This document shows, piece by piece, positions 1 to 64,000 of a stretch of 64,000 bases of DNA (within the stretch, counting starts at the first letter, position 1; every line of letters begins with the position of its first letter). The notes beneath the pieces are model-generated. The model did no database searches. It saw only the letters and a list, made by a program, of their open reading frames with translations, and was not told where the DNA came from. Origin of the DNA: Bradyrhizobium zhanjiangense (lineage in GTDB: Bacteria; Pseudomonadota; Alphaproteobacteria; Rhizobiales; Xanthobacteraceae); NCBI RefSeq assembly GCF_004114935.1, contig NZ_CP022221.1, forward strand, positions 5,229,001 to 5,293,000. The letters run 5' to 3'. A program made the translations under genes and the position numbers.

Positions 1-376
1 CCCGCGTTCTGTTGGCGGTCTGGTTGCCATTGTAGAGCGTCTGCGAAGCGGTTATTCCAGCGCTGCGAGGTACGGTGGTTCCATGGATTGAGTTACTCCC
101 CACGCCACTCTGCAAATCCTGATATTGATAGCCACCGTTCGCCGTCAGCGAGACCTTGGGGCGATAGCCAGACAAGGCTTGAGGCACGTTCTCGTCGGTC
201 GAGCGCACCTGGGCGCGCTGTGCGTTGAGTTGCGGATTGTTCTGATAGGCGCGCACCAGCGCGGACTCGATCGTATCCGCCAAGGCAGGCATCGGCCCGG
301 CTAGCGACAGCAGCAGGACCGAAACCGCAGCTCCGGTGAAGAGCTTCACCCCATGCATCCCTGAAATTCCGTTCAT
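1..376 (-). CDS. TolC-family outer-membrane efflux protein (N-terminal part only)
   Basis: This is the first 125 codons of a gene that runs off the window start. The ATG at 376 gives a short basic N-terminus, a hydrophobic stretch and an Ala-Leu-Ala cleavage site near residue 32. After it comes the TolC-family opening: an amphipathic helix with AYQNNPQLNAQRAQ, then a GYRPKVSLTANGGY strand segment and SQTLYNG. TolC proteins form trimeric outer-membrane channels that complete type I secretion systems and RND pumps. A PCMT-like methyltransferase lies upstream in the same orientation with a gap of 186 bases. I recall this order from other alphaproteobacteria. A second in-frame ATG at residue 7 is an alternative start. 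The partner pump cannot be told from this fragment. Confidence 0.9.
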   Translation of the reverse strand, partial: MNGISGMHGVKLFTGAAVSVLLLSLAGPMPALADTIESALVRAYQNNPQLNAQRAQVRSTDENVPQALSGYRPKVSLTANGGYQYQDLQSGVGSNSIHGTTVPRSAGITASQTLYNGNQTANRTR

Positions 377-562
377 TCTAACGCCCGGCTCGTGCCCGCG
401 AGCTGGGTTACCGTCTACCGAGTGGAGTCGTTGCCCCGCCGCAACATAGGACGGGGATTGTCGCGACGGAACCACCTCAAGGTAGTTCACGGTGGAAACT
501 CTTCACGTGCAGCATCCCGGCCACACTTCTGATTCAGAACGGGATTTTTAGGCTTTAGGACC

Positions 563-1225
563 TCAGAACACGAATGCTGCGGCCCGTTCCAGCCCGGGAA
601 GGACCGGGGCGGCGGCATCGAACAGCGCCCGATGGCCGAATTCACCGTGGCTATGGGTCACGATCACGGCCCGCGGCGGCTTGGATTCGGCCGACACCCC
701 CAAAAGGCGCCCGCCTTCCTTGAGCTGCCCGAGCAACCCCTCCGGCGTTGCTTCGGCAGCGCCGTTGAGGATGATCACGTCATAAGGAGCGGTGGAGGGA
801 TCACCCTCGCTGCAGGAAGCGACCTTGCAGGTGGCATTGGCGAGCCCCAGAGCGGCGAAGGCGTCCTTGGCCTTCGCGGCCAGAGCCGAATCACATTCGG
901 TCGCGGTGACCTGGCCCGCGAGCTTGGCGGCCAGCGCGGCGAGATAGCCCGTGGCGCAGCCAACGACCAGCACATTGTCGCCTTCGCCGATTTCGGCAGC
1001 CTGCAGCAGCTTGCCGGTCAGCTGCGGCTTGATCAGGAACCGCTTGGCGCCGCCCTCGCTCACGTCGAGATCGAGGTCGAGATAAGCCAATGCCCGCCGG
1101 CTGGCCGGCACGAAGACCTCACGCGGAACCGTGAGCATGGCATCGAGAATACGACGGTCGGTGACGTCATTGGTGCGCACCTGGCCATCGACCATTTTTT
1201 GGCGCGCGGTCGAGAAACCGGACAT
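563..1225 (-). CDS. Protein-L-isoaspartate O-methyltransferase family protein
   Basis: This is a SAM-dependent methyltransferase of the PCMT family, about 220 residues, close to the usual length. Motif I, the SAM-binding glycine loop, reads VLVVGCATGY near residues 85-94. It is preceded by the family block with IKPQLTGKLLQAAEI and followed by an acidic ECD at the end of the next strand. The canonical enzyme repairs L-isoaspartyl residues in aged proteins. Here the loop is G-C-A-T-G-Y rather than the typical G-x-G-x-G, as in the divergent PCMT-like proteins found beside tolC in alphaproteobacteria, so repair activity is not certain. I chose the ATG at 1225. The reading frame stays open to 1285, but those 20 extra residues do not look like the family. 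Confidence 0.85.
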   Translation of the reverse strand: MSGFSTARQKMVDGQVRTNDVTDRRILDAMLTVPREVFVPASRRALAYLDLDLDVSEGGAKRFLIKPQLTGKLLQAAEIGEGDNVLVVGCATGYLAALAAKLAGQVTATECDSALAAKAKDAFAALGLANATCKVASCSEGDPSTAPYDVIILNGAAEATPEGLLGQLKEGGRLLGVSAESKPPRAVIVTHSHGEFGHRALFDAAAPVLPGLERAAAFVF

Positions 1226-1369
1226 TTGCGGACCCTGAAATGCGGACGATGCCGCGGAGATGAGTTGGCGGCATCTTTGGAACATGCCCGGCCAAAACGC
1301 AACATGCCGTTGGCTGCGACGAGCCCTGTGTGGCTTGCGCAGCTCACCGCATCAGGGCTGCGGAACGGA

Positions 1370-1549
1370 TCATTCGATCGCCACCGCGAGGCGGCCGATC
1401 AGAGCGGCGACCTCGTCCAGTCGCGCCGAGTCGGGCGCCTCCACCGCACGTGCAAGGCAAGCGAGGCATTCATCGTCGCTGAGCTCGGGAACGTCGGCCG
1501 GCAGAATCGAGGGGGCCATATGAGTACGGTCGACCTGGATGTCTGGCAT
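1370..1549 (-). CDS. Hypothetical 59-residue acidic protein
   Basis: This small frame starts at an ATG at 1549, with GGAG about ten bases upstream. It encodes an acidic, soluble 59-residue protein. The central part (PELSDDECLACLARAVEAP) and the Leu/Ala-rich C-terminus look helical. There is no signal peptide and no domain I recognise. A second ATG at 1519 would shorten it by ten residues. It lies upstream of the methyltransferase in the same orientation. High third-position GC and the ribosome site support it; nothing indicates function. Confidence 0.5.
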   Translation of the reverse strand: MPDIQVDRTHMAPSILPADVPELSDDECLACLARAVEAPDSARLDEVAALIGRLAVAIE

Positions 1550-1761
1550 GGGAATCAGCTCCGTAAGGATCCGGCACTGCCCAGGCTCGATTTGAATTGA
1601 GTCGATTTGGCGCCGTCCTCATGGCGCGACGGCGCTGCCGGACACGTCTACTTGAACCGATTCCGCGGGGTTCGGCACCTGATGGTGCTCGCAGATCGCG
1701 CGAACGAGATCGCGCGCCACATCAGGGCGCAGCTTCAACGTATTGAAATATAAGTGAAAGT

Positions 1762-1836
1762 TGGCTCCCCGGGCTGGATTCGAACCAGCGACCATCCGAT
1801 TAACAGTCGGATGCTCTACCGCTGAGCTACCGAGGA
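1762..1836 (-). tRNA. tRNA-Asn (anticodon GTT)
   Basis: The minus strand folds as a complete cloverleaf of 75 nucleotides including an encoded CCA. The acceptor strands are TCCTCGG and CCGGGGA with one T-G wobble, the anticodon loop is CTGTTAA, and the T loop is TTCGAAT. The anticodon GTT specifies asparagine. No direct repeat of its 3' end was noticed nearby, so there is no sign of an integrated element here. Confidence 0.97.
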
Positions 1837-1971
1837 AAAGGCGAACCAGTCGTTCGCGCGCGCTGCGTATAACAAAGCCGGTTGCGCTTGCAAAGACGAA
1901 TTCGTCATCTTCCGCAAGGCGGCTGAGGAAGGGTCAGGAAGCGGCCTCTCCTCCAGCCATGTCAGGTCAAG

Positions 1972-2340
1972 CTACTCGGCCAGGAACGACGTGGTCTTGG
2001 TGCCGGAGTCGTAGTGCAGCCGCAGCGCGGTGATCCTGCAGAGGTTGACGTTCTTCCACAGCACCGCCTCGTCGTAGTTCTGCCAGTCGACGCGAATGTT
2101 CCAGACACATCCCTCGTCGTCCTCGTCGAACTCGACATAGGTGCTCGCCTGGTTCTGCAAAACCTTGTCGAGCTCGTTGTCCCATTCGTCCAGGCCGTCG
2201 TCAGGCGCGTTGAAGCCGAGGAATTTGATGGCGTAGCCGGTCTCGTTGACGACGGTGACGTTGCGGGCGTCAGCCGCGAACGACGGCGCGGCGGCGATCG
2301 CAAGCCCGCTTGCGACCAGTCCGGACAGAAAATACTTCAT
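1972..2340 (-). CDS. Small secreted protein of unknown function
   Basis: The ATG at 2340 is preceded by GGGAG at good spacing and opens a clear Sec signal peptide: MKYF, a hydrophobic stretch, then a PSFAAD cleavage region near residue 22. The mature protein is about 100 residues, very acidic (EFDEDDEG) and aromatic, with two cysteines near residues 77 and 99 that could form a disulfide. It resembles small periplasmic proteins of Bradyrhizobium whose function is unknown. The open frame extends upstream to 2442, but that part lacks a ribosome site and looks non-coding. Confidence 0.75.
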   Translation of the reverse strand: MKYFLSGLVASGLAIAAAPSFAADARNVTVVNETGYAIKFLGFNAPDDGLDEWDNELDKVLQNQASTYVEFDEDDEGCVWNIRVDWQNYDEAVLWKNVNLCRITALRLHYDSGTKTTSFLAE

Positions 2341-2552
2341 CGAAAAACTCCCGATCGAAACAGGCCTCGGCGCCTGGCGTCGATCGGCGCAGGCGCCGCG
2401 GCAACAAATGACGTTGCCTCGAAAGATCCGTCCGGAGCGCAATCGACGGGTTCAAGACACCCATCGACCAGCACTCCGGAAGACGTGCGCGACGCGAGAC
2501 ACGCACGGCCTGTTCTTATCGTTTCGAATTCTCCGCAGCAATGAACGGGCAT

Positions 2553-4256
2553 TCACAGATCGGCAGAGTTTGTTTTCTCCGGTGCGGGCGCAACCGCCGG
2601 CACCGCAGCGCCGTTTCCCTTCCCCGTCACGGCGCCGACCAGCGCCTTCACGGGATCTTCGCCCGACGCAAAGCCGCTCTGACGTAAGATCTCGTCGATC
2701 ATCGGACGCAGCGCATGCACCTTGAGCAGTTCGCCGGCGAGCCCTTCGCCGAAGCCGACATTGCCGCCGGCGCCGTTACCATTGCCGCCGAAGGCGGCGC
2801 CGGTATGCAGGATGCGGACGTCCTTGAGGTTGGCGATCGGCTTCACCATCTCGGCGAGCGCTTCCGGCATGGTCTCGATCCGTTTCTTGGCGATCTCGAA
2901 ATCGATCACGTTGGTGCCGAGCTTGTTCTGCGCCTCGTTCTTCATGGTGATGACGGCGGCCTCGGCCTCACCGATGTTGCGGACACCGACCGCCTTGATC
3001 TTGTTGGACTCGGCTTCGGCGGTGGCCAGCGTGGTGATGGCCTCGGCCCGGTCGAGCGCCGCCTTCTTGTCCGCTTCAGCCGCCACGATCACCTCGGTCG
3101 ATTTGCGCTCGGCCTCGGTACGCGCGGCAAGCACCTGGGTCAGACGGGCACGATCGGCAACCTCGACGGCGCGCGCGGTCACGACCTTTTCCTCGGCGGA
3201 GACGGCGAGCGCTTCGGCGGTCTTGGCTTCGGCGACGGCCTCCGAGGTCTGCTTGCTCTTGGCGGCGATCTGGATCTCGTTCTCCTGGGTCGCGATCTGG
3301 ATCTCGCGCTGCGCGTCGGTCCTGCGCTTGTTGATCGCCAGATCCGACTCGATCACCGCGGTTTCCTTGACCTGCTTGGCGCCGGCCTCCTTTTCTGCGA
3401 CTGCCCTGTCGGTGTCGATGCGGGCGTTCTCCTCGGTCAGGCGCGCGGTCTGTGTCGCGGTCGCGACCTCGGCGCGAGTGCTCGCGGTTTTGTTGGCGAT
3501 GTCACGCTCCTGCGAGAGTTCGGCCTCCTTCTTGGTGCGTTCGATGGTCAGGGTCTGCTGCCGTGCTTCGAGATCCTTCTGCGCGATCGCCACCTCGTTG
3601 TCGCGGACGATGGCATTGCGGTCACGGCGGCGGGTCTCGGTAATGGTCTTGAGTTGGGTCAGGCCTTCGGCGTCGAAGAAGTTTTCCGGATTGAAGAACT
3701 TGACGTCGGTCTGGTCCAGCTTGGTCAGCGACACGGACTCAAGCTCGAGGCCGTTCGATTTCACGTCGGACTCCACGGTGGACTGCACGTGCTTGACGAA
3801 GTCCGAGCGCTTCTCCTGGAGCTCCAGGATGGTCATGGTCGCGGCCACCGAACGCAGGCCGTCGACGAATTTCGCCTCGACCTGGTTGCGCAGCGCCTCG
3901 GCATCGTTGGTCAGCGCGCCCAGCGTCTGGCTTGCGAGCGCGATGCTCTCCTCGTCGGGACGGACGCGTACGTAGAACTCGGCGACGATGTCGACGCGCA
4001 GACGGTCCTTGGTGATGAGGGATTCCCGCTCCTTGCGCTCGACGGTGAGCCGCAATGTCTTCAGATTGACGCTGGCATAGGAGTGGAAGATCGGCAGGAT
4101 CATGGCGCCGCCGTCGAGCACGACCTTCTTGCCGCCGAGGCCGGTGCGCACGAAGGCCTCGTCGCGGGTGGCGCGCTTGTAAAGAATGGTGAAGACGATC
4201 CCCAGGACGACGATCAGCGCGACGCCAATCATGGCCGGGACTGCGATGTCGAACAT
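2553..4256 (-). CDS. yqiK: Flotillin-family SPFH protein (YqiK type)
   Basis: This 567-residue flotillin has one N-terminal membrane helix (about residues 8-28), then an SPFH/band-7 domain, then a long Ala/Glu/Lys-rich coiled coil (about 200-430), and a Gly-rich C-terminal region. Flotillins form oligomeric scaffolds in ordered membrane domains and affect membrane fluidity and envelope stress responses. It is the last gene of an operon: the OB-fold membrane protein upstream ends 22 bases before this ATG, and a PspA-like gene precedes that. The same pairing is known for E. coli yqiJ-yqiK. Length and domain order are normal for the family. Confidence 0.93.
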   Translation of the reverse strand: MFDIAVPAMIGVALIVVLGIVFTILYKRATRDEAFVRTGLGGKKVVLDGGAMILPIFHSYASVNLKTLRLTVERKERESLITKDRLRVDIVAEFYVRVRPDEESIALASQTLGALTNDAEALRNQVEAKFVDGLRSVAATMTILELQEKRSDFVKHVQSTVESDVKSNGLELESVSLTKLDQTDVKFFNPENFFDAEGLTQLKTITETRRRDRNAIVRDNEVAIAQKDLEARQQTLTIERTKKEAELSQERDIANKTASTRAEVATATQTARLTEENARIDTDRAVAEKEAGAKQVKETAVIESDLAINKRRTDAQREIQIATQENEIQIAAKSKQTSEAVAEAKTAEALAVSAEEKVVTARAVEVADRARLTQVLAARTEAERKSTEVIVAAEADKKAALDRAEAITTLATAEAESNKIKAVGVRNIGEAEAAVITMKNEAQNKLGTNVIDFEIAKKRIETMPEALAEMVKPIANLKDVRILHTGAAFGGNGNGAGGNVGFGEGLAGELLKVHALRPMIDEILRQSGFASGEDPVKALVGAVTGKGNGAAVPAVAPAPEKTNSADL

Positions 4257-4278
4257 GACTTTCTCCGATAATGGCCTG

Positions 4279-4938
4279 CTAGCTGCTTAGAGTGGGCTTG
4301 GAGGGTTTGAGTTCATCGTCGGCCTTGACCGCCACGAAGCGGGTGCCATCGCGGTCGACCAGAAGGACCATGGTTCCCTGCGGCAGCGGCGATGATGAAG
4401 GTGCTGCGACGGCCCAGACGAAGTGACGGTTGCCGTGGACATCGGCGACGCTGACGCGGCCAGGCGGCCCCTGGTCGAGCGGACCGACGACGACCTCACC
4501 GACCCGGCCGACGAGATCGCCGAGGCCGACGGCGTAGCTCTCGTCCTTGGGAATGACCCGCGCGATCGCACGGCTTGCGCCGCGGACCAGCGGAACCGAT
4601 GCGGCCACCGCCCCGATCGAGGCCACCGTCGCCGGCAACGGACCGGCCACCATCCGCGCGACGTCCTGGATCAGGAAGCCCGTGATGGAGAAGGCGCCGA
4701 GCAACAGCAGCAGGAAGATCAGCAACGGCACGCCACCGACATTGATCCATGAGATCGCGTTGATCACGCCATTGTCGCTGGGGTGGCCGAAATCGATGTT
4801 GGTGCCGAGCATTTCGCTAAGCGAAGCCCCGACCAGCATCGAGACCACCTCGATCGAGCCGACGATGACGATCATGGCCGCCGCGATCGCGAACGGCCTG
4901 ACCTCCGGCGACATGACGTGTTCGAGCAGAGCGCTCAT
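4279..4938 (-). CDS. yqiJ: YqiJ-like OB-fold inner-membrane protein, flotillin partner
   Basis: This 219-residue protein has two or three hydrophobic segments in its N-terminal half (about 15-38, 68-90 and possibly 100-120). Its C-terminal domain, about residues 140-210, reads as a small beta barrel (GDLVGRVGEVVVGPL followed by ATFV-type strands ending in VLLVDRDG). This is the OB-fold seen in NfeD, YuaF and YqiJ proteins, which are encoded with flotillins and are thought to help organise them in the membrane. It lies ten bases after the PspA-like gene and 22 bases before the flotillin, so the three are surely co-transcribed. Confidence 0.85.
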   Translation of the reverse strand: MSALLEHVMSPEVRPFAIAAAMIVIVGSIEVVSMLVGASLSEMLGTNIDFGHPSDNGVINAISWINVGGVPLLIFLLLLLGAFSITGFLIQDVARMVAGPLPATVASIGAVAASVPLVRGASRAIARVIPKDESYAVGLGDLVGRVGEVVVGPLDQGPPGRVSVADVHGNRHFVWAVAAPSSSPLPQGTMVLLVDRDGTRFVAVKADDELKPSKPTLSS

Positions 4939-4948
4939 GACACGGCAC

Positions 4949-6103
4949 TCAGGAACGCGACTTCAACCGGGCCAGCCTCGCTGCAATTTCCTTGTCGCGA
5001 TGCAACGTGCTGAGCTCGTCGATGTCGCTCGAATACGGGATGCCCGGCGGCACGCCAGTGACCCGCGCCACCGCCCTGCCCGCGCGCAGCGCGTTCGCGG
5101 CTGCAGAACCGCCGCCCGGCTTGCGGGGCGATGTCGACGCCTGCTGGCCTGCGACGGCCTCGCTCTTTTCGAGATCGGCGCGGCGCTGCTCGGCGTCCTG
5201 GAGCGCCGACAGCACGGCGCGCAGCGACGTCACGCATTGCTCGATCTTCTCGTTGTTCTCGTCGATGGCGCGCGAGAGCACCTCGAACTGCGCCTCCAGA
5301 TCCATCTGCCGCGCGATGCCGGCGCGCGCGAGATCGTCGCGCCCGTCCGTGATCGCCCCTTCGATCTTGGGAGCGAGCTTGGCCATCTCGCGCTCGATCT
5401 CGGTGCGGCGCGCGTTGAGGCGGTATTCCTCGGCGCGCGCGGCCGCGAGCGCATCGCGCGCCTCGCTCTCGGCGCGCTCGATCTCGCGGATGGCTTGGCC
5501 AACCACTTTGAGCTTGTTCTTGCCTTCCGCCTGCTCGATCGCGTCATAGGCGATCCCCGCGATCAGACGCCCGACTCGGGACAGGAAATTGTCGGGGGCG
5601 GCAGCGATGGTATCCATAGCGTTCTCCTCCTCTGGCAGAATGTTCGGCGTGACGCCGTAGTGAACTTCGAAACCGTCGTCAGTGCGGATCAGGTGCGCGG
5701 GCACGCTCTGCCCCCAGCCCTCGGCATAGCCCGCATAGTCGAAGGGCACGCTGAAGCGGCCTTGCACGGTTGCAATCGAAATGGTGGCCGGGCCCTTGAT
5801 CTTGGCGAGCTTGTCGTCGAGCGGCAGGCGACGGCCCTGCGCCGCGCGATAGTCGACACGGTCGCGCAGGCCCAGCGTCACCAGGCGTGAGGGCAGCGCG
5901 GTCTGCTTGCGGATCGGCTCATAGGCATGGGCATGGAGCAGGACCACGTTGGAACCGATGTTATGGCTCCGCGCGACCTCGTCGAGAATCTCCATCATGC
6001 GGTCATAAGCCTGGAACGTCGCCTCCAGCGCGCCCCTGGCAGCCGGATCGGGGGCAAGCCTGTAACGCAGCGCAGATGGAGCGTTTCGGGGTGACGGGCT
6101 CAT
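4949..6103 (-). CDS. PspA/IM30-like protein with in-frame N-terminal TnpB-like domain
   Basis: One uninterrupted frame encodes two unlike parts. Residues 163-384 are a PspA/IM30-type coiled-coil protein: an amphipathic N-terminus with FLSRVGRLI, long charged helices and the DRDDLARAGIARQ-type segment of the family. These proteins bind stressed membranes. Residues 10-155 instead resemble the N-terminal half of IS605-family TnpB: RYRL at 13, an AYD helix, YEPIRKQTALPSRLV at 61-75, and SIATVQGRFSVPF at 109-121. The frame changes identity just where the RuvC-I motif should begin, so no nuclease half exists. A very strong ribosome site (AGGAGGAG) sits before Met163 at 5617, so PspA can be made alone. 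The longer product may start at ATG 6103, which has a poor ribosome site. The flotillin operon follows. Confidence 0.7.
   Translation of the reverse strand: MSPSPRNAPSALRYRLAPDPAARGALEATFQAYDRMMEILDEVARSHNIGSNVVLLHAHAYEPIRKQTALPSRLVTLGLRDRVDYRAAQGRRLPLDDKLAKIKGPATISIATVQGRFSVPFDYAGYAEGWGQSVPAHLIRTDDGFEVHYGVTPNILPEEENAMDTIAAAPDNFLSRVGRLIAGIAYDAIEQAEGKNKLKVVGQAIREIERAESEARDALAAARAEEYRLNARRTEIEREMAKLAPKIEGAITDGRDDLARAGIARQMDLEAQFEVLSRAIDENNEKIEQCVTSLRAVLSALQDAEQRRADLEKSEAVAGQQASTSPRKPGGGSAAANALRAGRAVARVTGVPPGIPYSSDIDELSTLHRDKEIAARLARLKSRS
5618..5640 (-). promoter_or_regulatory. Strong internal ribosome binding site for the PspA part
   Basis: Read on the minus strand, AGAGGAGGAGAACGCT lies immediately before an in-frame ATG at 5617. 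It is the best Shine-Dalgarno sequence in this region, and it falls inside the longer TnpB-like reading frame, where it codes for a run of glutamates. It suggests that the 222-residue PspA-like protein is translated from 5617, either as the main product or as a second shorter one. Confidence 0.7.
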
Positions 6104-6112
6104 GGAAAGCAC

Positions 6113-6135
6113 TAAAGCACCATTTTGGTGCTTTA
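6113..6135. repeat. Perfect 10-bp inverted repeat upstream of the TnpB-like/PspA frame
   Basis: TAAAGCACCA and its exact complement TGGTGCTTTA are separated by three T residues, giving a 23-base palindrome. It ends ten bases before the candidate ATG at 6103. It could be an operator for autoregulation or a hairpin at the 5' end of the transcript. It is AT-richer than its surroundings and is not one of the recognisable dispersed repeats. Confidence 0.6.
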
Positions 6136-6327
6136 GGAAGCGGAGTCGCGATCACGGTCCGCTGATCCCTAGGCACTCTATCGGTTAGTCGCCGAGGTCC
6201 GGGCCCGCGTTCAAGCCGGGCGATTACCTCCAGATCACAACCGATCAAGACTTCCGGCACGCATGGGTTGCAATTTGAGCCGAAATGCGGAGAGCGTTCG
6301 GCATCCCGTAACCGACGCCACTCTCGT

Positions 6328-6480
6328 GTCCCGGACAAGCAGCAACGCCAAAGGCGTTGCGGCGCAGAGCCGGGATCCAGCAGGCCACGGTAATCGCTGT
6401 CGCAGGGGGCCCGGCTCAGCAGCGCACCGTTCCCGGACGATGCTTCGCATCGCGTTGAGAGCGCTGCGTCCGGGCCGCGA
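6328..6480. repeat. Dispersed palindromic repeat (GTCCCGGAC type)
   Basis: The segment is bounded by TGTCCCGGACAAGC on the left and a GCGTCCGGGCC element on the right. It contains the perfect inner palindrome GCAACGCC-AAA-GGCGTTGC at 6342-6360. I recognise this from intergenic regions of Bradyrhizobium, where many near-copies occur. That recollection, rather than a second copy in this window, is the main support. Confidence 0.55.
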
Positions 6481-6512
6481 GACGGAGATTGAAGCGCAGA
6501 CTCTCTCCACGT

Positions 6513-6600
6513 CGTCATTGCGAGGAGCTCTTGCGACGAAGCAATCCAGAGTCATTCCGCGGAGAGATTCTGGATTGCTTCGCTTTCGCTCGCAATGACG
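6513..6600. repeat. Dispersed inverted repeat (CGTCATTGCGAGGAGC type)
   Basis: The left arm starts CGTCATTGCGAG and contains GACGAAGCAATCCAGA. The right arm contains TCTGGATTGCTTCGC and ends CGCAATGACG, so the 88-base unit can fold into one long hairpin. This is a common intergenic palindromic element in Bradyrhizobium genomes. No gene is inside it. Confidence 0.75.
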
Positions 6601-6692
6601 GAGTTGGACGCAACACCTCTCTCTACCAACGCAAATCTCTGTCTCAGACACACCTACGCCTCCTCGCGGCTCTTCTCGCCCGAGTCATGCTC

Positions 6693-7200
6693 CATCTCGA
6701 CACCCTCTTTTGTCAGAGGGCGCAGGGAAGACCGGGCTGGGCACCCGCGGTCCACTGTGCGAAAGGTTGCGCTACAAGAGGCTGCACAGCGGCATACAGG
6801 TGGAGCCGGAAACAACCCGGCCTTCCCTGCGCAGTGGTTTGACGGCTTATGCCGAGCTCTCCCCGGGGAGCGATGCACTATTGCCCCCGTCGCTTTGCAG
6901 ATGGCTGATGCGCGCGCCCGGTCGGACGAAACGCATCACCGCAAGACTTGACGCACAGGCCCCGGGCGTCAGGACGACGCGGTTTTGCCGTACGCTGGTC
7001 GCACCGGTCGTTTGCGCGTGGCGATCGCTCACGGTCTCCCGCCCTGCGATTGCCTCACCGCGCCGGTGCTGCCAGCGGCCACCACGGCTCATCCCGCGTT
7101 TCGTGACGATCGCGATACGCCCCTCTGACTGGGGATGAGGTGGCGCGACAATGCGACAAATCAGAATTTCTGTAAAGGCGAATATTTTCACTTGCTACGA
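6693..7200. repeat. Probable long dispersed repeat with pseudo-coding frames
   Basis: In one frame the plus strand encodes a phrase like PAFPAQWFDGLCRALPGERC. In another it reads LDAQAPGVRTTRFCRTL. I recall both phrases recurring as spurious proteins in many Bradyrhizobium genomes. The segment ends with a distinctive AT-richer tail (TCAGAATTTCTGTAAAGGCG). It is best read as an interspersed, non-protein repeat; the exact ends are uncertain. Confidence 0.5.
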
Positions 7201-7245
7201 TTGACCCGTCGGTTGTGTGTTTTGCCCGACGGACAACGCAACGGC

Positions 7246-7283
7246 TTGTAGCCCGGATTTCGCTGCCGCTCCATCCTGGCTAC
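7246..7283. repeat. Short dispersed repeat (GTAGCCCGGAT type)
   Basis: TGTAGCCCGGAT on the left is mirrored by ATCCTGGCTACA on the right, with one mismatch. It matches a short palindromic element frequent between genes in Bradyrhizobium. It lies just beyond the ridA stop codon and may form a hairpin at the end of that transcript. Confidence 0.55.
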
Positions 7284-7292
7284 AGCAACATC

Positions 7293-7676
7293 TCACGGCC
7301 GCCGGCACACCAGGTCGATCTCGATCAGCGCGTCATAAGCAAGGCCAGTGACGCCGACGCAGGTGCGGGCCGGCAGGCGATCCGGTGCAAAGTAGCTGCG
7401 ATACGTCTCGTTCATCGCCGCGTAGTCCGCCTTGAACCGCGTGAGATACACGCGCGTCATCACGACATGCTCGAGGCCGAGACCAAGTCCGGCCAGAACC
7501 ACCTTCAAATTCTCCATCACCGCGCGGGTCTGCGCGACGATGCCCTCGGGCAGGACGCCGGGCGCTTGTGGTGTATCCGGCATCTGGCCGGTGACGAAGA
7601 CGAAGCCGTCGGTCTCCACCGCGTGGCTGAAGGGCGCGACCGGCTTCGGTCCGCCGCTGATCATGTGGAATTTCAC
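7293..7676 (-). CDS. RidA/YjgF/UK114-family enamine/imine deaminase
   Basis: This 127-residue RidA-family protein has FVFVTGQMPDTP near the N-terminus, then the Val/Leu-rich helix with TRAVMENLKVVLAGLG. The C-terminal strand carries the family arginine in PARTCVGV (about residue 104), which binds the carboxylate of imine intermediates. RidA proteins hydrolyse reactive enamines and imines released by PLP or amidohydrolase chemistry. It is the last gene of the amide operon, 13 bases after the AraC-formamidase fusion, so it probably handles a reactive by-product of that pathway or is a specialised paralogue. The length is normal. Confidence 0.92.
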   Translation of the reverse strand: MKFHMISGGPKPVAPFSHAVETDGFVFVTGQMPDTPQAPGVLPEGIVAQTRAVMENLKVVLAGLGLGLEHVVMTRVYLTRFKADYAAMNETYRSYFAPDRLPARTCVGVTGLAYDALIEIDLVCRRP

Positions 7677-7689
7677 TTGGGTGTCCTTG

Positions 7690-10020
7690 TCAAGGTGCGT
7701 CCTGAAACAGGCGCTTGCTGAGGATGGCGTGCACGCCCCAATTGCCGTCGACCACCTGCGTGACGCCGAAATCGACGGCGGCCGACATCAGCGCGATCGC
7801 CTCGTCCTCGCTGAGACCTTTGGTGTTCATCAGGAAGCGCCGCATCTTGCGGAACGCGTCCTTCATGGCGAGATCGAGCGAGGATTTTGCGTAGACCTCG
7901 CTTTGGCCCTGCGCGCCGAACTCGGCGAGGTAATTCGGGTGGCTGAAGCCGGTCAGCACCCAGTCGGTCTCGGTCTCGATGAGGGGATAAGAGAGATCGG
8001 CGAAGGGCCGGCCGGCGAGATCGGCCTTCTTGTGCAGGATCACCTCGAAGGTGCCGGTCATCGAGCATTCGATCGCGGTGCCGCTGAGCTCGCCGTCGCC
8101 CTGTGTGGCATGGGGATCGCCGACCGACAACAGTGCTCCGGGCACGGAGACCGGAAGATAGACGGTCGCCCCCTTCCCGAGCCGCCAGTTGTCGAGATTG
8201 CCTCCGAAATAGGACGGCGGCACGGAATCGACGAAATCGACCTCGCGCGGCGCCACCGCGATCACGCCGAAATGCGGCCGCAGGGGAATGCGGATGCCGT
8301 CGAGCACGGCGTGGCGGGGCTTGATCGTACCGGGCGTGACGGGAACGCCGGGATAGTCGTAGGTGGCGTGCACCACGCCGGAGGGATCGGTCTGCGGCTC
8401 CCAGCGGTAGGAATAAAGCGCGCGGGCGTGTGGCTGCACGGGATCGTCGAAGATCTCGTAGATGGTAACGACCTCGCGCGGCTGGGGACCGCCGAGAAAC
8501 TCGCTATAGTGATAGCCCCACCACGCCGCGACCGAAGAGCCGAACACGCGGCCCGCATGGTTCGGGCTGCGGCTTGCGCGCGGGACGATGTCGAGGATGC
8601 GCACCTCCAGCACGTCGCCGGGCTGGGCGTCCTTGACCGCGACCGGCCCAGTGCAGATGTGGACGCCGAATCCCTCGCCCGCGCCGCGGCCGAACACGCT
8701 GGCATCCATGGGACCGGCACCGCGGCGGTCGACGTTCTTCTTGTCGGCCGTCCAGCCGAACACGCTTTCGGCGCCGGCATCGCCCGCGATCATCATCTCC
8801 GGCGCGTCGGAGGCGTGCTGGGTCAGCGTTTCGATGGTGATGGTATCGCCGGAGGCAATCTCGATCTGCGGCGACAGCGAGCGGCTGAAATAACCCCAAT
8901 GGACGCGGCGGGCCTCGACCGGGAGGTGATGATGCCTCCGCTCCGACGTGGTTCGCTCCTCGCTGCCGGCACAAGTGACGCTGCTGCGGACCTCCACGCT
9001 CTGATGCGTGCGGAGCTGTGCCAGCGCCTCCTGTGGCCAGCCGCGCTGGCCGGCGACGCCATGCTGCGAGGTCGCCCGCTCCGCCTCCTGCTGGCGAAAC
9101 TCGCGCGGCGGCAATCCGAAGCGATGACGGAAGGCGCGGCTGAAATGCGCGGAGTCGCCGAAGCCATAGGCGTAGGCGATCTCCGAGATCGAGCGATGCG
9201 CCTCGGCCGGATTGGAGAGATCGGCAAAGGCGCGCTGGAGTCGGCGCTCGCGAACGTAATGGGTAAAATTGTCGCCGACGGTTTCGAACAGCTTTTGCAA
9301 ATAGCGTTCGGAGATGCCCTCGGCCTGCGCGACACGCGCCGGTACCAGATCGGGATCGTCGAGGCGGCGCTCGATGGTCTGACAGATTCTGTGGAGCAGC
9401 GCGGCCTGCGTCGCGCTCGATCCGGCATCGGAGGCCGATGATGCCAGCCGATGCGCGAGCGTCAGGAGAAGATCGACCAGAGACTGCGCGACCGAATTCC
9501 ATTCGGCGTCACTCAGGGTGTCGAGGATCCGTGCGGTCGTGTCGAGCAGACGGGAGAATACATCGGCAAAGCCGCCGGGTGGGACGACGCGGGGCTCACC
9601 GAGCCGTGGCTTGACCGAGAGGCGTCCGTGCAGCGCCTCCGAGGTCACCGACAGCGCGATGGCGCGCATGTCGCGCTGAAATACGACGCTCCAGTCGCCG
9701 GCTCGCGGCAGCAGCACGAGGTGGCCGACGGGAACGATGCGATGACCGCCGGCGCTTTTCAGCACCATACCGTCCTCGACCGGCAACAGCGCGATCGGAA
9801 GATCTTCACTCGCTTGCGCGAGAGGCCCGACACTCTGCGCGCCTGCGGCCATGCGGGTCAGTGCAACACCTGCGGTGTGGCGATGGGATGCGGTCGCGTG
9901 TCCGTCGAAAATGCCGTGACCGCCCGCTGGTTGCAGGCCGACCGCAGCCAGCACGTCCCGCCAGGCTTCGGGGCGGTCGTCTTGCGCGTAGGATTCGCTC
10001 GTGAACGGGCGGAAGCTCAT
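7690..10020 (-). CDS. AraC-family regulator fused to a formamidase/acetamidase
   Basis: One open frame joins two proteins usually encoded separately. Counting from the ATG at 10020, residues 1-200 are an AraC ligand-binding-like domain and about 208-310 the double helix-turn-helix (ISEIAYAYGFGDSAHFSRAF). A linker of about 50 residues follows. Residues 363-776 are a full FmdA/AmdA amidase, closely related to the neighbouring formamidase (VHWGYFS, HHA, VGDPHATQGDGELSGTAIE). Such amidases hydrolyse short amides to ammonia and acid. The linker encodes a GAGGAG-like ribosome site followed by ACG where an amidase ATG would be expected, so the fusion may stem from a lost start codon and lost stop. 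The frame is open to a GTG at 10119, which would add 33 residues. Confidence 0.82.
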   Translation of the reverse strand: MSFRPFTSESYAQDDRPEAWRDVLAAVGLQPAGGHGIFDGHATASHRHTAGVALTRMAAGAQSVGPLAQASEDLPIALLPVEDGMVLKSAGGHRIVPVGHLVLLPRAGDWSVVFQRDMRAIALSVTSEALHGRLSVKPRLGEPRVVPPGGFADVFSRLLDTTARILDTLSDAEWNSVAQSLVDLLLTLAHRLASSASDAGSSATQAALLHRICQTIERRLDDPDLVPARVAQAEGISERYLQKLFETVGDNFTHYVRERRLQRAFADLSNPAEAHRSISEIAYAYGFGDSAHFSRAFRHRFGLPPREFRQQEAERATSQHGVAGQRGWPQEALAQLRTHQSVEVRSSVTCAGSEERTTSERRHHHLPVEARRVHWGYFSRSLSPQIEIASGDTITIETLTQHASDAPEMMIAGDAGAESVFGWTADKKNVDRRGAGPMDASVFGRGAGEGFGVHICTGPVAVKDAQPGDVLEVRILDIVPRASRSPNHAGRVFGSSVAAWWGYHYSEFLGGPQPREVVTIYEIFDDPVQPHARALYSYRWEPQTDPSGVVHATYDYPGVPVTPGTIKPRHAVLDGIRIPLRPHFGVIAVAPREVDFVDSVPPSYFGGNLDNWRLGKGATVYLPVSVPGALLSVGDPHATQGDGELSGTAIECSMTGTFEVILHKKADLAGRPFADLSYPLIETETDWVLTGFSHPNYLAEFGAQGQSEVYAKSSLDLAMKDAFRKMRRFLMNTKGLSEDEAIALMSAAVDFGVTQVVDGNWGVHAILSKRLFQDAP

Positions 10021-10154
10021 CGGATCGACCCAGATTGCAGTCGATCGAAGCAACCTCTGTGCCAGACGCACGCGGTCCTCCGTCACAGCGACGGGCCGCA
10101 AATGAGGTTTGTCCTTCACGCGTTCATCCGGAATATGGAATGCACTTCAATGCA

Positions 10155-11396
10155 TTAGTCGCACCGGAAGATGTTCTTGCGGATCGTGCCGTGAACGCCC
10201 CAATTGGCATCGACCACCTGGGTGACGCCGAAATCGGCGCCGACCGAAATCAGCGAGATCGCCTCGTCCTCGCTGAGGCAATGCACGGTCATCAGGAACC
10301 GGCGCAGTTTTCTGAATGCGTCGCGCATCGCACGGTCGAGACTGGAGTGATTGGCAATCTGGGTTTGTGCGTCAGTGCCGAGGGCTGCTAGGTAGTTCGG
10401 ATAGGTGAAGCCGTAGAACGACCAGGCGTGGTCAGTCTCGAGCATGGGATGGTCGAGGCCTTCGAGGCTGGTGCCGCCAAGGTCGACCTTCTTGTGCAGG
10501 ATGAATTCGAAATCGCCGGTTAGCGAGGTCTCGATCGCGGTGCCGCCGAGCTCGCTGTCGCCTTGCGCGGCATGGGGGTCGCCGACCGAGAAATAGGCGC
10601 CGGGGACCGCGACCGGATAGAACATCCGCGCCCCCTTGCCGATGCGCCAGTCGTCGATGTTGCCGCCGGTATAGCTCGGCGGTATCGAGCTGACGAAATC
10701 GGCTTCCGACGGCGCGAGGCCCATGGTGCCGAAATGCAGCCGCGCCGGCACCCTCACGCTGGAGAGGATGTTCTCGCGCTTCCTGATCGTGGCGTGGTCC
10801 ACGCGCACGCCGGGATAGTCGATGGTCGGATGCACGATACCGTCCGGGTCGATCTGCGGCGTCCACACGTAATTGTAGACGGCCTTCGCGTAAGGCTCAC
10901 CCGAGGTGTCGAGCTCGAAGATGGTGACGACCTCGCGCGGCTTCGGCTCCTCGACCAGATCGTGGTAGTGAAAGCCCCAGTTTGCCGCGACGTTGGAGCC
11001 GAAGCAGCGGCCGGCATGGCAGGCGCTGCAGCTCGGCCGCGGTCGGACGTCGAGAATGCGAACCTCCAGAATGTCGCCGGGCTCGGCGCCTTCGATCGCG
11101 ACGGGACCGGTAAGAAGATGCACGCCGATCCCCTCGCCTGCGCCGCGGATAAAGGGGCCCTCGACGGGGCCGGAGCCGCGGCGCGTCACGGCCTTGTGCT
11201 CGCGCGTCCACTGGAACACGCTCTCGGCGCCGGGATCGCCCTCGATCATGCGCTCGTAATCATCATTGGCATGATGGGTCAGCGTTTCGATAGTGGCGCG
11301 GTCTCCGGAACGCAGCGTCAGGGCCGGCGCGACGGTCTTAGAGAAATAGCCCCAATGGACGGTCTTCGGCGAAACCGGCAGCGCGACATGCTTCAT
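10155..11396 (-). CDS. Formamidase/acetamidase family amidohydrolase
   Basis: This 413-residue FmdA/AmdA-family enzyme starts MKHVALPVSPKTVHWGYFS, typical of the family. Other family blocks are GDRATIETLTHHAND, GPVAIEGAEPGDILEVRIL and SVGDPHAAQGDSELGGTAIE, the last with the conserved acidic and histidine residues of the active site. Known members hydrolyse formamide, acetamide or similar short amides in the cytoplasm, giving ammonium. It lies 49 bases after the fused permease-ATPase gene and upstream of a fusion protein carrying a paralogous amidase domain, so the two enzymes may handle different amides. The substrate is inferred from family and context only. Confidence 0.92.
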   Translation of the reverse strand: MKHVALPVSPKTVHWGYFSKTVAPALTLRSGDRATIETLTHHANDDYERMIEGDPGAESVFQWTREHKAVTRRGSGPVEGPFIRGAGEGIGVHLLTGPVAIEGAEPGDILEVRILDVRPRPSCSACHAGRCFGSNVAANWGFHYHDLVEEPKPREVVTIFELDTSGEPYAKAVYNYVWTPQIDPDGIVHPTIDYPGVRVDHATIRKRENILSSVRVPARLHFGTMGLAPSEADFVSSIPPSYTGGNIDDWRIGKGARMFYPVAVPGAYFSVGDPHAAQGDSELGGTAIETSLTGDFEFILHKKVDLGGTSLEGLDHPMLETDHAWSFYGFTYPNYLAALGTDAQTQIANHSSLDRAMRDAFRKLRRFLMTVHCLSEDEAISLISVGADFGVTQVVDANWGVHGTIRKNIFRCD

Positions 11397-11445
11397 GAGG
11401 TGGCCTCTTCGGGGAACGCGGACGTGAACCTTGTGGAGACAGCGC

Positions 11446-13068
11446 TCATCGCACGGTCTCCGGAGTCTTCTCGGCTTCCATCACGCTGAGGAAACGCGCC
11501 GTCAGCGGATTGCGAGGATTGGAGAGCACCTCGTGCGCCGGTCCGTCCTCGATGATCGCCCCGCCGCTCAGGAAAGCGACACGATCGGCGATCTCGTCAG
11601 CGAAACGGATCTGGTGCGTGGAGATGATCATGGTAAGGCCGTCGTCGATGGCGAGACGGCGGATCACCTCCAGCACCTCATTGACGAGCTCGGGATCGAG
11701 CGCCGAGGTCGGCTCGTCCAGCAGCAGCACGCTCGGATTCGGCGCGAGCGCGCGGGCGATGGCAACGCGCTGCTGCTGGCCGCCGGAGAGATGCCGCGGC
11801 AACGCGTCGGCGCGATGCGAGAGCCCAACGCGGTCGAGCAGCTCGGCGGCCCGACGATCGGCATCGATCCGGCTCACGCCGTGGACCCAGCGCAACGGGC
11901 CGGCGATGTTCTCCTTTGCCGACAGATGCGCGAACAGATTGAACTGCTGGAACACCATGCCGACGCCGACGCTGGCGCGTTCATTGGCAATCGCCCGCGG
12001 CGACAGCGGCTTGCCGTTCTCGCCAAAGCCGAGGCGGCGGCCGCCGACGCGCACGGTGCCGGCGTCCCAGTTTTCGAGATGGTTGATGCAGCGGAGCAGC
12101 GTGCTCTTGCCGGAGCCGCTGGGACCGAGCAGCGCGACGACCTCACCCACGCGCACCGTGAGGTCGAGGCCGTCGAGCACCTTCTGCGGGCCGTAGCTCT
12201 TGGTGAGATCGTTGACATCGACCGCGACATTGTTGCGCGCGATCGTCGCGGCGCGGCGGGCGCGTTCCTCGCGCGTCAACGCCAGGGGCGCCGTGTCGGT
12301 GAGCGAGGGCTGTGCGGGCTCTCGATCGGTGACGGCGGCAGCGGCAAGCTCAAGCTTGGTGGCGAGATCCACGCGGCGCCAGGGCAGGTAATCGGCGAGC
12401 TTGCGCTCGCGGCGCGTCGTACGGTCGAGATCGAGCAGCCATTCGACGAAGAGCTGGATGGCGCTGATGGTTGCGGTCAGCACGAGATACAGAAGACCTG
12501 AGGCAAAGAAGATCGAGAAGAAGTCGAAGGTCGAGGACGCGAGCTGGGTCGAGCGCAAGGTCAGCTCCTGGACCGCGACGACGGAGGCGAGCGAGGAATT
12601 TTTCAGCGCACTCACTGCCTCGTTGCCGAAGGCCGGGATCATGGTGCGGATGGCCTGCGGCGCGATGACCCGGTGCATCAGCACCGACGGCGTCATGCCG
12701 AGCGCCTGCCCCGCCGTCAGCTGCCCGCGGTCGACGCCGAGCACGCCGGCGCGCAGCATCTCCGCGATGAATGGCGCCTCGTTGCAGGCGAGCGCGAGGC
12801 CGGCGGCGAGCACGGCCGGAAGCTTGATACCGATATGGGGCAGCGCGTCGTAGGCGAACACCATCTGCAGGATCAGCGGCGTGCCGCGGAAGATCACGGT
12901 GTAGGCCCTGGCGATCGCCGCCAGCGGCCAGAAGCGGGAGAGCTGCATGGCGGCGAGGATCAATCCGAGGATCAATCCGCCGCCGAGCCCGAGGGCGGTC
13001 ACCTCCAGGGTGAGCTCGATGCCCTCGAGCAGATACGGCATGCTCAGATAATGGAGGAACAGCGACAT
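11446..13068 (-). CDS. Polar amino-acid-type ABC transporter, permease fused to ATPase
   Basis: This 540-residue protein joins two subunits usually encoded apart. Residues 1-230 are a HisM/GlnP-type permease with about five membrane helices and the EAA loop (GQALGMTPSVLMHRVIAPQA). After a linker, residues 285-530 are an ABC ATPase with Walker [10 protein letters not shown], signature LSGGQQQR and Walker [11 protein letters not shown]. Together with the binding protein whose stop codon overlaps this ATG by one base (TGATG), it forms a complete importer. The family takes up polar amino acids and related small molecules. The downstream amidases suggest an amide or amidated compound. Such permease-ATPase fusions are known but uncommon. 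Confidence 0.92.
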   Translation of the reverse strand: MSLFLHYLSMPYLLEGIELTLEVTALGLGGGLILGLILAAMQLSRFWPLAAIARAYTVIFRGTPLILQMVFAYDALPHIGIKLPAVLAAGLALACNEAPFIAEMLRAGVLGVDRGQLTAGQALGMTPSVLMHRVIAPQAIRTMIPAFGNEAVSALKNSSLASVVAVQELTLRSTQLASSTFDFFSIFFASGLLYLVLTATISAIQLFVEWLLDLDRTTRRERKLADYLPWRRVDLATKLELAAAAVTDREPAQPSLTDTAPLALTREERARRAATIARNNVAVDVNDLTKSYGPQKVLDGLDLTVRVGEVVALLGPSGSGKSTLLRCINHLENWDAGTVRVGGRRLGFGENGKPLSPRAIANERASVGVGMVFQQFNLFAHLSAKENIAGPLRWVHGVSRIDADRRAAELLDRVGLSHRADALPRHLSGGQQQRVAIARALAPNPSVLLLDEPTSALDPELVNEVLEVIRRLAIDDGLTMIISTHQIRFADEIADRVAFLSGGAIIEDGPAHEVLSNPRNPLTARFLSVMEAEKTPETVR

Positions 13069-13988
13069 CAGTCAGCCGTCAGGATGTCCGGCTCCTTGAA
13101 ATTGTTCACGTCGAGCCCCCACTTCTTCAGAAGCTCCATATGCGTGCCGGCCTTCTGCACCTCGATCAGCGCGGCTAGCACCGCGTCACGGAATTTCGGC
13201 TTGTCCTTGGGCACGGCGATGCCGACGGAGTACGGGATGGTCACTGCGATCGCCTTCTCCAGCTTGTCCGGATAGGCCTTCACCGCGCTGTCGACGGTGT
13301 TGACGTCGTTGACATAGGTGTCGGCGCGGCCGGCGAGGATCGCCTGGATGCAGTTGGCGTTGTTGTCGTAGAGCTGGATGGTCGGCTCCGGCTTGCCGGC
13401 CTTCTTGCACTCCGGGATCAGTGCCTGGATCAGGGGCACCTCGACATAGCCGGTGTTTTCGGCGGCGGCGGCGCCGCACATCGACAGGTTGATGCCGTTG
13501 ATGCCCTTCGGATTGCCCTTGGCGACCAGCACGCCGTCGAACACTTTCGAGTAGGTGATGAAGTCGGCGGCCTTGGCGCGCTCCTTGGTGGCGTAGATGT
13601 CGGAGATGACGATGTCCGCTTGCCCCGCGGCGAGCGTGGTGAGGAGCGCTGCGAACACGACCGGCTTGTAAGTCAGCTTGAAGCCGAGGCATTCGCCGAT
13701 GGCTTCGCCGAGATCGATGTCGAAACCGATATATTTGCTGGGGTCCTTGGGATCGATGGTCTCATAGCCCGGCGTGTGCGGGTTGATCGCATTGACGAGT
13801 GTCTTGCCCTTCCAGTCCGGGTACTTTTCCTGGAGCGCGGTGCAGGCGGCGGGCGCTGCGGCCTGCGCACTCAGCGGTGCGGCGGCAACCATGCCGAATG
13901 CGATCGCTGCGCCAAGCATGAACTTGCGCCACCGCAATGATGCGCGCGCCATTCCCTGCCGCGCCTGGGGCCAAACCGATTTCTCCAT
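13068..13988 (-). CDS. ABC transporter periplasmic substrate-binding protein (family 3)
   Basis: The ATG at 13988 follows a strong GGAGGA ribosome site. The 306-residue product has a long basic N-region, a hydrophobic segment and an AQAAAP cleavage region near residue 44. The mature protein is a polar amino-acid-type (SBP_bac_3) binding domain, with the opening YIGFDIDLGEAIGECLG and the hinge-region phrase GQADIVISDIYAT. Three or more cysteines in the mature part could form disulfides. It is the first gene of the amide operon and delivers ligand to the fused permease-ATPase. The ligand is unknown. A later start at Met13 or Met24 would also leave a workable signal peptide. Confidence 0.92.
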   Translation of the reverse strand: MEKSVWPQARQGMARASLRWRKFMLGAAIAFGMVAAAPLSAQAAAPAACTALQEKYPDWKGKTLVNAINPHTPGYETIDPKDPSKYIGFDIDLGEAIGECLGFKLTYKPVVFAALLTTLAAGQADIVISDIYATKERAKAADFITYSKVFDGVLVAKGNPKGINGINLSMCGAAAAENTGYVEVPLIQALIPECKKAGKPEPTIQLYDNNANCIQAILAGRADTYVNDVNTVDSAVKAYPDKLEKAIAVTIPYSVGIAVPKDKPKFRDAVLAALIEVQKAGTHMELLKKWGLDVNNFKEPDILTAD

Positions 13989-14426
13989 CTCGCCAGTTCC
14001 TCCGAAATGTCATGGCGCCTGCCATGGTCCAGTGATCGGGGAGGAAACGTGAGGGAGTGCGCCGAGAAAAGCTTGTCCGCAGGCGTACAAAAAATTGGAT
14101 GGAGGCGCCCGGCATTTGGGCAAGCGGTTGCACAAAAACTGTTCGCCCGGTCGCCAACCGACGCAGGCGCCAATTCCGAATTCGGGAGAACGAAATGATC
14201 TCGTCTGATGCAGCAATCTGCCGATCAGGGAATCATTCGGTAAAGCCGTTTGACAGAGATATGACGGCCCGCCGATGGAAATGTGACGCCAGAGTGGAGC
14301 ATCTAGGGCCGCCTTCCCCAGCAAATCAACCGGACCTCCACAGTCTGTCCGCAGCATATTCACAAGTTGACCGTGCCGGATTCGTGAGCCTGTGCAAGCC
14401 ACTTGCTGCGCACAAATCCACAGAGT
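13989..14426. other. Intergenic region upstream of the amide operon
   Basis: No gene is supported here. The stretch is less GC-rich than its flanks and should hold the promoter of the amide ABC operon, which is read leftwards. I see no convincing AraC half-site pair, riboswitch or repeat by eye. The small secreted protein gene beyond it reads in the same direction, towards this region. Confidence 0.5.
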
Positions 14427-14687
14427 CTACCCGCCAGCCTGATCGAACACGCTGCGACAGGCTTCGCTCAGGCTGGCCCGGTTGCGCCGCAGGCGCGCGG
14501 TGATGGCACGGACGTTGGGGATTTCGCCGGCGCAGAGGCGATAGACGTCGGGCGTGCAGGCTCGGCGCTGCTCTGGCGTTCCCTGCGCATGGGCGGCGGA
14601 GGCAAACAGCGTCAGAAACAGCCCGACCGTCGAGGCGTGGCGCGCCCGGTTCTTCACACCTGAAAACCGCAAGAACCTCGCCTTCAT
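14427..14687 (-). CDS. Small secreted Cys-containing protein
   Basis: This 86-residue product has a signal peptide ending in AAHAQG near residue 35. The mature part is about 50 residues with three cysteines in RRACTPDVYRLC and LSEAC, resembling small periplasmic cysteine-repeat proteins of Bradyrhizobium and relatives. Function is unknown. An intervening CGEI-like core and Arg-rich C-terminus point to a compact disulfide-bonded fold. It stands alone, with convergent and divergent neighbours. Confidence 0.75.
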   Translation of the reverse strand: MKARFLRFSGVKNRARHASTVGLFLTLFASAAHAQGTPEQRRACTPDVYRLCAGEIPNVRAITARLRRNRASLSEACRSVFDQAGG

Positions 14688-14944
14688 GACTGCTCTCCCG
14701 TTCTGCCCTGCCCGCCCGGCTGCGTTGACCGGTGTCGCAACAGACGGTGCGAGAAATAAACCCGCGGGGATGTGATTTTATTCACAGTGCTCGCAAGCGG
14801 AGGAACCTAGAGTTCCCAAAGAGTTTCAGGAATTGCTAACCAATCGGGCCCCCGATTGCCGGATCGTTAAAATGCGAACGATCTGGTCAATCGGGAAACA
14901 AACCGGCTTTGCGACATTGCGCCATCCGCGTTCCGGAGGGTGTG

Positions 14945-15139
14945 ATGAGCGAAGCCGAATTCAACTTGCTGCTGGATGCCGTCCGGGACGTCATGATTGA
15001 CGAAGATTTTGGGCCCGCGCCGGAGGAGGAATTCGTGCCCCGCTCGTGGTCGTACGCCGCAACGCCCAAAGCCGCCAATGACAATGAGGGCGCCTGGCCC
15101 CTCCTGCCCTTTCCGGACGGCTGGTACGCAGCCTGCTGA
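14945..15139 (+). CDS. Hypothetical 64-residue acidic protein
   Basis: The ATG at 14945 follows GGAGGG at five bases' spacing and starts MSEAEFNLLLDAVRDVMIDEDF. The N-terminal half is helical and acidic, the C-terminal half is Pro/Trp-rich (GAWPLLPFPDGWY). No domain is recognised. An intrinsic terminator 21 bases after the stop shows that it is a monocistronic gene. The frame is open 36 bases further upstream, but the ribosome site marks this start. Confidence 0.7.
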   Translation: MSEAEFNLLLDAVRDVMIDEDFGPAPEEEFVPRSWSYAATPKAANDNEGAWPLLPFPDGWYAAC

Positions 15140-15160
15140 GCCACCTTCGCTGAGAAGGAA

Positions 15161-15183
15161 GCGCCCGTCTCGCGGGCGTTTTG
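15161..15183 (+). terminator. Intrinsic terminator
   Basis: CGCCCG, a five-base loop and CGGGCG are followed by a short T tract. It lies just after the 64-residue gene and is oriented with it. Confidence 0.75.
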
Positions 15184-15220
15184 CTATAGGCACGCGCCGA
15201 CAACCCGACGCAGCGACGAA

Positions 15221-15367
15221 TCAAGTCTTGACGCGCTCCTCGCCGTCCTGCGGCGCCCGGTCGGCTGCGGCCGGCGGAAAGATGCTGTCATAGATCGCGC
15301 GCGCCTCGCGAATGAGGCGAGCCCGCTCCAGCTCGGATTTCGGGACAAATCGGACGATGTCGCCCAC
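15221..15367 (-). CDS. Hypothetical 48-residue protein
   Basis: I chose a GTG at 15367 because GGAGAAGCC precedes it at good spacing. The product starts GDIVRFVPKSELERARLIREARAI after the initiator and ends in a charged tail. One long amphipathic helix covers most of it. The frame remains open to a TTG at 15406, which lacks a ribosome site. Function unknown. Base composition fits the surrounding genes. Confidence 0.55.
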   Translation of the reverse strand: MGDIVRFVPKSELERARLIREARAIYDSIFPPAAADRAPQDGEERVKT

Positions 15368-15545
15368 GGCTTCTCCAACGCTCGGTTGATTAGATATCCC
15401 GCCCAATCGATGCGAATTCTATGCCAACGGGCCTGAATCGCGAATTTCCACCCGGCCCCGGGGAAACCCGGTAGCGAGCCGCGCGAAAGCAATGCTCGCG
15501 GAACCTGAGCCGAAGTGAGTTTATTCTGAAGAATCAGAGGCTTGA

Positions 15546-15619
15546 TGGAGGCCACGACCAGAATTGAACTGGTGTACACGGTTTTGCAGACCGTTGCGTA
15601 ACCACTCCGCCACGTGGCC
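15546..15619 (-). tRNA. tRNA-Cys (anticodon GCA)
   Basis: The minus strand gives a 74-nucleotide cloverleaf: acceptor GGCCACG paired to CGTGGCC, anticodon loop CTGCAAA, T loop TTCAATT, discriminator T and an encoded CCA. The U73 discriminator is typical of tRNA-Cys. Confidence 0.95.
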
Positions 15620-15737
15620 CCGTAAGGCCGGAGCAATATAGGGGATGAAGGGTTTAGGCAACCGCCTTCGTCCCACTTTCCAGGCGACTTCCAACGCCTT
15701 GACGGAGACCTCGAGCGCTATGCTTTTGCCCAGCCTG

Positions 15738-16478
15738 TCAGGCTCGTTTGCGACGCCGGAAGTCGCGGCGGCCGCGCTTCGGGGCAGGTCTGGGCGCCAA
15801 TTCCGGCATCTCGGCCTGGACCTCACGGTAGCGCGCCAACAGTCGCTCAAAACTGGCGTGCAGGGTGTCGGCGATATCAGGACGCCGCTCGAGGCCCGCG
15901 AGGATCGTCGCCGCCGCCTCGATGGTCGAGAGGCCGTCGCGGCGTGGCTCCTTGCGCAGGCGCCCGTAGCGCGAGGGGTGCGCCGGGTTCAGGATCACGC
16001 GCTGACACTTCAGCATCCAGGGATTGCGCCACCACAGCGCCTTGGCCTGGCTCCAGGTGCCGTCGAGCAGAACGACGCCTTCGAGCTTGCCGAGGATCGC
16101 CCGCTGATTTTCTGCGATCTCGCCCTTGCGGTTGAGCGCGACGATCTCGCCTTCGGCGTCGAGATCGGCGGCGCGGGCCGAGCCGAGATAGAGCACGGCC
16201 CAACGCGCGGCATTCTCGACCGGCCGGCCCAGCGCCTTGGACAGGCTCGGCCAGGACAGGCCGACGCGCACCGTGGCATCGGCGAAATGCTTCGCGAGCA
16301 GCCGGGCGGTGCCGAGCGCCCTGTCCTGCTCCTGCGGATGCTGGAGGATCAGGAGCGACAGCCGATTCTCAATGGGCGTGACGCTGTCGCAGATGCACAG
16401 CGGCATCGGCTTCTGGCAGTGCGGGCATTCGGGGATGGGCTCGGCCGGCGCGGCGGCGGTATCGGGCGCGTTGGACAT
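15738..16478 (-). CDS. DTW-domain tRNA-uridine aminocarboxypropyltransferase
   Basis: This 246-residue DTW-family protein (TapT/YfiP-like) is predicted to transfer an aminocarboxypropyl group from SAM to a tRNA uridine, giving acp3U. A probable zinc site (Cys18, Cys21, Cys28, Cys30 in CPHCQKPMPLCIC) opens the domain. The family signature appears as LLDGTWSQAKAL at about 137-148, with Gly in place of the second residue in some members. The PSRYGRLRKEP motif follows, and an Arg/Lys-rich tail ends the protein. E. coli modifies U47. It stands between tRNA-Cys and the efflux operon and appears to be transcribed alone. The length is normal. Confidence 0.88.
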   Translation of the reverse strand: MSNAPDTAAAPAEPIPECPHCQKPMPLCICDSVTPIENRLSLLILQHPQEQDRALGTARLLAKHFADATVRVGLSWPSLSKALGRPVENAARWAVLYLGSARAADLDAEGEIVALNRKGEIAENQRAILGKLEGVVLLDGTWSQAKALWWRNPWMLKCQRVILNPAHPSRYGRLRKEPRRDGLSTIEAAATILAGLERRPDIADTLHASFERLLARYREVQAEMPELAPRPAPKRGRRDFRRRKRA

Positions 16479-16514
16479 GGCGCCGCTATACGCTCGATGC
16501 GGCGCCTCAACAAC

Positions 16515-19500
16515 CTATTCCGCCGGCGCGGCCAGCGGGCGCGGCGCGGTTCGCCGGCGCAGACGGTCGATCAGGAGGTAGATGACCGGCGTCGTGTAGA
16601 GCGTCAGGATCTGCGAGACGAACAGGCCGCCGATGATGGTGATGCCGAGTGGTCGGCGCAGTTCCGTGCCGGGGCCGGTCGCGACCACCAGCGGGATGCC
16701 GGCGAACAGCGCCGCCATCGTCGTCATCAGGATCGGGCGGAAGCGCGCCTGGCAGGCCTCGAAGATCGCCTCCGCCGAGGACAGCCCGCGCTGGCGCTCG
16801 GCATCGAGCGCGAAGTCGACCATCATGATGCCGTTCTTCTTGACGATGCCGATCAGCAGGATGATGCCGACGAAGGCGATCACCGTCAGCGGCGTATTGG
16901 TCAATTGAAGCGCAAGCAGCGCGCCGAGACCGGCCGAAGGCAGCGTCGAGATGATCGTGAGCGGATGGGCGAGGCTCTCATAGAGCACGCCGAGCACGAT
17001 ATACATCGCGACCAGCGCGCCGAGGATCAAGAGCGGCTGACGGCCGCTGGTCTTGGCGAAATCGCCGGCATTGCCGTCAAAGCTGCCGCGGATGCCCTCG
17101 GGCATATGCAATTCCTCGACCGCACGCTGGATGTTCTGCGTCGCGGCCTGGAGCGGCACGTCGGGCAAGAGGTTGAACGACACCGTGGTCGAAGGGAACG
17201 ACTGCGAGTGATAGACCGCGAGCGCCGCGAGCCCGCGCGTGGCGTGCACGACGGCCGACAGCGGTACCTGCGCGTCATTGGCGCCTGCGACATAGATGCG
17301 TTCGAGGTTGGAGGGATCGACCTGGAATTTCGGGTCGATCTCCAGCACGGTCATGTACTGGTTGCGCTGGGTGTAGATGATTCCGATCTGCCGCTGCGCG
17401 AAAGCGTTGTTCAGCGCATTGTCGATGTCCTGCACCTTGACGCCGAGCGCCGAGGCCTTCTGGCGGTCGATCGACAAGGTCAGCTGAAGCCCGCCGGGAT
17501 CGCGATCGCTGGAAATGTCGGTGATGCCTTCGACGCTCTCCATGCGTTTGGCCACGATCGGCGCCCATTTCTGCAGCAGGCCGAGATCTGTGCTGGTCAG
17601 CGTGTACTGGTAGTCGGAATCGCTTTGTCGTCCGCCGGCGCGCACGTCCTGGGCGGCGAACATGAAGAGGCGGATGCCGGGCACGGGATACAATGCGCGC
17701 CTGAGACGGTCGATGACGACCTGCGTCGAGACATGGTCGCGCTCCTCCGGCGGCTTCAGGCTGATGAACATGGTGCCGCGGTTCGAGGTGGCGCCGCCGG
17801 GGCCCACGCCGCTGCCGACGGTCGAGCCGATGCCGGCCACCGCCGGATCCTGCATCACGATGTCCGCGAGCCGCTGCTGTAGGCCGAGCATCGACTGAAA
17901 TGAGATGTCGGCCGAGGCGCGCGTCGCCCCGATCACGAAGCCGGAATCGTCGGTCGGGAAATAGCCTTTGGGGACCTTGATGTAGAGCGTCACGGTGAGA
18001 GCGATGGTAGCGAAGAACACCAGCAACGTCAGCAGCGGGAATTCCAGCGCGGTGCGCAGGGTGCGGGTGTAAAAGGCGACGATGCGCGACAGCGAGCCCT
18101 CGATCAGGCGATCGAACAAGGTCGCGGTGCCGGACGTGGTGTGCCGGATGTAATGGGCGCAGATCATCGGCGTCACCGTGAGCGACACCAGCGTCGAGAC
18201 CAGGATCGCGAAGGTCAGCGTCAGCGAGAATTCGCGGAGCAGCCGGCCGACGATGCCGTCCATGAAGATCAGCGGCGTGAACGCCGCGATCAGCGAAAGG
18301 CTGATCGAGACCACGGTGAATCCGATCTGCTTCGCGCCCTCCTGCGCAGCCCGGAACGGCCGCATGCCGTGCTCGAGATTGCGGAACATGTTCTCGATCA
18401 TGACGATGGCGTCGTCGACCACGAAGCCGACGGAGATCGCCAGCGCCATCAGCGACAGATTGTCGATCGAGAACCCCGCAATCCACATGCCGGCACAGGT
18501 GCCGGCCAAGGCCAGCGGCACCGAGATGCCCGCCGCGATCGTTGGCGTCAGCCGCCGCAGGAACACGAACACCACGACCATGACGAGGAACGCGGTCGCC
18601 AGCAAGGTCCATTGCATGTCCAGGACACTGGCGCGGATCGTGCCGGTGCGATCGACCAGCGTGGAGATCTCGACGCCGGCCGGGATCCACTGCTTCAGCG
18701 CGGGGATCAGCGCCTTGACCCTGTTGACGGTGTCGATGACGTTGGCGTCGCCCTGCTTGGTGATCTGGATCAGCACCGCCGGCTGCTTGTTGAACCAGGC
18801 GATCGAGCGGGCGTTGCGGACGGAATCCTCGATATCGGCGACGTCGGAGAGCCGGACGAAATTGCCGTTCGAACTCTTGATGACGATATCGCGAAACTCT
18901 TTCGCCGTGCGCATCTGCCGATTGAGCGCCAGCGTCTCGCTCTGGCGCTCGCCGTTGAAGATGCCGACAGGACCGAGCGGATTGGCGTTGATGATCGCGG
19001 TCCTGACGTCGTCGGTGGCGATGCCTGCGTTCGACAGCGCGACTGGATTGAGCTGCACTCGCACAGCCGGCTGATCGGCGCCGGAGACGGTGACGTCGCC
19101 GACCCCCGGCACCTGCGAGATGCGCTGCGCGATGACCGTATCGGCGACGTCGTAGATCGCGCTGGCCGATAGCGTCTTCGAGGTCAGCGCCAACACGAAG
19201 ACGGGCGCGCCGGCCGTGTTGGCTTTGCGAAAGCGTGGCAGCGTCGGCAGGTCGCTCGGCAGATCGATGAGCGAGGCGTTGATGGCTGCCTGCACGTCGC
19301 GGGCGGCCTTGTCGATGTTGCGGCCGATGTCGAACTGGAGCTGGATGTTGGTCGTGCCGAGCGAACTCGTGGACGTGATCTGGTTGATGCCGGCGATCTC
19401 CCCGAGCCGCCGCTCCAGCGGCGAGGCGACCGTCGCGGCCATCACGGACGGATCGGCGCCGGGCCGGCTGGCCGAGACGAAGATGGCGGGAAAATCGACG

Positions 19501-19619
19501 TTCGGGACGGAGGCGACGGGAAGGAACTCGTAGGCGACGACACCCAGCAGGAACAACCCGATCGACAGCAGCGTGGTCGCAACCGGGCGGCGGATGAAGG
19601 GCTCCGAGATCGATGCCAT
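16515..19619 (-). CDS. RND efflux pump inner-membrane subunit (MdtC-like)
   Basis: This is a 1034-residue HAE1-family RND transporter with the standard 12-helix, two-repeat layout. The family N-terminus is ISEPFIRRPVATTLL. The central proton-relay aspartates sit in FVVDDAIVMIEN of helix 4, and the usual large periplasmic loops follow helices 1 and 7. Such proteins take drugs, bile acids or other amphiphiles from the periplasm and inner membrane and pass them to an outer channel using the proton gradient. The ATG at 19619 overlaps the stop of the preceding RND gene (TGATG). Two non-identical RND subunits in tandem are the hallmark of MdtBC-type heteromeric pumps. Confidence 0.93.
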   Translation of the reverse strand: MASISEPFIRRPVATTLLSIGLFLLGVVAYEFLPVASVPNVDFPAIFVSASRPGADPSVMAATVASPLERRLGEIAGINQITSTSSLGTTNIQLQFDIGRNIDKAARDVQAAINASLIDLPSDLPTLPRFRKANTAGAPVFVLALTSKTLSASAIYDVADTVIAQRISQVPGVGDVTVSGADQPAVRVQLNPVALSNAGIATDDVRTAIINANPLGPVGIFNGERQSETLALNRQMRTAKEFRDIVIKSSNGNFVRLSDVADIEDSVRNARSIAWFNKQPAVLIQITKQGDANVIDTVNRVKALIPALKQWIPAGVEISTLVDRTGTIRASVLDMQWTLLATAFLVMVVVFVFLRRLTPTIAAGISVPLALAGTCAGMWIAGFSIDNLSLMALAISVGFVVDDAIVMIENMFRNLEHGMRPFRAAQEGAKQIGFTVVSISLSLIAAFTPLIFMDGIVGRLLREFSLTLTFAILVSTLVSLTVTPMICAHYIRHTTSGTATLFDRLIEGSLSRIVAFYTRTLRTALEFPLLTLLVFFATIALTVTLYIKVPKGYFPTDDSGFVIGATRASADISFQSMLGLQQRLADIVMQDPAVAGIGSTVGSGVGPGGATSNRGTMFISLKPPEERDHVSTQVVIDRLRRALYPVPGIRLFMFAAQDVRAGGRQSDSDYQYTLTSTDLGLLQKWAPIVAKRMESVEGITDISSDRDPGGLQLTLSIDRQKASALGVKVQDIDNALNNAFAQRQIGIIYTQRNQYMTVLEIDPKFQVDPSNLERIYVAGANDAQVPLSAVVHATRGLAALAVYHSQSFPSTTVSFNLLPDVPLQAATQNIQRAVEELHMPEGIRGSFDGNAGDFAKTSGRQPLLILGALVAMYIVLGVLYESLAHPLTIISTLPSAGLGALLALQLTNTPLTVIAFVGIILLIGIVKKNGIMMVDFALDAERQRGLSSAEAIFEACQARFRPILMTTMAALFAGIPLVVATGPGTELRRPLGITIIGGLFVSQILTLYTTPVIYLLIDRLRRRTAPRPLAAPAE

Positions 19620-22600
19620 CACTGCATCCCCTCGGTCGCGCCCGCGACCGGCGGGCCGCCGGATTCAGCCGGCGGCAGCGCCTGCTCGAGGCGGCGGTTG
19701 ATGCGGTCGAGTGCAAGGTAGATCACGGGCGTGGTGTAGAGCGTGAGCAACTGGCTCAGCAGCAGGCCGCCGATGATGGAGATGCCAAGCGGGAAGCGCA
19801 GCTCGGCGCCGGTACCGCTCTCGATCGCGAGCGGCAGCGCGCCGAACAGGGCCGCCAGCGTCGTCATCATGATCGGACGGAAGCGCAACAGGCAGGCCTG
19901 CACGATCGCCTCGTTCGGCGACATGCCCTGCCCGCGCTCGGCCTCGAGCGCGAAGTCGATCATCATGATCGCGTTTTTCTTGACGATACCCATCAGCAGG
20001 ATGATGCCGATCAGGCCGATCACCGAGAGATCCTGCCCGCACAGCACCAGCGCCACGATCGCGCCGACGCCGGCCGAGGGGAGCGTCGACAGGATCGTGA
20101 TCGGGTGGATGTAGCTCTCATAGAGCACACCCAGCACGATGTAGATGGTGATGACGGCGGCGAGCAGCAGCCAGGGCTGGCCGGCCAGCGCCTTGGCGAA
20201 TTCGGCGGCATCGCCGGCATAGACACCGACGATGCTGTTGGGCATGCCGATCCGGGTTTCGATCGTCTTGACCGCCTCGACGGCATCGCCGAGCGCCGCG
20301 CCGGGCGCCAGGTTGAAGCTGAGCGACACGGAGGGGAATTGCGCCTGGTGCGAGATCGCGAGCGGCGCCGTAGTGCGCTTCAGCGTCGCCACGGCCGACA
20401 GCGGTACCTGAGCGCTCGGCGCGCCGACGGTGCTGCTCGCGGCGCCCGGCAGATAGAGCTTCGACAGGATCGAAGGATCGCGCTGGTACATCGGCAGCGC
20501 CTCCAGCACGACACGGTACTGGTTGGCCTGGCCGTAGATGGTCGAGATCTGCCGCTGCGCGAAGGCGTCGTTCAGCGTGTCGGTAATTCCTTGCAGACTC
20601 ACGCCGAGTTGACCGGCGCGGGTACGGTCGACATCGAGCTGTGCCCGCAGGCCGCCTTCCTGCGCCTCCGAGGAGACGTCGCGGAACAGCGGGTCGCGCC
20701 GCATCTCCGCCACCAGCTTGCCGGCCCATTCCGAGACCAGCGTCGCATCGGTGCCGGTCAGCGTGTACTGGTATTGCGAGCGGCTCGACTGGGTCGAGAT
20801 CTGCACGTCCTGCACCGGCTGGAAATAGACGGTCATGCCGGGGATGCCTGATACCCTCTCCTTCAGGCGGATCACGACTGCCGCGACATCGTCACGCCGT
20901 TCGCCGCGAGGTTTCAGGGTCATGACGAGGCGCCCGACATTGGTGGTCGGGTTGACCGAACCGGCGCCGATGACTGAGACCACCCCGACCACGTCGGGAT
21001 CGGCCTTGATGGCGGCGGCAGCCTCGGCCTGCCGCTTCTGCATCTCCGCGAACGACACATCGGGTCCGGCCTCCGTCACCGCTGTGATCGAGGCGGTGTC
21101 CTGAAGCGGCAGGAAGCCTTTTGGCGCGACGACATAGAGGACGAGGGTCGCAACTAGCGTGGCGAAGGTCACGACCAGCGTGGCGCGCTGGCGTTCCAGT
21201 ACCCACAGAAGCGTGCGGTGATAGAACTCGACGGTGCGGTCGATGAAGCGGCTGATCGCGGCGAGGCCGGGCACTGCCAGCTCCTCATGGGCGTGCTTGA
21301 GCAGCCGCGAGCACATCATCGGCGTCAGCGTCAGCGAGACCACCGCCGAGGTCACGACCGCGATGGTCAGCGTCAACGCGAATTCGCGGAACATGCGCCC
21401 GACGAGGCCCGACATGAACAAGAGCGGGATGAAAACCGCGATCAGCGACACCGTCAGCGAGATCACGGTGAAGCCGATTTCGCTCGCGCCCTTGAGCGAG
21501 GCTTCCATCGCACTCTCGCCATCCTCCATGTGGCGGACGATGTTCTCGATCATGACGATGGCGTCGTCGACGACGAAGCCTGTGCCGATCGTGAGCGCCA
21601 TCAGCGACAGATTGTCGAGGCTGAAGCCGGCAAAATACATGATGCCAAAGCTCGTGATCAGCGACAGCGGCAGTGCCACGCCCGCGATCAGCGTGGCGCG
21701 CAGCGAACGCAGGAACAACAGCACCACCAGGGTCACCAGCACGACGCTCAAGATCAGCGTGAACTGGACGTCATGGACCGAGGCACGAATGGTGACGGTG
21801 CGGTCGGAGACGATGGTGAGGTTCACGCCGGCCGGAATCGCGCGCTGCACCTTGGGGATCTCGGCGCGGATTTGGCTGACGACGTCGATGACGTTGGCGC
21901 CGGGCTGGCGCTGGATGTCGATGATGACGGCCGGCGTGCCCTGGTACCAGCCGCCGGTGCGGTCGTTCTCGAGACCATCGACGATCTGCGCGACGTCGGC
22001 AATGGTGACGGGCGAGCCGTTGCGGTAGGCAATGATAACGGGCTTGTAGGCGTCCGCCGCGGCGATCTGGTCGTTGGCGGCGATGATGTAGGATTGCTGC
22101 GCGCCGTCGAGCGAGCCCTTCGGCCCCGAGACGTTGGCATTGGCGATTGCGGTGCGCAGGTCCTCCATGGCGATGCCGTAGGCGGCGAGTCGCGCCAGGT
22201 CAGCCTGGATGCGCACCGCCGGCTTCAGCCCGCCGAGCACGGAGACCCGTCCGACGCCGGAGATCTGGCTCAAGCGTTGCGCCAGAATGGTGTCGGCAAT
22301 GTCGCTCATCACGCGCAGCGAGATGGTGTCCGAGCGCAGCGCCAGCGTCATCACCGGCGCGTCTGCCGGATTCACCTTGGCGTAAGTCGGCGGATAAGGC
22401 AGCGTCTTGGGCAGCACGCCGGCCGCCGCGTTGATCGCAGCCTGCACGTCCTGAGTCGCGCCGTCGATGTCCCGGTTGAGGTCGAACTGGAGCGATATCT
22501 GGCTGACGCCGAACGAGCTCGTCGAGTTCATCGCCGACAGCGACGGGATCTGTCCGAGCTGCCGCTCCAGCGGTGCGGTGATCAGCGAGGCGATCACGTC

Positions 22601-22768
22601 GGGGCTCGCACCCGGAAGCTGCGTCGTCACCTGCACGGTCGGGAAATCGACCTGCGGCAGCGCCGAGACAGGGAGCGCGAAGTAGCCGAGCGCGCCGCCG
22701 ATCAGCAGCGCGATGCCGAGCAGCGAGGTTGCGATCGGTCGTCGGATGAAGGGTTCGGAGACACCCAT
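19619..22768 (-). CDS. RND efflux pump inner-membrane subunit (MdtB-like)
   Basis: This is a 1049-residue RND transporter paralogous to the next gene. It starts MGVSEPFIRRPIATSLLG and carries FVVDDAIVMIENIVRHME with the helix-4 aspartate pair. In E. coli, MdtB and MdtC assemble as a mixed trimer, and both are needed for full activity. The gene is 37 bases downstream of the adaptor gene and shares its last bases with the second RND gene, so subunit stoichiometry is probably kept by translational coupling. A short Gly/Pro tail ends the protein. Substrate range cannot be read from the sequence. Confidence 0.93.
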   Translation of the reverse strand: MGVSEPFIRRPIATSLLGIALLIGGALGYFALPVSALPQVDFPTVQVTTQLPGASPDVIASLITAPLERQLGQIPSLSAMNSTSSFGVSQISLQFDLNRDIDGATQDVQAAINAAAGVLPKTLPYPPTYAKVNPADAPVMTLALRSDTISLRVMSDIADTILAQRLSQISGVGRVSVLGGLKPAVRIQADLARLAAYGIAMEDLRTAIANANVSGPKGSLDGAQQSYIIAANDQIAAADAYKPVIIAYRNGSPVTIADVAQIVDGLENDRTGGWYQGTPAVIIDIQRQPGANVIDVVSQIRAEIPKVQRAIPAGVNLTIVSDRTVTIRASVHDVQFTLILSVVLVTLVVLLFLRSLRATLIAGVALPLSLITSFGIMYFAGFSLDNLSLMALTIGTGFVVDDAIVMIENIVRHMEDGESAMEASLKGASEIGFTVISLTVSLIAVFIPLLFMSGLVGRMFREFALTLTIAVVTSAVVSLTLTPMMCSRLLKHAHEELAVPGLAAISRFIDRTVEFYHRTLLWVLERQRATLVVTFATLVATLVLYVVAPKGFLPLQDTASITAVTEAGPDVSFAEMQKRQAEAAAAIKADPDVVGVVSVIGAGSVNPTTNVGRLVMTLKPRGERRDDVAAVVIRLKERVSGIPGMTVYFQPVQDVQISTQSSRSQYQYTLTGTDATLVSEWAGKLVAEMRRDPLFRDVSSEAQEGGLRAQLDVDRTRAGQLGVSLQGITDTLNDAFAQRQISTIYGQANQYRVVLEALPMYQRDPSILSKLYLPGAASSTVGAPSAQVPLSAVATLKRTTAPLAISHQAQFPSVSLSFNLAPGAALGDAVEAVKTIETRIGMPNSIVGVYAGDAAEFAKALAGQPWLLLAAVITIYIVLGVLYESYIHPITILSTLPSAGVGAIVALVLCGQDLSVIGLIGIILLMGIVKKNAIMMIDFALEAERGQGMSPNEAIVQACLLRFRPIMMTTLAALFGALPLAIESGTGAELRFPLGISIIGGLLLSQLLTLYTTPVIYLALDRINRRLEQALPPAESGGPPVAGATEGMQ

Positions 22769-22805
22769 GGGTTACGCCTGCCGCGTCAAGCGGCTGTTGT
22801 CGGGA

Positions 22806-24197
22806 TCATGGCTGCTTGGCTCCACCTCCCGATGCCCCCGGCCCCGGTGCCGGTCCGGTCTGTCCCTTCTGGTCACCTTCGCTGCTCTTGCGCTTGGCGC
22901 GGAACTCGCCGTCCTTGCCCTGTCCGTCCTTCTGGCCGTCCTTGGCACCATCCTTCTTCTGAGCGTCCGGCCCACGCGAGCGCTTGCGCGGGGCAAGATC
23001 GGCCGAGGGGGTCTGGTCGTCGCGGCCGACGGTCACCTTGGAGCCGTCGGACAAATTGGCAAAGCCCGTGGTGACGACCTTGTCGTTCGGCGACAGGCCG
23101 CTGGCGATGACGGCGTCATGCTCGTTCTGCTGCGTGACCGTCACGGGCTTGGCCGAGACGATGTTGTCCTCGCCGATGACATAGCTGAAGGTCCCGATCG
23201 GACCACGCTGCACCGCAGAGGTCGGCACCACCAGCGCCTGCGTCAAGGTCTCGACCTTGAGGCGAACATTGACGAACTGGCCCGGCCAGAGCTGGTAGTT
23301 GGCGTTGGGGAATTCCGCCTTGAGCCTGAGCGTGCCGGTGGTCTGGTCGACCTGGTTGTCGATGCCGGTGAGCTTACCGGTATCGATCACCGTGATGCCG
23401 TCATTGCCGAACACGTCGACGGCGAGCGCACCCTTCGCCGCCGCGGCGTTGACGCGCATGATCTGCTGCTGTGGCAGGCTGAACCACACCGCGATCGGCT
23501 GCAACTGCGTGATGACGACAAGGCCCGTGGTGTCGGAGGCGTGGATGATGTTGCCCTGGTCGACCTGTCGCAGGCCGACGCGGCCCGAGAGCGGCGCCAC
23601 GATCTTGGTGTAGCTCAGCGTCGCCGCGGCATTGTCGATCGCGGCCTGATCCGCCTTCACCAGCGCCTCGGTCTGCGCTACCAGGGCCCGCTGGGTGTCA
23701 GCCTGCTGCTTCGAGCCGGCATTGGTGGCGGCGAGCTGCTCGTAACGCGTAAGGTCAATGCGCTGGTTGGCGAGTTGGGCCTGATCCTGCGCCTTCTTGG
23801 CCACCGCCTGATCGTACTGCGCCTGATAAATCGCCGGATCGATCTCGCCGAGCACGTCGCCCTTCTTGACGTCCTGACCTTCGGTGAAATTGACCGCGAT
23901 CAGCTTGCCGTCCACCTGCGAGCGCACGGTCACGGTATTGAGCGCGCGGATCGCACCGACGCCGTCGAGATAAACCGGCACGTCCTGGACGCGCGGACTC
24001 GCCGCCAGCACGGGCACCGGCAGATCGGGCCGCTGGTTGCGGTTGTTCGCCTGCTGCTGATGCGTGACGGTCCAGCCGAGATAACCAAGGCCGCCGAGGA
24101 TCGCGAGCGTGATCAGGGTCATGACCAGGCCGCGGCCGCGCGATTTTTTCGCCGTCCCCTCCTTCGCGCCTTGCTTCGTCTCCGGCTTAAAGAGCAT
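22806..24197 (-). CDS. RND periplasmic adaptor protein (MdtA-like) with Lys-rich tail
   Basis: This 463-residue membrane-fusion protein has one N-terminal membrane helix (about 25-46). The lipoyl-like half-motif VYLDGVGAIRALNTVTVRSQ comes next, then an alpha hairpin (about 110-180), a second lipoyl half (IVAPLSGRVGLRQVDQGN) and beta-barrel domains. It links the RND trimer to the outer channel. The last about 65 residues are low-complexity and rich in Lys, Asp, Gly and Gln (QKKDGAKDGQKDG). Classical MdtA lacks such a long tail, which may project into the periplasm or bind peptidoglycan. Its start overlaps the end of the outer-membrane lipoprotein gene by 11 bases. Confidence 0.92.
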   Translation of the reverse strand: MLFKPETKQGAKEGTAKKSRGRGLVMTLITLAILGGLGYLGWTVTHQQQANNRNQRPDLPVPVLAASPRVQDVPVYLDGVGAIRALNTVTVRSQVDGKLIAVNFTEGQDVKKGDVLGEIDPAIYQAQYDQAVAKKAQDQAQLANQRIDLTRYEQLAATNAGSKQQADTQRALVAQTEALVKADQAAIDNAAATLSYTKIVAPLSGRVGLRQVDQGNIIHASDTTGLVVITQLQPIAVWFSLPQQQIMRVNAAAAKGALAVDVFGNDGITVIDTGKLTGIDNQVDQTTGTLRLKAEFPNANYQLWPGQFVNVRLKVETLTQALVVPTSAVQRGPIGTFSYVIGEDNIVSAKPVTVTQQNEHDAVIASGLSPNDKVVTTGFANLSDGSKVTVGRDDQTPSADLAPRKRSRGPDAQKKDGAKDGQKDGQGKDGEFRAKRKSSEGDQKGQTGPAPGPGASGGGAKQP

Positions 24198-25638
24198 TGA
24201 CCGGTTTCTCCATCCTCGGCTCCCAACCGCCGCCGAGCGCCTGGTACAGGCTCACGATGGCGAGAAGCCGCGCGAGTTGGGCCTGCGACAGCGCGTCTTC
24301 CGCCTGGAACAGGGTCAGTTGGGTGTTGAGCACGGTCACGATGTCGGCAGTGCCGGCGCGCAATTGCTGCTCGGAGAGATCGAAGGCGCGGCGCGAGGCG
24401 GCGACGACATCGCGCTGCAATTGCAGCTTGATCGTGGTCTGCTTGATCGAGAACAGCGCGTTGTCGACATCGGCAAAGGCCTGGACGATGGTCTTGCGGT
24501 AGGTCTGCAGCAGTTCGTCCTGACGCGCCTTGGCAAGTTCGAAATTGCCGAGGATCCTGCCGCCGTCGAAGATCGGCTGCGTGGCGCTGCCGACGAGCTG
24601 GAAGAAGGCGGCATGCGGCTGGAACAGCGAGACCAGCGCCGAGCTCTGATAGCCGCCATTGCCGGTCAGCTGGATCGTCGGAAAGAACTGCGCGCGGGCA
24701 TTGCCGATGTTTGCGGTGGCGGAGGCGAGCTGTGCCTCCTGCCGGCGGATGTCCGGCCGCTGCGTCAGGATCTCGGACGGCAGGCCGGGCGTGACGCGCG
24801 GGATCGCGATCCGGTCCAGCGAGCCGCCGAGCACGCGCACGCTCTCCGGCGGGCGCGATACCAACACAGCCAGCGCGTTGATGTTCTGGTCGAGCGTCTG
24901 GCGCAGTGGCGGCACCAAGGCCTTCTGGTTCGCGACCAGGCTCTCCTGCTGGGCGACGTCAAGATCGCTTCCGGTGCCGGCCTTACGTCGCTCCTTGACT
25001 GCATCGAGGATGCGTTGCGCGCTCGCGATGTTGCGCTGTGAGGTCCTGATGCGGTCCTGCGAGGCCAGCACCTGGAAATAGGCATTGGCGACGGCTGCAA
25101 GCGTCGTCAGCGCGACCGTGTCGCGATCGAAGCGGTTGGCGTTCGCCGTCTCCTCAGCCGTCTGCAGCGCGTCGCGGTTCTGGCCCCAGAAGTCGAGCTG
25201 GTAGCTCGCGCTCAGCGAGGCCGAATAGTTGACGACTTCGCGCCCGCCGATGGACAGGCCCGAGGCGCTCGAGCCCGAGGTGCGCGAGTAGGTTTCCGAT
25301 CCAGCCGTGGACAGGCTCGGCAGCAGCGCCGCGCCCGCCTGCCGCGCCTGGGCGTCGGCCTGGACGATTCGCGCCACCGCAGCGGCGATGTCGAGGTTGA
25401 CGGTCTGCGCCTCCTCCATCAGCTGCGTCAGCTCCGTGGAGCGGAAGCCGCGCCACCAATCCAGCGACGGCGGCGCATCCCCTTTGCCGGCGTATTTGTA
25501 CTGCGTGGGAACATCGAGCGCGGGATCGGGAAGATCCTGCGTCAGCACGCAACCGCCCGAACTGGCCGCGAGGCACAGCGCCGCAAGCCAGCGCGCCGCG
25601 TGCCGCGTCCTGGACGCAGACCCCGGAGACCGCCGCAT
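24187..25638 (-). CDS. NodT-family outer-membrane efflux lipoprotein
   Basis: From the ATG at 25638 the protein has a basic N-region, a hydrophobic stretch and a lipobox ending SSGGC with Cys30, so it is a lipoprotein of the NodT/OprM family. Two OEP repeats follow, with typical phrases such as LDWWRGFRSTELTQLMEEA and QVLASQDRIRTSQRNI. As a trimer it forms the outer-membrane channel for the adaptor and two RND proteins downstream. It is the first gene of that operon. GTG codons at 25665 and 25698 would extend it by 9 or 20 residues and cannot be excluded; the GTG at 25665 has a G-rich stretch upstream. Confidence 0.92.
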   Translation of the reverse strand: MRRSPGSASRTRHAARWLAALCLAASSGGCVLTQDLPDPALDVPTQYKYAGKGDAPPSLDWWRGFRSTELTQLMEEAQTVNLDIAAAVARIVQADAQARQAGAALLPSLSTAGSETYSRTSGSSASGLSIGGREVVNYSASLSASYQLDFWGQNRDALQTAEETANANRFDRDTVALTTLAAVANAYFQVLASQDRIRTSQRNIASAQRILDAVKERRKAGTGSDLDVAQQESLVANQKALVPPLRQTLDQNINALAVLVSRPPESVRVLGGSLDRIAIPRVTPGLPSEILTQRPDIRRQEAQLASATANIGNARAQFFPTIQLTGNGGYQSSALVSLFQPHAAFFQLVGSATQPIFDGGRILGNFELAKARQDELLQTYRKTIVQAFADVDNALFSIKQTTIKLQLQRDVVAASRRAFDLSEQQLRAGTADIVTVLNTQLTLFQAEDALSQAQLARLLAIVSLYQALGGGWEPRMEKPVNAL

Positions 25639-26413
25639 GGCGATCGCAGGAACAACCTGTGTCACATCCACCCCCCGCCGGGCAGGTCGAGCCGCCACCG
25701 CGAAGCCGGATTAACCGATTCGCGGCGGCGCAGTCGGGGGGCGTTGGACAACTCGTTCACAGCTGTGATGCTTTCTGCGGAACCTGAGACCCATATTAGC
25801 CGGGCGCGGAACTGCGGGACAGTCCCGCAGGTGCGAGAGGCGCGTCAGAACGGACCGACGTCAGGACCGCGCAAATGCGAGATGTCCTTGTCTCGCAGTG
25901 GCTTCTTGCATTTCAGCGCCGTCCTGTCACGCGCTCAAGCTTACTAAGATTTCATGTGATATTGCCGCAACACCGGTGCGGCTCGATCCTTATCGGAATG
26001 CTCAACAGCACCCACGCGATTTCAGCTCCGTCTCGAGGTCGGGCGACTCTCACGAGATCGTCAATTGCGACGAAAGCAAATGCGCCTCGCTCACGCAGAT
26101 ATGCTTTCAAGCTTCCGGACGCCTTTCACCCAGCTCGACATCGAGACATGCCGCCGAAGGCGAAGATTGTCGCGAGGACCGCCCACGACGATCGTTATCT
26201 TCTGTGCTCCGACGAAGATCGCCCATATTCTCCTACCGATATCCCGCCTCGCGGCCCGGCACATCATCGCCGGGTCTGTGCTCTCAAAAATATCCCTGCT
26301 GCGGCGGGGGCTTCGACCGGTTTCGCCGCAGCGCAAAAGCCTTCCCCTTTTGTCTTGCAAGCACTAGGTTCTGGCCAAGCTGATCAACCCCTTTGCCAGT
26401 GATTTCCCCCGAT
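25639..26413. other. Long intergenic region between efflux operon and cysK
   Basis: This 775-base stretch separates divergent genes and must hold both promoters. It is less GC-rich than its neighbours. Several open frames occur, but none has a ribosome site and a plausible product. A 19-base palindrome at 25812-25830 is the only clear element. A decayed regulator gene could once have stood here, but I see no recognisable remnant. Confidence 0.5.
25812..25830. promoter_or_regulatory. Perfect palindrome, possible efflux operator
   Basis: CTGCGGGAC-A-GTCCCGCAG is a perfect 9-bp inverted repeat with a one-base centre. It lies about 175 bases upstream of the efflux operon. RND operons are often controlled by TetR-type repressors that bind such sites, but no such gene is adjacent. 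Confidence 0.4.
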
Positions 26414-27448
26414 ATGACCATTAAGAATGACGTTGTCGAAGCCATCGGCAACACCCCGCTCATCAAGCTCAAGCGCGCCTCGGAATTGACCGGCTGCACC
26501 ATCCTGGGCAAGGCCGAGTTCATGAATCCCGGCCAGTCGGTGAAGGACCGCGCCGGCAAATGGATGATCCTGGAGGCCGAGAAGCGCGGCGAGCTGAAGC
26601 CCGGCGGGCTCGTGGTGGAGGCGACGGCCGGCAATACCGGCATCGGGCTTGCGGTCGTTGCGAGCACGCGCGGCTATCGCACCCTGATCGTGATCCCGGA
26701 GACGCAGAGCCAGGAGAAGAAGGATTTCTTGAAGCTGTGCGGCGCCGAGCTGATCGAGGTGCCGGCCCTGCCCTATGCCAACCCCAACAGCTACCAGCAT
26801 GTCGGCCGGCGCCTCGCCGACGAGCTGCGCAAGACCGAGCCCAATGGCGTGCTCTTCGCCGACCAGTGGAACAATCTCGACAACGCCAAGGCGCATTACG
26901 AATCCACCGGACCCGAGATCTGGGAGCAGACCGGCGGCAAGGTCGACGGCTTCGTCTGCTCGGTCGGCAGCGGCGGCACGCTCGCCGGCGTCAGCCGCTA
27001 TCTCAAAGAGCAGAACAAGAACATCCGCATCGCCTGCGCCGATCCGCACGGCGCCGGCATGTACGAATATTTCAGGACCGGCGATCCCAAGGCCACGCCC
27101 GGCGGCTCGATCACCGAGGGCATCGGCCTCAACCGCGCGACCGCGATCGTCGAGACGGCCAAGGTCGATGACGCCTATCTCATTCCCGACGCCGAAGCGG
27201 TCAGCGCGATCTACGAGCTGCTCCAGCACGAAGGCCTGTGCCTCGGCGGCTCGACCGGCATCAATATCATCGGCGCGATACGCCTTGCGAAGCAGCTCGG
27301 GCCCGGCAAGACGATCGTCACCGTGCTCTGCGATTCCGGCAGCCGCTATCAGTCGAAGCTGTTCAACGCGGACTTCATGCGCGCCAAGAACCTTCCGGTG
27401 CCGGAGTGGCTGGAGAAGCGTAGCAACATCAAGCCGCCTTTCGTCTGA
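26414..27448 (+). CDS. cysK: Cysteine synthase A
   Basis: This 344-residue PLP enzyme makes cysteine and acetate from O-acetylserine and sulfide. The N-terminus MTIKNDVVEAIGNTPLIKL is typical. The PLP lysine is Lys44 in GQSVKDRAGK. The phosphate-binding Gly/Thr/Asn loop follows as EATAGNTGIGL, and later blocks include SVGSGGTLAGV and the C-terminal SGSRYQSKLF. The frame is open from a TTG at 26393, but the ATG at 26414 matches the family start. It is a bit longer than the E. coli enzyme, as in other rhizobia. The opposite-strand glycosyltransferase gene ends 61 bases downstream, so the two are convergent. Confidence 0.95.
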   Translation: MTIKNDVVEAIGNTPLIKLKRASELTGCTILGKAEFMNPGQSVKDRAGKWMILEAEKRGELKPGGLVVEATAGNTGIGLAVVASTRGYRTLIVIPETQSQEKKDFLKLCGAELIEVPALPYANPNSYQHVGRRLADELRKTEPNGVLFADQWNNLDNAKAHYESTGPEIWEQTGGKVDGFVCSVGSGGTLAGVSRYLKEQNKNIRIACADPHGAGMYEYFRTGDPKATPGGSITEGIGLNRATAIVETAKVDDAYLIPDAEAVSAIYELLQHEGLCLGGSTGINIIGAIRLAKQLGPGKTIVTVLCDSGSRYQSKLFNADFMRAKNLPVPEWLEKRSNIKPPFV

Positions 27449-27509
27449 CTGCCGTAGGATCCCTCACATCCGGAAAGCGCGCGCCCAAACGGCCCGCGCG
27501 GCCGGGTGT

Positions 27510-29753
27510 TTACACGACCTCGCCGCGTTCCGAGGCCGAGGCACAATAGTCGTGCCAGAACTGGCGATATCCCGCCTCGACCCTGCGCGTATAGATCTCG
27601 ACATTGCCTGCCGGCGAGGCTGCGATCCGAGCTGGCAACTCCGCACGCAACTTCGCCAGATGCGCAGGCTGTGCCGCATATTTGCACGCGATTGCGGCGT
27701 AGCCCTCGTCGTCCTCGGCGACCCAGTCGTCGAGCCCAACGGCGGCCACGATGGCGCCACCGGCGCGCGACGAGGCGCCATTGCCGAGCTTTGCGACGAC
27801 CGGAACGCCCGCATAGAGGGATTCCCAGGTGCTGACGCCGCCATTTTGCGGGAACGTATCGAGGGAGATGTCGACCTGCGCGAAGGCCAACAGGTGCTCG
27901 TGGCGTGGGGTCGAGCCCATGCAGATCACGTTCTCTTCGGCGATACCCTGCGCCACGAACCGCGCGATCAGATTGTCGCGCAGCAAGGAATCATCGAGCA
28001 AAGTATGCTTGATGATGATCTTCGATCCGGTCGCCTCGCGCATCACTTTCGCCCATACGCGGATTGCCTGGTCCGAGATCTTGTAGATGCGGTTGAACAC
28101 ACCGAAGGTGACATAGCCGTTGCGGAGCATGGGAAGCTCCGAAGGCGGCACATCCAGGATGGGATCGGTCGTGATCAGGCACGGCAGATCGTGAACCTTT
28201 TCGGCGAGCAGATGGCGCGCCGATTGCGGAATGAAGACCGGATCGGCGAGCACGTAGTCCATGGTCTGAAGGCCCGTACCGGTCGCGTGGCCGAAGCCCG
28301 TGACCTGGATGGGAGCCGGCTTGCGGGCGAATACGGGCAGCCTGTTGCCGGTCGAATGCCCGGACACGTCGATCAGGATATCGACATTGTCCGCCTGGAT
28401 ACGATCGGCCAGCTCGTCATCCGAAAGCTGCCAGGCGTCCACCCAGATATCCGCCAACGACTTGAATTCGGCGGTCATCTCGTCTCGCAACGGCGAGCAC
28501 GAATAGCAGACGATTTCGAATTTGGCGTGATCATGATGGCGCAGCACCGGCAGCAGGCCGAACGCCGCCGAATGGTACCAGAACTCGGCAGCGACATAAC
28601 CGATCACGATCCGCCTGTCAGGATCGAGCTGCCGTGCTGAGAGCTGCCTTTGCGGCAACCTTGCGCCGATCGCCTCCCACCAATATTTTCGCGCGGCCTG
28701 CTGGACCGCGAAATCGGCGTCGGAAAGAAAGTCCAGAAAGTGGATCTTCCGCGCAATCAGGTCCGCATGGTCCGGCGCGATTGCCAGCGCGGCGTCGAGA
28801 TGCTCGATTGCGGATGCGATCTCGCCCTGGTTTGCAAAACAGGCGCTCAGCAACGTCATCGCGATCGCGGAGCGCGGATTTTCCTCGAGCAAGGTCTTGA
28901 CGGCCGCAATCGCCTGCGCCGTGTTGCCCATGGCAAGCGCGACCTGCGCCTTTCCCTGCAAGGCCACCTCGAGCCTGGGCGAAAGCGCCAGTGCTGCATC
29001 GAAATCCGCTGCCGCCCGCTCCGAGCGCGACAGCTCGAGATGGAGCCGTCCGCGGTGTGCCAGGCCCTTCGCCGAATTGGGCCTGATCGTCAGCGCCGCG
29101 CCGAGCGCGGCTTCCGCCTCATCGTAGTGCTTGAGCTCGATACTGACCACGCCTTTGCCAACGAGCGCTTCCACGTGACGCGACTGAAACACCAATGCGC
29201 GCTCGAAACTTTGCTTGGCGCGGTCGAACTGGCGTAGCGTCAGCTCCGCCAAGCCACGATTGCAAAGCGCATCGGCATGGTCCGGCTTCAGGCGAATGGC
29301 GCGGTCGTACGCTTCGATCGCCTGTTCGGGCAGGTTCATGTGGAGCAAGGTATTACCGAGGCTGGTCAGGGCCTGCGGAAAATTCGGCTTCAGCGCGATC
29401 GCCCTCTCCTGACATGCGCGGGCGGCCTCAAATTGCCCGAGGCCGGAGTGTACGGTCGCGAGATTGTTATAGGCCTCATGCGAACGCGGCTCGAGCGCAA
29501 TCGCGCGCGCGAGCAGCTGTTGCGCCTCCCCCAGGCGGCCGCCTTGATGCGCGCACAGGCCGAGCAGGTGCGTGGCGTCGAAATGATCGGGAATGGCTTG
29601 CAGGACCTGACGGCACAGCGCCTCGGTCTCCGCATATCGTCCCTGGCCATGGGCGCTCGCCGCGGCGGAGATGATGGCGTCCGCCTGCTTCTTCAATTTC
29701 TTCTGCAATCGCGCGTTCTGGAACGCGCGCGCGCCGGCGCCGCTGCTCTGCAA
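27510..29753 (-). CDS. TPR protein with SPINDLY-like O-GlcNAc-transferase domain, copy 1
   Basis: This protein of about 747 residues has some nine to ten tetratricopeptide repeats in its first half (for example RYAETEALCRQVLQAIPDHF and PQALTSLGNTLLHMNLPEQA). A GT41-family domain follows, with DVSGHSTGNRLPVF and PIQVTGFGHATGTG motifs. Family members transfer GlcNAc or other sugars to proteins. I chose a TTG start at 29753, since GGAGAGATACC precedes it and the tandem paralogue has the same arrangement. The frame is open to 29891 without an alternative ribosome site. A gap of 101 bases separates it from the end of its paralogue, which is transcribed in the same direction. Its target is unknown. 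Confidence 0.85.
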   Translation of the reverse strand: MQSSGAGARAFQNARLQKKLKKQADAIISAAASAHGQGRYAETEALCRQVLQAIPDHFDATHLLGLCAHQGGRLGEAQQLLARAIALEPRSHEAYNNLATVHSGLGQFEAARACQERAIALKPNFPQALTSLGNTLLHMNLPEQAIEAYDRAIRLKPDHADALCNRGLAELTLRQFDRAKQSFERALVFQSRHVEALVGKGVVSIELKHYDEAEAALGAALTIRPNSAKGLAHRGRLHLELSRSERAAADFDAALALSPRLEVALQGKAQVALAMGNTAQAIAAVKTLLEENPRSAIAMTLLSACFANQGEIASAIEHLDAALAIAPDHADLIARKIHFLDFLSDADFAVQQAARKYWWEAIGARLPQRQLSARQLDPDRRIVIGYVAAEFWYHSAAFGLLPVLRHHDHAKFEIVCYSCSPLRDEMTAEFKSLADIWVDAWQLSDDELADRIQADNVDILIDVSGHSTGNRLPVFARKPAPIQVTGFGHATGTGLQTMDYVLADPVFIPQSARHLLAEKVHDLPCLITTDPILDVPPSELPMLRNGYVTFGVFNRIYKISDQAIRVWAKVMREATGSKIIIKHTLLDDSLLRDNLIARFVAQGIAEENVICMGSTPRHEHLLAFAQVDISLDTFPQNGGVSTWESLYAGVPVVAKLGNGASSRAGGAIVAAVGLDDWVAEDDEGYAAIACKYAAQPAHLAKLRAELPARIAASPAGNVEIYTRRVEAGYRQFWHDYCASASERGEVV

Positions 29754-29854
29754 GGTATCTCTCCGGAGGATGGCCCGGAGCGAGTCTAACTGATTCGCAG
29801 CCGGCGCCGCCCCGTCAGCTGAACCAGTAACGCCCCGGGGCGCAACCGACCCGC

Positions 29855-32095
29855 TTATGCCAGCTCGCCGCCGTCCGAGGCGGCGGCACAATAATCGCGC
29901 CAGAACTGGCGGTAGCCCGCCTCGAGCTCACGCGTGTAGATCTCGACATTGCCGGCCGGCGAGGCTGCAATCTGAGCCGGCAACTGCGCGCGCAACTTCG
30001 CGAGATGATCGGGCTGCGTCGCAAATTTGCGCGCGATCTCGATATAGCCCTCGTCATCCTCGGCGACCCAGTCGCCGAGACCGACGGCGGCCACGATGGA
30101 GGCGCCGGCACGCGACGACGCCCCATTGCCGAGCTTGGCCACCACCGGAACGCCCTTGTAGAGCGATTCCCAGGTGCTGATGCCGCCATTTTGCGGGAAC
30201 GTATCGAGGGAAATATCGACCTGGGCAAAAGCCGCCAGGTGGTCGTTGCGCGAGGTGGTGCCCAGGCAGCTGATGTTCTCCTCGGCAACGCCCTGCGCCA
30301 CGAAGCGCGCGACCAGGCTATCGCGCAGCAATTGGTCATCGAGCAAACCATGCTTGAGGATGATCTTCGATCCCGGCAGCTCTCGCATCAAGCGCGACCA
30401 CACACGGATCGCATCGTCCGATATCTTGTAGATGCGGTTGAACACGCCGAAGGTGACGTAGCCGTTGCGGAGCATCGGCAGCTCGGAAGGCGCCAGATCC
30501 GAGACGGGCTCCATCGTGATCAGGCACGGCAGATCGTGGATCTTTTCGGCAAACAAATGCCGAACCGATGGCGGAATGAAAATGGGATCCGCGAGCACAT
30601 AGTCCATGGTCTGCATGCCCGTGCCCGTCGCGTGTCCGAAGCCGGTGGCCTGGATCGGGGCCGGCTTCCGCGCGAAGACCTGCAGCCTGTTACCGGTCGT
30701 GTGGCCCGAAACGTCGATGAGGATGTCGACATTGTCGGCCTGAATGCGATCGGCGAGTTCGTCGTCCGATAGCTGCCAGGCGTCGACCCAGACGTCCGCC
30801 ATTTGCTTGAACTTGGCGGTGTACTCGTCCTCTCCCGGCCAAGAGTAGTAGCAGATGATTTCAAATCGGGCGTGATCATGATGGCGCAGCACCGGCAGCA
30901 AAGTGAGGCCCGCCGAGTGCTGCCGGAATTCGGCAGCGACATAGCCGACAACGATCCGCTTTTCCGGATCAAGCGGGCGCTTCGGCAGCTCCCTTCGCAG
31001 CATCTTGGAGCCGATCAAGTCCCACCAGTCTCGTCGGACCGCCTGCTGGACCACGAAATCGGCTTCGGCGCGGTAGTCCTGCAAGAAGATCTTGCCCCTG
31101 ATCGCATCCCCATAGTCCGGTCGGATCGCAAGCGCACGATCGAGATATTCGATCGCGGAGTCCATGTCCCCCTGGTTCGAATAAGCGAAGCCCATCAGCG
31201 CCAACCCCATCTCGGAGCGCGGATTTCGCTCGATCAAGGTCGTCGCGGCCGCCATCGCCTGCGCGGTCTTTCCCATGACGAGGCAGGCCTGCGCCTTGCC
31301 CCGGAGCGCCAGTTCGAGCTTGGGCGAAATGGCAAGCGCCGCCTCGAAATCCGCAAGCGCGGGCTCCAGGCGCTGCAGCTCGTAACTGAGGCGCCCGCGT
31401 TGGGCCAGGATCCTTGGCGCGCCGGGCTTGATCGCGAGCGCCATGGCAAACTTGGCTGCCGCCTCCTCGTGGTGCCGCAGCTCCATGCTGACCATGCCGC
31501 TGCCGACGATGGCCTCGGCGTGACGCGGCTGAAACAGCAGGGCGCGATCGAAACTTTCCTTGGCGCGAGTGACCTGTCCAAGCAAGATCTCGACCATGCC
31601 GCGATTGCAGAACGCATCGGCATAATCCGGCTTCAACTTGATGGCGCGTTCGTGCAGCTCGAGCGCCTGTCCGTACTGCCCCAAATGCATCAGCGTATTG
31701 CCGAGGTTGGTCAGCGCCACCGCGAAATTCGGCTTCAGCGCGATGGCCCTCTCCTGACACCGCCGCGCCTCTTCGTAATTGCCGAGGTCGAAATGCACGG
31801 TGGCGAGATTGTTATGGGCATCGTGCAGGCGCGGATCGAGCTCGATCACGCGCTCAAGCAGTTGTTGCGCCTCCTCCAGGCGCCGGCCGTCATGCGCGCA
31901 CATACCGAACAAGTGCATGGCGTCGACATGATTCGGAATCGCTTTCAGGATCTCACGGCAGAGCGCCTCGGTTTCGGCAAATCTGCCCTGGCCATAGGCG
32001 GCGGCCGCGGCGAAGAGGATGGCATCCGCCTGCTTCATCAATTTCTTCTGCAATCGCGCGTTCTGGAATGCGCGCGCGCCGCCGCTGCCCTGCAA
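29855..32095 (-). CDS. TPR protein with SPINDLY-like O-GlcNAc-transferase domain, copy 2
   Basis: This is a 746-residue paralogue of the next gene, colinear along its whole length. TPR units fill residues 20-340 and a GT41 catalytic domain about 370-740, including DVSGHTTGNRLQVF and QATGFGHATGTGMQ. It starts at TTG 32095 behind GGAGAGACACC. About 60 bases upstream of the start are nearly the same as upstream of copy 1, so the duplication took the leader with it. The duplication is old enough for clear divergence, mostly in the TPRs. Such proteins may glycosylate surface or regulatory proteins; no flagellin or adhesin gene is nearby to point to a target. Confidence 0.85.
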   Translation of the reverse strand: MQGSGGARAFQNARLQKKLMKQADAILFAAAAAYGQGRFAETEALCREILKAIPNHVDAMHLFGMCAHDGRRLEEAQQLLERVIELDPRLHDAHNNLATVHFDLGNYEEARRCQERAIALKPNFAVALTNLGNTLMHLGQYGQALELHERAIKLKPDYADAFCNRGMVEILLGQVTRAKESFDRALLFQPRHAEAIVGSGMVSMELRHHEEAAAKFAMALAIKPGAPRILAQRGRLSYELQRLEPALADFEAALAISPKLELALRGKAQACLVMGKTAQAMAAATTLIERNPRSEMGLALMGFAYSNQGDMDSAIEYLDRALAIRPDYGDAIRGKIFLQDYRAEADFVVQQAVRRDWWDLIGSKMLRRELPKRPLDPEKRIVVGYVAAEFRQHSAGLTLLPVLRHHDHARFEIICYYSWPGEDEYTAKFKQMADVWVDAWQLSDDELADRIQADNVDILIDVSGHTTGNRLQVFARKPAPIQATGFGHATGTGMQTMDYVLADPIFIPPSVRHLFAEKIHDLPCLITMEPVSDLAPSELPMLRNGYVTFGVFNRIYKISDDAIRVWSRLMRELPGSKIILKHGLLDDQLLRDSLVARFVAQGVAEENISCLGTTSRNDHLAAFAQVDISLDTFPQNGGISTWESLYKGVPVVAKLGNGASSRAGASIVAAVGLGDWVAEDDEGYIEIARKFATQPDHLAKLRAQLPAQIAASPAGNVEIYTRELEAGYRQFWRDYCAAASDGGELA

Positions 32096-32175
32096 GGTGT
32101 CTCTCCGGAGGATTGCCCGGAAAGAGTCTAACTGATTCGCGGCCAGGGCCGGCCGATCAGCTGGACCGGAGACGC

Positions 32176-32193
32176 CCCCGGGATTTCCCGGGG
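32176..32193 (-). terminator. GC-rich hairpin after the aap operon
   Basis: CCCCGGGA-TT-TCCCGGGG lies directly after the aapP stop. There is no T tract, so it may slow or process the transcript rather than be a classical terminator. Confidence 0.45.
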
Positions 32194-32194
32194 C

Positions 32195-32932
32195 TCAGCG
32201 CAGGATCTGGCTCAGGAAAAGCTTGGTGCGGGCGTGCTGCGGGGCGGCGAAGAATTCTTTCGGCGTGTTGGCCTCGATGATCTGGCCGGCGTCCATGAAC
32301 ACGACGCGGTTGGCGACCTCGCGGGCAAAGCCCATCTCGTGGGTGACGACCAGCATGGTCATGCCCTCCTCGGCGAGATCGACCATGGTGTCGAGCACCT
32401 CCTTGACCATTTCGGGGTCGAGCGCCGAGGTTGGCTCGTCGAACAGCATCACCTTCGGGTTCATGGTCAGCGCACGGGCGATCGCGACGCGCTGCTGCTG
32501 GCCGCCGGACATCTGGCCGGGAAACTTGTTGGCCTGGTGCGGGATCTTGACCCGCTCCAGGAATTTCATGGCGGCCTCCTCGGCATCCTTCTTGGGTATG
32601 TTGCGCACCCAGATCGGCGCCAGCGTGCAATTATCGAGGACCGTGAGATGCGGGAACAGATTGAAGCTCTGAAACACCATGCCGACTTCGCGTCGCACCG
32701 CATCGATATGCTTGAGGTTCGGACCGAGCTCGATGCCGTCGACGACGATCTCGCCCTCCTGGAATTCCTCGAGCGCGTTGATGCAGCGGATTAGCGTCGA
32801 CTTGCCCGAGCCCGAGGGCCCGCAGATCACGATGCGCTCGCCCTTGTGGACATCGAGGTCGATGTCGCGCAGGACGTGAAAGTCGCCGTACCATTTGTTG
32901 AGGCCGGAAATCTTGACGATGGGGTCGGACAT
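32195..32932 (-). CDS. aapP: General L-amino acid ABC transporter ATP-binding protein
   Basis: This 245-residue ATPase has Walker [10 protein letters not shown], a Q-loop [11 protein letters not shown], signature MSGGQQQR, Walker [13 protein letters not shown] and the switch histidine in VVTHEMGFA. It powers the broad-specificity amino-acid importer encoded by aapJQMP. The ATG at 32932 is preceded by GGAG six bases upstream. An ATG four codons earlier overlaps the aapM stop. The frame continues upstream inside aapM and is not coding there. It is the last gene of the operon and is followed at once by a GC-rich hairpin. Confidence 0.95.
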
Positions 32933-32943
32933 GGTGAGCTCCA

Positions 32944-34464
32944 TCAGTTGCGGCGGTGAGCGTTGAGGCGGTGCTCGACGAACAGCGAGTAGCGCGACAT
33001 TCCAAAGCAGAAGATGAAATAGATGACGCCGGCAAAGGCAAAGCCGGTGAACGCGGTCGACGGCGTCGACCATTTCGGATCCGAGAACGAGGCGCGGAGC
33101 GAGCCGAGGAGATCGAACAGCGCCACGATCGAGACCAACGAGGTGTCCTTGAACAGCGAGATGAAGCTGTTGACCAGGTTCGGAATGACGTGGCGCAGCG
33201 CCTGCGGCAACACGATCAGCGAGGTCGTCTTCCACCAGGAGAGCCCCAGGGCAGCGGCCGCCTCGCCCTGCCCGCGCGGAATCGCGGCCAAGCCGCCGCG
33301 GACGTTCTCGGCCTGATAAGCGCCCGTGAACAGCGCAATCCCGATCAGGGCGCGCACGAGCCCGTCGACGGTGAAATTGCCGGGCAGGAACAAAGGCAGC
33401 ATATAGGTTGCGAAGAACAGCACGGTGATCAGCGGCACGCCGCGCCAGAATTCGATGAAGGCGATCGAGAAGATCCGGATCAGTGGAATGGTGGAACGGC
33501 GGCCGAGCGCCAGCGCGACACCGATCGGCAACGAGGTGACGATGCCGGTGACGGAGACCACCAGCGTCACCAGAAGGCCACCCCACAAATTCGTTGCCAC
33601 AACAGGCAATCCCCCACTGTCGAGGCCCATCAGCTTGATGACGATCGCGATGCCAATGAAGGCGGCGATGCTGGATGCCAGAGCCCGCCCGCCGGTGCGA
33701 ACGCCGCCGCCAAGAACGAAGGCGATCAGGCAGACAATCGCGGCCGTGATGGCGAAATCGGCCCAGACCGGCTGCCCCGTCTCCTGGATCTGATCACGCA
33801 GCCAGGTGAGCGGGAAGATCAGCCAGGAGATCGCCGTGCCGACCAGCACGATGAGGCTTCCGACGGCCCACAGCAGCGGTGCGATGGCGGACGTCTTGCT
33901 GAGATTGAGCAGCGCCTGCCCGGCGCCGATGAGGCTCTCGTCGAACAGTTGCAGCAGGCCGACCGTCCAGCTCAGGCCCAATCCCTTGATGCCGCCGCCG
34001 TGCAACAGGAAGAATGCCACCACCGGAAGGGCGATGAAGAACAGGCTGGCATTCAGCCCCTTCGCGGGCAGCCTGGGAATGAGCAGCGGCGCCAGCAGGA
34101 CCACCGCCAAGACGAACGTGAGATTGACCCGCCAGCGCTCGGCCTCGGGATAGAAGCCATAGACCAGTTGCGGCAGCTTGGCCTGGATGTAGGGCCAGCA
34201 GGCGCCGACCGCAAAACCAGCGTTCTCGGCAAGGCAAGCCGTGCGATCGTTGCCGGTCCAGACCGCATCGACCATCAGGAATTTGACGGAGGGAACGATG
34301 GTGAACCAGAGCAGCAGGGCGCCCACGATCGTGAGCAGGATGTTGGTCGGCGAGTTGAACAGGCGGGTTCGCAGCACGCCGATGAAGCCCGTGGTCTTGA
34401 CCGGCGCGGGACGCTCGGCGACCAGGTCCCGACGAACGAAGGCGGACGTCGCAATATCGCTCAT
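32944..34464 (-). CDS. aapM: General L-amino acid ABC transporter permease, enlarged
   Basis: This is the AapM permease subunit. The C-terminal half is a normal HisM-type permease with the EAA loop ([20 protein letters not shown]). At about 506 residues it is longer than the roughly 385-400 I recall for Rhizobium AapM. The excess is a middle region (about residues 130-290) with four or five extra hydrophobic segments, including [20 protein letters not shown] and [20 protein letters not shown]. The start ATG at 34464 overlaps the aapQ stop (ATGA). The extension looks like true coding sequence and may be a lineage-specific membrane module. Confidence 0.9.
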
Positions 34465-35666
34465 GCGCCGAGGCTCCGGCTGACGCGCCAACCGTAGACG
34501 CTCATGATCGCGCTGGTGACGAGGGAGATCAGGAGGTAGACGCCCATCGTCATGGCGATGATCTCGATCGCCTGGCCGGTCTGGCTCAGCGAGGTGCCGG
34601 CGAATACCGACACCAGGTCAGGATAGCCGATCGCGACCGCGAGCGAGGAATTTTTCGTGAGGTTGAGGTATTGGTTGGTCAGCGGCGGCACGATGACGCG
34701 CATGGCCTGCGGCACGACGATCAGCCGGAGCGTGGTGCCGCGGCTCAGGCCCAGCGAGGACCCCGCCTCCATCTGCCCCCTATGGACGGACAGGATGCCG
34801 GCGCGCACGATCTCGGCGATGAAGGCGGCGGTATAGGTCGATAGCGCCAAGGTCAGCGCCACGAACTCCGGGATGATGCGCGAGCCGCCGGCGAAATTGA
34901 ACCCTTTGAGCTGCGGCAGCTCGACGGTGAAAGGCAAACCGAACACCAGGATGGTGGCGAGTGGCAGCCCGAACAGCAGACCCAGCACGTAAGGCCAGAT
35001 CCGGATCATCCGGCCTTCCTGAAACAGCGCGCGCCGCGCATAGATGCGCAAGGCCAGCGCCGCGACGATGCCAAGCGCCAGCATCGCCAGGAACGGCTCG
35101 AGACCGCTCTCGCCGATCGGGCTGGGAACCACGAGGCCGCGATTGCTGAGGAAGGCAATGCCGAGCAGCGAAATGCTCTGCCGCGGATTGGGCAACGCCG
35201 CGAGCACCGCGAGGTACCAGAACAGGATCTGGAATAGCAGCGGCAGGTTGCGGATGAGCTCGACATAGATTTCGCCGACGCGCGACAAGAGCCAGTTCGG
35301 CGACAGCCGGCACAGCGCGACGATGAAGCCGATCACGGTGGCGAAGACGATGCCGACCACCGAGACCACGAGCGTGTTCAGGAGCCCGACCACGAACACG
35401 CGCAGGAACGTGTCCGAGCCGGTGTAGGGAATCAGGGTCTGATTGACATCGAAGCCGGCATTGTTGCGGAGGAAGCCGAAGCCGGCGGCGATGTGCTGGT
35501 TTTCGAGGTTGGCGCGGGCGTTGGAGACGATCTCATAGCCGATCCAGCCCAGGATCGCCGCGAAGGCAAACTGGACGGCAATGCCGTTCCAGCCTGCCTT
35601 GCCGCCCAGCACACGCCTGATCTTCAGCGCGATCTGGGGCGGCGGTTTACGGGCCTCGGTGCTCAT
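34461..35666 (-). CDS. aapQ: General L-amino acid ABC transporter permease
   Basis: This 401-residue AapQ permease starts MSTEARKPPPQIALKIRR and has one N-terminal helix, a periplasmic loop, then the permease core with the EAA motif (AGSSLGLSRGTTLRLIVVPQAM). With AapM it forms the membrane channel that takes up many L-amino acids from the binding protein AapJ. In rhizobia the Aap system feeds amino acids to bacteroids. It starts 25 bases after aapJ and its stop overlaps the aapM start. The length is as expected. Confidence 0.95.
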   Translation of the reverse strand: MSTEARKPPPQIALKIRRVLGGKAGWNGIAVQFAFAAILGWIGYEIVSNARANLENQHIAAGFGFLRNNAGFDVNQTLIPYTGSDTFLRVFVVGLLNTLVVSVVGIVFATVIGFIVALCRLSPNWLLSRVGEIYVELIRNLPLLFQILFWYLAVLAALPNPRQSISLLGIAFLSNRGLVVPSPIGESGLEPFLAMLALGIVAALALRIYARRALFQEGRMIRIWPYVLGLLFGLPLATILVFGLPFTVELPQLKGFNFAGGSRIIPEFVALTLALSTYTAAFIAEIVRAGILSVHRGQMEAGSSLGLSRGTTLRLIVVPQAMRVIVPPLTNQYLNLTKNSSLAVAIGYPDLVSVFAGTSLSQTGQAIEIIAMTMGVYLLISLVTSAIMSVYGWRVSRSLGA

Positions 35667-35691
35667 CGCCGCAAGCTGCGGATCAGGGTGA

Positions 35692-36708
35692 TCAGCGGAT
35701 CGGCGGCGCGTACTGGAGACCGCCCTTGTTCCAGAGATTGTTGAGACCGCGGTTGATGGCCAGCGGCGAGCCCGAGCCGACGTTGCGGTCGAACACCTCG
35801 CCGTAATTGCCGACCGCCTTCACGATCCGTACCACCCAGTCCTTGGTCAGGCCGAGCTGTTCGCCGAAATTACCGTCGCTGCCGAGCACGCGCTTCAGCT
35901 CCGGGCTTTCCAGCTTCGCCTTCTCGTCGACGTTCTTCGAGGTCACGCCGAGCTCTTCAGCCGTGATCATCGCAAACAGCGTCCATTTCACGATGTCGAA
36001 CCACTGGTCGTCGCCGTGGCGCACCATCGGCCCGAGCGGCTCCTTCGAGATGATTTCGGGGAGCACCATATGGTCGTTGGGATTGGCGAGCTTGAGGCGG
36101 TTGGCGTACAGGCCCGACTGGTCGGTGGTGAAGACGTCGCAGCGGCCGGCTTCATAGGCCTTGACCGTTTCGTCATTGGTGCTGAACGCGATCACCTCGT
36201 ACTTCATGTTGTTGGCCTTGAAGTAGTCGGCGAGATTTTGCTCGGTGGTGGTGCCGGTCTGCACGCAGACCGATGCGCTATTGAGCTCGAGCGCGGAATT
36301 CACCTTGAGGGACTTCTTCACCATGAAGCCCTGCCCGTCATAATAGGTCACGCCGGTGAAGTTGGCGCCGAGCGAGGTGTCGCGCGAGATGGTCCAGGTG
36401 GTGTTGCGCGAGAGCACGTCGATCTCGCCGGATTGCAGCGCCGTGAAGCGGTCCTTGGCGGACAGCGGCACGTATTTGACCTTGGTCGGATCGTTGAAGA
36501 TGGCCCCGGCGATGGCGCGGCAGACGTCGACGTCGAGCCCGGTCCAGTTGCCCTTGTCGTCGGGCGATGAGAAGCCCGGCAGGCCCTGGCTGACGCCGCA
36601 GGACAGCATGCCCCGGTCCTTGACGGTCTTGAGCGTTTGCGCATCGGCGGCCTGCGCGGTGAGGCCGGCGGCGAGAGCCAGAGTGAGAGCCAGGGTTACG
36701 CGTTTCAT
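35692..36708 (-). CDS. aapJ: General L-amino acid-binding periplasmic protein
   Basis: This 338-residue binding protein begins at ATG 36708 with the signal peptide MKRVTLALTLALAAGL ending AADAQT. The mature protein shows the family blocks DRGMLSCGVSQGLPGFS, GLDVDVCRAIAGAIF and ALQSGEIDVLSRNTTWTISR. It captures polar and branched amino acids for the AapQMP complex. It is the first gene of aapJQMP. The reading frame can be extended six codons to a TTG, but AAGG before the ATG and the signal peptide fit 36708. Its promoter should lie in the 396-base divergent region shared with metC. Confidence 0.95.
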   Translation of the reverse strand: MKRVTLALTLALAAGLTAQAADAQTLKTVKDRGMLSCGVSQGLPGFSSPDDKGNWTGLDVDVCRAIAGAIFNDPTKVKYVPLSAKDRFTALQSGEIDVLSRNTTWTISRDTSLGANFTGVTYYDGQGFMVKKSLKVNSALELNSASVCVQTGTTTEQNLADYFKANNMKYEVIAFSTNDETVKAYEAGRCDVFTTDQSGLYANRLKLANPNDHMVLPEIISKEPLGPMVRHGDDQWFDIVKWTLFAMITAEELGVTSKNVDEKAKLESPELKRVLGSDGNFGEQLGLTKDWVVRIVKAVGNYGEVFDRNVGSGSPLAINRGLNNLWNKGGLQYAPPIR

Positions 36709-37104
36709 GGGCTTCGGGCCTTTCAAAATCGTCTCAAGTGTCGGGAACGTTGTCTTTGGGTCATCTCTGCCAGGGCTAATCGTACCAAGGCTAGCCTTGC
36801 AAGACTCATGCTGGCCAACCTAGCCGAACACCCGCCGATCCCGGGAGGCCATACCTTCATCCCCGCCGAAAGGCGCCCGCCATTATGGCTGTAGCGCAAA
36901 GTCCGGTCAGGCGATGGATCGAAGGTCGCGGCAGGCCCCTCAACATGCGGCGACTGAATAGCACCTGCGCATCACAGAACGACTGGCGTGCCGGGTCAAG
37001 GGGTTGACGGGACTCTTCTGTGTTCTGTTATTAACGACGGCGGCCTTTCGGCCAGCCCGCGGGCGCGACGCGCCCGCTGGAAACGCGGTTTTGAAAGCAG
37101 ACGC
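36709..37104. other. Divergent intergenic region aapJ/metC
   Basis: This 396-base stretch holds promoters for aapJ (left) and metC (right). The metC-proximal part has two hairpins, GGCC-TTTC-GGCC at 37042-37053 and a 9-bp palindrome at 37059-37077. Nothing in it fits the SAM-II riboswitch pattern I know from alphaproteobacterial methionine genes. No small gene is evident. Confidence 0.5.
37059..37077 (+). promoter_or_regulatory. Stable hairpin in the metC leader
   Basis: GCGGGCGCG-A-CGCGCCCGC forms a perfect stem, 27 bases before the metC ATG. A second small hairpin precedes it. They could gate translation or terminate transcription of the leader, but no T tract follows. Confidence 0.4.
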
Positions 37105-38289
37105 ATGGATTCCTCGCACCCCTCCCAGCAGCAGGCCGAGACCCGGCTGGTCACCTCCGGCCGCGACACCAAGGCGCAGAAGGGGTTCGTCAATCCGCCG
37201 GTATTTCACGGCTCGACCGTGCTCTATCCGACCGCCGAGGACCTGCACGCCCATCGCGGCGAGTTCACGTATGGCCGCCACGGTTCCCCCACCACGAAGG
37301 CCTTCCAGGAGACGCTGATGGCGCTGGAGGGGCCGCAATGCGCCGGCGTCGGCATCGTGCCGTCGGGACTGTCGGCGATCTCGACCACCCTGCTCTCGGT
37401 GCTGAAGGCCGGCGACCATCTCCTGGTCTGCGACAACGTCTATCGGCCCTCGCGCAATTTCTGCAACGGCATGCTCACCCGCTATGGCATCGAGACCACC
37501 TATTTCGATCCGCTGATCGGCGCCGGCATCGACAAGCTGCTCAAGCCCAACACCCGCGCCGTTCTGGTGGAGGCGCCAGGCTCGCAATCGTTCGAGATGC
37601 CCGACATCCGCGCCATCGCCGAGATTGCCCATGGTCGCGGCGCGCTCGTCATCGACGACAACACCTGGGCGACGCCGCTCTATCACCGCTCGCTCGAACA
37701 GGGCGTCGACATCAGCATGCAGGCGGCCACCAAATATATCGGTGGCCATTCCGACATCATGTTCGGCACCATCTCGGCCAACGCCAAGGCTTGGCCGATG
37801 GTCGCCGAAGGCATTCGCCTGCTCGGCGTCTGTGCCGGCCCCGACGACGTCTTCCTGGCGCTGCGCGGTCTGCGCACGCTGTCGGTGCGGCTGGCGCAGC
37901 ATCATCGTTCGGGGCTCGACATGGCGCGCTGGCTCGCCGCCAGACCCGAGGTTGCGCGCGTATTGCATCCGGCACTCGAAACCGATCCCGGCCATGCGAT
38001 CTGGAAGCGTGACTTCACGGGCGCGTCCGGCCTGTTCAGCATCGTGCTGAAGCCGGCGCCGCAGAAGGCGGTCGACACCATGCTCGACACGCTCAAGCTA
38101 TTCGGCATGGGCTTCTCCTGGGGCGGCTTCGAGAGCCTCGTGATTCCCTTCGATTGCGACGCCTACCGCACCGCGACCAAGTGGGCGCCCGGTGGCCCGA
38201 CGCTGCGCCTGCACATCGGGCTCGAGAGCGTCGACGACCTCAAGGCCGATCTCGACCGCGGCTTCGCTGCTCTCAAGGCGGCAATGTGA
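37105..38289 (+). CDS. metC: Cystathionine beta-lyase
   Basis: This 394-residue Cys/Met-metabolism PLP enzyme splits cystathionine into homocysteine, pyruvate and ammonia. The PLP lysine is Lys210 in SMQAATKYIGGHSD. The Asp partner sits in ALVIDDNTWATP, and an early block with FTYGRHGSPTTKAF binds the cofactor phosphate across the dimer. The C-terminal block SWGGFESLV separates this subfamily from other Cys/Met enzymes. I chose the ATG at 37105; the frame is open to 36988, but those residues are Arg-rich and come from the structured leader. The gene is divergent from aapJ. Confidence 0.92.
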   Translation: MDSSHPSQQQAETRLVTSGRDTKAQKGFVNPPVFHGSTVLYPTAEDLHAHRGEFTYGRHGSPTTKAFQETLMALEGPQCAGVGIVPSGLSAISTTLLSVLKAGDHLLVCDNVYRPSRNFCNGMLTRYGIETTYFDPLIGAGIDKLLKPNTRAVLVEAPGSQSFEMPDIRAIAEIAHGRGALVIDDNTWATPLYHRSLEQGVDISMQAATKYIGGHSDIMFGTISANAKAWPMVAEGIRLLGVCAGPDDVFLALRGLRTLSVRLAQHHRSGLDMARWLAARPEVARVLHPALETDPGHAIWKRDFTGASGLFSIVLKPAPQKAVDTMLDTLKLFGMGFSWGGFESLVIPFDCDAYRTATKWAPGGPTLRLHIGLESVDDLKADLDRGFAALKAAM

Positions 38290-38464
38290 GCCTGCTCACA
38301 GGGCATCGTGCGCGAGGACGCGGCATCGCGCCGGCGGACGCGCAATCGCGCGCCGCGGGAACGTGCACGCGCCGTAAACGTTAACGGCGACGCGCCAACA
38401 AATGATTTGATCCGCCGACGTTTGGCGCTAGCCTCACCAATCGACTCCAATCCGGACACGGAGC

Positions 38465-40156
38465 ATGGGAACGTTGGTTCTGCTTGATCTCATGGGCGGC
38501 GTTGCGCTGTTGTTGTGGGGCCTGCACATGGTCCACAGCGGGATCTTGCGCGCCTTCGGTCCCGACCTGCGGCGCCTGCTCAGCAAGGCGCTGAGCAACC
38601 GCGTCAGCGCATTCGCCGCCGGCCTCGGGCTCACCGCCCTGCTCCAAAGCAGCACGGCGACCGCCCTGATCACGAGCTCGTTCGCCGCCGAGGGTCTCGT
38701 TAGCCTGGCCGCCGCGCTCGCCATCATGCTCGGGGCCAATGTCGGCACGACGCTGATCGTGCAGGTGCTATCGTTCAACATCGCAGCCGTTGCGCCGGTG
38801 CTGTTCGTGCTCGGCCTCGTCGCCTTCCGCTCAGGCCCGCGATCGCGGATCAAGGACATCGGCCGCGTCTGCATTGGCCTCGGCCTGATGCTGCTCTCGC
38901 TGCACATTCTGCTCGACACGCTGGCGCCGGCGGAGAACGCGCCCGGCGTCCGCGTCGTGATGTCGGCCATAACAGGCGATCCCATTCTGTGCATCGTCAT
39001 CGCGGCTCTCATCACCTGGGCGGTGCATTCGAGCGTCGCCAGCGTCCTGCTGATCATGTCGCTGGCCTATTCGCAGTTCGTGACGCCTTATGCGGCCCTC
39101 GCACTGGTGCTCGGAGCCAATCTCGGCAGCGCCATCAATCCCGTGTTCGAGGGCGCCAGGCGCGACGATCCCGCGAGCTACCGCCTGCCGGTCGGCAATC
39201 TCGTCAACCGCGTGATCGGGATTGCCGTGGTCCTGCCCTTCCTGGGCGTGATCGCCGAGCACATGCACGCCTGGCAGCCCGATCTCGCCCGGATGACAGC
39301 CGCCTTCCACATCGCCTTCAACGTCGGCACCGCCGTCCTCTTCATCGGCCTGCTCGATATCATGTCGCGCCTGTTGACCCGGCTGCTGCCCGATCGCGTC
39401 AAGGAGGCCGATCCGGCCCGCCCGCGTTATCTCGACGAGACCGCGCTGGAGACGCCGTCACTGGCGCTCGCCGACGCCGCCCGCGAAACCTTGCGCATGG
39501 GCGACCTCGTCGAGGTCATGCTGCGCAAGGTGATGGCCGCGATGATGACCGGCGACCGCGCGCTGGTCGACCAGGTCTCGAAAACGGACAATCTCGTCGA
39601 CGGTCTCGACGAGGCCATCAAGCTCTACGTGACGAAACTCATGCGGGGCAGCCTCGACGAGAGCGAAGGGCGGCGCGCGATGGAGATCATCTCCTTCGCC
39701 ATCAACCTCGAGCATATCGGCGATATCATCGACAAGAGCCTGAGCGAGCTCGCCACCAAGAAGATCAAGCGGCGCTTCCAGTTCTCGGCCGAGGGGGCCG
39801 AGGAGCTCGCCGCTTTCCACAAGCGCACGATGGATTCGCTGCGGATCGCCTTCGGCGTCTTCATGTCGGGTGACGCCAATGAGGCGCGCAAGCTGCTGGT
39901 GGAGAAGACGGCGCTGCGCAATACCGAGCTTGCCGCCGTCGAGCGCCATCTGGATCGGCTGCGCGAGGGCCGCCCCGAGACCATCGAGACCACGTCGCTG
40001 CATCTGGACGTGCTACGTGATCTGCGCCGCATCCACTCGCATATCTGCTCGGTCGCCTACCCCGTGCTGGACGCGGCCGGCGAACCCTATCGCCGGCACG
40101 AGGCCGATCAAGCCGCCCTGCCCGCGTCAGGCGCGGCGTCTGCGTTGCCGCGCTAG
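38465..40156 (+). CDS. Na/Pi cotransporter family protein with C-terminal PhoU domain
   Basis: This 563-residue protein has two inverted Na/Pi-cotransport repeats in residues 1-310: ALLQSSTATALITSS with ANVGTT in the first, and AVHSSVASVLLIMS with ANLGSAINP in the second. The C-terminal 200 residues are a helical PhoU-like domain (TDNLVDGLDEAIKLYVTKL and INLEHIGDIIDKSLSELA). Such YjbB/NptA-type proteins move phosphate with sodium; in E. coli YjbB promotes phosphate export. The PhoU part probably senses or gates. It is preceded by CGGAGC just before the ATG and appears to be a single-gene unit, convergent with the lipid A cluster. Confidence 0.92.
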   Translation: MGTLVLLDLMGGVALLLWGLHMVHSGILRAFGPDLRRLLSKALSNRVSAFAAGLGLTALLQSSTATALITSSFAAEGLVSLAAALAIMLGANVGTTLIVQVLSFNIAAVAPVLFVLGLVAFRSGPRSRIKDIGRVCIGLGLMLLSLHILLDTLAPAENAPGVRVVMSAITGDPILCIVIAALITWAVHSSVASVLLIMSLAYSQFVTPYAALALVLGANLGSAINPVFEGARRDDPASYRLPVGNLVNRVIGIAVVLPFLGVIAEHMHAWQPDLARMTAAFHIAFNVGTAVLFIGLLDIMSRLLTRLLPDRVKEADPARPRYLDETALETPSLALADAARETLRMGDLVEVMLRKVMAAMMTGDRALVDQVSKTDNLVDGLDEAIKLYVTKLMRGSLDESEGRRAMEIISFAINLEHIGDIIDKSLSELATKKIKRRFQFSAEGAEELAAFHKRTMDSLRIAFGVFMSGDANEARKLLVEKTALRNTELAAVERHLDRLREGRPETIETTSLHLDVLRDLRRIHSHICSVAYPVLDAAGEPYRRHEADQAALPASGAASALPR

Positions 40157-40166
40157 CGCTCCTAGG

Positions 40167-40505
40167 TCAGCGGTCCAGCGTCTTAGAGGCGCTGCCGCGG
40201 TTCTTCACGATCAGCATGATGTTGCGGATATAGATGATGGTCGCGAGCGCCTGTCCAAGGATGATGACCGGCTCGCGCTTCACGACGCCGTAGACCAGCG
40301 TCATCAGCCCGCCGCCCATGGAGCAGAACCAGAACGCCATCGGCACCACGCTGTTGCCGGCCCGTTCGCTCGCGATCCACTGCACCAGGAAGCGCGCGGT
40401 GAAGAACAATTGTGCGACGAGGCCGAACGCGAGCCAGAAATCGAACTTGGCGACGAAGACGTCGTAGATATAGTTGCTCAGCGCCTGACCGTATTGGATG
40501 ATCAT
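40167..40505 (-). CDS. Lipid A biosynthesis N-terminal-domain (LABN) membrane protein
   Basis: This 112-residue protein has three hydrophobic segments and the phrases FTARFLVQWIASE, MAFWFCSMGGG and GVVKREPVIILGQ. These define the domain otherwise found at the N-terminus of some lipid-A-disaccharide synthases. Stand-alone copies accompany polyprenyl-phosphate sugar transferases and may act as small flippase-like or scaffold proteins. The ATG at 40505 overlaps the stop of the glycosyltransferase (ATGA), which places it last in a four-gene operon. An upstream extension of the frame lies inside that gene and is not coding. Confidence 0.9.
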   Translation of the reverse strand: MIIQYGQALSNYIYDVFVAKFDFWLAFGLVAQLFFTARFLVQWIASERAGNSVVPMAFWFCSMGGGLMTLVYGVVKREPVIILGQALATIIYIRNIMLIVKNRGSASKTLDR

Positions 40506-41239
40506 GCGTTCACCTCGGTCACATCTGGCGTCGTCTTCTTGCGGCGGATCAGCCACCACACGCCGGCGAGATCCATGATGCCGATCCACAGCCGGTCGAA
40601 AAAGCCGTAATTCGACACGCCGGAACGGCGCGGCCGGTCGATCACGTCGACATAGGCAATGTCGTAGCCTTCGCGGCGGACCAGCGCCGGCAGGAAGCGA
40701 TGCAGCCCGTCGAAATAGGGCAGCATCAGGAACACGTCGCGCCGGAACGCCTTCAGGCCGCAGCCGGTGTCGCGCGTGCCATCCTTCAGGATCGCGTTGC
40801 GAACGCCGTTCGCCACGCGCGACTGTAACTTCTTGAAGCCGGTGTCCTTGCGCCCGATCCGCTGGCCGGCGGCGAGCCCGACGCGCCCTGCTCCCTTCTC
40901 GACCGCCGCGATCAGGTCCGGCAGGAATGCAGGATTGTTCTGGCCGTCGCCGTCGAGCGTGGCAACGATCACCCCGCGCGCCGCACGCACACCACTGCGC
41001 ACGGCTGCCGATTGGCCGCCCGATCTCGCATGGCGGAGCTGACGCAGATTGCCCCGCTGCTTCATGATGCCGGCAAGCCGCTCGCCGGTCGCATCCGTCG
41101 AGCCGTCGTTGACGTAGATGATCTCATAGGCCCAGCGGCCATCGAGCGCCGCCGTGATCTCCTCGATCAAGGGCGCGATGTTGTCGGCTTCGTTGCGCAC
41201 GGGAACGACGATGGAAACCGATGGCTGGGACGTCGACAA
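40502..41239 (-). CDS. Family 2 glycosyltransferase (dolichyl-phosphate-sugar synthase type)
   Basis: This GT2 enzyme opens with VSIVVPVRNEADNIAPL. It has the nucleotide-sugar DGDGQNNP motif (DxD), the catalytic-region TRDTGCGLKAFRR and the RRSGVSNYGFFDR C-terminal block. A single hydrophobic segment near the C-terminus anchors it to the membrane. The family makes polyprenyl-phosphate sugars that serve as donors for ArnT-like transferases. The start is uncertain. TTG 41239 gives a family-like N-terminus but a weak ribosome site. A GGAGG stands seven bases before ATT at 41260. TTG 41329 and a start at 41395 would overlap the phosphatase gene. Its end overlaps the LABN gene. Confidence 0.88.
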   Translation of the reverse strand: MSTSQPSVSIVVPVRNEADNIAPLIEEITAALDGRWAYEIIYVNDGSTDATGERLAGIMKQRGNLRQLRHARSGGQSAAVRSGVRAARGVIVATLDGDGQNNPAFLPDLIAAVEKGAGRVGLAAGQRIGRKDTGFKKLQSRVANGVRNAILKDGTRDTGCGLKAFRRDVFLMLPYFDGLHRFLPALVRREGYDIAYVDVIDRPRRSGVSNYGFFDRLWIGIMDLAGVWWLIRRKKTTPDVTEVNA

Positions 41240-41303
41240 ATCAAGGCTCGTGGTTGGAATTGGCCTGCCTCCAAGGAACCGGCGCCCCGGCAGGCAGCCG
41301 CTT

Positions 41304-42149
41304 TTATGGGGCGGATGCCCCGTGGGCAACCCTTTTGAGACGGCTCGATACCGCCCCGGGAAGCGGCACGATCGTGCCGTCCGCGCGGATGGCAAAGCCC
41401 AGCCTTCGAGCCGCGAACCAATAGCGGACGGCCAAGGCGCCGACCGTGCCGACCATGGCGCCGGCCACGACGTCGCTCGGGTGGTGCGCGAGCAGCACCA
41501 AACGCGTCAAAAGGATCACGATTGCGTAAGTGAACATGAACACGCGCAGGCGCGGCCACAATGCTGATACAGCAAACGCCAAGGCGAACGCTGCCACTGC
41601 GTGGCCCGACGGCAGGCTGGCGTAAGCCCCCGTTCCCTCGAACGGGATGAAGTTGAACGGATTGGCCTGTCCGCCGACGAACGGACGTCCGCGTCCGATG
41701 AGATATTTCAGGATCTCGGCGACCAACGCTGACACGGCAACCGACAGAAACATGAATTGCAGCCGCGTGCCGAGGCCAAGCAGCAGCGCACGGCGAGTCC
41801 CGTGCAGCGCTGCCGCAACGAATGCCACAGCCACAAGCGCAGCCCCCAGCACCGACAGCACATACTCGTCCTTTCCGAAATCGGTGAGGATGCGGATTGG
41901 CCACAGGCTTGGCGTGCCCCGCGCCGGCATCAGCTGGATCTCGGTCAGATCGAACGCGACCATCAGCACGATGACTAGTGCTGCGCCCGCTGCACTGAGC
42001 CAGAGCGAATGCCGCGCCAGCTTTCGGGCGGCCTCGGCGCGGCGCGAATGCGAGGGCGTGCGCACGAGTTGCGCCAGCGCATGCCAGGACACGGCGAGCA
42101 CTTGCGCGGGATAGCCTGCAGGCGGCCCAATGTCGTTCGGGGCCCGCAT
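41304..42149 (-). CDS. PAP2-superfamily membrane phosphatase (LpxE/LpxF-like)
   Basis: This 281-residue membrane protein has about five helices and the three PAP2 motifs: KYLIGRGRP, SLPSGHAVAAF and RLVLLAHHPSDVVAG. The catalytic histidine is in the SGH motif and the other in the last motif. In Gram-negative bacteria such enzymes remove phosphate from lipid A (LpxE, LpxF) or from undecaprenyl pyrophosphate. Its position between a family 39 transferase and a polyprenyl-phosphate-sugar synthase favours lipid A. It starts one base after the upstream gene's stop codon. Which lipid A phosphate is attacked cannot be read from the sequence. Confidence 0.9.
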   Translation of the reverse strand: MRAPNDIGPPAGYPAQVLAVSWHALAQLVRTPSHSRRAEAARKLARHSLWLSAAGAALVIVLMVAFDLTEIQLMPARGTPSLWPIRILTDFGKDEYVLSVLGAALVAVAFVAAALHGTRRALLLGLGTRLQFMFLSVAVSALVAEILKYLIGRGRPFVGGQANPFNFIPFEGTGAYASLPSGHAVAAFALAFAVSALWPRLRVFMFTYAIVILLTRLVLLAHHPSDVVAGAMVGTVGALAVRYWFAARRLGFAIRADGTIVPLPGAVSSRLKRVAHGASAP

Positions 42150-42150
42150 C

Positions 42151-43893
42151 CTATTCGGTGCCTTCCGAGCGGAAGATCGAGATCGCGATCGCGCGCCCTT
42201 GCGAGAAATTATAGCCCTCGATGCGCGTACCGACCTTGTAGCGCAGCCCGATCGCCTCGGCGCGCTGCACGAAGCTACGCTCGGAGCGTTGCTCGATCAG
42301 CGCGAAGCGACAGCTGCCCTGCCGCATGAAGTCGGCCGCGCCCGAGCCGTCGGTGAGCAGCGTCTGCGTGCCCGTCAGGAACACGAGGCTCGGTTCGTGA
42401 TAGCCGGCAGCAGCCGCCTTCGGTCCGACGCAGGTGACGTTGCGAAGCGCGCGCGCGATCTCGATGCTCGGAAACAGCGGGGTCAGCGACGGCAGCACGA
42501 TGCCGTAGACCGTCACCGCCAGCATCAGCGCGGCGACCAGCGCGTTCAGCAGCGAGCGCTCGGCGCGATTGTTGTCGTAGAGCCACCAGGCGAACAGGCC
42601 TAAGATCAGCGATGCCGCGATGAACGGCCAGGCCACGAAGGCCGGCTGGCGCGTCAGCATCACCGCGCCGACCACGGCGATGATCGAGGCGGCCGCGGGG
42701 ATCGCGAACCACCAGGCCGAGCCGCGCATCAGCCAGGACCGCGACAGCACGCGCCGTTCCACCGCTCCCGCGGTGAGGATCGCGATCGCGGGGTACAACG
42801 GCAGGACATAGTGCGGCAGCTTGGTCAGCACGGCTTCGAACACGATCCACGACGGGACCAGCCAGGCCAGCAGGAACTGCGCGCCGGGCTCGCGCCGTGC
42901 CCGCCAGACCGCGGGCGCTGCCATGGCCGCGAGCGGCGCGCCCGGCCAGAAGGTGATCCAGAACAGCGCGAGGTACAGACCAGGAGGTGCGCCGTGGGAT
43001 TCCTGGGCGCCTATCTTGCTCAGCATGTCGCCGCCGACGGAATCGGCGAAGAAGGCATCGCCCGCGCGCCAGAAGATCGCGACGAACCAGGGCAGCACCA
43101 GCACCAGCATCCACATCAGGCCCCAGACCGGACGCAGCCGCCATAGCCAGGAGGCATCGCGGTCCTGGATCGCGAGCGCGACGATGGTCAGGCCGGCAAA
43201 CATCAGGATCAGCGGACCCTTGATCAAGATGCCGACGGCAAGCGCGCTCCAGAAGATCGCCGGCCAGCTCCAGGGCGGATGGGTCTCATCTTCCGCTCGC
43301 TGCCAGGACAGATAGGCCCGCGCCATCGCCCCCATCGCGGCGACCACGCAGAACAGCAGCATCGCATCGGTCTTGGCGAGACGCGCCTCGACACCGAGCA
43401 GCACCGAGGCGCACATCATCAGCGCCGCCAGCACCGCGGCGCGCCGCGTGACGAAACCAAGCGCGGCCCAATAGGTCATGAGCACGGCACCGATCGCTCC
43501 CAACAGCGATGGCAGCCGGTAGACCCAGATGCGCAATTCGGCCTTCGGCAGCTTGAGCGCCGCAGCGGTTTCGACCGCGGCCGATTGCAGCCAGTAGATG
43601 CCGACCGGCTTCTTGTAGCGGACATCCTCCTGGAAGCGGATGTCGACATAGTCGCCACTCTCGACCATCTGCTTCGTGGCCTGGGCAAAGCGCGCTTCGT
43701 CGCGGTCGATCGGCGGGATGGTGAAGAAGCCCGGCAGGAATAGCAGCAGTGCGCACAGCACCAGGAAGCCGACCGCACGGGCGTGGCTGGCCGTGACGAT
43801 ATCGAGCATGCGCACGAGCCCGCTGCCTGGATTGGCGGGCGATTTCGGCTCGCGGGGGGCTCCAAAACGGGGCGTTGGGTAGGTCTCGGCCAT
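42151..43893 (-). CDS. GT39-family glycosyltransferase (ArnT-like)
   Basis: This 580-residue protein has about eleven membrane helices and the GT-C signature near its first loop: IPPIDRDEARFAQATKQM, with the catalytic-region Asp/Glu, then DVRYKKPVGIYWLQ. It is an ArnT/PMT-type transferase that uses a polyprenyl-phosphate sugar in the periplasm to modify a lipid or protein. The next genes, encoding a phosphatase and a GT2 donor synthase, suggest lipid A as acceptor and a hexose or hexuronic acid as donor sugar. It is the first gene of the operon, 50 bases from the end of the next unit upstream (pbpC). The length is typical of ArnT. Confidence 0.9.
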   Translation of the reverse strand: MAETYPTPRFGAPREPKSPANPGSGLVRMLDIVTASHARAVGFLVLCALLLFLPGFFTIPPIDRDEARFAQATKQMVESGDYVDIRFQEDVRYKKPVGIYWLQSAAVETAAALKLPKAELRIWVYRLPSLLGAIGAVLMTYWAALGFVTRRAAVLAALMMCASVLLGVEARLAKTDAMLLFCVVAAMGAMARAYLSWQRAEDETHPPWSWPAIFWSALAVGILIKGPLILMFAGLTIVALAIQDRDASWLWRLRPVWGLMWMLVLVLPWFVAIFWRAGDAFFADSVGGDMLSKIGAQESHGAPPGLYLALFWITFWPGAPLAAMAAPAVWRARREPGAQFLLAWLVPSWIVFEAVLTKLPHYVLPLYPAIAILTAGAVERRVLSRSWLMRGSAWWFAIPAAASIIAVVGAVMLTRQPAFVAWPFIAASLILGLFAWWLYDNNRAERSLLNALVAALMLAVTVYGIVLPSLTPLFPSIEIARALRNVTCVGPKAAAAGYHEPSLVFLTGTQTLLTDGSGAADFMRQGSCRFALIEQRSERSFVQRAEAIGLRYKVGTRIEGYNFSQGRAIAISIFRSEGTE

Positions 43894-43943
43894 TGGTTCC
43901 GCTTACGCTGAAACCGCCATCGCCACAACCGCTTAAGCCGGGC

Positions 43944-46067
43944 TCATTGAATTCGAATGACAACTGTGTCCGCCGCGCCCGTGGCGTCGATCACGGTGAG
44001 CCGCGCAAAGCCCGGACCGGGCGGATCGATCAGCCGCTGGCGACGGCCGTCGATCTCGCCGAGCGCGGTTCCATTAACCATGACGGTCATGGGTAGAACG
44101 CCGCCGGCGACTTTGACCGGCATGGCTGCGCTCTCCTGACCACTCGATCGATCGACGTCGATCCGCGAGCCGTTGAGCGGAAACTGAATGTGCAGCGCCT
44201 GCTCGCCGCCGGTGCGCACCAGTTCCCCGACCGGACGGAACCTCTTCAGCGGCAGCGGCAACTTGCTGTTGCTGGCCACCAGGGTTCCCCTCGGCGGCTT
44301 CGGCAATGGAGCCAGAGTCTTGCCGGTCCGGGCGAAGGCGTCGAACAGGATCGGCGCGGCAGCGACGCGCCCGATCAGGCCGGGAACCGGCGCACCGTCG
44401 GGCCGGCCGACCCAGACGCCGACGGTCATGCGGCCGTCGAAGCCCACCGACCAGGCATCGCGATAGCCGTAGGAGGTGCCGGTCTTGAAGGCGATCCGGT
44501 TATGGGCGGCATTCTCCGGGGGCGGCGTGCCCAAGAGCACGTTGCCGACCTGCCAGGCCGCGACCTGATCGAGCAGCCGCAACGGCTCGCGGTCATCCCT
44601 GTCAACGATGATCTCGCGCAGCGGCTTGGTCGTGCCGAGCCGGGCGAAACCCGTATAGAGCTGGACGAGGTCCTGGAGCGTGACGCCGACGCCGCCGAGA
44701 CCCATGGCGAGCCCCGGCGCCTCGTCCTTGGGCAACACGAGATTGCCGCCAGCCTGCCGCAACCGCGAGGCCAGGCGGCTGGAGCCGACGCGATCGAGCA
44801 GCACGATGGCGGGCACGTTCAGCGACAATTGCAGCGCCTTCCTCACCGGTACCGTGCCCTGGAACGTCATGTCGAAATTTTCCGGCGCGTAGGAGCCGAA
44901 GCGGACCGGCCGGTCGTCGATCAAGCTCTCCGGATGGACAAAGCCATCCTCGAAGGCGAGGCCGTAGATGAAAGGTTTCAGGGTCGAGCCCGGCGAGCGG
45001 ATGGCGCGGGTCATGTCGACCTGCCCTGCCCGGCTCTCGTCGAAATAATCGGCCGAGCCGACGCGGGCGAGCACGTCGCCGCTCTCACTGTCGACCACGA
45101 TGATGCCGACCGAGATATTGGGCCCGAGCGCGATGGCACGATCACGCGCCAGCGGCTCCAGCACCTTCTGCAAGCTCGCATCCAGCGTCAGCTTGATGAC
45201 CGGCGCGTCCTTCACGATCGAAAGCGCGGTGTCGGAGGCATGCGGCGCCAGGATCGGCATCGGCTTGCGCAGCTTCGGAATGGCAACGGCCTTGGCCTGC
45301 TTCGCGTCCTCCACGCTGACCTGATGCTCGGAGACCATCCGGTCGAGCACGCAGTCGCGCGCGATGCGGGCGGCCTCGGGATGGCGATCAAGCCGGCGCG
45401 TCTCCGGCGATTGCGGCAGAGCCACCAGCAGCGCGGCCTCCGCCAACGACAGCCGCTTCGGCTCCTTGCCGAGATAGGCGATCGACGCAGCCCGGATACC
45501 TTCGAGATTGCCACCGTAAGGGGCGAGCGCGAGATAGAGATCGAGGATCTGCTCCTTGCTCAAACTTCGCTCGATCTCGATGGCCCGCACCATCTGCCGC
45601 AGCTTGGCATAAAGCGAACGCTGTCGTCGCGGCTCCATCAGCCGCGCAAGCTGCATGCTGATGGTCGAGCCGCCCGACACGATGTGGCCGCGCGTTGCAA
45701 GCTGCAATGCGGCTCGGCCCAGCGCCAGCGGATCGATGCCGTCATGGGCGTAGAAGCGCTGATCCTCATAGGCGAGCAGCAGTTTTAGATAGGTCGGATC
45801 GACGTTCGTCTTGGCATCGACCGGCAGCCGCCACCGCCCATCCGCCATGGCATAGGCGCGCAGCAGCTTGCCATTGCGGTCGACGATGGTGGTGGAGACC
45901 TGCCGCGCCTCGTCGAGCGGCAAAGGACCGAGGGAGTAGACCCAGGCGACGAACCCGACGATAGCGAGGATGAAGGCAAAGGCGGCGGCAGACAGGGCAC
46001 GCATGACGCCGCCTCGCCCTGCCCTACCGCCGCCCTTGCTGACTTCGTTCATCCCATTCTCACTCAC
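43944..46067 (-). CDS. pbpC: Penicillin-binding protein 1C
   Basis: This 707-residue bifunctional PBP has one membrane helix (about 22-45). The GT51 transglycosylase domain holds Glu101 in EDQRFYAHDGID, and ISMQLARL follows. The transpeptidase domain has the active serine in SPGSTLKPF (about 357), SLN and KTGTS (about 529). The C-terminal domain is the BiPBP_C type. It polymerises and cross-links peptidoglycan. Its ATG overlaps the stop of the alpha-2-macroglobulin gene by four bases (ATGA), a pairing well established in proteobacteria. That pairing suggests repair of the wall after the trap protein signals a breach. Confidence 0.95.
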   Translation of the reverse strand: MSENGMNEVSKGGGRAGRGGVMRALSAAAFAFILAIVGFVAWVYSLGPLPLDEARQVSTTIVDRNGKLLRAYAMADGRWRLPVDAKTNVDPTYLKLLLAYEDQRFYAHDGIDPLALGRAALQLATRGHIVSGGSTISMQLARLMEPRRQRSLYAKLRQMVRAIEIERSLSKEQILDLYLALAPYGGNLEGIRAASIAYLGKEPKRLSLAEAALLVALPQSPETRRLDRHPEAARIARDCVLDRMVSEHQVSVEDAKQAKAVAIPKLRKPMPILAPHASDTALSIVKDAPVIKLTLDASLQKVLEPLARDRAIALGPNISVGIIVVDSESGDVLARVGSADYFDESRAGQVDMTRAIRSPGSTLKPFIYGLAFEDGFVHPESLIDDRPVRFGSYAPENFDMTFQGTVPVRKALQLSLNVPAIVLLDRVGSSRLASRLRQAGGNLVLPKDEAPGLAMGLGGVGVTLQDLVQLYTGFARLGTTKPLREIIVDRDDREPLRLLDQVAAWQVGNVLLGTPPPENAAHNRIAFKTGTSYGYRDAWSVGFDGRMTVGVWVGRPDGAPVPGLIGRVAAAPILFDAFARTGKTLAPLPKPPRGTLVASNSKLPLPLKRFRPVGELVRTGGEQALHIQFPLNGSRIDVDRSSGQESAAMPVKVAGGVLPMTVMVNGTALGEIDGRRQRLIDPPGPGFARLTVIDATGAADTVVIRIQ

Positions 46068-49000
46068 TTCGCCGCCCGCACCTCGACGGTCCCCGTCCCG
46101 GTGCGGCCGTAGCGCGAGGGATTATACATGTCCTCGACATAGGCCTGCGGCAGCACGTATTTGCCGGGCGAGACCGCCCGCACGACATAGGCGACGGTGA
46201 AGACCGATTTGGAATCCGAGGCCCGGTCGACCGCCGCGGTGAAGCGGTCGTCGCGGAATTCGGTGTCTTCAGGCTCCTCGCCATCCTCGATCCAGTCCAG
46301 CGTGCCGCTGTCGCCGGACGAGACGAGCTTCGGATTGTCGATCTCGAGGCCCGCCGGCAGATAGTCGGACACCATGATGTGGCCGTATTCGGGCTTCGCC
46401 TCGGTGATCTTCAGCACCACCGCAAAGCGCTGGTTCTGCCTGACCTTGCTGATGTCGGCGGGCTTGCCATCAAGCGTGAAGTAATTGCGCTCGATCTTGA
46501 AGCCGTTCGACGCCGCCGGCTCCGGCGTGACCGGCGAGCCCGACACCGAGACCACCGCCTGCACTGGCGCATCGCCGGTGTTGGTGATCTTCAGCGACTT
46601 GCCCTCCAGCGTCGCGGCCTTGTAACTGCGATAGAGCGCGGTCTTGACCGGCTGGCCGTCCACTTCCATGGACAAGTTCTCCTTGGCCAGCGCCCGCGCC
46701 GCCAGCACCAGCCAAGCATTCTCCTGCGTGGAGGTGTAGGGCGTGAGCCCGCGCGCGGTCTCGACCCGCGATACCGCCTGCGTCAGCGTTGCCTTCGGCG
46801 CGTTGCCTTCACTGGCGAGCGACACCAGCGCCGCGGCATCGCGAAGTTGCGAGCCATAGTCGGTGCGGCCGAACTCCAGCACCGGTTTTGGCGCGAGACT
46901 GTCGAGGGCTGCGCCATAGACGCGTTCCGCGCGGTTGCGGTCGCCGACCAGCGCCAGCGCCGCCGCAAGCTGCGACTTCGCGATTGGGGTTGCGAGGTTG
47001 CTCAGCTTGGTATCGGCGAGATAGCGGAGATCGCCGATGGGAGCTGCGCCATTGCGTGCGAGCACGTAGAGGCCATAGGCGAGCTCGCGGCCACCGTCCT
47101 TCTCCGGCTCGTTGGCATTGACGACGGAGTTGCGGATGCGGTCGAGCGCATTCTTGAACAGCACATCCGGCACCGCAAAGCCCTTTTCGCGGGCGCGGGT
47201 CAGGAAGTCCGTCACATAGGCATCCAACCAGGCATCGTCGCCGCCCGCCAACCACAGTCCGAACGAGCCGTTCGAACCCTGGCGCGCCAAGAGCCGCTCG
47301 ATCGCGTCGCGGATGCGCTGGTCAACCTCGGTGTCCATGGCGAGGTGCGCGCCGGCGGCGAGATCGTTGACGTAGAGCAGCGGCATCGCGCGGCTCGTGA
47401 TCTGCTCCGAGCAGCCATAGGGATAGCGGTCGAGCGCTTTCAGGATCGTCGCCGCATCGAGCGCGGTTGACAGGCTCGCCGAGACCGAGACGCTGCCGGT
47501 GCCCGGCACGAGGTCGGAGAACATGTCCGGCGTCAGCGTCAGGCTCTCGCCCTTCGCCAGCGTGCGGATCGAACGCCGTGCCAGCACCTGCGTCGCTGCT
47601 TTGACGTCGAGCGCATAGTGACGCGCGAGCGTAAGGCCGTTCGGTCCCTTGATATCTACGTCGAGCGTGGCCTGCCCCGCCGCCGTCGCGTCGATGGCCA
47701 GCGAGAACGCGTTGCGCTGCTTGGCGGCGAGCTTGACTGTGGTCGCGGGGTTGCCGGTCATCTTCACCGGGCCGGCTGTCTTCACGTTGATAACGTAGTC
47801 GCCGGCCTGGCCCTCGACATTGTCGATCTCGAGATTGACCGTGCCGCGGTCGCCGTTGAGCAGGAAGCGCGGCAGGGTCGTCGTCAGCACCACGGGATCG
47901 CGGATCGGGACATCGGTGTTGGCGTGACCGAGTTTCGTGGCGGTCCACGCCACCGCCATCACGCGCGCGGTGCCGGCGAACTCCGGAATGTCGAAGCTCA
48001 CCTCGGCTGTGCCATCAGCAGCAACGGTGACGATGCCCGAATACAGGGCCAGCGGCTTCTGCGTGGGCGGCGAGCCCTGAAGTTCGCCCGCACCGGCATC
48101 GCCGCCGGACTTGATCTGACCGCGCGTGCCCGACATGCCGTCGATCAGCTGGCCGTAGAGATCGCGGATCTCGGCGCTGAGGCGCCGCTGGCCGAGATAG
48201 TATTCATCCGGTGCCGGCGGCTTGTAATTGGTGAGGTTGAGGATGCCGACATCGACCGCGGCGACGACGATTTTGGCGTCCTCGCCCGGATTGAGACCGT
48301 CAAGCCTAACCGGGATCTTCAGGGTCGAATTCGGACGGATCAGCGCCGGCGGCGTCAGCTGCACCTGGAGCGTGCGGGTCTGCTTGTCGATGCCGAACCA
48401 TTTCAGGCCGATCGCCCGGCCCGGCATGCGCTGCGCGGCCGCATCGAGCGGACGGCGCAGCGTCGCCACCACATAGGCGCCGGTGCCCCAGTCCTTGCCG
48501 ATTGGAAGTTTCACCTGCGCTGTGCCTTCCTTGACGTCGATGGTCTGCGTCGTCAGCAGGCGGTCGCCGAGCACGTTGATGGTCAGCTTGCCGGCGCTGC
48601 GCACATTGACGGACACCGTCATGGTGTCGCCGGAGGCGTATTGTGGCTTGTCGATCGAGGTCTCCAACAGGTCCGGCGTGTCGGCGCTGCCGTCGGAATA
48701 CCAGCCGACGTCGAACTGCACCGAGGTCACCGGGCCGTCGGCGTCGTTCGACTTCACATCCAGCCGATAGCGGCCGGGCTGGGGGTTCAGCGAAATCCGC
48801 GACGGTTTGTCGGCGGCGATCACGACATCACCATCGGCAACGCGCGAGGTCGACTTGACCGGCTCGTACTCCCAGTAATTGTTCTGGCGGTACCACTGGT
48901 AGCGCGATTCCATCTTCAGGAGCTCGTAGCGCAGGCCATCGCGGGCGAGTGTCTTACCATCGGGCGAGACGAACACGACGTCGAACTCGGCCTTGTCGCC

Positions 49001-51262
49001 CTCGGCGACGTTCTTGTCGCCGAACAGCGTCTTGACGCCGATCATGGCGGTCGCCGGCGCGATCGGCAGCACGAGCTTGCGTTCGACGGCACGGCCGCCG
49101 GTCTCGACCATGCGGACGAAGATCTGTGCCTCCTGCGGCCGCGTCGAGGCCGGCTGCTTGTCCAGCGTCACCGGGAAGGTCGCAACGCCGTTGGCGTCAG
49201 CTTCGGGCAGGTTCTCCAGCGGCGTGCGCTCGTTCGAGGTCGTCTCCTCGTCGTCGACGCCGAACTGGTAGCCGGCAAAGCCCGGGCGCTGGCTCGCGGG
49301 GGCGACCAACATATCACCTTCGAGCTGGAGGCCCGAAGCCGGCGCGCCATAGAGGAAATGACCGTCCGCCTTCAGCTCCACTGGAGCATTAGCTTTGATC
49401 AGCTTGTCCTTGGCGGACAAGTCGAATTCGATCCGATCAGGGACGTAATCCTCGACCATGAAGGTGGTCTCGCCGACCGATGTGCCCTTTGGGTCGGTAA
49501 AGGCGCGCACCCGCCAGGTCCCGGTCGGGACGGCCGAGTTGAGCGGCACGGCGAGGGTGCGGCCGCCGGCACCCTGGTCGGAAAGCACAGCGCGGCGGAA
49601 TTCGACGCCGTCGGGACGCTCGATCACCAGCGTCAGTGGCCCCCCGGTGACGGCATTGCCCTGCCCGTCACGCAGCAGCGCGGTGAGATAGACGGTCTCG
49701 CTGGAACGGTAGACGCCACGCTCGGCATAGACGAAGGCATCTGCGCCGGCCGGGACTGCGCGCCCCGAGACGCCGCGGTCAGACAAGTCAAAGGCGGAGG
49801 TCTTCAGGCTGAGGAAGGCATAATCGGCCTTCTCGCCCGTGACCGTCAGCAGCGCCGGCGACAGCCCACCCTCCCCGCGCGCGAGCCCCGCCTCGAACAG
49901 CACATGGCCGCTGTCGTCGGTCCTGCGGGTGGCCAAAATCTCATTGTTGCGGGCAACCAGGCGCACCTCGGCCTTGCCGACCGGATCGGTCGAGGCCAGC
50001 GAGTTGACGAAGACGTGGATGCCGTCATTGCCGGAATAGGCCGACACGCCGAGGTCGGAGACGATGAACCATTGCGTCGCGAGCTGGTAGTCCTCGTCCG
50101 AGGCCCGGGCCGCGGCCGTCATGACGTAGACACCGGGCTGGAGCTCGCCGAGCGCTTGGTCGACCGGAAATGCCGTCGTGACGTCCTGGTTCAGCGTCAT
50201 CGCGGTCGCAAGCTCGCCGGACCAGACCTTGACGCCGCGCTCGTCGCCGAGATCTGAGAGCTGATATTTCGACAGCGTCTTCTGGAAGTCGCTGTCGACG
50301 ACCGTGTTGATCAGGTTGCGGTCGCCGATGCGGAACACGTTGATGCTGACCGCGGGCGTGTTGACGCTGACCACGGGAATGCCGCGCTGGCCGGTCCTGG
50401 GCAGCACATAGGCGCGGCTGGTGAAGCGCACGAAGGGTTTTCGGTCGCGCACATAGACGTTGAACTCGGCTGATTTCGGCAGGCCCTCCTTCACGGCCGA
50501 CGGCAGGCCGGCGCGCAGGTTGATGTTGTAGCGCTCGCCGTGCTTCAGCCCGTCGACGCAGAGCTGCTTGCCCTCGGCCGACAGCGCCGGCTTGTCCTGC
50601 CCCGCCAGCGCCAGGTACGGCGCGAAGTCGGTGCGCTTGGCCAATTCCTCCGAGAACTGGAAGCAAGCGCGCGGGCTGGCCGAATCCGAGTCCACGGTAT
50701 AGTCGAGCAGCCGAAAGCCGTGCTCGTCGCGCAGCTTCTCATACTGGCCGCGGACTTCGGCGACCTCGCGCATGTCCAGCGACAGCCGCATTGCATCCAG
50801 CGCCGGCCGCCACAGCTTGCGTTCGGCCATTGACTTGCCGAGCACGGCGAGCGCGTCGGCCTCCTCGCCCGGATTGCCGGCGCGCATATAGGCGATGTAG
50901 GCCGCGGTCGAAGCACGCTCCCAGAGGAACGTCTGCTCGCTCGACGTCTTCGGCGAGATCTGGAAGATGACCTTGGCGAGCCGCAGCCAGTTGCCGGCAT
51001 CCTCCGGCGTGGTCGCCGCGATCTGCCCGAGCACCGAGAGGCCGGTGCGATAGTCGTTGCGCCGGAAGGCGGCGTCGGCATCGGTACGCAGCGTCGCGCT
51101 GGTCTTGGCGACCGGGCCCGCTTCGCTCTTGATCTGGGCCTCCAGCTTGATCGCGGAATCGGCGAGATCGTCGCGCTTGAACGCCTTGTCGGCGGCCTGT
51201 GCTGCGCTAAGGCCGAGCGCCAGCGTGGCGCAGAGTGTGACGGCGCGGATCAGACCGATCAT
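46064..51262 (-). CDS. Bacterial alpha-2-macroglobulin family protein with thioester
   Basis: This 1732-residue protein starts at ATG 51262 behind GGGAG. A signal peptide ends SAAQAAD. Multiple MG-like beta domains follow, then the thioester domain with YGCSEQ (about residue 1280) inside a helical barrel, and an MG10-like C-terminal domain. CxEQ is the motif that forms the Cys-Gln thioester, which traps proteases covalently. There is no lipobox, so unlike E. coli YfhM it should be soluble in the periplasm unless it binds PbpC. Its stop overlaps pbpC. The open frame upstream of 51262 (to 51547) has no signal peptide and is not needed. Confidence 0.94.
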   Translation of the reverse strand: MIGLIRAVTLCATLALGLSAAQAADKAFKRDDLADSAIKLEAQIKSEAGPVAKTSATLRTDADAAFRRNDYRTGLSVLGQIAATTPEDAGNWLRLAKVIFQISPKTSSEQTFLWERASTAAYIAYMRAGNPGEEADALAVLGKSMAERKLWRPALDAMRLSLDMREVAEVRGQYEKLRDEHGFRLLDYTVDSDSASPRACFQFSEELAKRTDFAPYLALAGQDKPALSAEGKQLCVDGLKHGERYNINLRAGLPSAVKEGLPKSAEFNVYVRDRKPFVRFTSRAYVLPRTGQRGIPVVSVNTPAVSINVFRIGDRNLINTVVDSDFQKTLSKYQLSDLGDERGVKVWSGELATAMTLNQDVTTAFPVDQALGELQPGVYVMTAAARASDEDYQLATQWFIVSDLGVSAYSGNDGIHVFVNSLASTDPVGKAEVRLVARNNEILATRRTDDSGHVLFEAGLARGEGGLSPALLTVTGEKADYAFLSLKTSAFDLSDRGVSGRAVPAGADAFVYAERGVYRSSETVYLTALLRDGQGNAVTGGPLTLVIERPDGVEFRRAVLSDQGAGGRTLAVPLNSAVPTGTWRVRAFTDPKGTSVGETTFMVEDYVPDRIEFDLSAKDKLIKANAPVELKADGHFLYGAPASGLQLEGDMLVAPASQRPGFAGYQFGVDDEETTSNERTPLENLPEADANGVATFPVTLDKQPASTRPQEAQIFVRMVETGGRAVERKLVLPIAPATAMIGVKTLFGDKNVAEGDKAEFDVVFVSPDGKTLARDGLRYELLKMESRYQWYRQNNYWEYEPVKSTSRVADGDVVIAADKPSRISLNPQPGRYRLDVKSNDADGPVTSVQFDVGWYSDGSADTPDLLETSIDKPQYASGDTMTVSVNVRSAGKLTINVLGDRLLTTQTIDVKEGTAQVKLPIGKDWGTGAYVVATLRRPLDAAAQRMPGRAIGLKWFGIDKQTRTLQVQLTPPALIRPNSTLKIPVRLDGLNPGEDAKIVVAAVDVGILNLTNYKPPAPDEYYLGQRRLSAEIRDLYGQLIDGMSGTRGQIKSGGDAGAGELQGSPPTQKPLALYSGIVTVAADGTAEVSFDIPEFAGTARVMAVAWTATKLGHANTDVPIRDPVVLTTTLPRFLLNGDRGTVNLEIDNVEGQAGDYVINVKTAGPVKMTGNPATTVKLAAKQRNAFSLAIDATAAGQATLDVDIKGPNGLTLARHYALDVKAATQVLARRSIRTLAKGESLTLTPDMFSDLVPGTGSVSVSASLSTALDAATILKALDRYPYGCSEQITSRAMPLLYVNDLAAGAHLAMDTEVDQRIRDAIERLLARQGSNGSFGLWLAGGDDAWLDAYVTDFLTRAREKGFAVPDVLFKNALDRIRNSVVNANEPEKDGGRELAYGLYVLARNGAAPIGDLRYLADTKLSNLATPIAKSQLAAALALVGDRNRAERVYGAALDSLAPKPVLEFGRTDYGSQLRDAAALVSLASEGNAPKATLTQAVSRVETARGLTPYTSTQENAWLVLAARALAKENLSMEVDGQPVKTALYRSYKAATLEGKSLKITNTGDAPVQAVVSVSGSPVTPEPAASNGFKIERNYFTLDGKPADISKVRQNQRFAVVLKITEAKPEYGHIMVSDYLPAGLEIDNPKLVSSGDSGTLDWIEDGEEPEDTEFRDDRFTAAVDRASDSKSVFTVAYVVRAVSPGKYVLPQAYVEDMYNPSRYGRTGTGTVEVRAAK

Positions 51263-51666
51263 GATGGACTCCCGGAAATCGCGGACGAACGCCGCGGCGG
51301 TAAATGAAATGCGCGGAATGGTGACGGACTCAAGGCGATGGAACCAAAGGTGCAAATCGTCGCATTCGCCATGACAAGGCAAGCCCAGAGGAGACCGATC
51401 AAGATACCGCCGCGCACGCCGTCCTGATGGCGCAGCAATACCAGACCAGTCGACCGGTGGCCGTGTCCCGGAAGCTAGCCAGCGCTCCCGGCGATGTGAT
51501 CCATCGTCCAGTACACTGCCGCTCAACCCGGCACCCTGACACCCCACCGTTCCGCTTTGTCGCGGCTCTGAGGAAAACGGTTCGGTTCAGACTTGGCGAA
51601 ACGCCAGATTTTTCATATTGGCATGGTAGATGAACAGCCAGCCCCCGAACCGGGGCGGCCGAAGAC
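51263..51666. other. Intergenic region before tRNA-Arg
   Basis: Promoters for the leftward alpha-2-macroglobulin gene and the rightward tRNA should lie here. I see no supported small gene, hairpin or dispersed repeat. Confidence 0.5.
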
Positions 51667-51743
51667 GGTCCCGTAGCTCAACTGGATAGAGTAGCGGATT
51701 TCTACTCCGCGGGTTGCAGGTTCGAGTCCTGCCGGGATCGCCA
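51667..51743 (+). tRNA. tRNA-Arg (anticodon TCT)
   Basis: A 77-nucleotide cloverleaf with acceptor GGTCCCG/CGGGATC, anticodon loop TTTCTAC, T loop TTCGAGT and encoded CCA. The TCT anticodon reads AGA and AGG. Its 3' end is duplicated 2.95 kb downstream, marking it as an integration target. Confidence 0.96.
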
Positions 51744-51746
51744 GCC
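51729..51746 (+). repeat. attL: 18-bp repeat at the 3' end of tRNA-Arg
   Basis: CTGCCGGGATCGCCAGCC covers the last 15 bases of the tRNA and three beyond. An identical copy lies at 54683-54700. Confidence 0.75.
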
Positions 51747-51928
51747 TTTTACCTGACAATTCAGAATCTTACGCGCGTATCGGCTCTGTTCTGCGAGCCC
51801 TTTCGTGTTGCGCGGCGTTCTCTGTCGCTTGCGGCAATTTCAACGCGATACGCGGCATTCCCAACTGCTCCACGCAACACGGGCGCAACACCGCCCTTTC
51901 GCCTTCTGTTCACGACATGGGGGAAGCA

Positions 51929-52015
51929 ATGAGTGCTGTCGATATCGTCGGCTGGATCTTGCTGGCCGTTACGCTGGCGGTCACGTTGTGCATCGACAAC
52001 AAGCCACGCGCATAG
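51929..52015 (+). CDS. 28-residue single-pass membrane microprotein
   Basis: The ATG at 51929 follows GGGGGAAGC. The product is almost one membrane helix (IVGWILLAVTLAVTLCI) flanked by a short acidic start and a basic end (DNKPRA), predicting N-out, C-in topology. It is too short for domain assignment. Opposite-strand open frames overlap it but lack ribosome sites. Confidence 0.5.
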   Translation: MSAVDIVGWILLAVTLAVTLCIDNKPRA

Positions 52016-52114
52016 CCGTTGTCCACACCCACGACAGCCTGTAGCTCGCGCGCATTCCGAGCCGCTAGGAATCGATAATTTGCGAGGTACTTACGATGCC
52101 GCTTTGATGGCGGC

Positions 52115-52222
52115 ATGCCTCGCCCGATCAAACGTCACACGCCTACGCTCGCAGACGGCCGGCCGCTCAAGATCAGCTTCGGCCAGATGCGCGAGACGGG
52201 GCTGTGCGGCGTCCTGGTCTAG
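52115..52222 (+). pseudogene. Truncated N-terminal fragment of a small Bradyrhizobium-type protein
   Basis: The frame reads MPRPIKRHTPTL then ISFGQMRETGLCGVLV and stops. I recall a family common in Bradyrhizobium in which a similar helix ending G(V/L)xGxLIY is followed by a zinc-ribbon-like C-terminal part (YCxxYxCSH). Here the sequence stops just before that part, so the gene has lost its functional half. No frame downstream continues it. Confidence 0.45.
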
Positions 52223-52229
52223 CCGAGAC

Positions 52230-52502
52230 CTATTGCCGCTCTTCGTATTTGTCGCAGCGAGGATCGCTTCGCTTCACCCGGACAAGCTCCCGGAACATCG
52301 GCCCGTCACAGTGGAGCAGCGTGTATTCCTTATAAGAAGGCGCTGGCACGCGCCAGCAAAGAGCCTTACCGCCGGGCACTGTGTACGTATCCCCGCGGCT
52401 TGTCGTGTAGCTGCACGCCGACTCAGGCGTCTTGATCTTCTCTTGTGCATGAGCTTGGGCCAGCGAGGCCAACGCGAAGAACGCCACCGACAACACGCGC
52501 AT
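52230..52502 (-). CDS. Small secreted hypothetical protein
   Basis: The ATG at 52502 follows GGAGAG. A signal peptide (MRVLSVAFFALASLAQA) is cut near AHAQ, leaving about 70 residues with four cysteines (ACSYTTS, LCWRV, LHCDG, RCDKY), likely forming two disulfides. Charged, soluble and without a known domain. It is convergent with the truncated fragment to its left and divergent from the next gene. Confidence 0.65.
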   Translation of the reverse strand: MRVLSVAFFALASLAQAHAQEKIKTPESACSYTTSRGDTYTVPGGKALCWRVPAPSYKEYTLLHCDGPMFRELVRVKRSDPRCDKYEERQ

Positions 52503-52684
52503 TTTGCTCTCCTCCACAACCGTGCGGTCGTAGGCCTCGGAGATAAGGCGGGAACGTCGGCGCCACGACGGCACACTGTCAAAGCTGCAGCATACAGCTC
52601 CCAGAAGTGCGCGCGAAGAGCCGACTTCCCTTATCTTGCGCTCGGCCACGCTTACCCTCTAGCCTGCCGGGCTGGGGGATAGAC

Positions 52685-53008
52685 ATGGTTGCACAAGGCT
52701 GGGGGCGGCCTTTCGAGGATCCGATTAAGGTGGGCGGCCGCAAGCTGGTGACGTTGCGCGACGCCGGTGAGTACATCGCAGGGCTTCCGAAGGCCGAGCA
52801 CGACGCGCCGGAATGGCAAGCAGCCGTGGAAGCGCTGATCCTGGTAGCCGAGAGCGGCGGACCAACAGTCTTCGTATACGTCAACACCGGCAAGCAGGCT
52901 GGCGATAAGGACCACATTAAGGTGTTCGCTAACCAGGATGCCGCAGAGAAATGGTTCGAGGAAAACGACCCCGAGGACGTAGCGTTCGAATATGAGGTTC
53001 TCGAATAA
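52685..53008 (+). CDS. Hypothetical 107-residue protein
   Basis: The ATG at 52685 follows GGGGGAT. The first half, VGGRKLVTLRDAGEYIAGLP, then PEWQAAVEALILVAESGGPT, matches a family of small proteins I know from many Bradyrhizobium genomes. There the N-terminal 60-65 residues are conserved and the tails vary. Here the tail contains KVFANQDAAEKWFEENDPEDVAFEYE, which is acidic and helical. Function unknown. A terminator 150 bases downstream may serve it. Confidence 0.7.
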   Translation: MVAQGWGRPFEDPIKVGGRKLVTLRDAGEYIAGLPKAEHDAPEWQAAVEALILVAESGGPTVFVYVNTGKQAGDKDHIKVFANQDAAEKWFEENDPEDVAFEYEVLE

Positions 53009-53158
53009 ACGCGCATTCGCCGACGTGGATGCGCCGTCTAGGCCAGTACGCCTGGGTGGCCCGCCAGCGTGAACCGGCGGGCACGTGTCACACACCTGTG
53101 GCATGGCCATTGCACAGTCGAAACCAACTGGGATTTCAGTGCTCAGTTTGAGAATGAA

Positions 53159-53202
53159 ACGCTGCCGGGACATGTATTTCGAGCCCGGCAGCGTCTTGTT
53201 TT
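53159..53202 (+). terminator. Intrinsic terminator
   Basis: ACGCTGCCGGG pairs perfectly with CCCGGCAGCGT across a 14-base loop and is followed by a T-rich run (CTTGTTTT). It would end plus-strand transcripts from the 107-residue gene. Confidence 0.75.
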
Positions 53203-53242
53203 AGGACGAGTGGGACAGATCCTCAGCGGCGCTCTTCCGGCA

Positions 53243-53662
53243 TCAGGCGCATGGGCACATCTCCGGGGACTGCTGCTTGGCCTCTTCCGGATCATCGTCC
53301 TCCCGGTCACAGTCGTTCTGCTCAAGGTCGTTATAGCCAGACGACCGCCACGCGTGGGCCTGATCTATGATGCGATCGAAACTGCCCAAGGACGGCTCGG
53401 CATCCTCCGGCGGCTCGCATTCGTCGGCGCCGGGCGGCTGGCCATAAGCCACGCCGCACGATGGCTCAAGGTCCGGATCGGCCTCCAAGCTGTCGAGGAA
53501 GTCGATTAGATCCTTGACCAGCTCCCGGGCATGGCGCGCCATTCCGCCGTCGATCGGCGTCACCATGAAGGCCTCGAGACGAAAGGCAACCCTCTCGGAG
53601 GCGTTGGCGAGTCGAATGCCATGGGTAAGGTGAAGGATTTCTCCGATATCGGCGGCCGGCAC
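53243..53662 (-). CDS. Hypothetical acidic protein with DPDLEPSxG motifs
   Basis: From GTG 53662 the 139-residue product has a helical N-terminus and then LIDFLDSLEADPDLEPSCG. After that come CEPPEDAEPSLGS and a very acidic Asp/Glu-rich stretch. The DPDLEPS...EPSLGS pattern is familiar from short proteins of Bradyrhizobium and other rhizobia, often in or near phage-like regions. Function unknown. ATG starts inside the frame (residues 33 and 41) would give a core of about 100 residues, which may be the real protein. It lies between a plus-strand terminator and the 31-residue gene. Confidence 0.6.
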   Translation of the reverse strand: MPAADIGEILHLTHGIRLANASERVAFRLEAFMVTPIDGGMARHARELVKDLIDFLDSLEADPDLEPSCGVAYGQPPGADECEPPEDAEPSLGSFDRIIDQAHAWRSSGYNDLEQNDCDREDDDPEEAKQQSPEMCPCA

Positions 53663-53792
53663 ATGGTGCGCCTGAATGACAGCACTCAGAGCCGCAACAG
53701 CTTTGCGAGCCGCTTGGCCAAGAAATGCCAGGTCAACCGGATCGGTAACGACTGGATGACCGCCGGCGTCTTCGTGCCAGCCGAGCCGAAGG

Positions 53793-53888
53793 CTAAGCCG
53801 GATAGAAATAGACCAGAGGCAGAAAGACGTATGTCCACCAGGCGAAGCCGGCCAATCCGGCCAGGACGAGCATATCCTCGTCGGTCAT
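53793..53888 (-). CDS. 31-residue membrane microprotein
   Basis: The ATG at 53888 follows GGAGATCCCC, an excellent ribosome site. The product begins MTDEDM and then forms one hydrophobic, aromatic helix with GFAWWTYVFLPLVYFY. Its acidic N-terminus and lack of a positive end leave topology open. It is too short for the usual gene callers. The opposite frame has no such support. Confidence 0.6.
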   Translation of the reverse strand: MTDEDMLVLAGLAGFAWWTYVFLPLVYFYPA

Positions 53889-54070
53889 GGGGATCTCCGA
53901 GAACAGTTTCGATTACCCTCCAACCAACGAGCGGCGGTGCGCGTTTCAATCGCGCATCAATTATAAGTTCCGCAAACTCGGACATTGCTGGATGCCGCGT
54001 CCCGCCGTCCGAGAGGAACTGTTTTGGCGATTGCCGATTGAATCATGGCGTTACTGCGTAGGAGGCAACA

Positions 54071-54175
54071 ATGCGCCTTCACCTCCATACCCCTTCGGTC
54101 GATTTGGTTGCCCTCGCGGCCGGCACCCTTCTGGTCCTCGGTTTTATTGCCGCGATAGCAGTGCTGGTGCGCTAG
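54071..54175 (+). CDS. 34-residue membrane microprotein
   Basis: GGAGGCAACA precedes the ATG at 54071. A short basic/histidine N-terminus (MRLHLHTPS) is followed by one membrane helix (LVALAAGTLLVLGFIAAIAVLV) and a final Arg. The ribosome site and clean hydrophobic helix argue for a real gene. Function unknown. Confidence 0.6.
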   Translation: MRLHLHTPSVDLVALAAGTLLVLGFIAAIAVLVR

Positions 54176-54305
54176 AAAAAAACCGTGACGCGCGTCCGTC
54201 CAACAGATGGCGCTCAAGTGACCCTTGCAATCACGGCCGGCGACACCGTCTCGATGGTGAGTGAGCTTGCAAAGGCTGGATTGCCGGACGACGCAGCCAA
54301 GGAAA

Positions 54306-54599
54306 TCACCGATATTGTCGCGTTGGAGAAACCGCAGAGCCGTCTGTGTCGTCGCCGGCCCGGATGCTGAGACCGTCGAGCATCGCTCCGATGAACCAGG
54401 ACAGCTCTCTGGTGTTCGGCTTGGTCATGACGAGCCCGGTGATGGTCTTGTGCGCGGCGACCAACTGAGTGTGCTGCGGCATCTGGTCGAGTGCTTCGTG
54501 CGCGAGACAGTGCAGCTCGAAGCGCTGCTTGCGATCGGTCGGCAGATGTTTGAGCACCGTCAGCTCGCGCCCCTCACGCCGGAGCAGCGTATATTTCAA
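54306..54599 (-). CDS. Hypothetical protein, 5' end cut at the island junction
   Basis: The frame is open from 54671 downwards and reads coherently (PYKILDQFSQARGTLTTLKYTLLRREG...), but it has no ATG or GTG start, only a TTG at 54599 without a ribosome site. The in-frame stop at 54672-54674 lies nine bases from the attR repeat. The likeliest reading is a gene whose 5' end was lost at the junction, leaving about 120 C-terminal codons. The remaining part is mixed alpha/beta and shows no domain I recognise. Confidence 0.45.
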   Translation of the reverse strand: MKYTLLRREGRELTVLKHLPTDRKQRFELHCLAHEALDQMPQHTQLVAAHKTITGLVMTKPNTRELSWFIGAMLDGLSIRAGDDTDGSAVSPTRQYR

Positions 54600-54682
54600 G
54601 GTCGTGAGGGTCCCGCGGGCTTGCGAGAACTGGTCGAGGATCTTGTACGGCGCGAGCGTTGATTTTGGCTGTTATGCCCGTT

Positions 54683-54700
54683 CTGCCGGGATCGCCAGCC
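54683..54700 (+). repeat. attR: second 18-bp copy of the tRNA-Arg 3' end
   Basis: Identical to 51729-51746. It lies four bases from the stop codon of the PLP-enzyme gene. Confidence 0.75.
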
Positions 54701-54704
54701 GCGT

Positions 54705-55988
54705 TCATCTTCCAACCTCAGCCTGATGCATCGTCCACCACCGGGCGATGGCCGCGGCCAGATTATTCCACAGCTCTGTCGGCAAATCCGGGACCGCCAC
54801 CCGGACGCTATACTGGTCCGTGGTCGCATCGTGAAACCACTCGGTCGCGGCGAAGTCGAAACCAAAGCTGCCGGCGTGACGGATGGGAAAGCCCTCGCCG
54901 TGCAGTTCGTTGCTCATGTCTTCGGCGGCCTGTCGCGCCCTCGCCTCGTCGAGCCGGCGCCTGCCTCGAAGCGTCACGTAGAGGCCGTGGGTGAAATGGA
55001 GCTCTGCCGAGAGCGCCGGGAGCTTTGCGGCAAAATATCGTGCCGTGCTTCGTCCGTTGCGCAAGATCGCTGCAACGCGCCTTTTCGTCAGAGCCCAATA
55101 GGTCGCACTGCCCGCAAAGGGCGGGAAGTGTGCCGGCAACGCCGCGCCGCCGAGCAGCCGCACCGCGTTACGCGTTTCGGCGGCGAGCGCTTTGCAGTCA
55201 AGGCGCCCCGCCCGCTGCTCGTGCTCATTGCCGTGCACGAAAACCGCCGAGCCGAGCCGGCCATATTCCGCTCCGAGCGAATCGAGCTTGTTGTGGCTTC
55301 GCACCAGCACCAGCGGAATTCCGTATCGCCGGGCCCACCGCAGGACTCGCCTGATGCGACCCGATCTGCCGGCGAAACAGGTCGTGTCGAAAACCAGGAG
55401 ATCGAGCCCCGAGCCATCACTACGCAGCGCGGCCTCGAAAGCGCCGGCAAAGGAGCAGGAATCCAGCAGAAGCATGCGCGGAGAATTCGCCCTGGCAAAC
55501 CCATCGCCTAGCGGAAGCTTCAAGTCTACGAGCTGCAGATGAGAGATAAAGCTCCGGATCAGCTCCAGCGTCTCGCCGTAGGAGCCTGGGAGCACGATAA
55601 TGTCAGCCTTGTCGACGATCTGCGCGGTGGCAAGGAGCACGGCGGAGAGCGCTGCCATGCCTGACGCGGTGTAGATCGCCGTGCTCGTGCAGCCGCACTC
55701 GAGCTCATAGAACGAAGGACCGCGTACCCTGAGATCGGCGCGCTGGTAGTCGTAACTGAACTCGAACGGTCCGCTGGCAGGATAGGCCGTATGCGACCAG
55801 GCCGTCTCCGTCGCCTTCCACTCATGCAACTCATGCTCCGCCCTCAGCGCCGCAGTGATCTGGAATTTGGACCTGACGACCTCGTCGACGGATCGCGGAC
55901 GTGCCAAATCGAGCCGGTTCCTCAGACAATCATTCAACAGCCTGAGTTCCTGATGCTTTCGTTCCAGATAGGCTGCAAGCGTCTCCAT
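54705..55988 (-). CDS. PLP-dependent aminotransferase-like enzyme of unknown function
   Basis: This 427-residue protein has fold-type I PLP enzyme features: a helical N-terminal extension of about 75 residues, then the cofactor loop IYTASGMAALSAVL. A long alpha/beta core follows with the Asp of LLVFDTTCFAGRS. The likely Schiff-base lysine is in VRSHNKLDSLGAEYG, an arrangement like Cys/Met-metabolism enzymes but with an unusual SHNK context. I cannot assign a substrate. It stands alone with no biosynthetic partner nearby. Its stop codon lies next to attR, just outside the island. It might be a cargo gene of an older, larger insertion. Confidence 0.7.
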   Translation of the reverse strand: METLAAYLERKHQELRLLNDCLRNRLDLARPRSVDEVVRSKFQITAALRAEHELHEWKATETAWSHTAYPASGPFEFSYDYQRADLRVRGPSFYELECGCTSTAIYTASGMAALSAVLLATAQIVDKADIIVLPGSYGETLELIRSFISHLQLVDLKLPLGDGFARANSPRMLLLDSCSFAGAFEAALRSDGSGLDLLVFDTTCFAGRSGRIRRVLRWARRYGIPLVLVRSHNKLDSLGAEYGRLGSAVFVHGNEHEQRAGRLDCKALAAETRNAVRLLGGAALPAHFPPFAGSATYWALTKRRVAAILRNGRSTARYFAAKLPALSAELHFTHGLYVTLRGRRRLDEARARQAAEDMSNELHGEGFPIRHAGSFGFDFAATEWFHDATTDQYSVRVAVPDLPTELWNNLAAAIARWWTMHQAEVGR

Positions 55989-56113
55989 GCGGATCTTGGA
56001 CAGGTGCCATCTGCAACGTCAACGTCCGGGCCCTACGTTGGGTCCAGCATCTGCCCGCGCGGTCTGCAACGAAGGCCCCTCTTCGCAGTTAAAGACTGTG
56101 CAAGGAGGTCATC

Positions 56114-56341
56114 ATGGCTAATATCAGAGAGCACATGAAAATCATTGGCAAGGACGGTGCCCATGTCGGCACCGTCGACCGCGTCGAGGGCAACCGCATC
56201 AAGCTGACCCGGAAGGACAGCCCCGAGGGTCACAAGGACCATCATCACTATATCGACATGAAATATGTCGGCGCCGTCGAGGGCGACGTCGTCAAACTGT
56301 CGGTGAATGCCGACGCCGTGCCGAAGACGGAAGCGGCATAA
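56114..56341 (+). CDS. DUF2171-family protein
   Basis: A perfect AAGGAGGTCATC ribosome site precedes the ATG. The 75-residue product is a DUF2171 (PRC-barrel-like) domain. It has EHMKIIGKDGAHVGTVDRVEG, an RIKLTRKDSPEGHKDHHHYI block and a VGAVEGDVVKLS end. These small cytoplasmic proteins are common in Bradyrhizobium and are often stress-induced; their molecular role is unknown. A strong terminator seven bases after the stop makes it monocistronic. Confidence 0.92.
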   Translation: MANIREHMKIIGKDGAHVGTVDRVEGNRIKLTRKDSPEGHKDHHHYIDMKYVGAVEGDVVKLSVNADAVPKTEAA

Positions 56342-56348
56342 GAAAATA

Positions 56349-56370
56349 AGCCCCCTCGGGGGCTTTTTCT
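56349..56370 (+). terminator. Intrinsic terminator of the DUF2171 gene
   Basis: AGCCCCC-TC-GGGGGCT followed by TTTT. It stands directly after the stop codon. Confidence 0.92.
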
Positions 56371-56414
56371 TAGTTCACAGAGCCGCTTCGAGCCTCGCCG
56401 ATTCGAGGGGCCTT

Positions 56415-56621
56415 CTAATCTTCGCACACTTCAAGAAAGCGTGCGCAGACCTGTGCGGCGGCCCGAAGAGCCCTACCTATCCGGCATGCAAAAGAGCTGT
56501 CGAAGGATATTGTGATGCCGCCATCCGATTGGACAAGAATGGCCATCACATCCGGGGTTGCCGCCACCGCCATGGCGTTTTTGGCGATTGACGCTGCCGT
56601 GGATGTGAGCCCGGGCGGCAT
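56415..56621 (-). CDS. Hypothetical small protein, overlapping frame
   Basis: From ATG 56621, or more likely from ATG 56576, the product reads VMAILVQSDGGITISFDSSFACRIGRALRAAAQVCARFLEVCED. The last part (RxLRAAAQVCARF) resembles a C-terminal pattern I recall in small Bradyrhizobium proteins. No good ribosome site is visible. It overlaps the end of another leftward frame by up to 149 bases. Confidence 0.45.
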   Translation of the reverse strand: MPPGLTSTAASIAKNAMAVAATPDVMAILVQSDGGITISFDSSFACRIGRALRAAAQVCARFLEVCED

Positions 56622-56844
56622 CGCAAAGCGCCTTGAAGTGGTACAAGCTTCTCTTACGGACGCCGCAGTCGGTCACCATCAACTGGCCTTCGCCGTTCGG
56701 GCCTGGGCGCGTGGAAGCGACCAGACGCATCGTCCGGCCGCCTATCAAACATGCATCGAGCGTCACGAGCACAGGCCGCAGCCGGGAGGCATCGATCGCG
56801 GCGTTTGACGGCAGCAGTTGGCGCTGCCGCCCGCGCAGCATCAT
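56473..56844 (-). CDS. Hypothetical protein, uncertain
   Basis: The first 85 codons have high third-position GC and read like protein (RPVLVTLDACLIGGRTMRLV, QLMVTDCGVRKRSLYHFKAL). The last 35 codons, which overlap the small gene downstream, read poorly (NRQKRHGGGGNPG). The true 3' end may have been lost by a frameshift into the neighbouring frame. ATG at 56844 or 56841 follows AGGATC. Function unknown. Confidence 0.35.
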   Translation of the reverse strand: MMLRGRQRQLLPSNAAIDASRLRPVLVTLDACLIGGRTMRLVASTRPGPNGEGQLMVTDCGVRKRSLYHFKALCDAARAHIHGSVNRQKRHGGGGNPGCDGHSCPIGWRHHNILRQLFCMPDR

Positions 56845-56983
56845 GCGGTCGATCCTGTTCAGGATGAAGCGGGCTAAATCCTTGTGAAAAATGCTGCGCG
56901 TCGTGGAACGAGACCACCACCGGCACGTTGGATGTGGCGAAATAAGGTGGTGCCGACCTACCAGCCCCGGTCGGCTTTGAAGG

Positions 56984-57017
56984 ACCCCGTGCTTGTCCCC
57001 CGAGCACGGGGTTTTTC
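56984..57017 (+). terminator. Strong intrinsic terminator without an obvious gene
   Basis: ACCCCGTGCT and AGCACGGGGT form a 10-bp stem with a nine-base loop, followed by TTTTT. It is oriented rightwards, yet no plus-strand gene precedes it for over 600 bases. An sRNA or leader transcript may end here. Confidence 0.8.
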
Positions 57018-57050
57018 TCGTCGCGAATGAGGCTGCCGGCCGCAATGCGG

Positions 57051-57200
57051 CTAGTCCGTCCGCTCCTCACGCCGATCGCGGGCGAGCTGGTGCCAGGCCA
57101 GGGCCAGCTGGATCAGGCGTTGCCGATCGGCGCCTTCGGACGCTGCGGCCCGCCTCATCGCGGCCTCGGCCTCGTGCTGTGGATCGTACTTGCTGCACAT
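57051..57200 (-). CDS. Hypothetical 49-residue protein
   Basis: From ATG 57200 the product is one charged helix: MCSKYDPQHEAEAAMRRAAASEG, then RQRLIQLALAWHQLARDRREER. It resembles the short Bradyrhizobium proteins with a xxWxxLAxxR C-terminal helix that are scattered through these genomes. A modest AGGG lies upstream. Confidence 0.5.
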   Translation of the reverse strand: MCSKYDPQHEAEAAMRRAAASEGADRQRLIQLALAWHQLARDRREERTD

Positions 57201-57301
57201 GAGGCTGACCCTATAACCGGCCGATCTGGACAAGCGCATGGCAATTTCGCCCGTATGATTGCGGGGTACTTTCCTCGGCATCCAAGGCTCGTTTGAGGGT
57301 C

Positions 57302-57317
57302 TGTGAACTGCGTCACA
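57302..57317. promoter_or_regulatory. CRP/FNR-type palindrome TGTGA-N6-TCACA
   Basis: TGTGA, six bases, TCACA: an exact match to the CRP-family consensus. It lies 60 bases before the start of the 53-residue membrane protein, a position from which an activator could act. Confidence 0.45.
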
Positions 57318-57376
57318 GCCTGCACCCCGTATCTCCGCTAAACAGCGCTCCAACGCTCCACGGTGGTGTTCAGGTC

Positions 57377-57538
57377 ATGACACACAAAGCAGCAGCCGAA
57401 GTGGTCGTCCCGACGCAACGACAAAGGTCTGACCTGCTCGGCATCGCCTATCTCGGCACGATCACCATCGTGATGCTGGCCTGGATCGGCGGCTTGGTCT
57501 GGGCCGCGATGGCGTTCTTCAACTGGCTGGTGTCTTGA
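57377..57538 (+). CDS. Small membrane protein, 53 residues
   Basis: The ATG at 57377 begins MTHKAAAEVVVPTQRQRSD, followed by one or two closely spaced hydrophobic segments (IAYLGTITIVMLAWIGGLVWAAMAFFNWL). Small membrane proteins of this kind are widespread in Bradyrhizobium and of unknown function. A CRP-type site lies upstream. The frame is open from 57293, but no ribosome site supports that. Confidence 0.65.
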   Translation: MTHKAAAEVVVPTQRQRSDLLGIAYLGTITIVMLAWIGGLVWAAMAFFNWLVS

Positions 57539-57768
57539 CGCGCAAGGCGCCGAGCCTGCCGCGAGCGAGCGACAGGGGCCGTGCGCTAGAACAAATGGGG
57601 CAGCATCTGCGATCCCGCCGCAAACGATGATGGCCCACAACGCCACGCTGATCTGGATGGCATCCAGCATGTCCCACATCCCCCGCGAATCATCCCGACG
57701 TTTTTCTTTTGAGACTTGCGCGAGGCGGCAACGAGCGCCAGCGCTAATTTGAAGCCATCGCCGGCGCG

Positions 57769-57800
57769 TAAAAAAAGAGGCGGGCCTCGGCCCGCCTCTG
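57769..57800 (-). terminator. Intrinsic terminator
   Basis: On the minus strand, AGAGGCGGGCC and GGCCCGCCTCT form a long stem followed by a run of seven T. It ends the glycine-zipper gene transcript. Confidence 0.93.
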
Positions 57801-57825
57801 CTGCTTCAGATCCAGCTTGGAAAGC

Positions 57826-58563
57826 TCAATAGCACGCGCGGGGATCGGCCTGCACATACTGGCCGTTCGGATAGCGGTAATAGCAAGTGTCCTGCGCCCA
57901 GTAATAACCGGGCTGAGATGCGGCCGTAGCGCCGGCAATTGCTCCCGTCGCCCCGCCGAGAACCGCGCCTGCGGCAGCTCCCGTTGCGTTGCCCGAGAGC
58001 AGGCCACCCAGCACGCCACCGACGATGGCGCCGCCCAGTGCGCTTGCGCCGGGATCGGCCGGCTGCGGAGGCGGAGGTGGCGGCGCATATGCGACCGGAG
58101 GTGGGGCATAGGCCACCGGCTCATCGTCGATGTAGTCCTCTGAAATGTAGGCCGGCGGGCCCGCCATCCGCTGCGGATAATAATACCAGACGCCGCCAAC
58201 GTCCCACCACCAGCCGGATCGACCGTTGCGGACTTCGTGACGCCAGCGCCCGCCGTCCCAGGCGAGATTGCCGCGATAGGCGTGTCCGCCCCAATCGCGC
58301 GCCGGAGCGGGACCGCGCGCATAACGTCCCGGCGGCGGACCGCCGGCGTTGCGCGGACCGGGACCGGCATGGGGCTGCAGCGCGGGCCGGGCCGCCTGCT
58401 GCGGCGGAGGACCATTGCGCATGTTCTGATTGGTCTGGGGCGGCGCGCCTGCGCTCGGCCTTGCCGGCAGTTGGCCGGCCTCCTTCGGCGGTCTGGCCTC
58501 CTGCGCCTGCGCCGACAGCGCGAGCAACGACATGGCCGAAACCAAGGGAATGATGATCTTCAT
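57826..58563 (-). CDS. Secreted Pro-rich protein with C-terminal glycine zipper
   Basis: The ATG at 58563 starts a signal peptide (MKIIIPLVSAMSLLALSAQAQ). The mature protein has a Pro/Ala/Gly-rich, disordered region and a Trp/Tyr-rich segment (WDVGGVWYYYPQ). Then come a Pro repeat and a glycine-zipper helix (ALGGAIVGGVLGGLLSG, then GAVLGGATGAIAGATA). It ends in an aromatic tail with two cysteines (DTCYYRYPNG...ACY). Similar proteins are abundant in Bradyrhizobium envelopes and may associate with the outer membrane through the zipper. A second ATG six codons upstream is possible. It is followed by a strong terminator, so it is monocistronic. Confidence 0.85.
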   Translation of the reverse strand: MKIIIPLVSAMSLLALSAQAQEARPPKEAGQLPARPSAGAPPQTNQNMRNGPPPQQAARPALQPHAGPGPRNAGGPPPGRYARGPAPARDWGGHAYRGNLAWDGGRWRHEVRNGRSGWWWDVGGVWYYYPQRMAGPPAYISEDYIDDEPVAYAPPPVAYAPPPPPPQPADPGASALGGAIVGGVLGGLLSGNATGAAAGAVLGGATGAIAGATAASQPGYYWAQDTCYYRYPNGQYVQADPRACY

Positions 58564-58764
58564 GCGGCTGGACGCAGTCATGCGTGCTTGACCCCCTACT
58601 CTCGATTGCCGTGGTCCCTGGCGCGATAGACGATTCGCCTCACGCTGGGCTGATGCCGGCCGACATAACTGACCTGCTTGATCGGCTAAGTCCCGTTACA
58701 AATGATTAAGATCAGGCCAATTTTTCGACCCCAAAGGGCGGCAGAGGGTCGCGCTGGACCGCTC

Positions 58765-58977
58765 CTAGCGCGCCGGCTCGATCACATTGCAATTGGTCCG
58801 CCCCGACATCAGGCAGTCCTGCATCTTGCTTGCCGACGTGAGGTCGCGGGCAAGCCACCAGCCGACGCCGAGGATCAGAAGCGCGATGATCAAGCCGGCA
58901 ATCGCGCCGCGGCGGCTGTCAGGGGGTGGAGGTCTTCTAGGGGATTTGGGCTTCTGGCCCGGTTCAGGCTTGGGCAT
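58765..58977 (-). CDS. Small single-pass membrane protein
   Basis: From ATG 58977 (AGGT upstream) the 70-residue product has a Pro/Lys/Arg-rich cytoplasmic N-terminus (KPEPGQKPKSPRRPPPP). One membrane helix follows (AIAGLIIALLILGVGWWLA), then a short periplasmic tail with two cysteines (MQDCLMSGRTNCNVI). It resembles conserved small proteins of Bradyrhizobium. Function unknown. Confidence 0.7.
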   Translation of the reverse strand: MPKPEPGQKPKSPRRPPPPDSRRGAIAGLIIALLILGVGWWLARDLTSASKMQDCLMSGRTNCNVIEPAR

Positions 58978-59053
58978 GGCTACCTGATTGCGCAACCGGA
59001 CTGGCTTTATCACCTCTGCGGCAGCCCGTCACATCCCGGTCAGCCTCTCACGC

Positions 59054-59290
59054 TCAGCCCCGGGTCTGCCGGATCGCATCCTTGCGCGAGGTCTCGACGG
59101 CCGGAATTGCCTCCTGGACCCGTGGTGCACAGGTTGTGAGCACGAACGCCGTTTGGGTGCATTCCCAATCCGCACCGAGAACGGCGCTCTCGATCGGCTG
59201 CGGACGGGCTAGCAGCAACGCGGCGCCGGCCAGCGCTGCCACCACGAAGGCCGCTGCGAGCGCCTTCAGGCTCGGTCGGAAGATCGTCAT
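59054..59290 (-). CDS. Small secreted or membrane-anchored hypothetical protein
   Basis: The ATG at 59290 opens MTIFRPSLKALAAAFVVAALAGAALLLA, a signal peptide or membrane anchor. The rest is about 50 residues with two cysteines (WECTQTAFVLTTCAP) that could be disulfide-bonded. No domain recognised. Confidence 0.65.
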   Translation of the reverse strand: MTIFRPSLKALAAAFVVAALAGAALLLARPQPIESAVLGADWECTQTAFVLTTCAPRVQEAIPAVETSRKDAIRQTRG

Positions 59291-59553
59291 GCCCGTGCTC
59301 CGTCTCGTTGGGGCGGACGCTAGGCGCCGCGCCGCATGCTCCCTTATGAGGGACATCACAATTCGGCAGTTTTTCCGGGCTACGAGATCGTCGGGGCTGG
59401 CGATTTTTCGTTGACCTGGTCGGCTGCGATTATGGGTGGCTTCGCGACGCGCGCCGATGTACACGCTTCTGCGTCGCGTGGCGCCTGCTATGCCCAGCCG
59501 ACGTACCAACAGGCACTGATGTAGGATTGAAAGCGAGGAAGACAAGGCTCGTA

Positions 59554-59901
59554 ATGAGTGGATTCAGGGAACCCGGCTTCGCAGACCGGCAAAAGGCGGC
59601 ACAGGACGCCCGCAAAAATCTTTTGAACAAGTTCAAGTCGCAGCCGGGTCCCGATGATCCGGCCGTTGCGGCACGCCGCGCCGAGCGCGAGGCCCTCGCG
59701 GCCAAGCGTGCCGAGGCAAAGGCTGCGCGCGAAGCCGAAAAGGCCGAGCAGAAGCGCCTCGAGGAAGAAGCCAAGGCCGCCGAGGCCGCGCGAATTGCAC
59801 GCGAGGCCCAGGAAGCCGCCGAAAGGCAGGCAGCCCTGGAAGCCGAGCAGAAGGCCAAGCGCGATGCCCGCTACGCGGCCCGCAAGGCCAAGCGCAAGTA
59901 A
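59554..59901 (+). CDS. DUF6481-family charged helical protein
   Basis: This 115-residue protein begins MSGFREPGFADRQKAAQDARKNLL. It is then almost wholly Ala/Glu/Lys/Arg-rich coiled coil (AERQAALEAEQKAKRDARY) and ends in a basic tail (KAKRK). This matches the DUF6481 family of alphaproteobacteria, whose function is unknown. The basic end might bind nucleic acid. GAGGAAGACAAGG lies upstream of the ATG. Confidence 0.85.
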   Translation: MSGFREPGFADRQKAAQDARKNLLNKFKSQPGPDDPAVAARRAEREALAAKRAEAKAAREAEKAEQKRLEEEAKAAEAARIAREAQEAAERQAALEAEQKAKRDARYAARKAKRK

Positions 59902-60020
59902 CGCTCAAAAGTAACGTTCAATTGAAATTGAACCACTCCGGGGCGGTCCGTGGGGGCCGCACCCGGAATTCGAAATCGCGCGGCTCGTCTCAGGCGAGCG
60001 TTGTGCGACGAGGACGGGGA

Positions 60021-60263
60021 TCAATTCTTCTTCATCATCCCGTCGTCTTTCTTCATTCCGTCCTTCGACATGTGATCCTTCTTCATGCCGTCATCCTTGG
60101 ACATCGTATCCTTCTTCATGCCGTCTTTGGACATCGTGTCCTTCTTCATCATGCCGTCGTCCTTGCCCATCTTGTCCTGAGCAAAGGCGGCCGGCGACAG
60201 TGCGAGACCAAGCGACAGAGCGGCAGCCGAAACGCCGAGCACGATGCGGGTGCGAATGGTCAT
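60021..60263 (-). CDS. Pentapeptide MXKDX repeat protein
   Basis: The ATG at 60263 opens a clear signal peptide (MTIRTRIVLGVSAAALSLGL ending AAFAQD). The mature 50 residues consist of about nine tandem MxKDx-type units such as DGMKK, DTMSK and DHMSK. The secreted peptide is very rich in Met, Lys and Asp. Such proteins are known in alphaproteobacteria under this name; methionine-rich sequence suggests metal binding or oxidant scavenging, but this is a guess. The repeated DNA makes copy number prone to change. Confidence 0.9.
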   Translation of the reverse strand: MTIRTRIVLGVSAAALSLGLALSPAAFAQDKMGKDDGMMKKDTMSKDGMKKDTMSKDDGMKKDHMSKDGMKKDDGMMKKN

Positions 60264-60575
60264 GAGCAGTCTTCCCTTCGAGATGGTGTTTGTCAGCGAC
60301 GGATGCCGCTATCCTGTCTCGACGGATTGCCACGCAGCGTTGTTACGCGCTCGCCGATAAATTTCTGCGGTCCCGTGCCATCCTTTGGCTGGCGTCGTCC
60401 CGCGCGGATCGGAAGTGTGCAGCGCAGCACGACCGGCACTTGCCGCGACATTCGGTCTCGAACTATCAGATGAGAGATCATCGGGTGAAAGACCGGCTAG
60501 GATGGGCCTACGCGCCGGTCTCAAAGACCAGACCCGACCCAAATCACCAAACAAGAACGTCCAAGGGGATCACAC
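60264..60575. other. Intergenic region between MXKDX gene and TRAP operon
   Basis: This 312-base region must contain the divergent promoters of both neighbours. A leftward frame at 60293-60481 is open, but its product is Arg-rich and unconvincing. No repeat or palindrome stands out. Confidence 0.5.
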
Positions 60576-61598
60576 ATGCTTACGCGCCGCCATCTGATCG
60601 CGACTGCCGTCGCCGCACCCGCCATTCTTCGTTTCGGCACCGGTACGGCGCAGGCCGCCACCACGCTGAAGATATCGCACCAGTTCCCGGGTGGCACCAT
60701 CGACAAGGGCGATTTCCGCGACCGGCTCTGCCGAATGTTCGCCGCCGAAGTCGCCAAGCGCAGCAGTGGCGACATCGCCGCTGAAATCTATCCGAACTCC
60801 TCGCTGATCAAGACCAACGCGCAATTCTCCGCGATGCGCAAGGGCGCGCTCGACATCAGCCTCTATCCGATGCCCTATGCCGGCGGCGAGCTGCCGGAGA
60901 CCAATATCGGCCTGATGCCGGGCCTCGTGACCACCTATGACCAGGGCCTGCGCTGGAAGAAGGAGCCGGTCGGCAAGGCGCTGACCGACTTCCTCGCCGA
61001 CAAGGGCATCATCCTGCTCACCTGGGTCTGGCAGGCCGGCGGCGTCGCCAGCCGCTCCAAACCGATCGTCGCGCCGGAAGACGCCAAGGGCATGAAAGTG
61101 CGCGGCGGCTCGCGCGAGATGGACATGGTGCTCCAGACCGCGGGCGCCTCGGTGCTCTCGGTACCTTCGAACGAAATCTACGCGGCGATGCAGACCGGCG
61201 CCTGCGATGCCGGCATCACCTCCTCGACCAGCTTGATCTCGTTCCGTCTCGAAGAGGTCGCGAAGTCGCTGACCTCAGGCGCGGGTGCCTCCTACTGGTT
61301 CATGCTCGAGCCGCTGATGATGTCGAAGGCGATCTTCGACAAGCTGCCGAAGAACCATCAGGACATCCTGCTCGCGGTCGGCACAGAGCTCGAGGCCTTC
61401 GGCCGCAAGGGCGCGCAGGACGACGACATCGAGGTCGCCAAGGTCTATGAGAAGGCCGGCGCCAAGGTCTCGGTGCTCGATGCGGCGACGGTCGGCAAGT
61501 GGCGCGACATCGCCCGTGACACCGCCTGGAAGGACTACAGCGCCAAGACCGCGACCGCTGCGAACCTGCTCAAGCTCGCCACCGACGTCGCGGCATGA
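60576..61598 (+). CDS. TRAP transporter periplasmic substrate-binding protein (DctP family)
   Basis: This 340-residue DctP-family binding protein has a twin-arginine-like signal (MLTRRHLIATAVAAPAIL, cut near AQAAT). Typical blocks follow: KISHQFPGGTIDKGDFRDRL, the ligand-site region with VRGGSREMDMVLQTAGASV, and SNEIYAAMQTGACDAG. It captures an organic acid or similar anion for the membrane subunits. Its stop overlaps the start of the small permease gene (ATGA). The ligand cannot be named from sequence. The GntR/FCD regulator at the far end of the locus may respond to the substrate. Confidence 0.93.
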   Translation: MLTRRHLIATAVAAPAILRFGTGTAQAATTLKISHQFPGGTIDKGDFRDRLCRMFAAEVAKRSSGDIAAEIYPNSSLIKTNAQFSAMRKGALDISLYPMPYAGGELPETNIGLMPGLVTTYDQGLRWKKEPVGKALTDFLADKGIILLTWVWQAGGVASRSKPIVAPEDAKGMKVRGGSREMDMVLQTAGASVLSVPSNEIYAAMQTGACDAGITSSTSLISFRLEEVAKSLTSGAGASYWFMLEPLMMSKAIFDKLPKNHQDILLAVGTELEAFGRKGAQDDDIEVAKVYEKAGAKVSVLDAATVGKWRDIARDTAWKDYSAKTATAANLLKLATDVAA

Positions 61599-62149
61599 GC
61601 CACGGTCCGCTTCCGGATCGTGATGACCTGCCGAACGCTGCCGCAAGGACAGGCCTTGCGGCAGCGATCGATCGCGGTCTCGCCGTCCTCAACAGCATCA
61701 TCATTGTGTTCGCCGCGGTCGCATTGGTCGCGGCGTGTACGATCCTGAGCTACAGCGTGCTGAGCCGCGCTCTGTTCAAGGCCGCCAATTACTGGCAGGA
61801 CGAGGCCGCGGTGTTCCTGCTGGTCGGCGCGACCTTCATGACGGCGGCCTACGTGCAGCAGAACCGCGGCCACATCGGCATCGAGGCCTTCGTCGGCCTG
61901 CTCTCGCCGTTCGCGAACAAGGTCCGCCTCTGGCTGGTTGACGCCGCAACGTTCCTGTTCTGCGCCTTCTTCACCTGGAAGTCCTGGACGCTGGCCCATG
62001 AAGCCTATGTCGACGGTCAGGTCTCGAACTCGATGTGGTCGCCGCCGCTCGCTATCCCCTATTCGCTGATGGCGCTCGGCATGAGCCTACTTTGCGTCCA
62101 GATCATCGTGCAGCTTGCGCTGCCTTTCGCAGGAGCCAAGCGTCCATGA
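61595..62149 (+). CDS. TRAP transporter small permease (DctQ family)
   Basis: This 184-residue DctQ subunit has four membrane helices and the family phrases NYWQDEAAVFLLVGATFMTAAYVQQNRGHIGIEA and SMWSPPLAIPYSLMALG. It joins the large permease to form the sodium-driven TRAP complex. The start and stop both overlap neighbouring genes by four bases, so translation is coupled across all three. Confidence 0.94.
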   Translation: MSHGPLPDRDDLPNAAARTGLAAAIDRGLAVLNSIIIVFAAVALVAACTILSYSVLSRALFKAANYWQDEAAVFLLVGATFMTAAYVQQNRGHIGIEAFVGLLSPFANKVRLWLVDAATFLFCAFFTWKSWTLAHEAYVDGQVSNSMWSPPLAIPYSLMALGMSLLCVQIIVQLALPFAGAKRP

Positions 62150-63504
62150 GCGTTTTCGGTATCGGCCTCGCCTACGGCATCGCGACGCTGCTCGTGATGT
62201 TTTCGGGCATGCCGATTGCGTTCGCGCTTGGCGCGGTCGCAGTCGTGTTCATGGGCATCTACATGCCCGCCGCTTCGCTCGATACGGTGACGCAGAACGT
62301 CTACGAGGAAATGGCTTCGATCACGCTCTTGTCGATCCCGCTCTTCATCCTCAAGGGTGCCGCGATCGGCAAGTCGCGCGCCGGCCAGGATCTCTATTCG
62401 GCGCTGCATGCCTGGCTGCATCGCGTGCCCGGCGGACTTGGCGTCGCCAACGTGTTCGCCTGCGCGCTGTTTGCGGCGATGGCGGGCTCTTCGCCTGCGA
62501 CCTGCTCGGCAATCGGCTCGGCCGGTATCCCCGAGATGCGCAAGCGCGGCTATTCCGGCGGCTTTGCTGCCGGCATCATCGCTGCCGGCGGCACGCTTGG
62601 CATCCTGCTGCCGCCCTCGATCACCATGATCCTGTTCGCGGTCGCCGCCGAAAAGTCACTGGGGCGGCTATTCCTCGCCGGCATTGGGCCCGGCCTCTTG
62701 CTGGTCACCCTGTTCGGCGCCTATGCCGTGATCCGCTTCCGCCGGGAATACAAGGCGGCCGAAGCGATCTACAAGAACGGCGGACCGCAGGCCGCGATCC
62801 TCACGCGCGACGAGTATACGCTCGCTGAACGCTTCAGCGTGCTGCCGCGCGTCATTCCCTTCGTGCTGCTGCTCACCGGCGTCATGATCGCGCTCTATGG
62901 CGGCTACGCCACGCCGTCGGAAACCGCCGGCCTCGGCGGCCTCCTGGCGCTGGCGCTGATCGCGGCGATCTACAGCGTGTGGCGGCCGAGCGATCTTGCT
63001 CCGATCATGCGGTCGACGATCCGGGAATCGACCATGCTGATGATGATCATCGGCATGTCGCTGCTCTATTCCTACGTGATGAGCTATCTGCACATCTCGC
63101 AATCGGTCGCCGAATCCATCGTCGCGATGCACCTGCCGCGCTGGGAGCTGCTGTTCGCGATCCTCGTCATGGTCGTGGTGCTCGGCTTCTTCCTGCCGCC
63201 GGTCTCGATCATCCTGATGACGGCGCCGATCATCCTGCCGCCGCTCCGCGCCGCCAATTTCGACATTATCTGGTTCGGCGTGGTCATGACCATCGTGATG
63301 GAGATGGGGCTGATCCATCCACCGGTGGGCCTCAACATCTTCGTCATCCGCAACGTCGCGCCCGACATTTCCCTGAGCGAGGTGATCTGGGGCACGCTGC
63401 CCTTCGTGCTCTTGATGATGGCCGCGGTGCTGCTGCTCTGCTTCGTGCCGGAGATATCGACCTGGCTGCCCGATCTGGTGATGGGGCCGGACGGGAGCAG
63501 GTAG
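62146..63504 (+). CDS. TRAP transporter large permease (DctM family)
   Basis: This 452-residue DctM subunit begins at ATG 62146, overlapping the dctQ stop. About 12 hydrophobic segments, FSGMPIAFALG at the N-terminus, and the two inverted hairpin regions with SSPATCSAIGSAGIPEMRKRGY and LPPVSIILMTAPIILPP mark the substrate and sodium sites. The family C-terminal block HPPVGLNIFVI is present. It moves the DctP-bound solute with sodium. The frame is open upstream within dctQ but is not coding there. Confidence 0.94.
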   Translation: MSVFGIGLAYGIATLLVMFSGMPIAFALGAVAVVFMGIYMPAASLDTVTQNVYEEMASITLLSIPLFILKGAAIGKSRAGQDLYSALHAWLHRVPGGLGVANVFACALFAAMAGSSPATCSAIGSAGIPEMRKRGYSGGFAAGIIAAGGTLGILLPPSITMILFAVAAEKSLGRLFLAGIGPGLLLVTLFGAYAVIRFRREYKAAEAIYKNGGPQAAILTRDEYTLAERFSVLPRVIPFVLLLTGVMIALYGGYATPSETAGLGGLLALALIAAIYSVWRPSDLAPIMRSTIRESTMLMMIIGMSLLYSYVMSYLHISQSVAESIVAMHLPRWELLFAILVMVVVLGFFLPPVSIILMTAPIILPPLRAANFDIIWFGVVMTIVMEMGLIHPPVGLNIFVIRNVAPDISLSEVIWGTLPFVLLMMAAVLLLCFVPEISTWLPDLVMGPDGSR

Positions 63505-63520
63505 AGACAATCGCAATTGC

Positions 63521-63649
63521 CGTAGGGCGGGCAAAGCGGCTTGTCCGCCGTAGCTCGAAGAGCGAAGGCGGAAGCGTGCCCACCACTCGTGAATGCGACT
63601 GCGGACAGATGGTGGGCACGGCGCAAATGCGCCTTTTGCCCACCCTACG
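63521..63649. repeat. Dispersed inverted repeat (CGTAGGGyGGGCAAA type)
   Basis: CGTAGGGCGGGCAAA at the left end is mirrored by TTTGCCCACCCTACG at the right with one mismatch. Between them lie GTGCCCACC-type inner repeats. It is a familiar Bradyrhizobium intergenic element. It separates the convergent TRAP and gntR genes and overlaps the gntR stop codon. Confidence 0.7.
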
Positions 63650-64000
63650 AATTCTCCTTCCGGCGTTGCTTCGGCGCGATCGCCACCACCTGCAACAGAT
63701 CCTTGCGCACGGCCTCGATGTGCCGCTCCAGGAAGCGGCAGGCCTCCTCGATCTTCTGCGCACGGCACAGCGCGATCAACTCGGCGTGCTCCTTCTCGGC
63801 GATCCCCATCGCCTTGGTGTTGGAGAGCTGGAGACGCGTGTAGCGATCACTGGTCTGGAGCAGTGATAGCACGATCGCGCGCGTGCGCGGCTGCGGGGCA
63901 TGAACGTAGAGCGCCATGTGGAAGTCGGCGTTGAGTTGCCCCCATTCGCTGACGTTCCTCGCCTTGATCGCCTTCTCGAAGCTCCGGTGGATGTCGGCAA
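63645..64000 (-). CDS. GntR-family regulator, FCD domain (C-terminal part)
   Basis: The frame continues beyond the window. The visible 117 residues form the helical FCD ligand domain: ADIHRSFEKAIKARN, then WGQLNADFHMALYV, with the metal-site His in the second, and HAELIALCRAQKIEEACRFLERHIE, with the other His residues. GntR/FadR-type repressors with this domain sense organic acids. Convergent placement next to a TRAP transporter suggests that it controls that uptake. The TAG stop codon is supplied by the dispersed repeat. Confidence 0.92.
   Translation of the reverse strand, partial: ADIHRSFEKAIKARNVSEWGQLNADFHMALYVHAPQPRTRAIVLSLLQTSDRYTRLQLSNTKAMGIAEKEHAELIALCRAQKIEEACRFLERHIEAVRKDLLQVVAIAPKQRRKENS

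Follow-up and report, generated by a model that had tools for sequence, protein, structure and literature searches.

A RuvC-less half of TnpB fused to PspA as a candidate guide-free repressor of its own flotillin operon in alphaproteobacteria

The window, that is, the entire 64,000-nucleotide stretch of the Bradyrhizobium zhanjiangense genome that was analyzed, carries on its minus strand a three-gene operon. The first gene combines an N-terminal half related to the transposon-encoded nuclease TnpB with a PspA/IM30 part and is followed by the genes for YqiJ and a flotillin. The relevant features are the following:

4949..6112, minus strand: fusion gene, TnpB half plus PspA, 387 aa, a single intact frame from GTG 6112 or ATG 6103 to the stop at 4949
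5645..6073, minus strand: TnpB-derived WED/REC half (Nd), residues about 14-156, assigned by profile and fold
5885..5887, minus strand: codon of Arg76, a residue that varies together with base 5 of the operator and lies at the beginning of REC helix 75-90
4949..5617, minus strand: PspA/IM30 part, identified by its Pfam domain, with its own internal start, ATG 5617
5626..5631, minus strand: internal Shine-Dalgarno sequence AGGAGG, preceding ATG 5617
6114..6134, minus strand: proposed operator, the 21-bp inverted repeat AAAGCACCAAAATGGTGCTTT, ending 10 nt before ATG 6103; single exact copy in the genome
4279..4938, minus strand: YqiJ (YqiJ_N and YqiJ_OB by domain matches), second gene of the operon; a homologue follows in all 38 representative lineages
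2553..4256, minus strand: YqiK-like flotillin (Band_7 and Flot by domain matches), third gene of the operon

The original prediction of an in-frame fusion between a TnpB half and PspA within a flotillin operon is confirmed: the gene is one intact frame ahead of YqiJ and flotillin, its 3' end, the place where a TnpB gene encodes its omega-RNA, lies 10 bp from yqiJ, and a flotillin homologue is encoded downstream in all 69 loci for which more than 3.5 kb of downstream sequence is available. Residues 177-324 of the fusion match PspA_IM30 with 51 bits (the Pfam cut-off is 33.9), but the canonical PspA equivalog TIGR02977 is not reached (33.8 bits for the fusion and 35.6 for the PspA part alone, against 242.95). 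Residues 1-164 have no Pfam or NCBIfam match at E <= 1, and the RuvC nuclease domain and zinc finger (PF01385, PF07282) are unmatched in the fusion frame, which runs on into PspA. Elsewhere in the window, an 809-aa frame (7690-10119) appears, by eye, to join an AraC-type regulator to an acetamidase/formamidase-like part.

The affinity of the N-terminal half with TnpB, proposed in the original prediction from short sequence blocks, was examined through structure modeling and profile searches, both of which bear it out. The AlphaFold model of the ~150-aa half (pLDDT 87.5) retrieved nothing at E <= 0.001 with Foldseek by itself; alignment of the Foldseek candidates with VIA-align gave a clear match, the first 47 rows being TnpB, Fanzor and Cas12 entries. 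Profile A3 of the half detects intact TnpB with an E-value of 7.7e-8. The match of profile A1 to TnpB (E 0.0028) had been distrusted until A3 reached this value, because unrelated proteins score 2e-4 to 4e-4 with A3; the proteins in question, L110 (by eye a chemoreceptor) and L177, were rejected as chance matches, and two further candidates, L100 (E 0.0125) and L101 (E 0.0356), also look like chance. A sequence search of the PDB with the half yielded nothing usable: the best match, sticholysin (E 0.04), was rejected as chance, and profile A3 found no PDB entry at E <= 10. In addition to the profile homology with intact TnpBs, the half shares with ISDra2 TnpB (8bf8/8h1j) the WED/REC fold over about 140 residues, the HxxxY...R motif and the TAM-reading helix, and contains 18 residues that are invariant across 15 divergent rows of the alignment. 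Unlike TnpB, it has neither RuvC nor a zinc finger, its REC-WED linker is shortened, its charge is near neutral and it sits in a conserved host operon. As judged by predicted fold and profile, the half is the WED/REC, TAM-reading part of an IS605-type TnpB, apparently domesticated after the loss of RuvC and the zinc finger.

A protein search with the fusion identified 304 relatives, and among the 120 matches listed, 116 contain PF04012; a second search, with a Dongia-type fusion as the query, gave 15 matches, all 15 with PF04012, the best of which, from Dongia rigui, is identical to locus L088. A scan of GTDB species genomes, limited in its reach to close relatives, produced 64 loci, 62 of them titled Bradyrhizobium. 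In genome searches, the half was detected in 21 of 60 genomes of relatives, 20 of these being from the genus of the window. It was also found in 6 of 385 genomes of the class and, in three other orders, in 4 of 17 (three fused and one half alone), 8 of 76 and 1 of 10 genomes; the phylum search matched 11 of 398 genomes, including one TnpB and the chance match L110. The 26 matches among 397 genomes of the window's own order comprise 24 within frames of 369-519 aa, the chance match L177 and a broken remnant, L178 (genome G1199, a member of the window's genus), in which pieces of the half lie in different frames and most of PspA is gone. With the exception of this remnant, no stop is reported inside the listed matches of the genome searches; since a structural match to TnpB is present as well, neither of the outcomes that the original prediction named as refuting it is the rule. 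The half-PspA fusion is also carried by plasmids of Agrobacterium, Shinella, Rhizobium and Bosea; at five of five plasmid loci that were fetched, the fusion is followed by an OB-fold (YqiJ-type) gene and then by a flotillin gene. No regulator gene is common to the five plasmid neighborhoods, and LysR-type genes lie less than 6 kb away in two of them.

The original claim that the half is maintained by selection is upheld by the substitution rates: across 70 unique genes of the window's Bradyrhizobium clade, the median dN/dS is 0.086 for the half versus 0.102 for PspA. By this measure the gene is under purifying selection in the clade, and the fusion itself occurs in several alphaproteobacterial groups. 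Furthermore, at locus L113 (genome G801, Dongia-type group) the half stands alone, as a 185-aa frame directly before YqiJ and flotillin, with the operator kept and PspA missing at that place (only this locus was inspected); the half is therefore a component of the flotillin operon independently of PspA. A separate observation in Bradyrhizobium is that the codons of the fusion are unusually constant at 97-104 (LPLDDKLA), one of two such stretches, the other being the one at the internal start described below.

For the comparisons across lineages, the 161 loci with the half were reduced to 39 representatives (less than 90% identical), the other 122 lying outside the tables. The operator table covers 38 of the 39, L160 being left out, and the count of internal starts covers 37 of these 38, L113 being set aside because there is no PspA there. 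An in-frame ATG opens the PspA part in all 37 fused lineages, and a Shine-Dalgarno match of at least 5 nt precedes it in 32 of the 37, compared with 11 of 164 for the remaining in-frame Met codons of these genes. The residues around this ATG vary (PEEENAM, PEEKTM, KEKTM, GEHTM, QEGTM), and the most constant seven-column codon window of the gene in the Bradyrhizobium clade, within codons 155-163, coincides with the internal Shine-Dalgarno and ATG. Because these signals are kept while the flanking residues are variable, an internal start is very likely, and its conservation strongly suggests that the gene also yields PspA without the half. The choice posed originally, between a fusion domain and a leader open reading frame, accordingly need not be made: both proposals may be true, given that the internal start is conserved.

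The second conserved element of the locus is the 21-bp palindrome adjoining the start of the gene. In a set of 60 genomes, all 21 that carry the half, 20 of them from the window's genus, contain the exact pattern AAAGCAC-N7-GTGCTTT once each, beside the gene; of the 39 genomes without the half, 1 contains it. A reversed control pattern is present in 2 of the 60. In the window's genome there is one exact copy, and allowing up to 2 mismatches gives 11 matches, the same number as for the reversed control. All 38 representative lineages have, beside the gene, an inverted repeat that scores at least 10 of 13. The best site scores 13 in 23 of the 38, a value reached by none of 3,800 mononucleotide shuffles, whereas 6.8% of these shuffles score 10 or more, so that the four lowest-scoring lineages are weak taken singly. 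The half-sites differ among lineages (AAAGCAC, AAAACAC, AAAGGAC, AAAGGAT, AAAGTAT), with the length and most of the pairing persisting. Two other repeats were noticed further upstream. In Bradyrhizobium clade 2 (L077-L085), a conserved TTGCAACTCATTTGCAACTGCA-like repeat, which we presume might be a metal-regulator box, is found upstream of the operator; in the window, positions 6538-6603 upstream of the operon form an imperfect hairpin of the GCGAAGCAATCC...GGATTGCTTCG type, which we take to be a dispersed palindromic repeat of the genus.

A sigma70-type pair of -35 and -10 hexamers overlaps the repeat in 20 of the 38 lineages, compared with 8% of shuffles, and the -10 element is always in the same place; the window's own clade has poor promoter hexamers, none by the strict rule, and is outside these 20 lineages. 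A repeat overlapping a predicted -35/-10 pair is the layout of a repressor site. The start codon follows the -10 element by 6-7 nt in 16 of the 20 lineages (in the other four, the first-start rule took an in-frame TTG at 0-1 nt), a pattern which suggests, for these lineages and not for the window's clade, that the long transcript is leaderless. Among TnpB genes themselves, no consistent 21-bp operator was found in the promoters: perfect 7+7 arms are present in 2 of the 10 genes inspected (one of the 10 is truncated), which means that TnpB genes do not generally carry the operator. One of these is a full TnpB of Parageobacillus (L180), which has the perfect 21-bp repeat TATTGAATTTTTCGTTCAATA in the promoter region, upstream of position 1501 of its locus; in the other, L187, the arms are about 100 nt upstream.

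Variation of the half-sites is mirrored in the protein. All 26 lineages with Arg at residue 76 of the half have C at base 5 of the half-site (L095, with C in one arm only, is counted in the C class), and all 12 with Gln have G or T there. Among 141 alignable columns, residue 76 ranks first for base 5 (C versus non-C; normalized mutual information 0.92, next 0.77) and is the sole column that sorts all 38 lineages. However, column 106 sorts every row but one, which shows that lineage effects are strong. When column 76 is left out of the maximum-likelihood tree, residue and operator need three changes each, and since their states coincide in all 38 rows, residue 76 and base 5 change together; of the three independent paired switches on the best tree, two fall on starred branches, and with three switches a sign test cannot attain 0.05. 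The adjacent base 6 is invariably A (76 of 76 arms). The operator thus appears private to the gene's own promoter and to covary with the protein, as in an autoregulatory one-component repressor.

In the structural description of ISDra2 TnpB, the TAM, TTGAT, is read by Y52, S56, K76, F77 and Q80 of REC together with T123 and N124 of WED, with K76 reading the G at -3 and Q80 the A at -2 (PMC10097598). In all three MAFFT modes employed, the invariant Y64 and R68 of the half are placed opposite ISDra2 Y52 and S56; residue 76 falls opposite ISDra2 residue 64, which is not a TAM residue, and the helix itself is not aligned. A hand alignment anchored on the helix Tyr via the closest TnpBs (LSAQMxxRA...Y) puts residue 76 on F77. 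Positions 5-7 of the half-sites read GAT, GAC, TAT or CAC, GAT being as at the end of TTGAT, and we infer that they correspond to TAM positions -3 to -1. In the hand register, the constant A at base 6 would then match the A that is read by Gln80 in TnpB.

Guide-RNA binding by the half, suggested by the original prediction, receives no support. Across 15 rows the half has net charges from -6 to +5, while 120 TnpB N-halves range from +6 to +20; no RNA family reaches the gathering score in the Rfam search of positions 2000-7300 of the window; and RuvC, which in the available account of ISDra2 TnpB binds most of the omega-RNA scaffold together with WED (PMC10097598), is missing. For these reasons the half probably needs no RNA. 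A version of the TldR arrangement nevertheless deserves consideration, one in which the half continues to bind RNA or to be guided by an RNA from another locus, the palindrome serving as a target or as a hairpin in the leader: the half descends from TnpB, TldRs are described as TnpB-derived RNA-guided repressors (PMC13418256), and the paired changes in the repeat would suit an RNA stem too. In addition to the absence of RuvC, the near-zero charge and the lack of a known RNA family, this alternative has to contend with the position of the repeat, which sits between the -35 and -10 elements, shortly ahead of the start codon, in 20 of 38 lineages and there would be untranscribed from that promoter, making an RNA hairpin less likely. 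We consider this alternative improbable; the evidence appears to point to the reading of DNA through the TAM-reading face rather than to the binding of a guide.

Also unlikely, albeit to a slightly lesser degree, is that an unlinked repressor binds the palindrome while the half performs other work, for instance by contacting the YqiJ or flotillin protein. In general, dimeric repressors typically bind palindromes whose length is constant, YqiJ adjoins the half in 38 of 38 lineages, and the half is nearly uncharged, all of which this alternative accommodates. It does not readily explain why the exact site occurs once per genome and, one of the 60 genomes excepted, only with the half, why the site also accompanies the operon on plasmids whose five neighborhoods have no regulator in common, or why base 5 tracks residue 76 of the half. 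Finally, the half could be a leader peptide or transposon debris, in frame by chance, only PspA from ATG 5617 being of consequence. The strong internal Shine-Dalgarno and ATG and the broken Bradyrhizobium remnant would fit such an origin, but it is contradicted by the selection data (a dN/dS of 0.086 that is not above that of PspA), the 18 invariant residues across 15 divergent rows and the retention of the half without PspA in L113, and can hardly be entertained.

The reading that we favor, with a probability of roughly two in three, is that a nuclease-less, probably guide-free, TAM-reading half of TnpB autorepresses the operon of half-TnpB-PspA, YqiJ and flotillin and is tied to the membrane-stress sensor PspA. 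Under this model of autorepression, two copies of the half, paired via PspA or by themselves, would bind the promoter of their own gene at the 21-bp palindrome; each would recognize one half-site in much the way that TnpB recognizes the TAM. The bound half would repress the three genes, as suggested by the single-copy linkage and the covariation, and the internal start would supply PspA without the half. More speculatively, the assembly of PspA on damaged membrane might pull the fused half off the DNA and so open the operon. In Escherichia coli, PspA holds back PspF, and the proposed arrangement would place the same logic in one polypeptide; unlike in the classical PspA system, where the regulator PspF is a separate protein, the proposed regulator is here fused to PspA. 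With somewhat less assurance, we lean towards a broader interpretation, in which the half that reads the PAM or TAM in the TnpB/Cas12 lineage has turned into a sequence-specific transcription factor that needs no guide and pairs of which read a palindrome of TAM-like half-sites in their own promoter, the fusion with PspA combining sensor, repressor and effector in one gene and the internal start giving the effector alone.

To our knowledge, the transcription regulators known from the TnpB/Cas12 lineage are all nuclease-dead and RNA-guided. The TldRs, as reported, are guided by RNA and owe their origin to mutations that inactivated RuvC (PMC13418256). Like them, the half is a TnpB descendant for which a role as a transcription repressor is proposed; however, RuvC is inactivated but present in TldRs and gone altogether here, and specificity appears, from the sequence comparisons, to rest on protein-DNA contacts with the operator. 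The partners of the fusion, on the other hand, are those of known PspA/IM30-flotillin-YqiJ/YuaF operons: a large survey of PspA describes PspA-flotillin-YqiJ neighborhoods, and the words TnpB and transposase are absent from its main text (PMC11237479). No report of a TnpB half-PspA fusion was found in the literature searched on TnpB with PspA and TnpB with flotillin, nor any such case in that on TnpB domestication and RuvC-less forms, and no title in the literature searched names a regulator of alphaproteobacterial PspA-flotillin operons. If the proposed autorepression is correct, a TAM/PAM-reading module can work alone as a DNA-binding domain, without RuvC and probably without RNA; the lineages with Arg for C and Gln for G or T would be natural specificity variants of a module that genome editing seeks to re-target; and the alphaproteobacterial PspA-flotillin operons would be supplied with a regulator. 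The operon would also represent a very direct membrane-stress switch, in which a membrane-binding polymer bears its own repressor.

Two Paenibacillaceae plasmids, from Thermobacillus and Paenibacillus, encode free-standing, RuvC-less TnpB halves of about 180 aa (WP_157373766.1 and WP_162645586.1; L160:2989-3531 and L179:3001-3543), with no RuvC seen just downstream. Unlike the fusion, these halves have no PspA or flotillin alongside; a palindrome is absent at one of them and weak, with 6 of 7 pairs, at the other. They are possibly a second case of the same trick. The first of the two shares 47% identity with a full TnpB and 52% with the second, so the Paenibacillaceae halves are probably of a separate, younger origin, and the loss of RuvC may have happened more than once.
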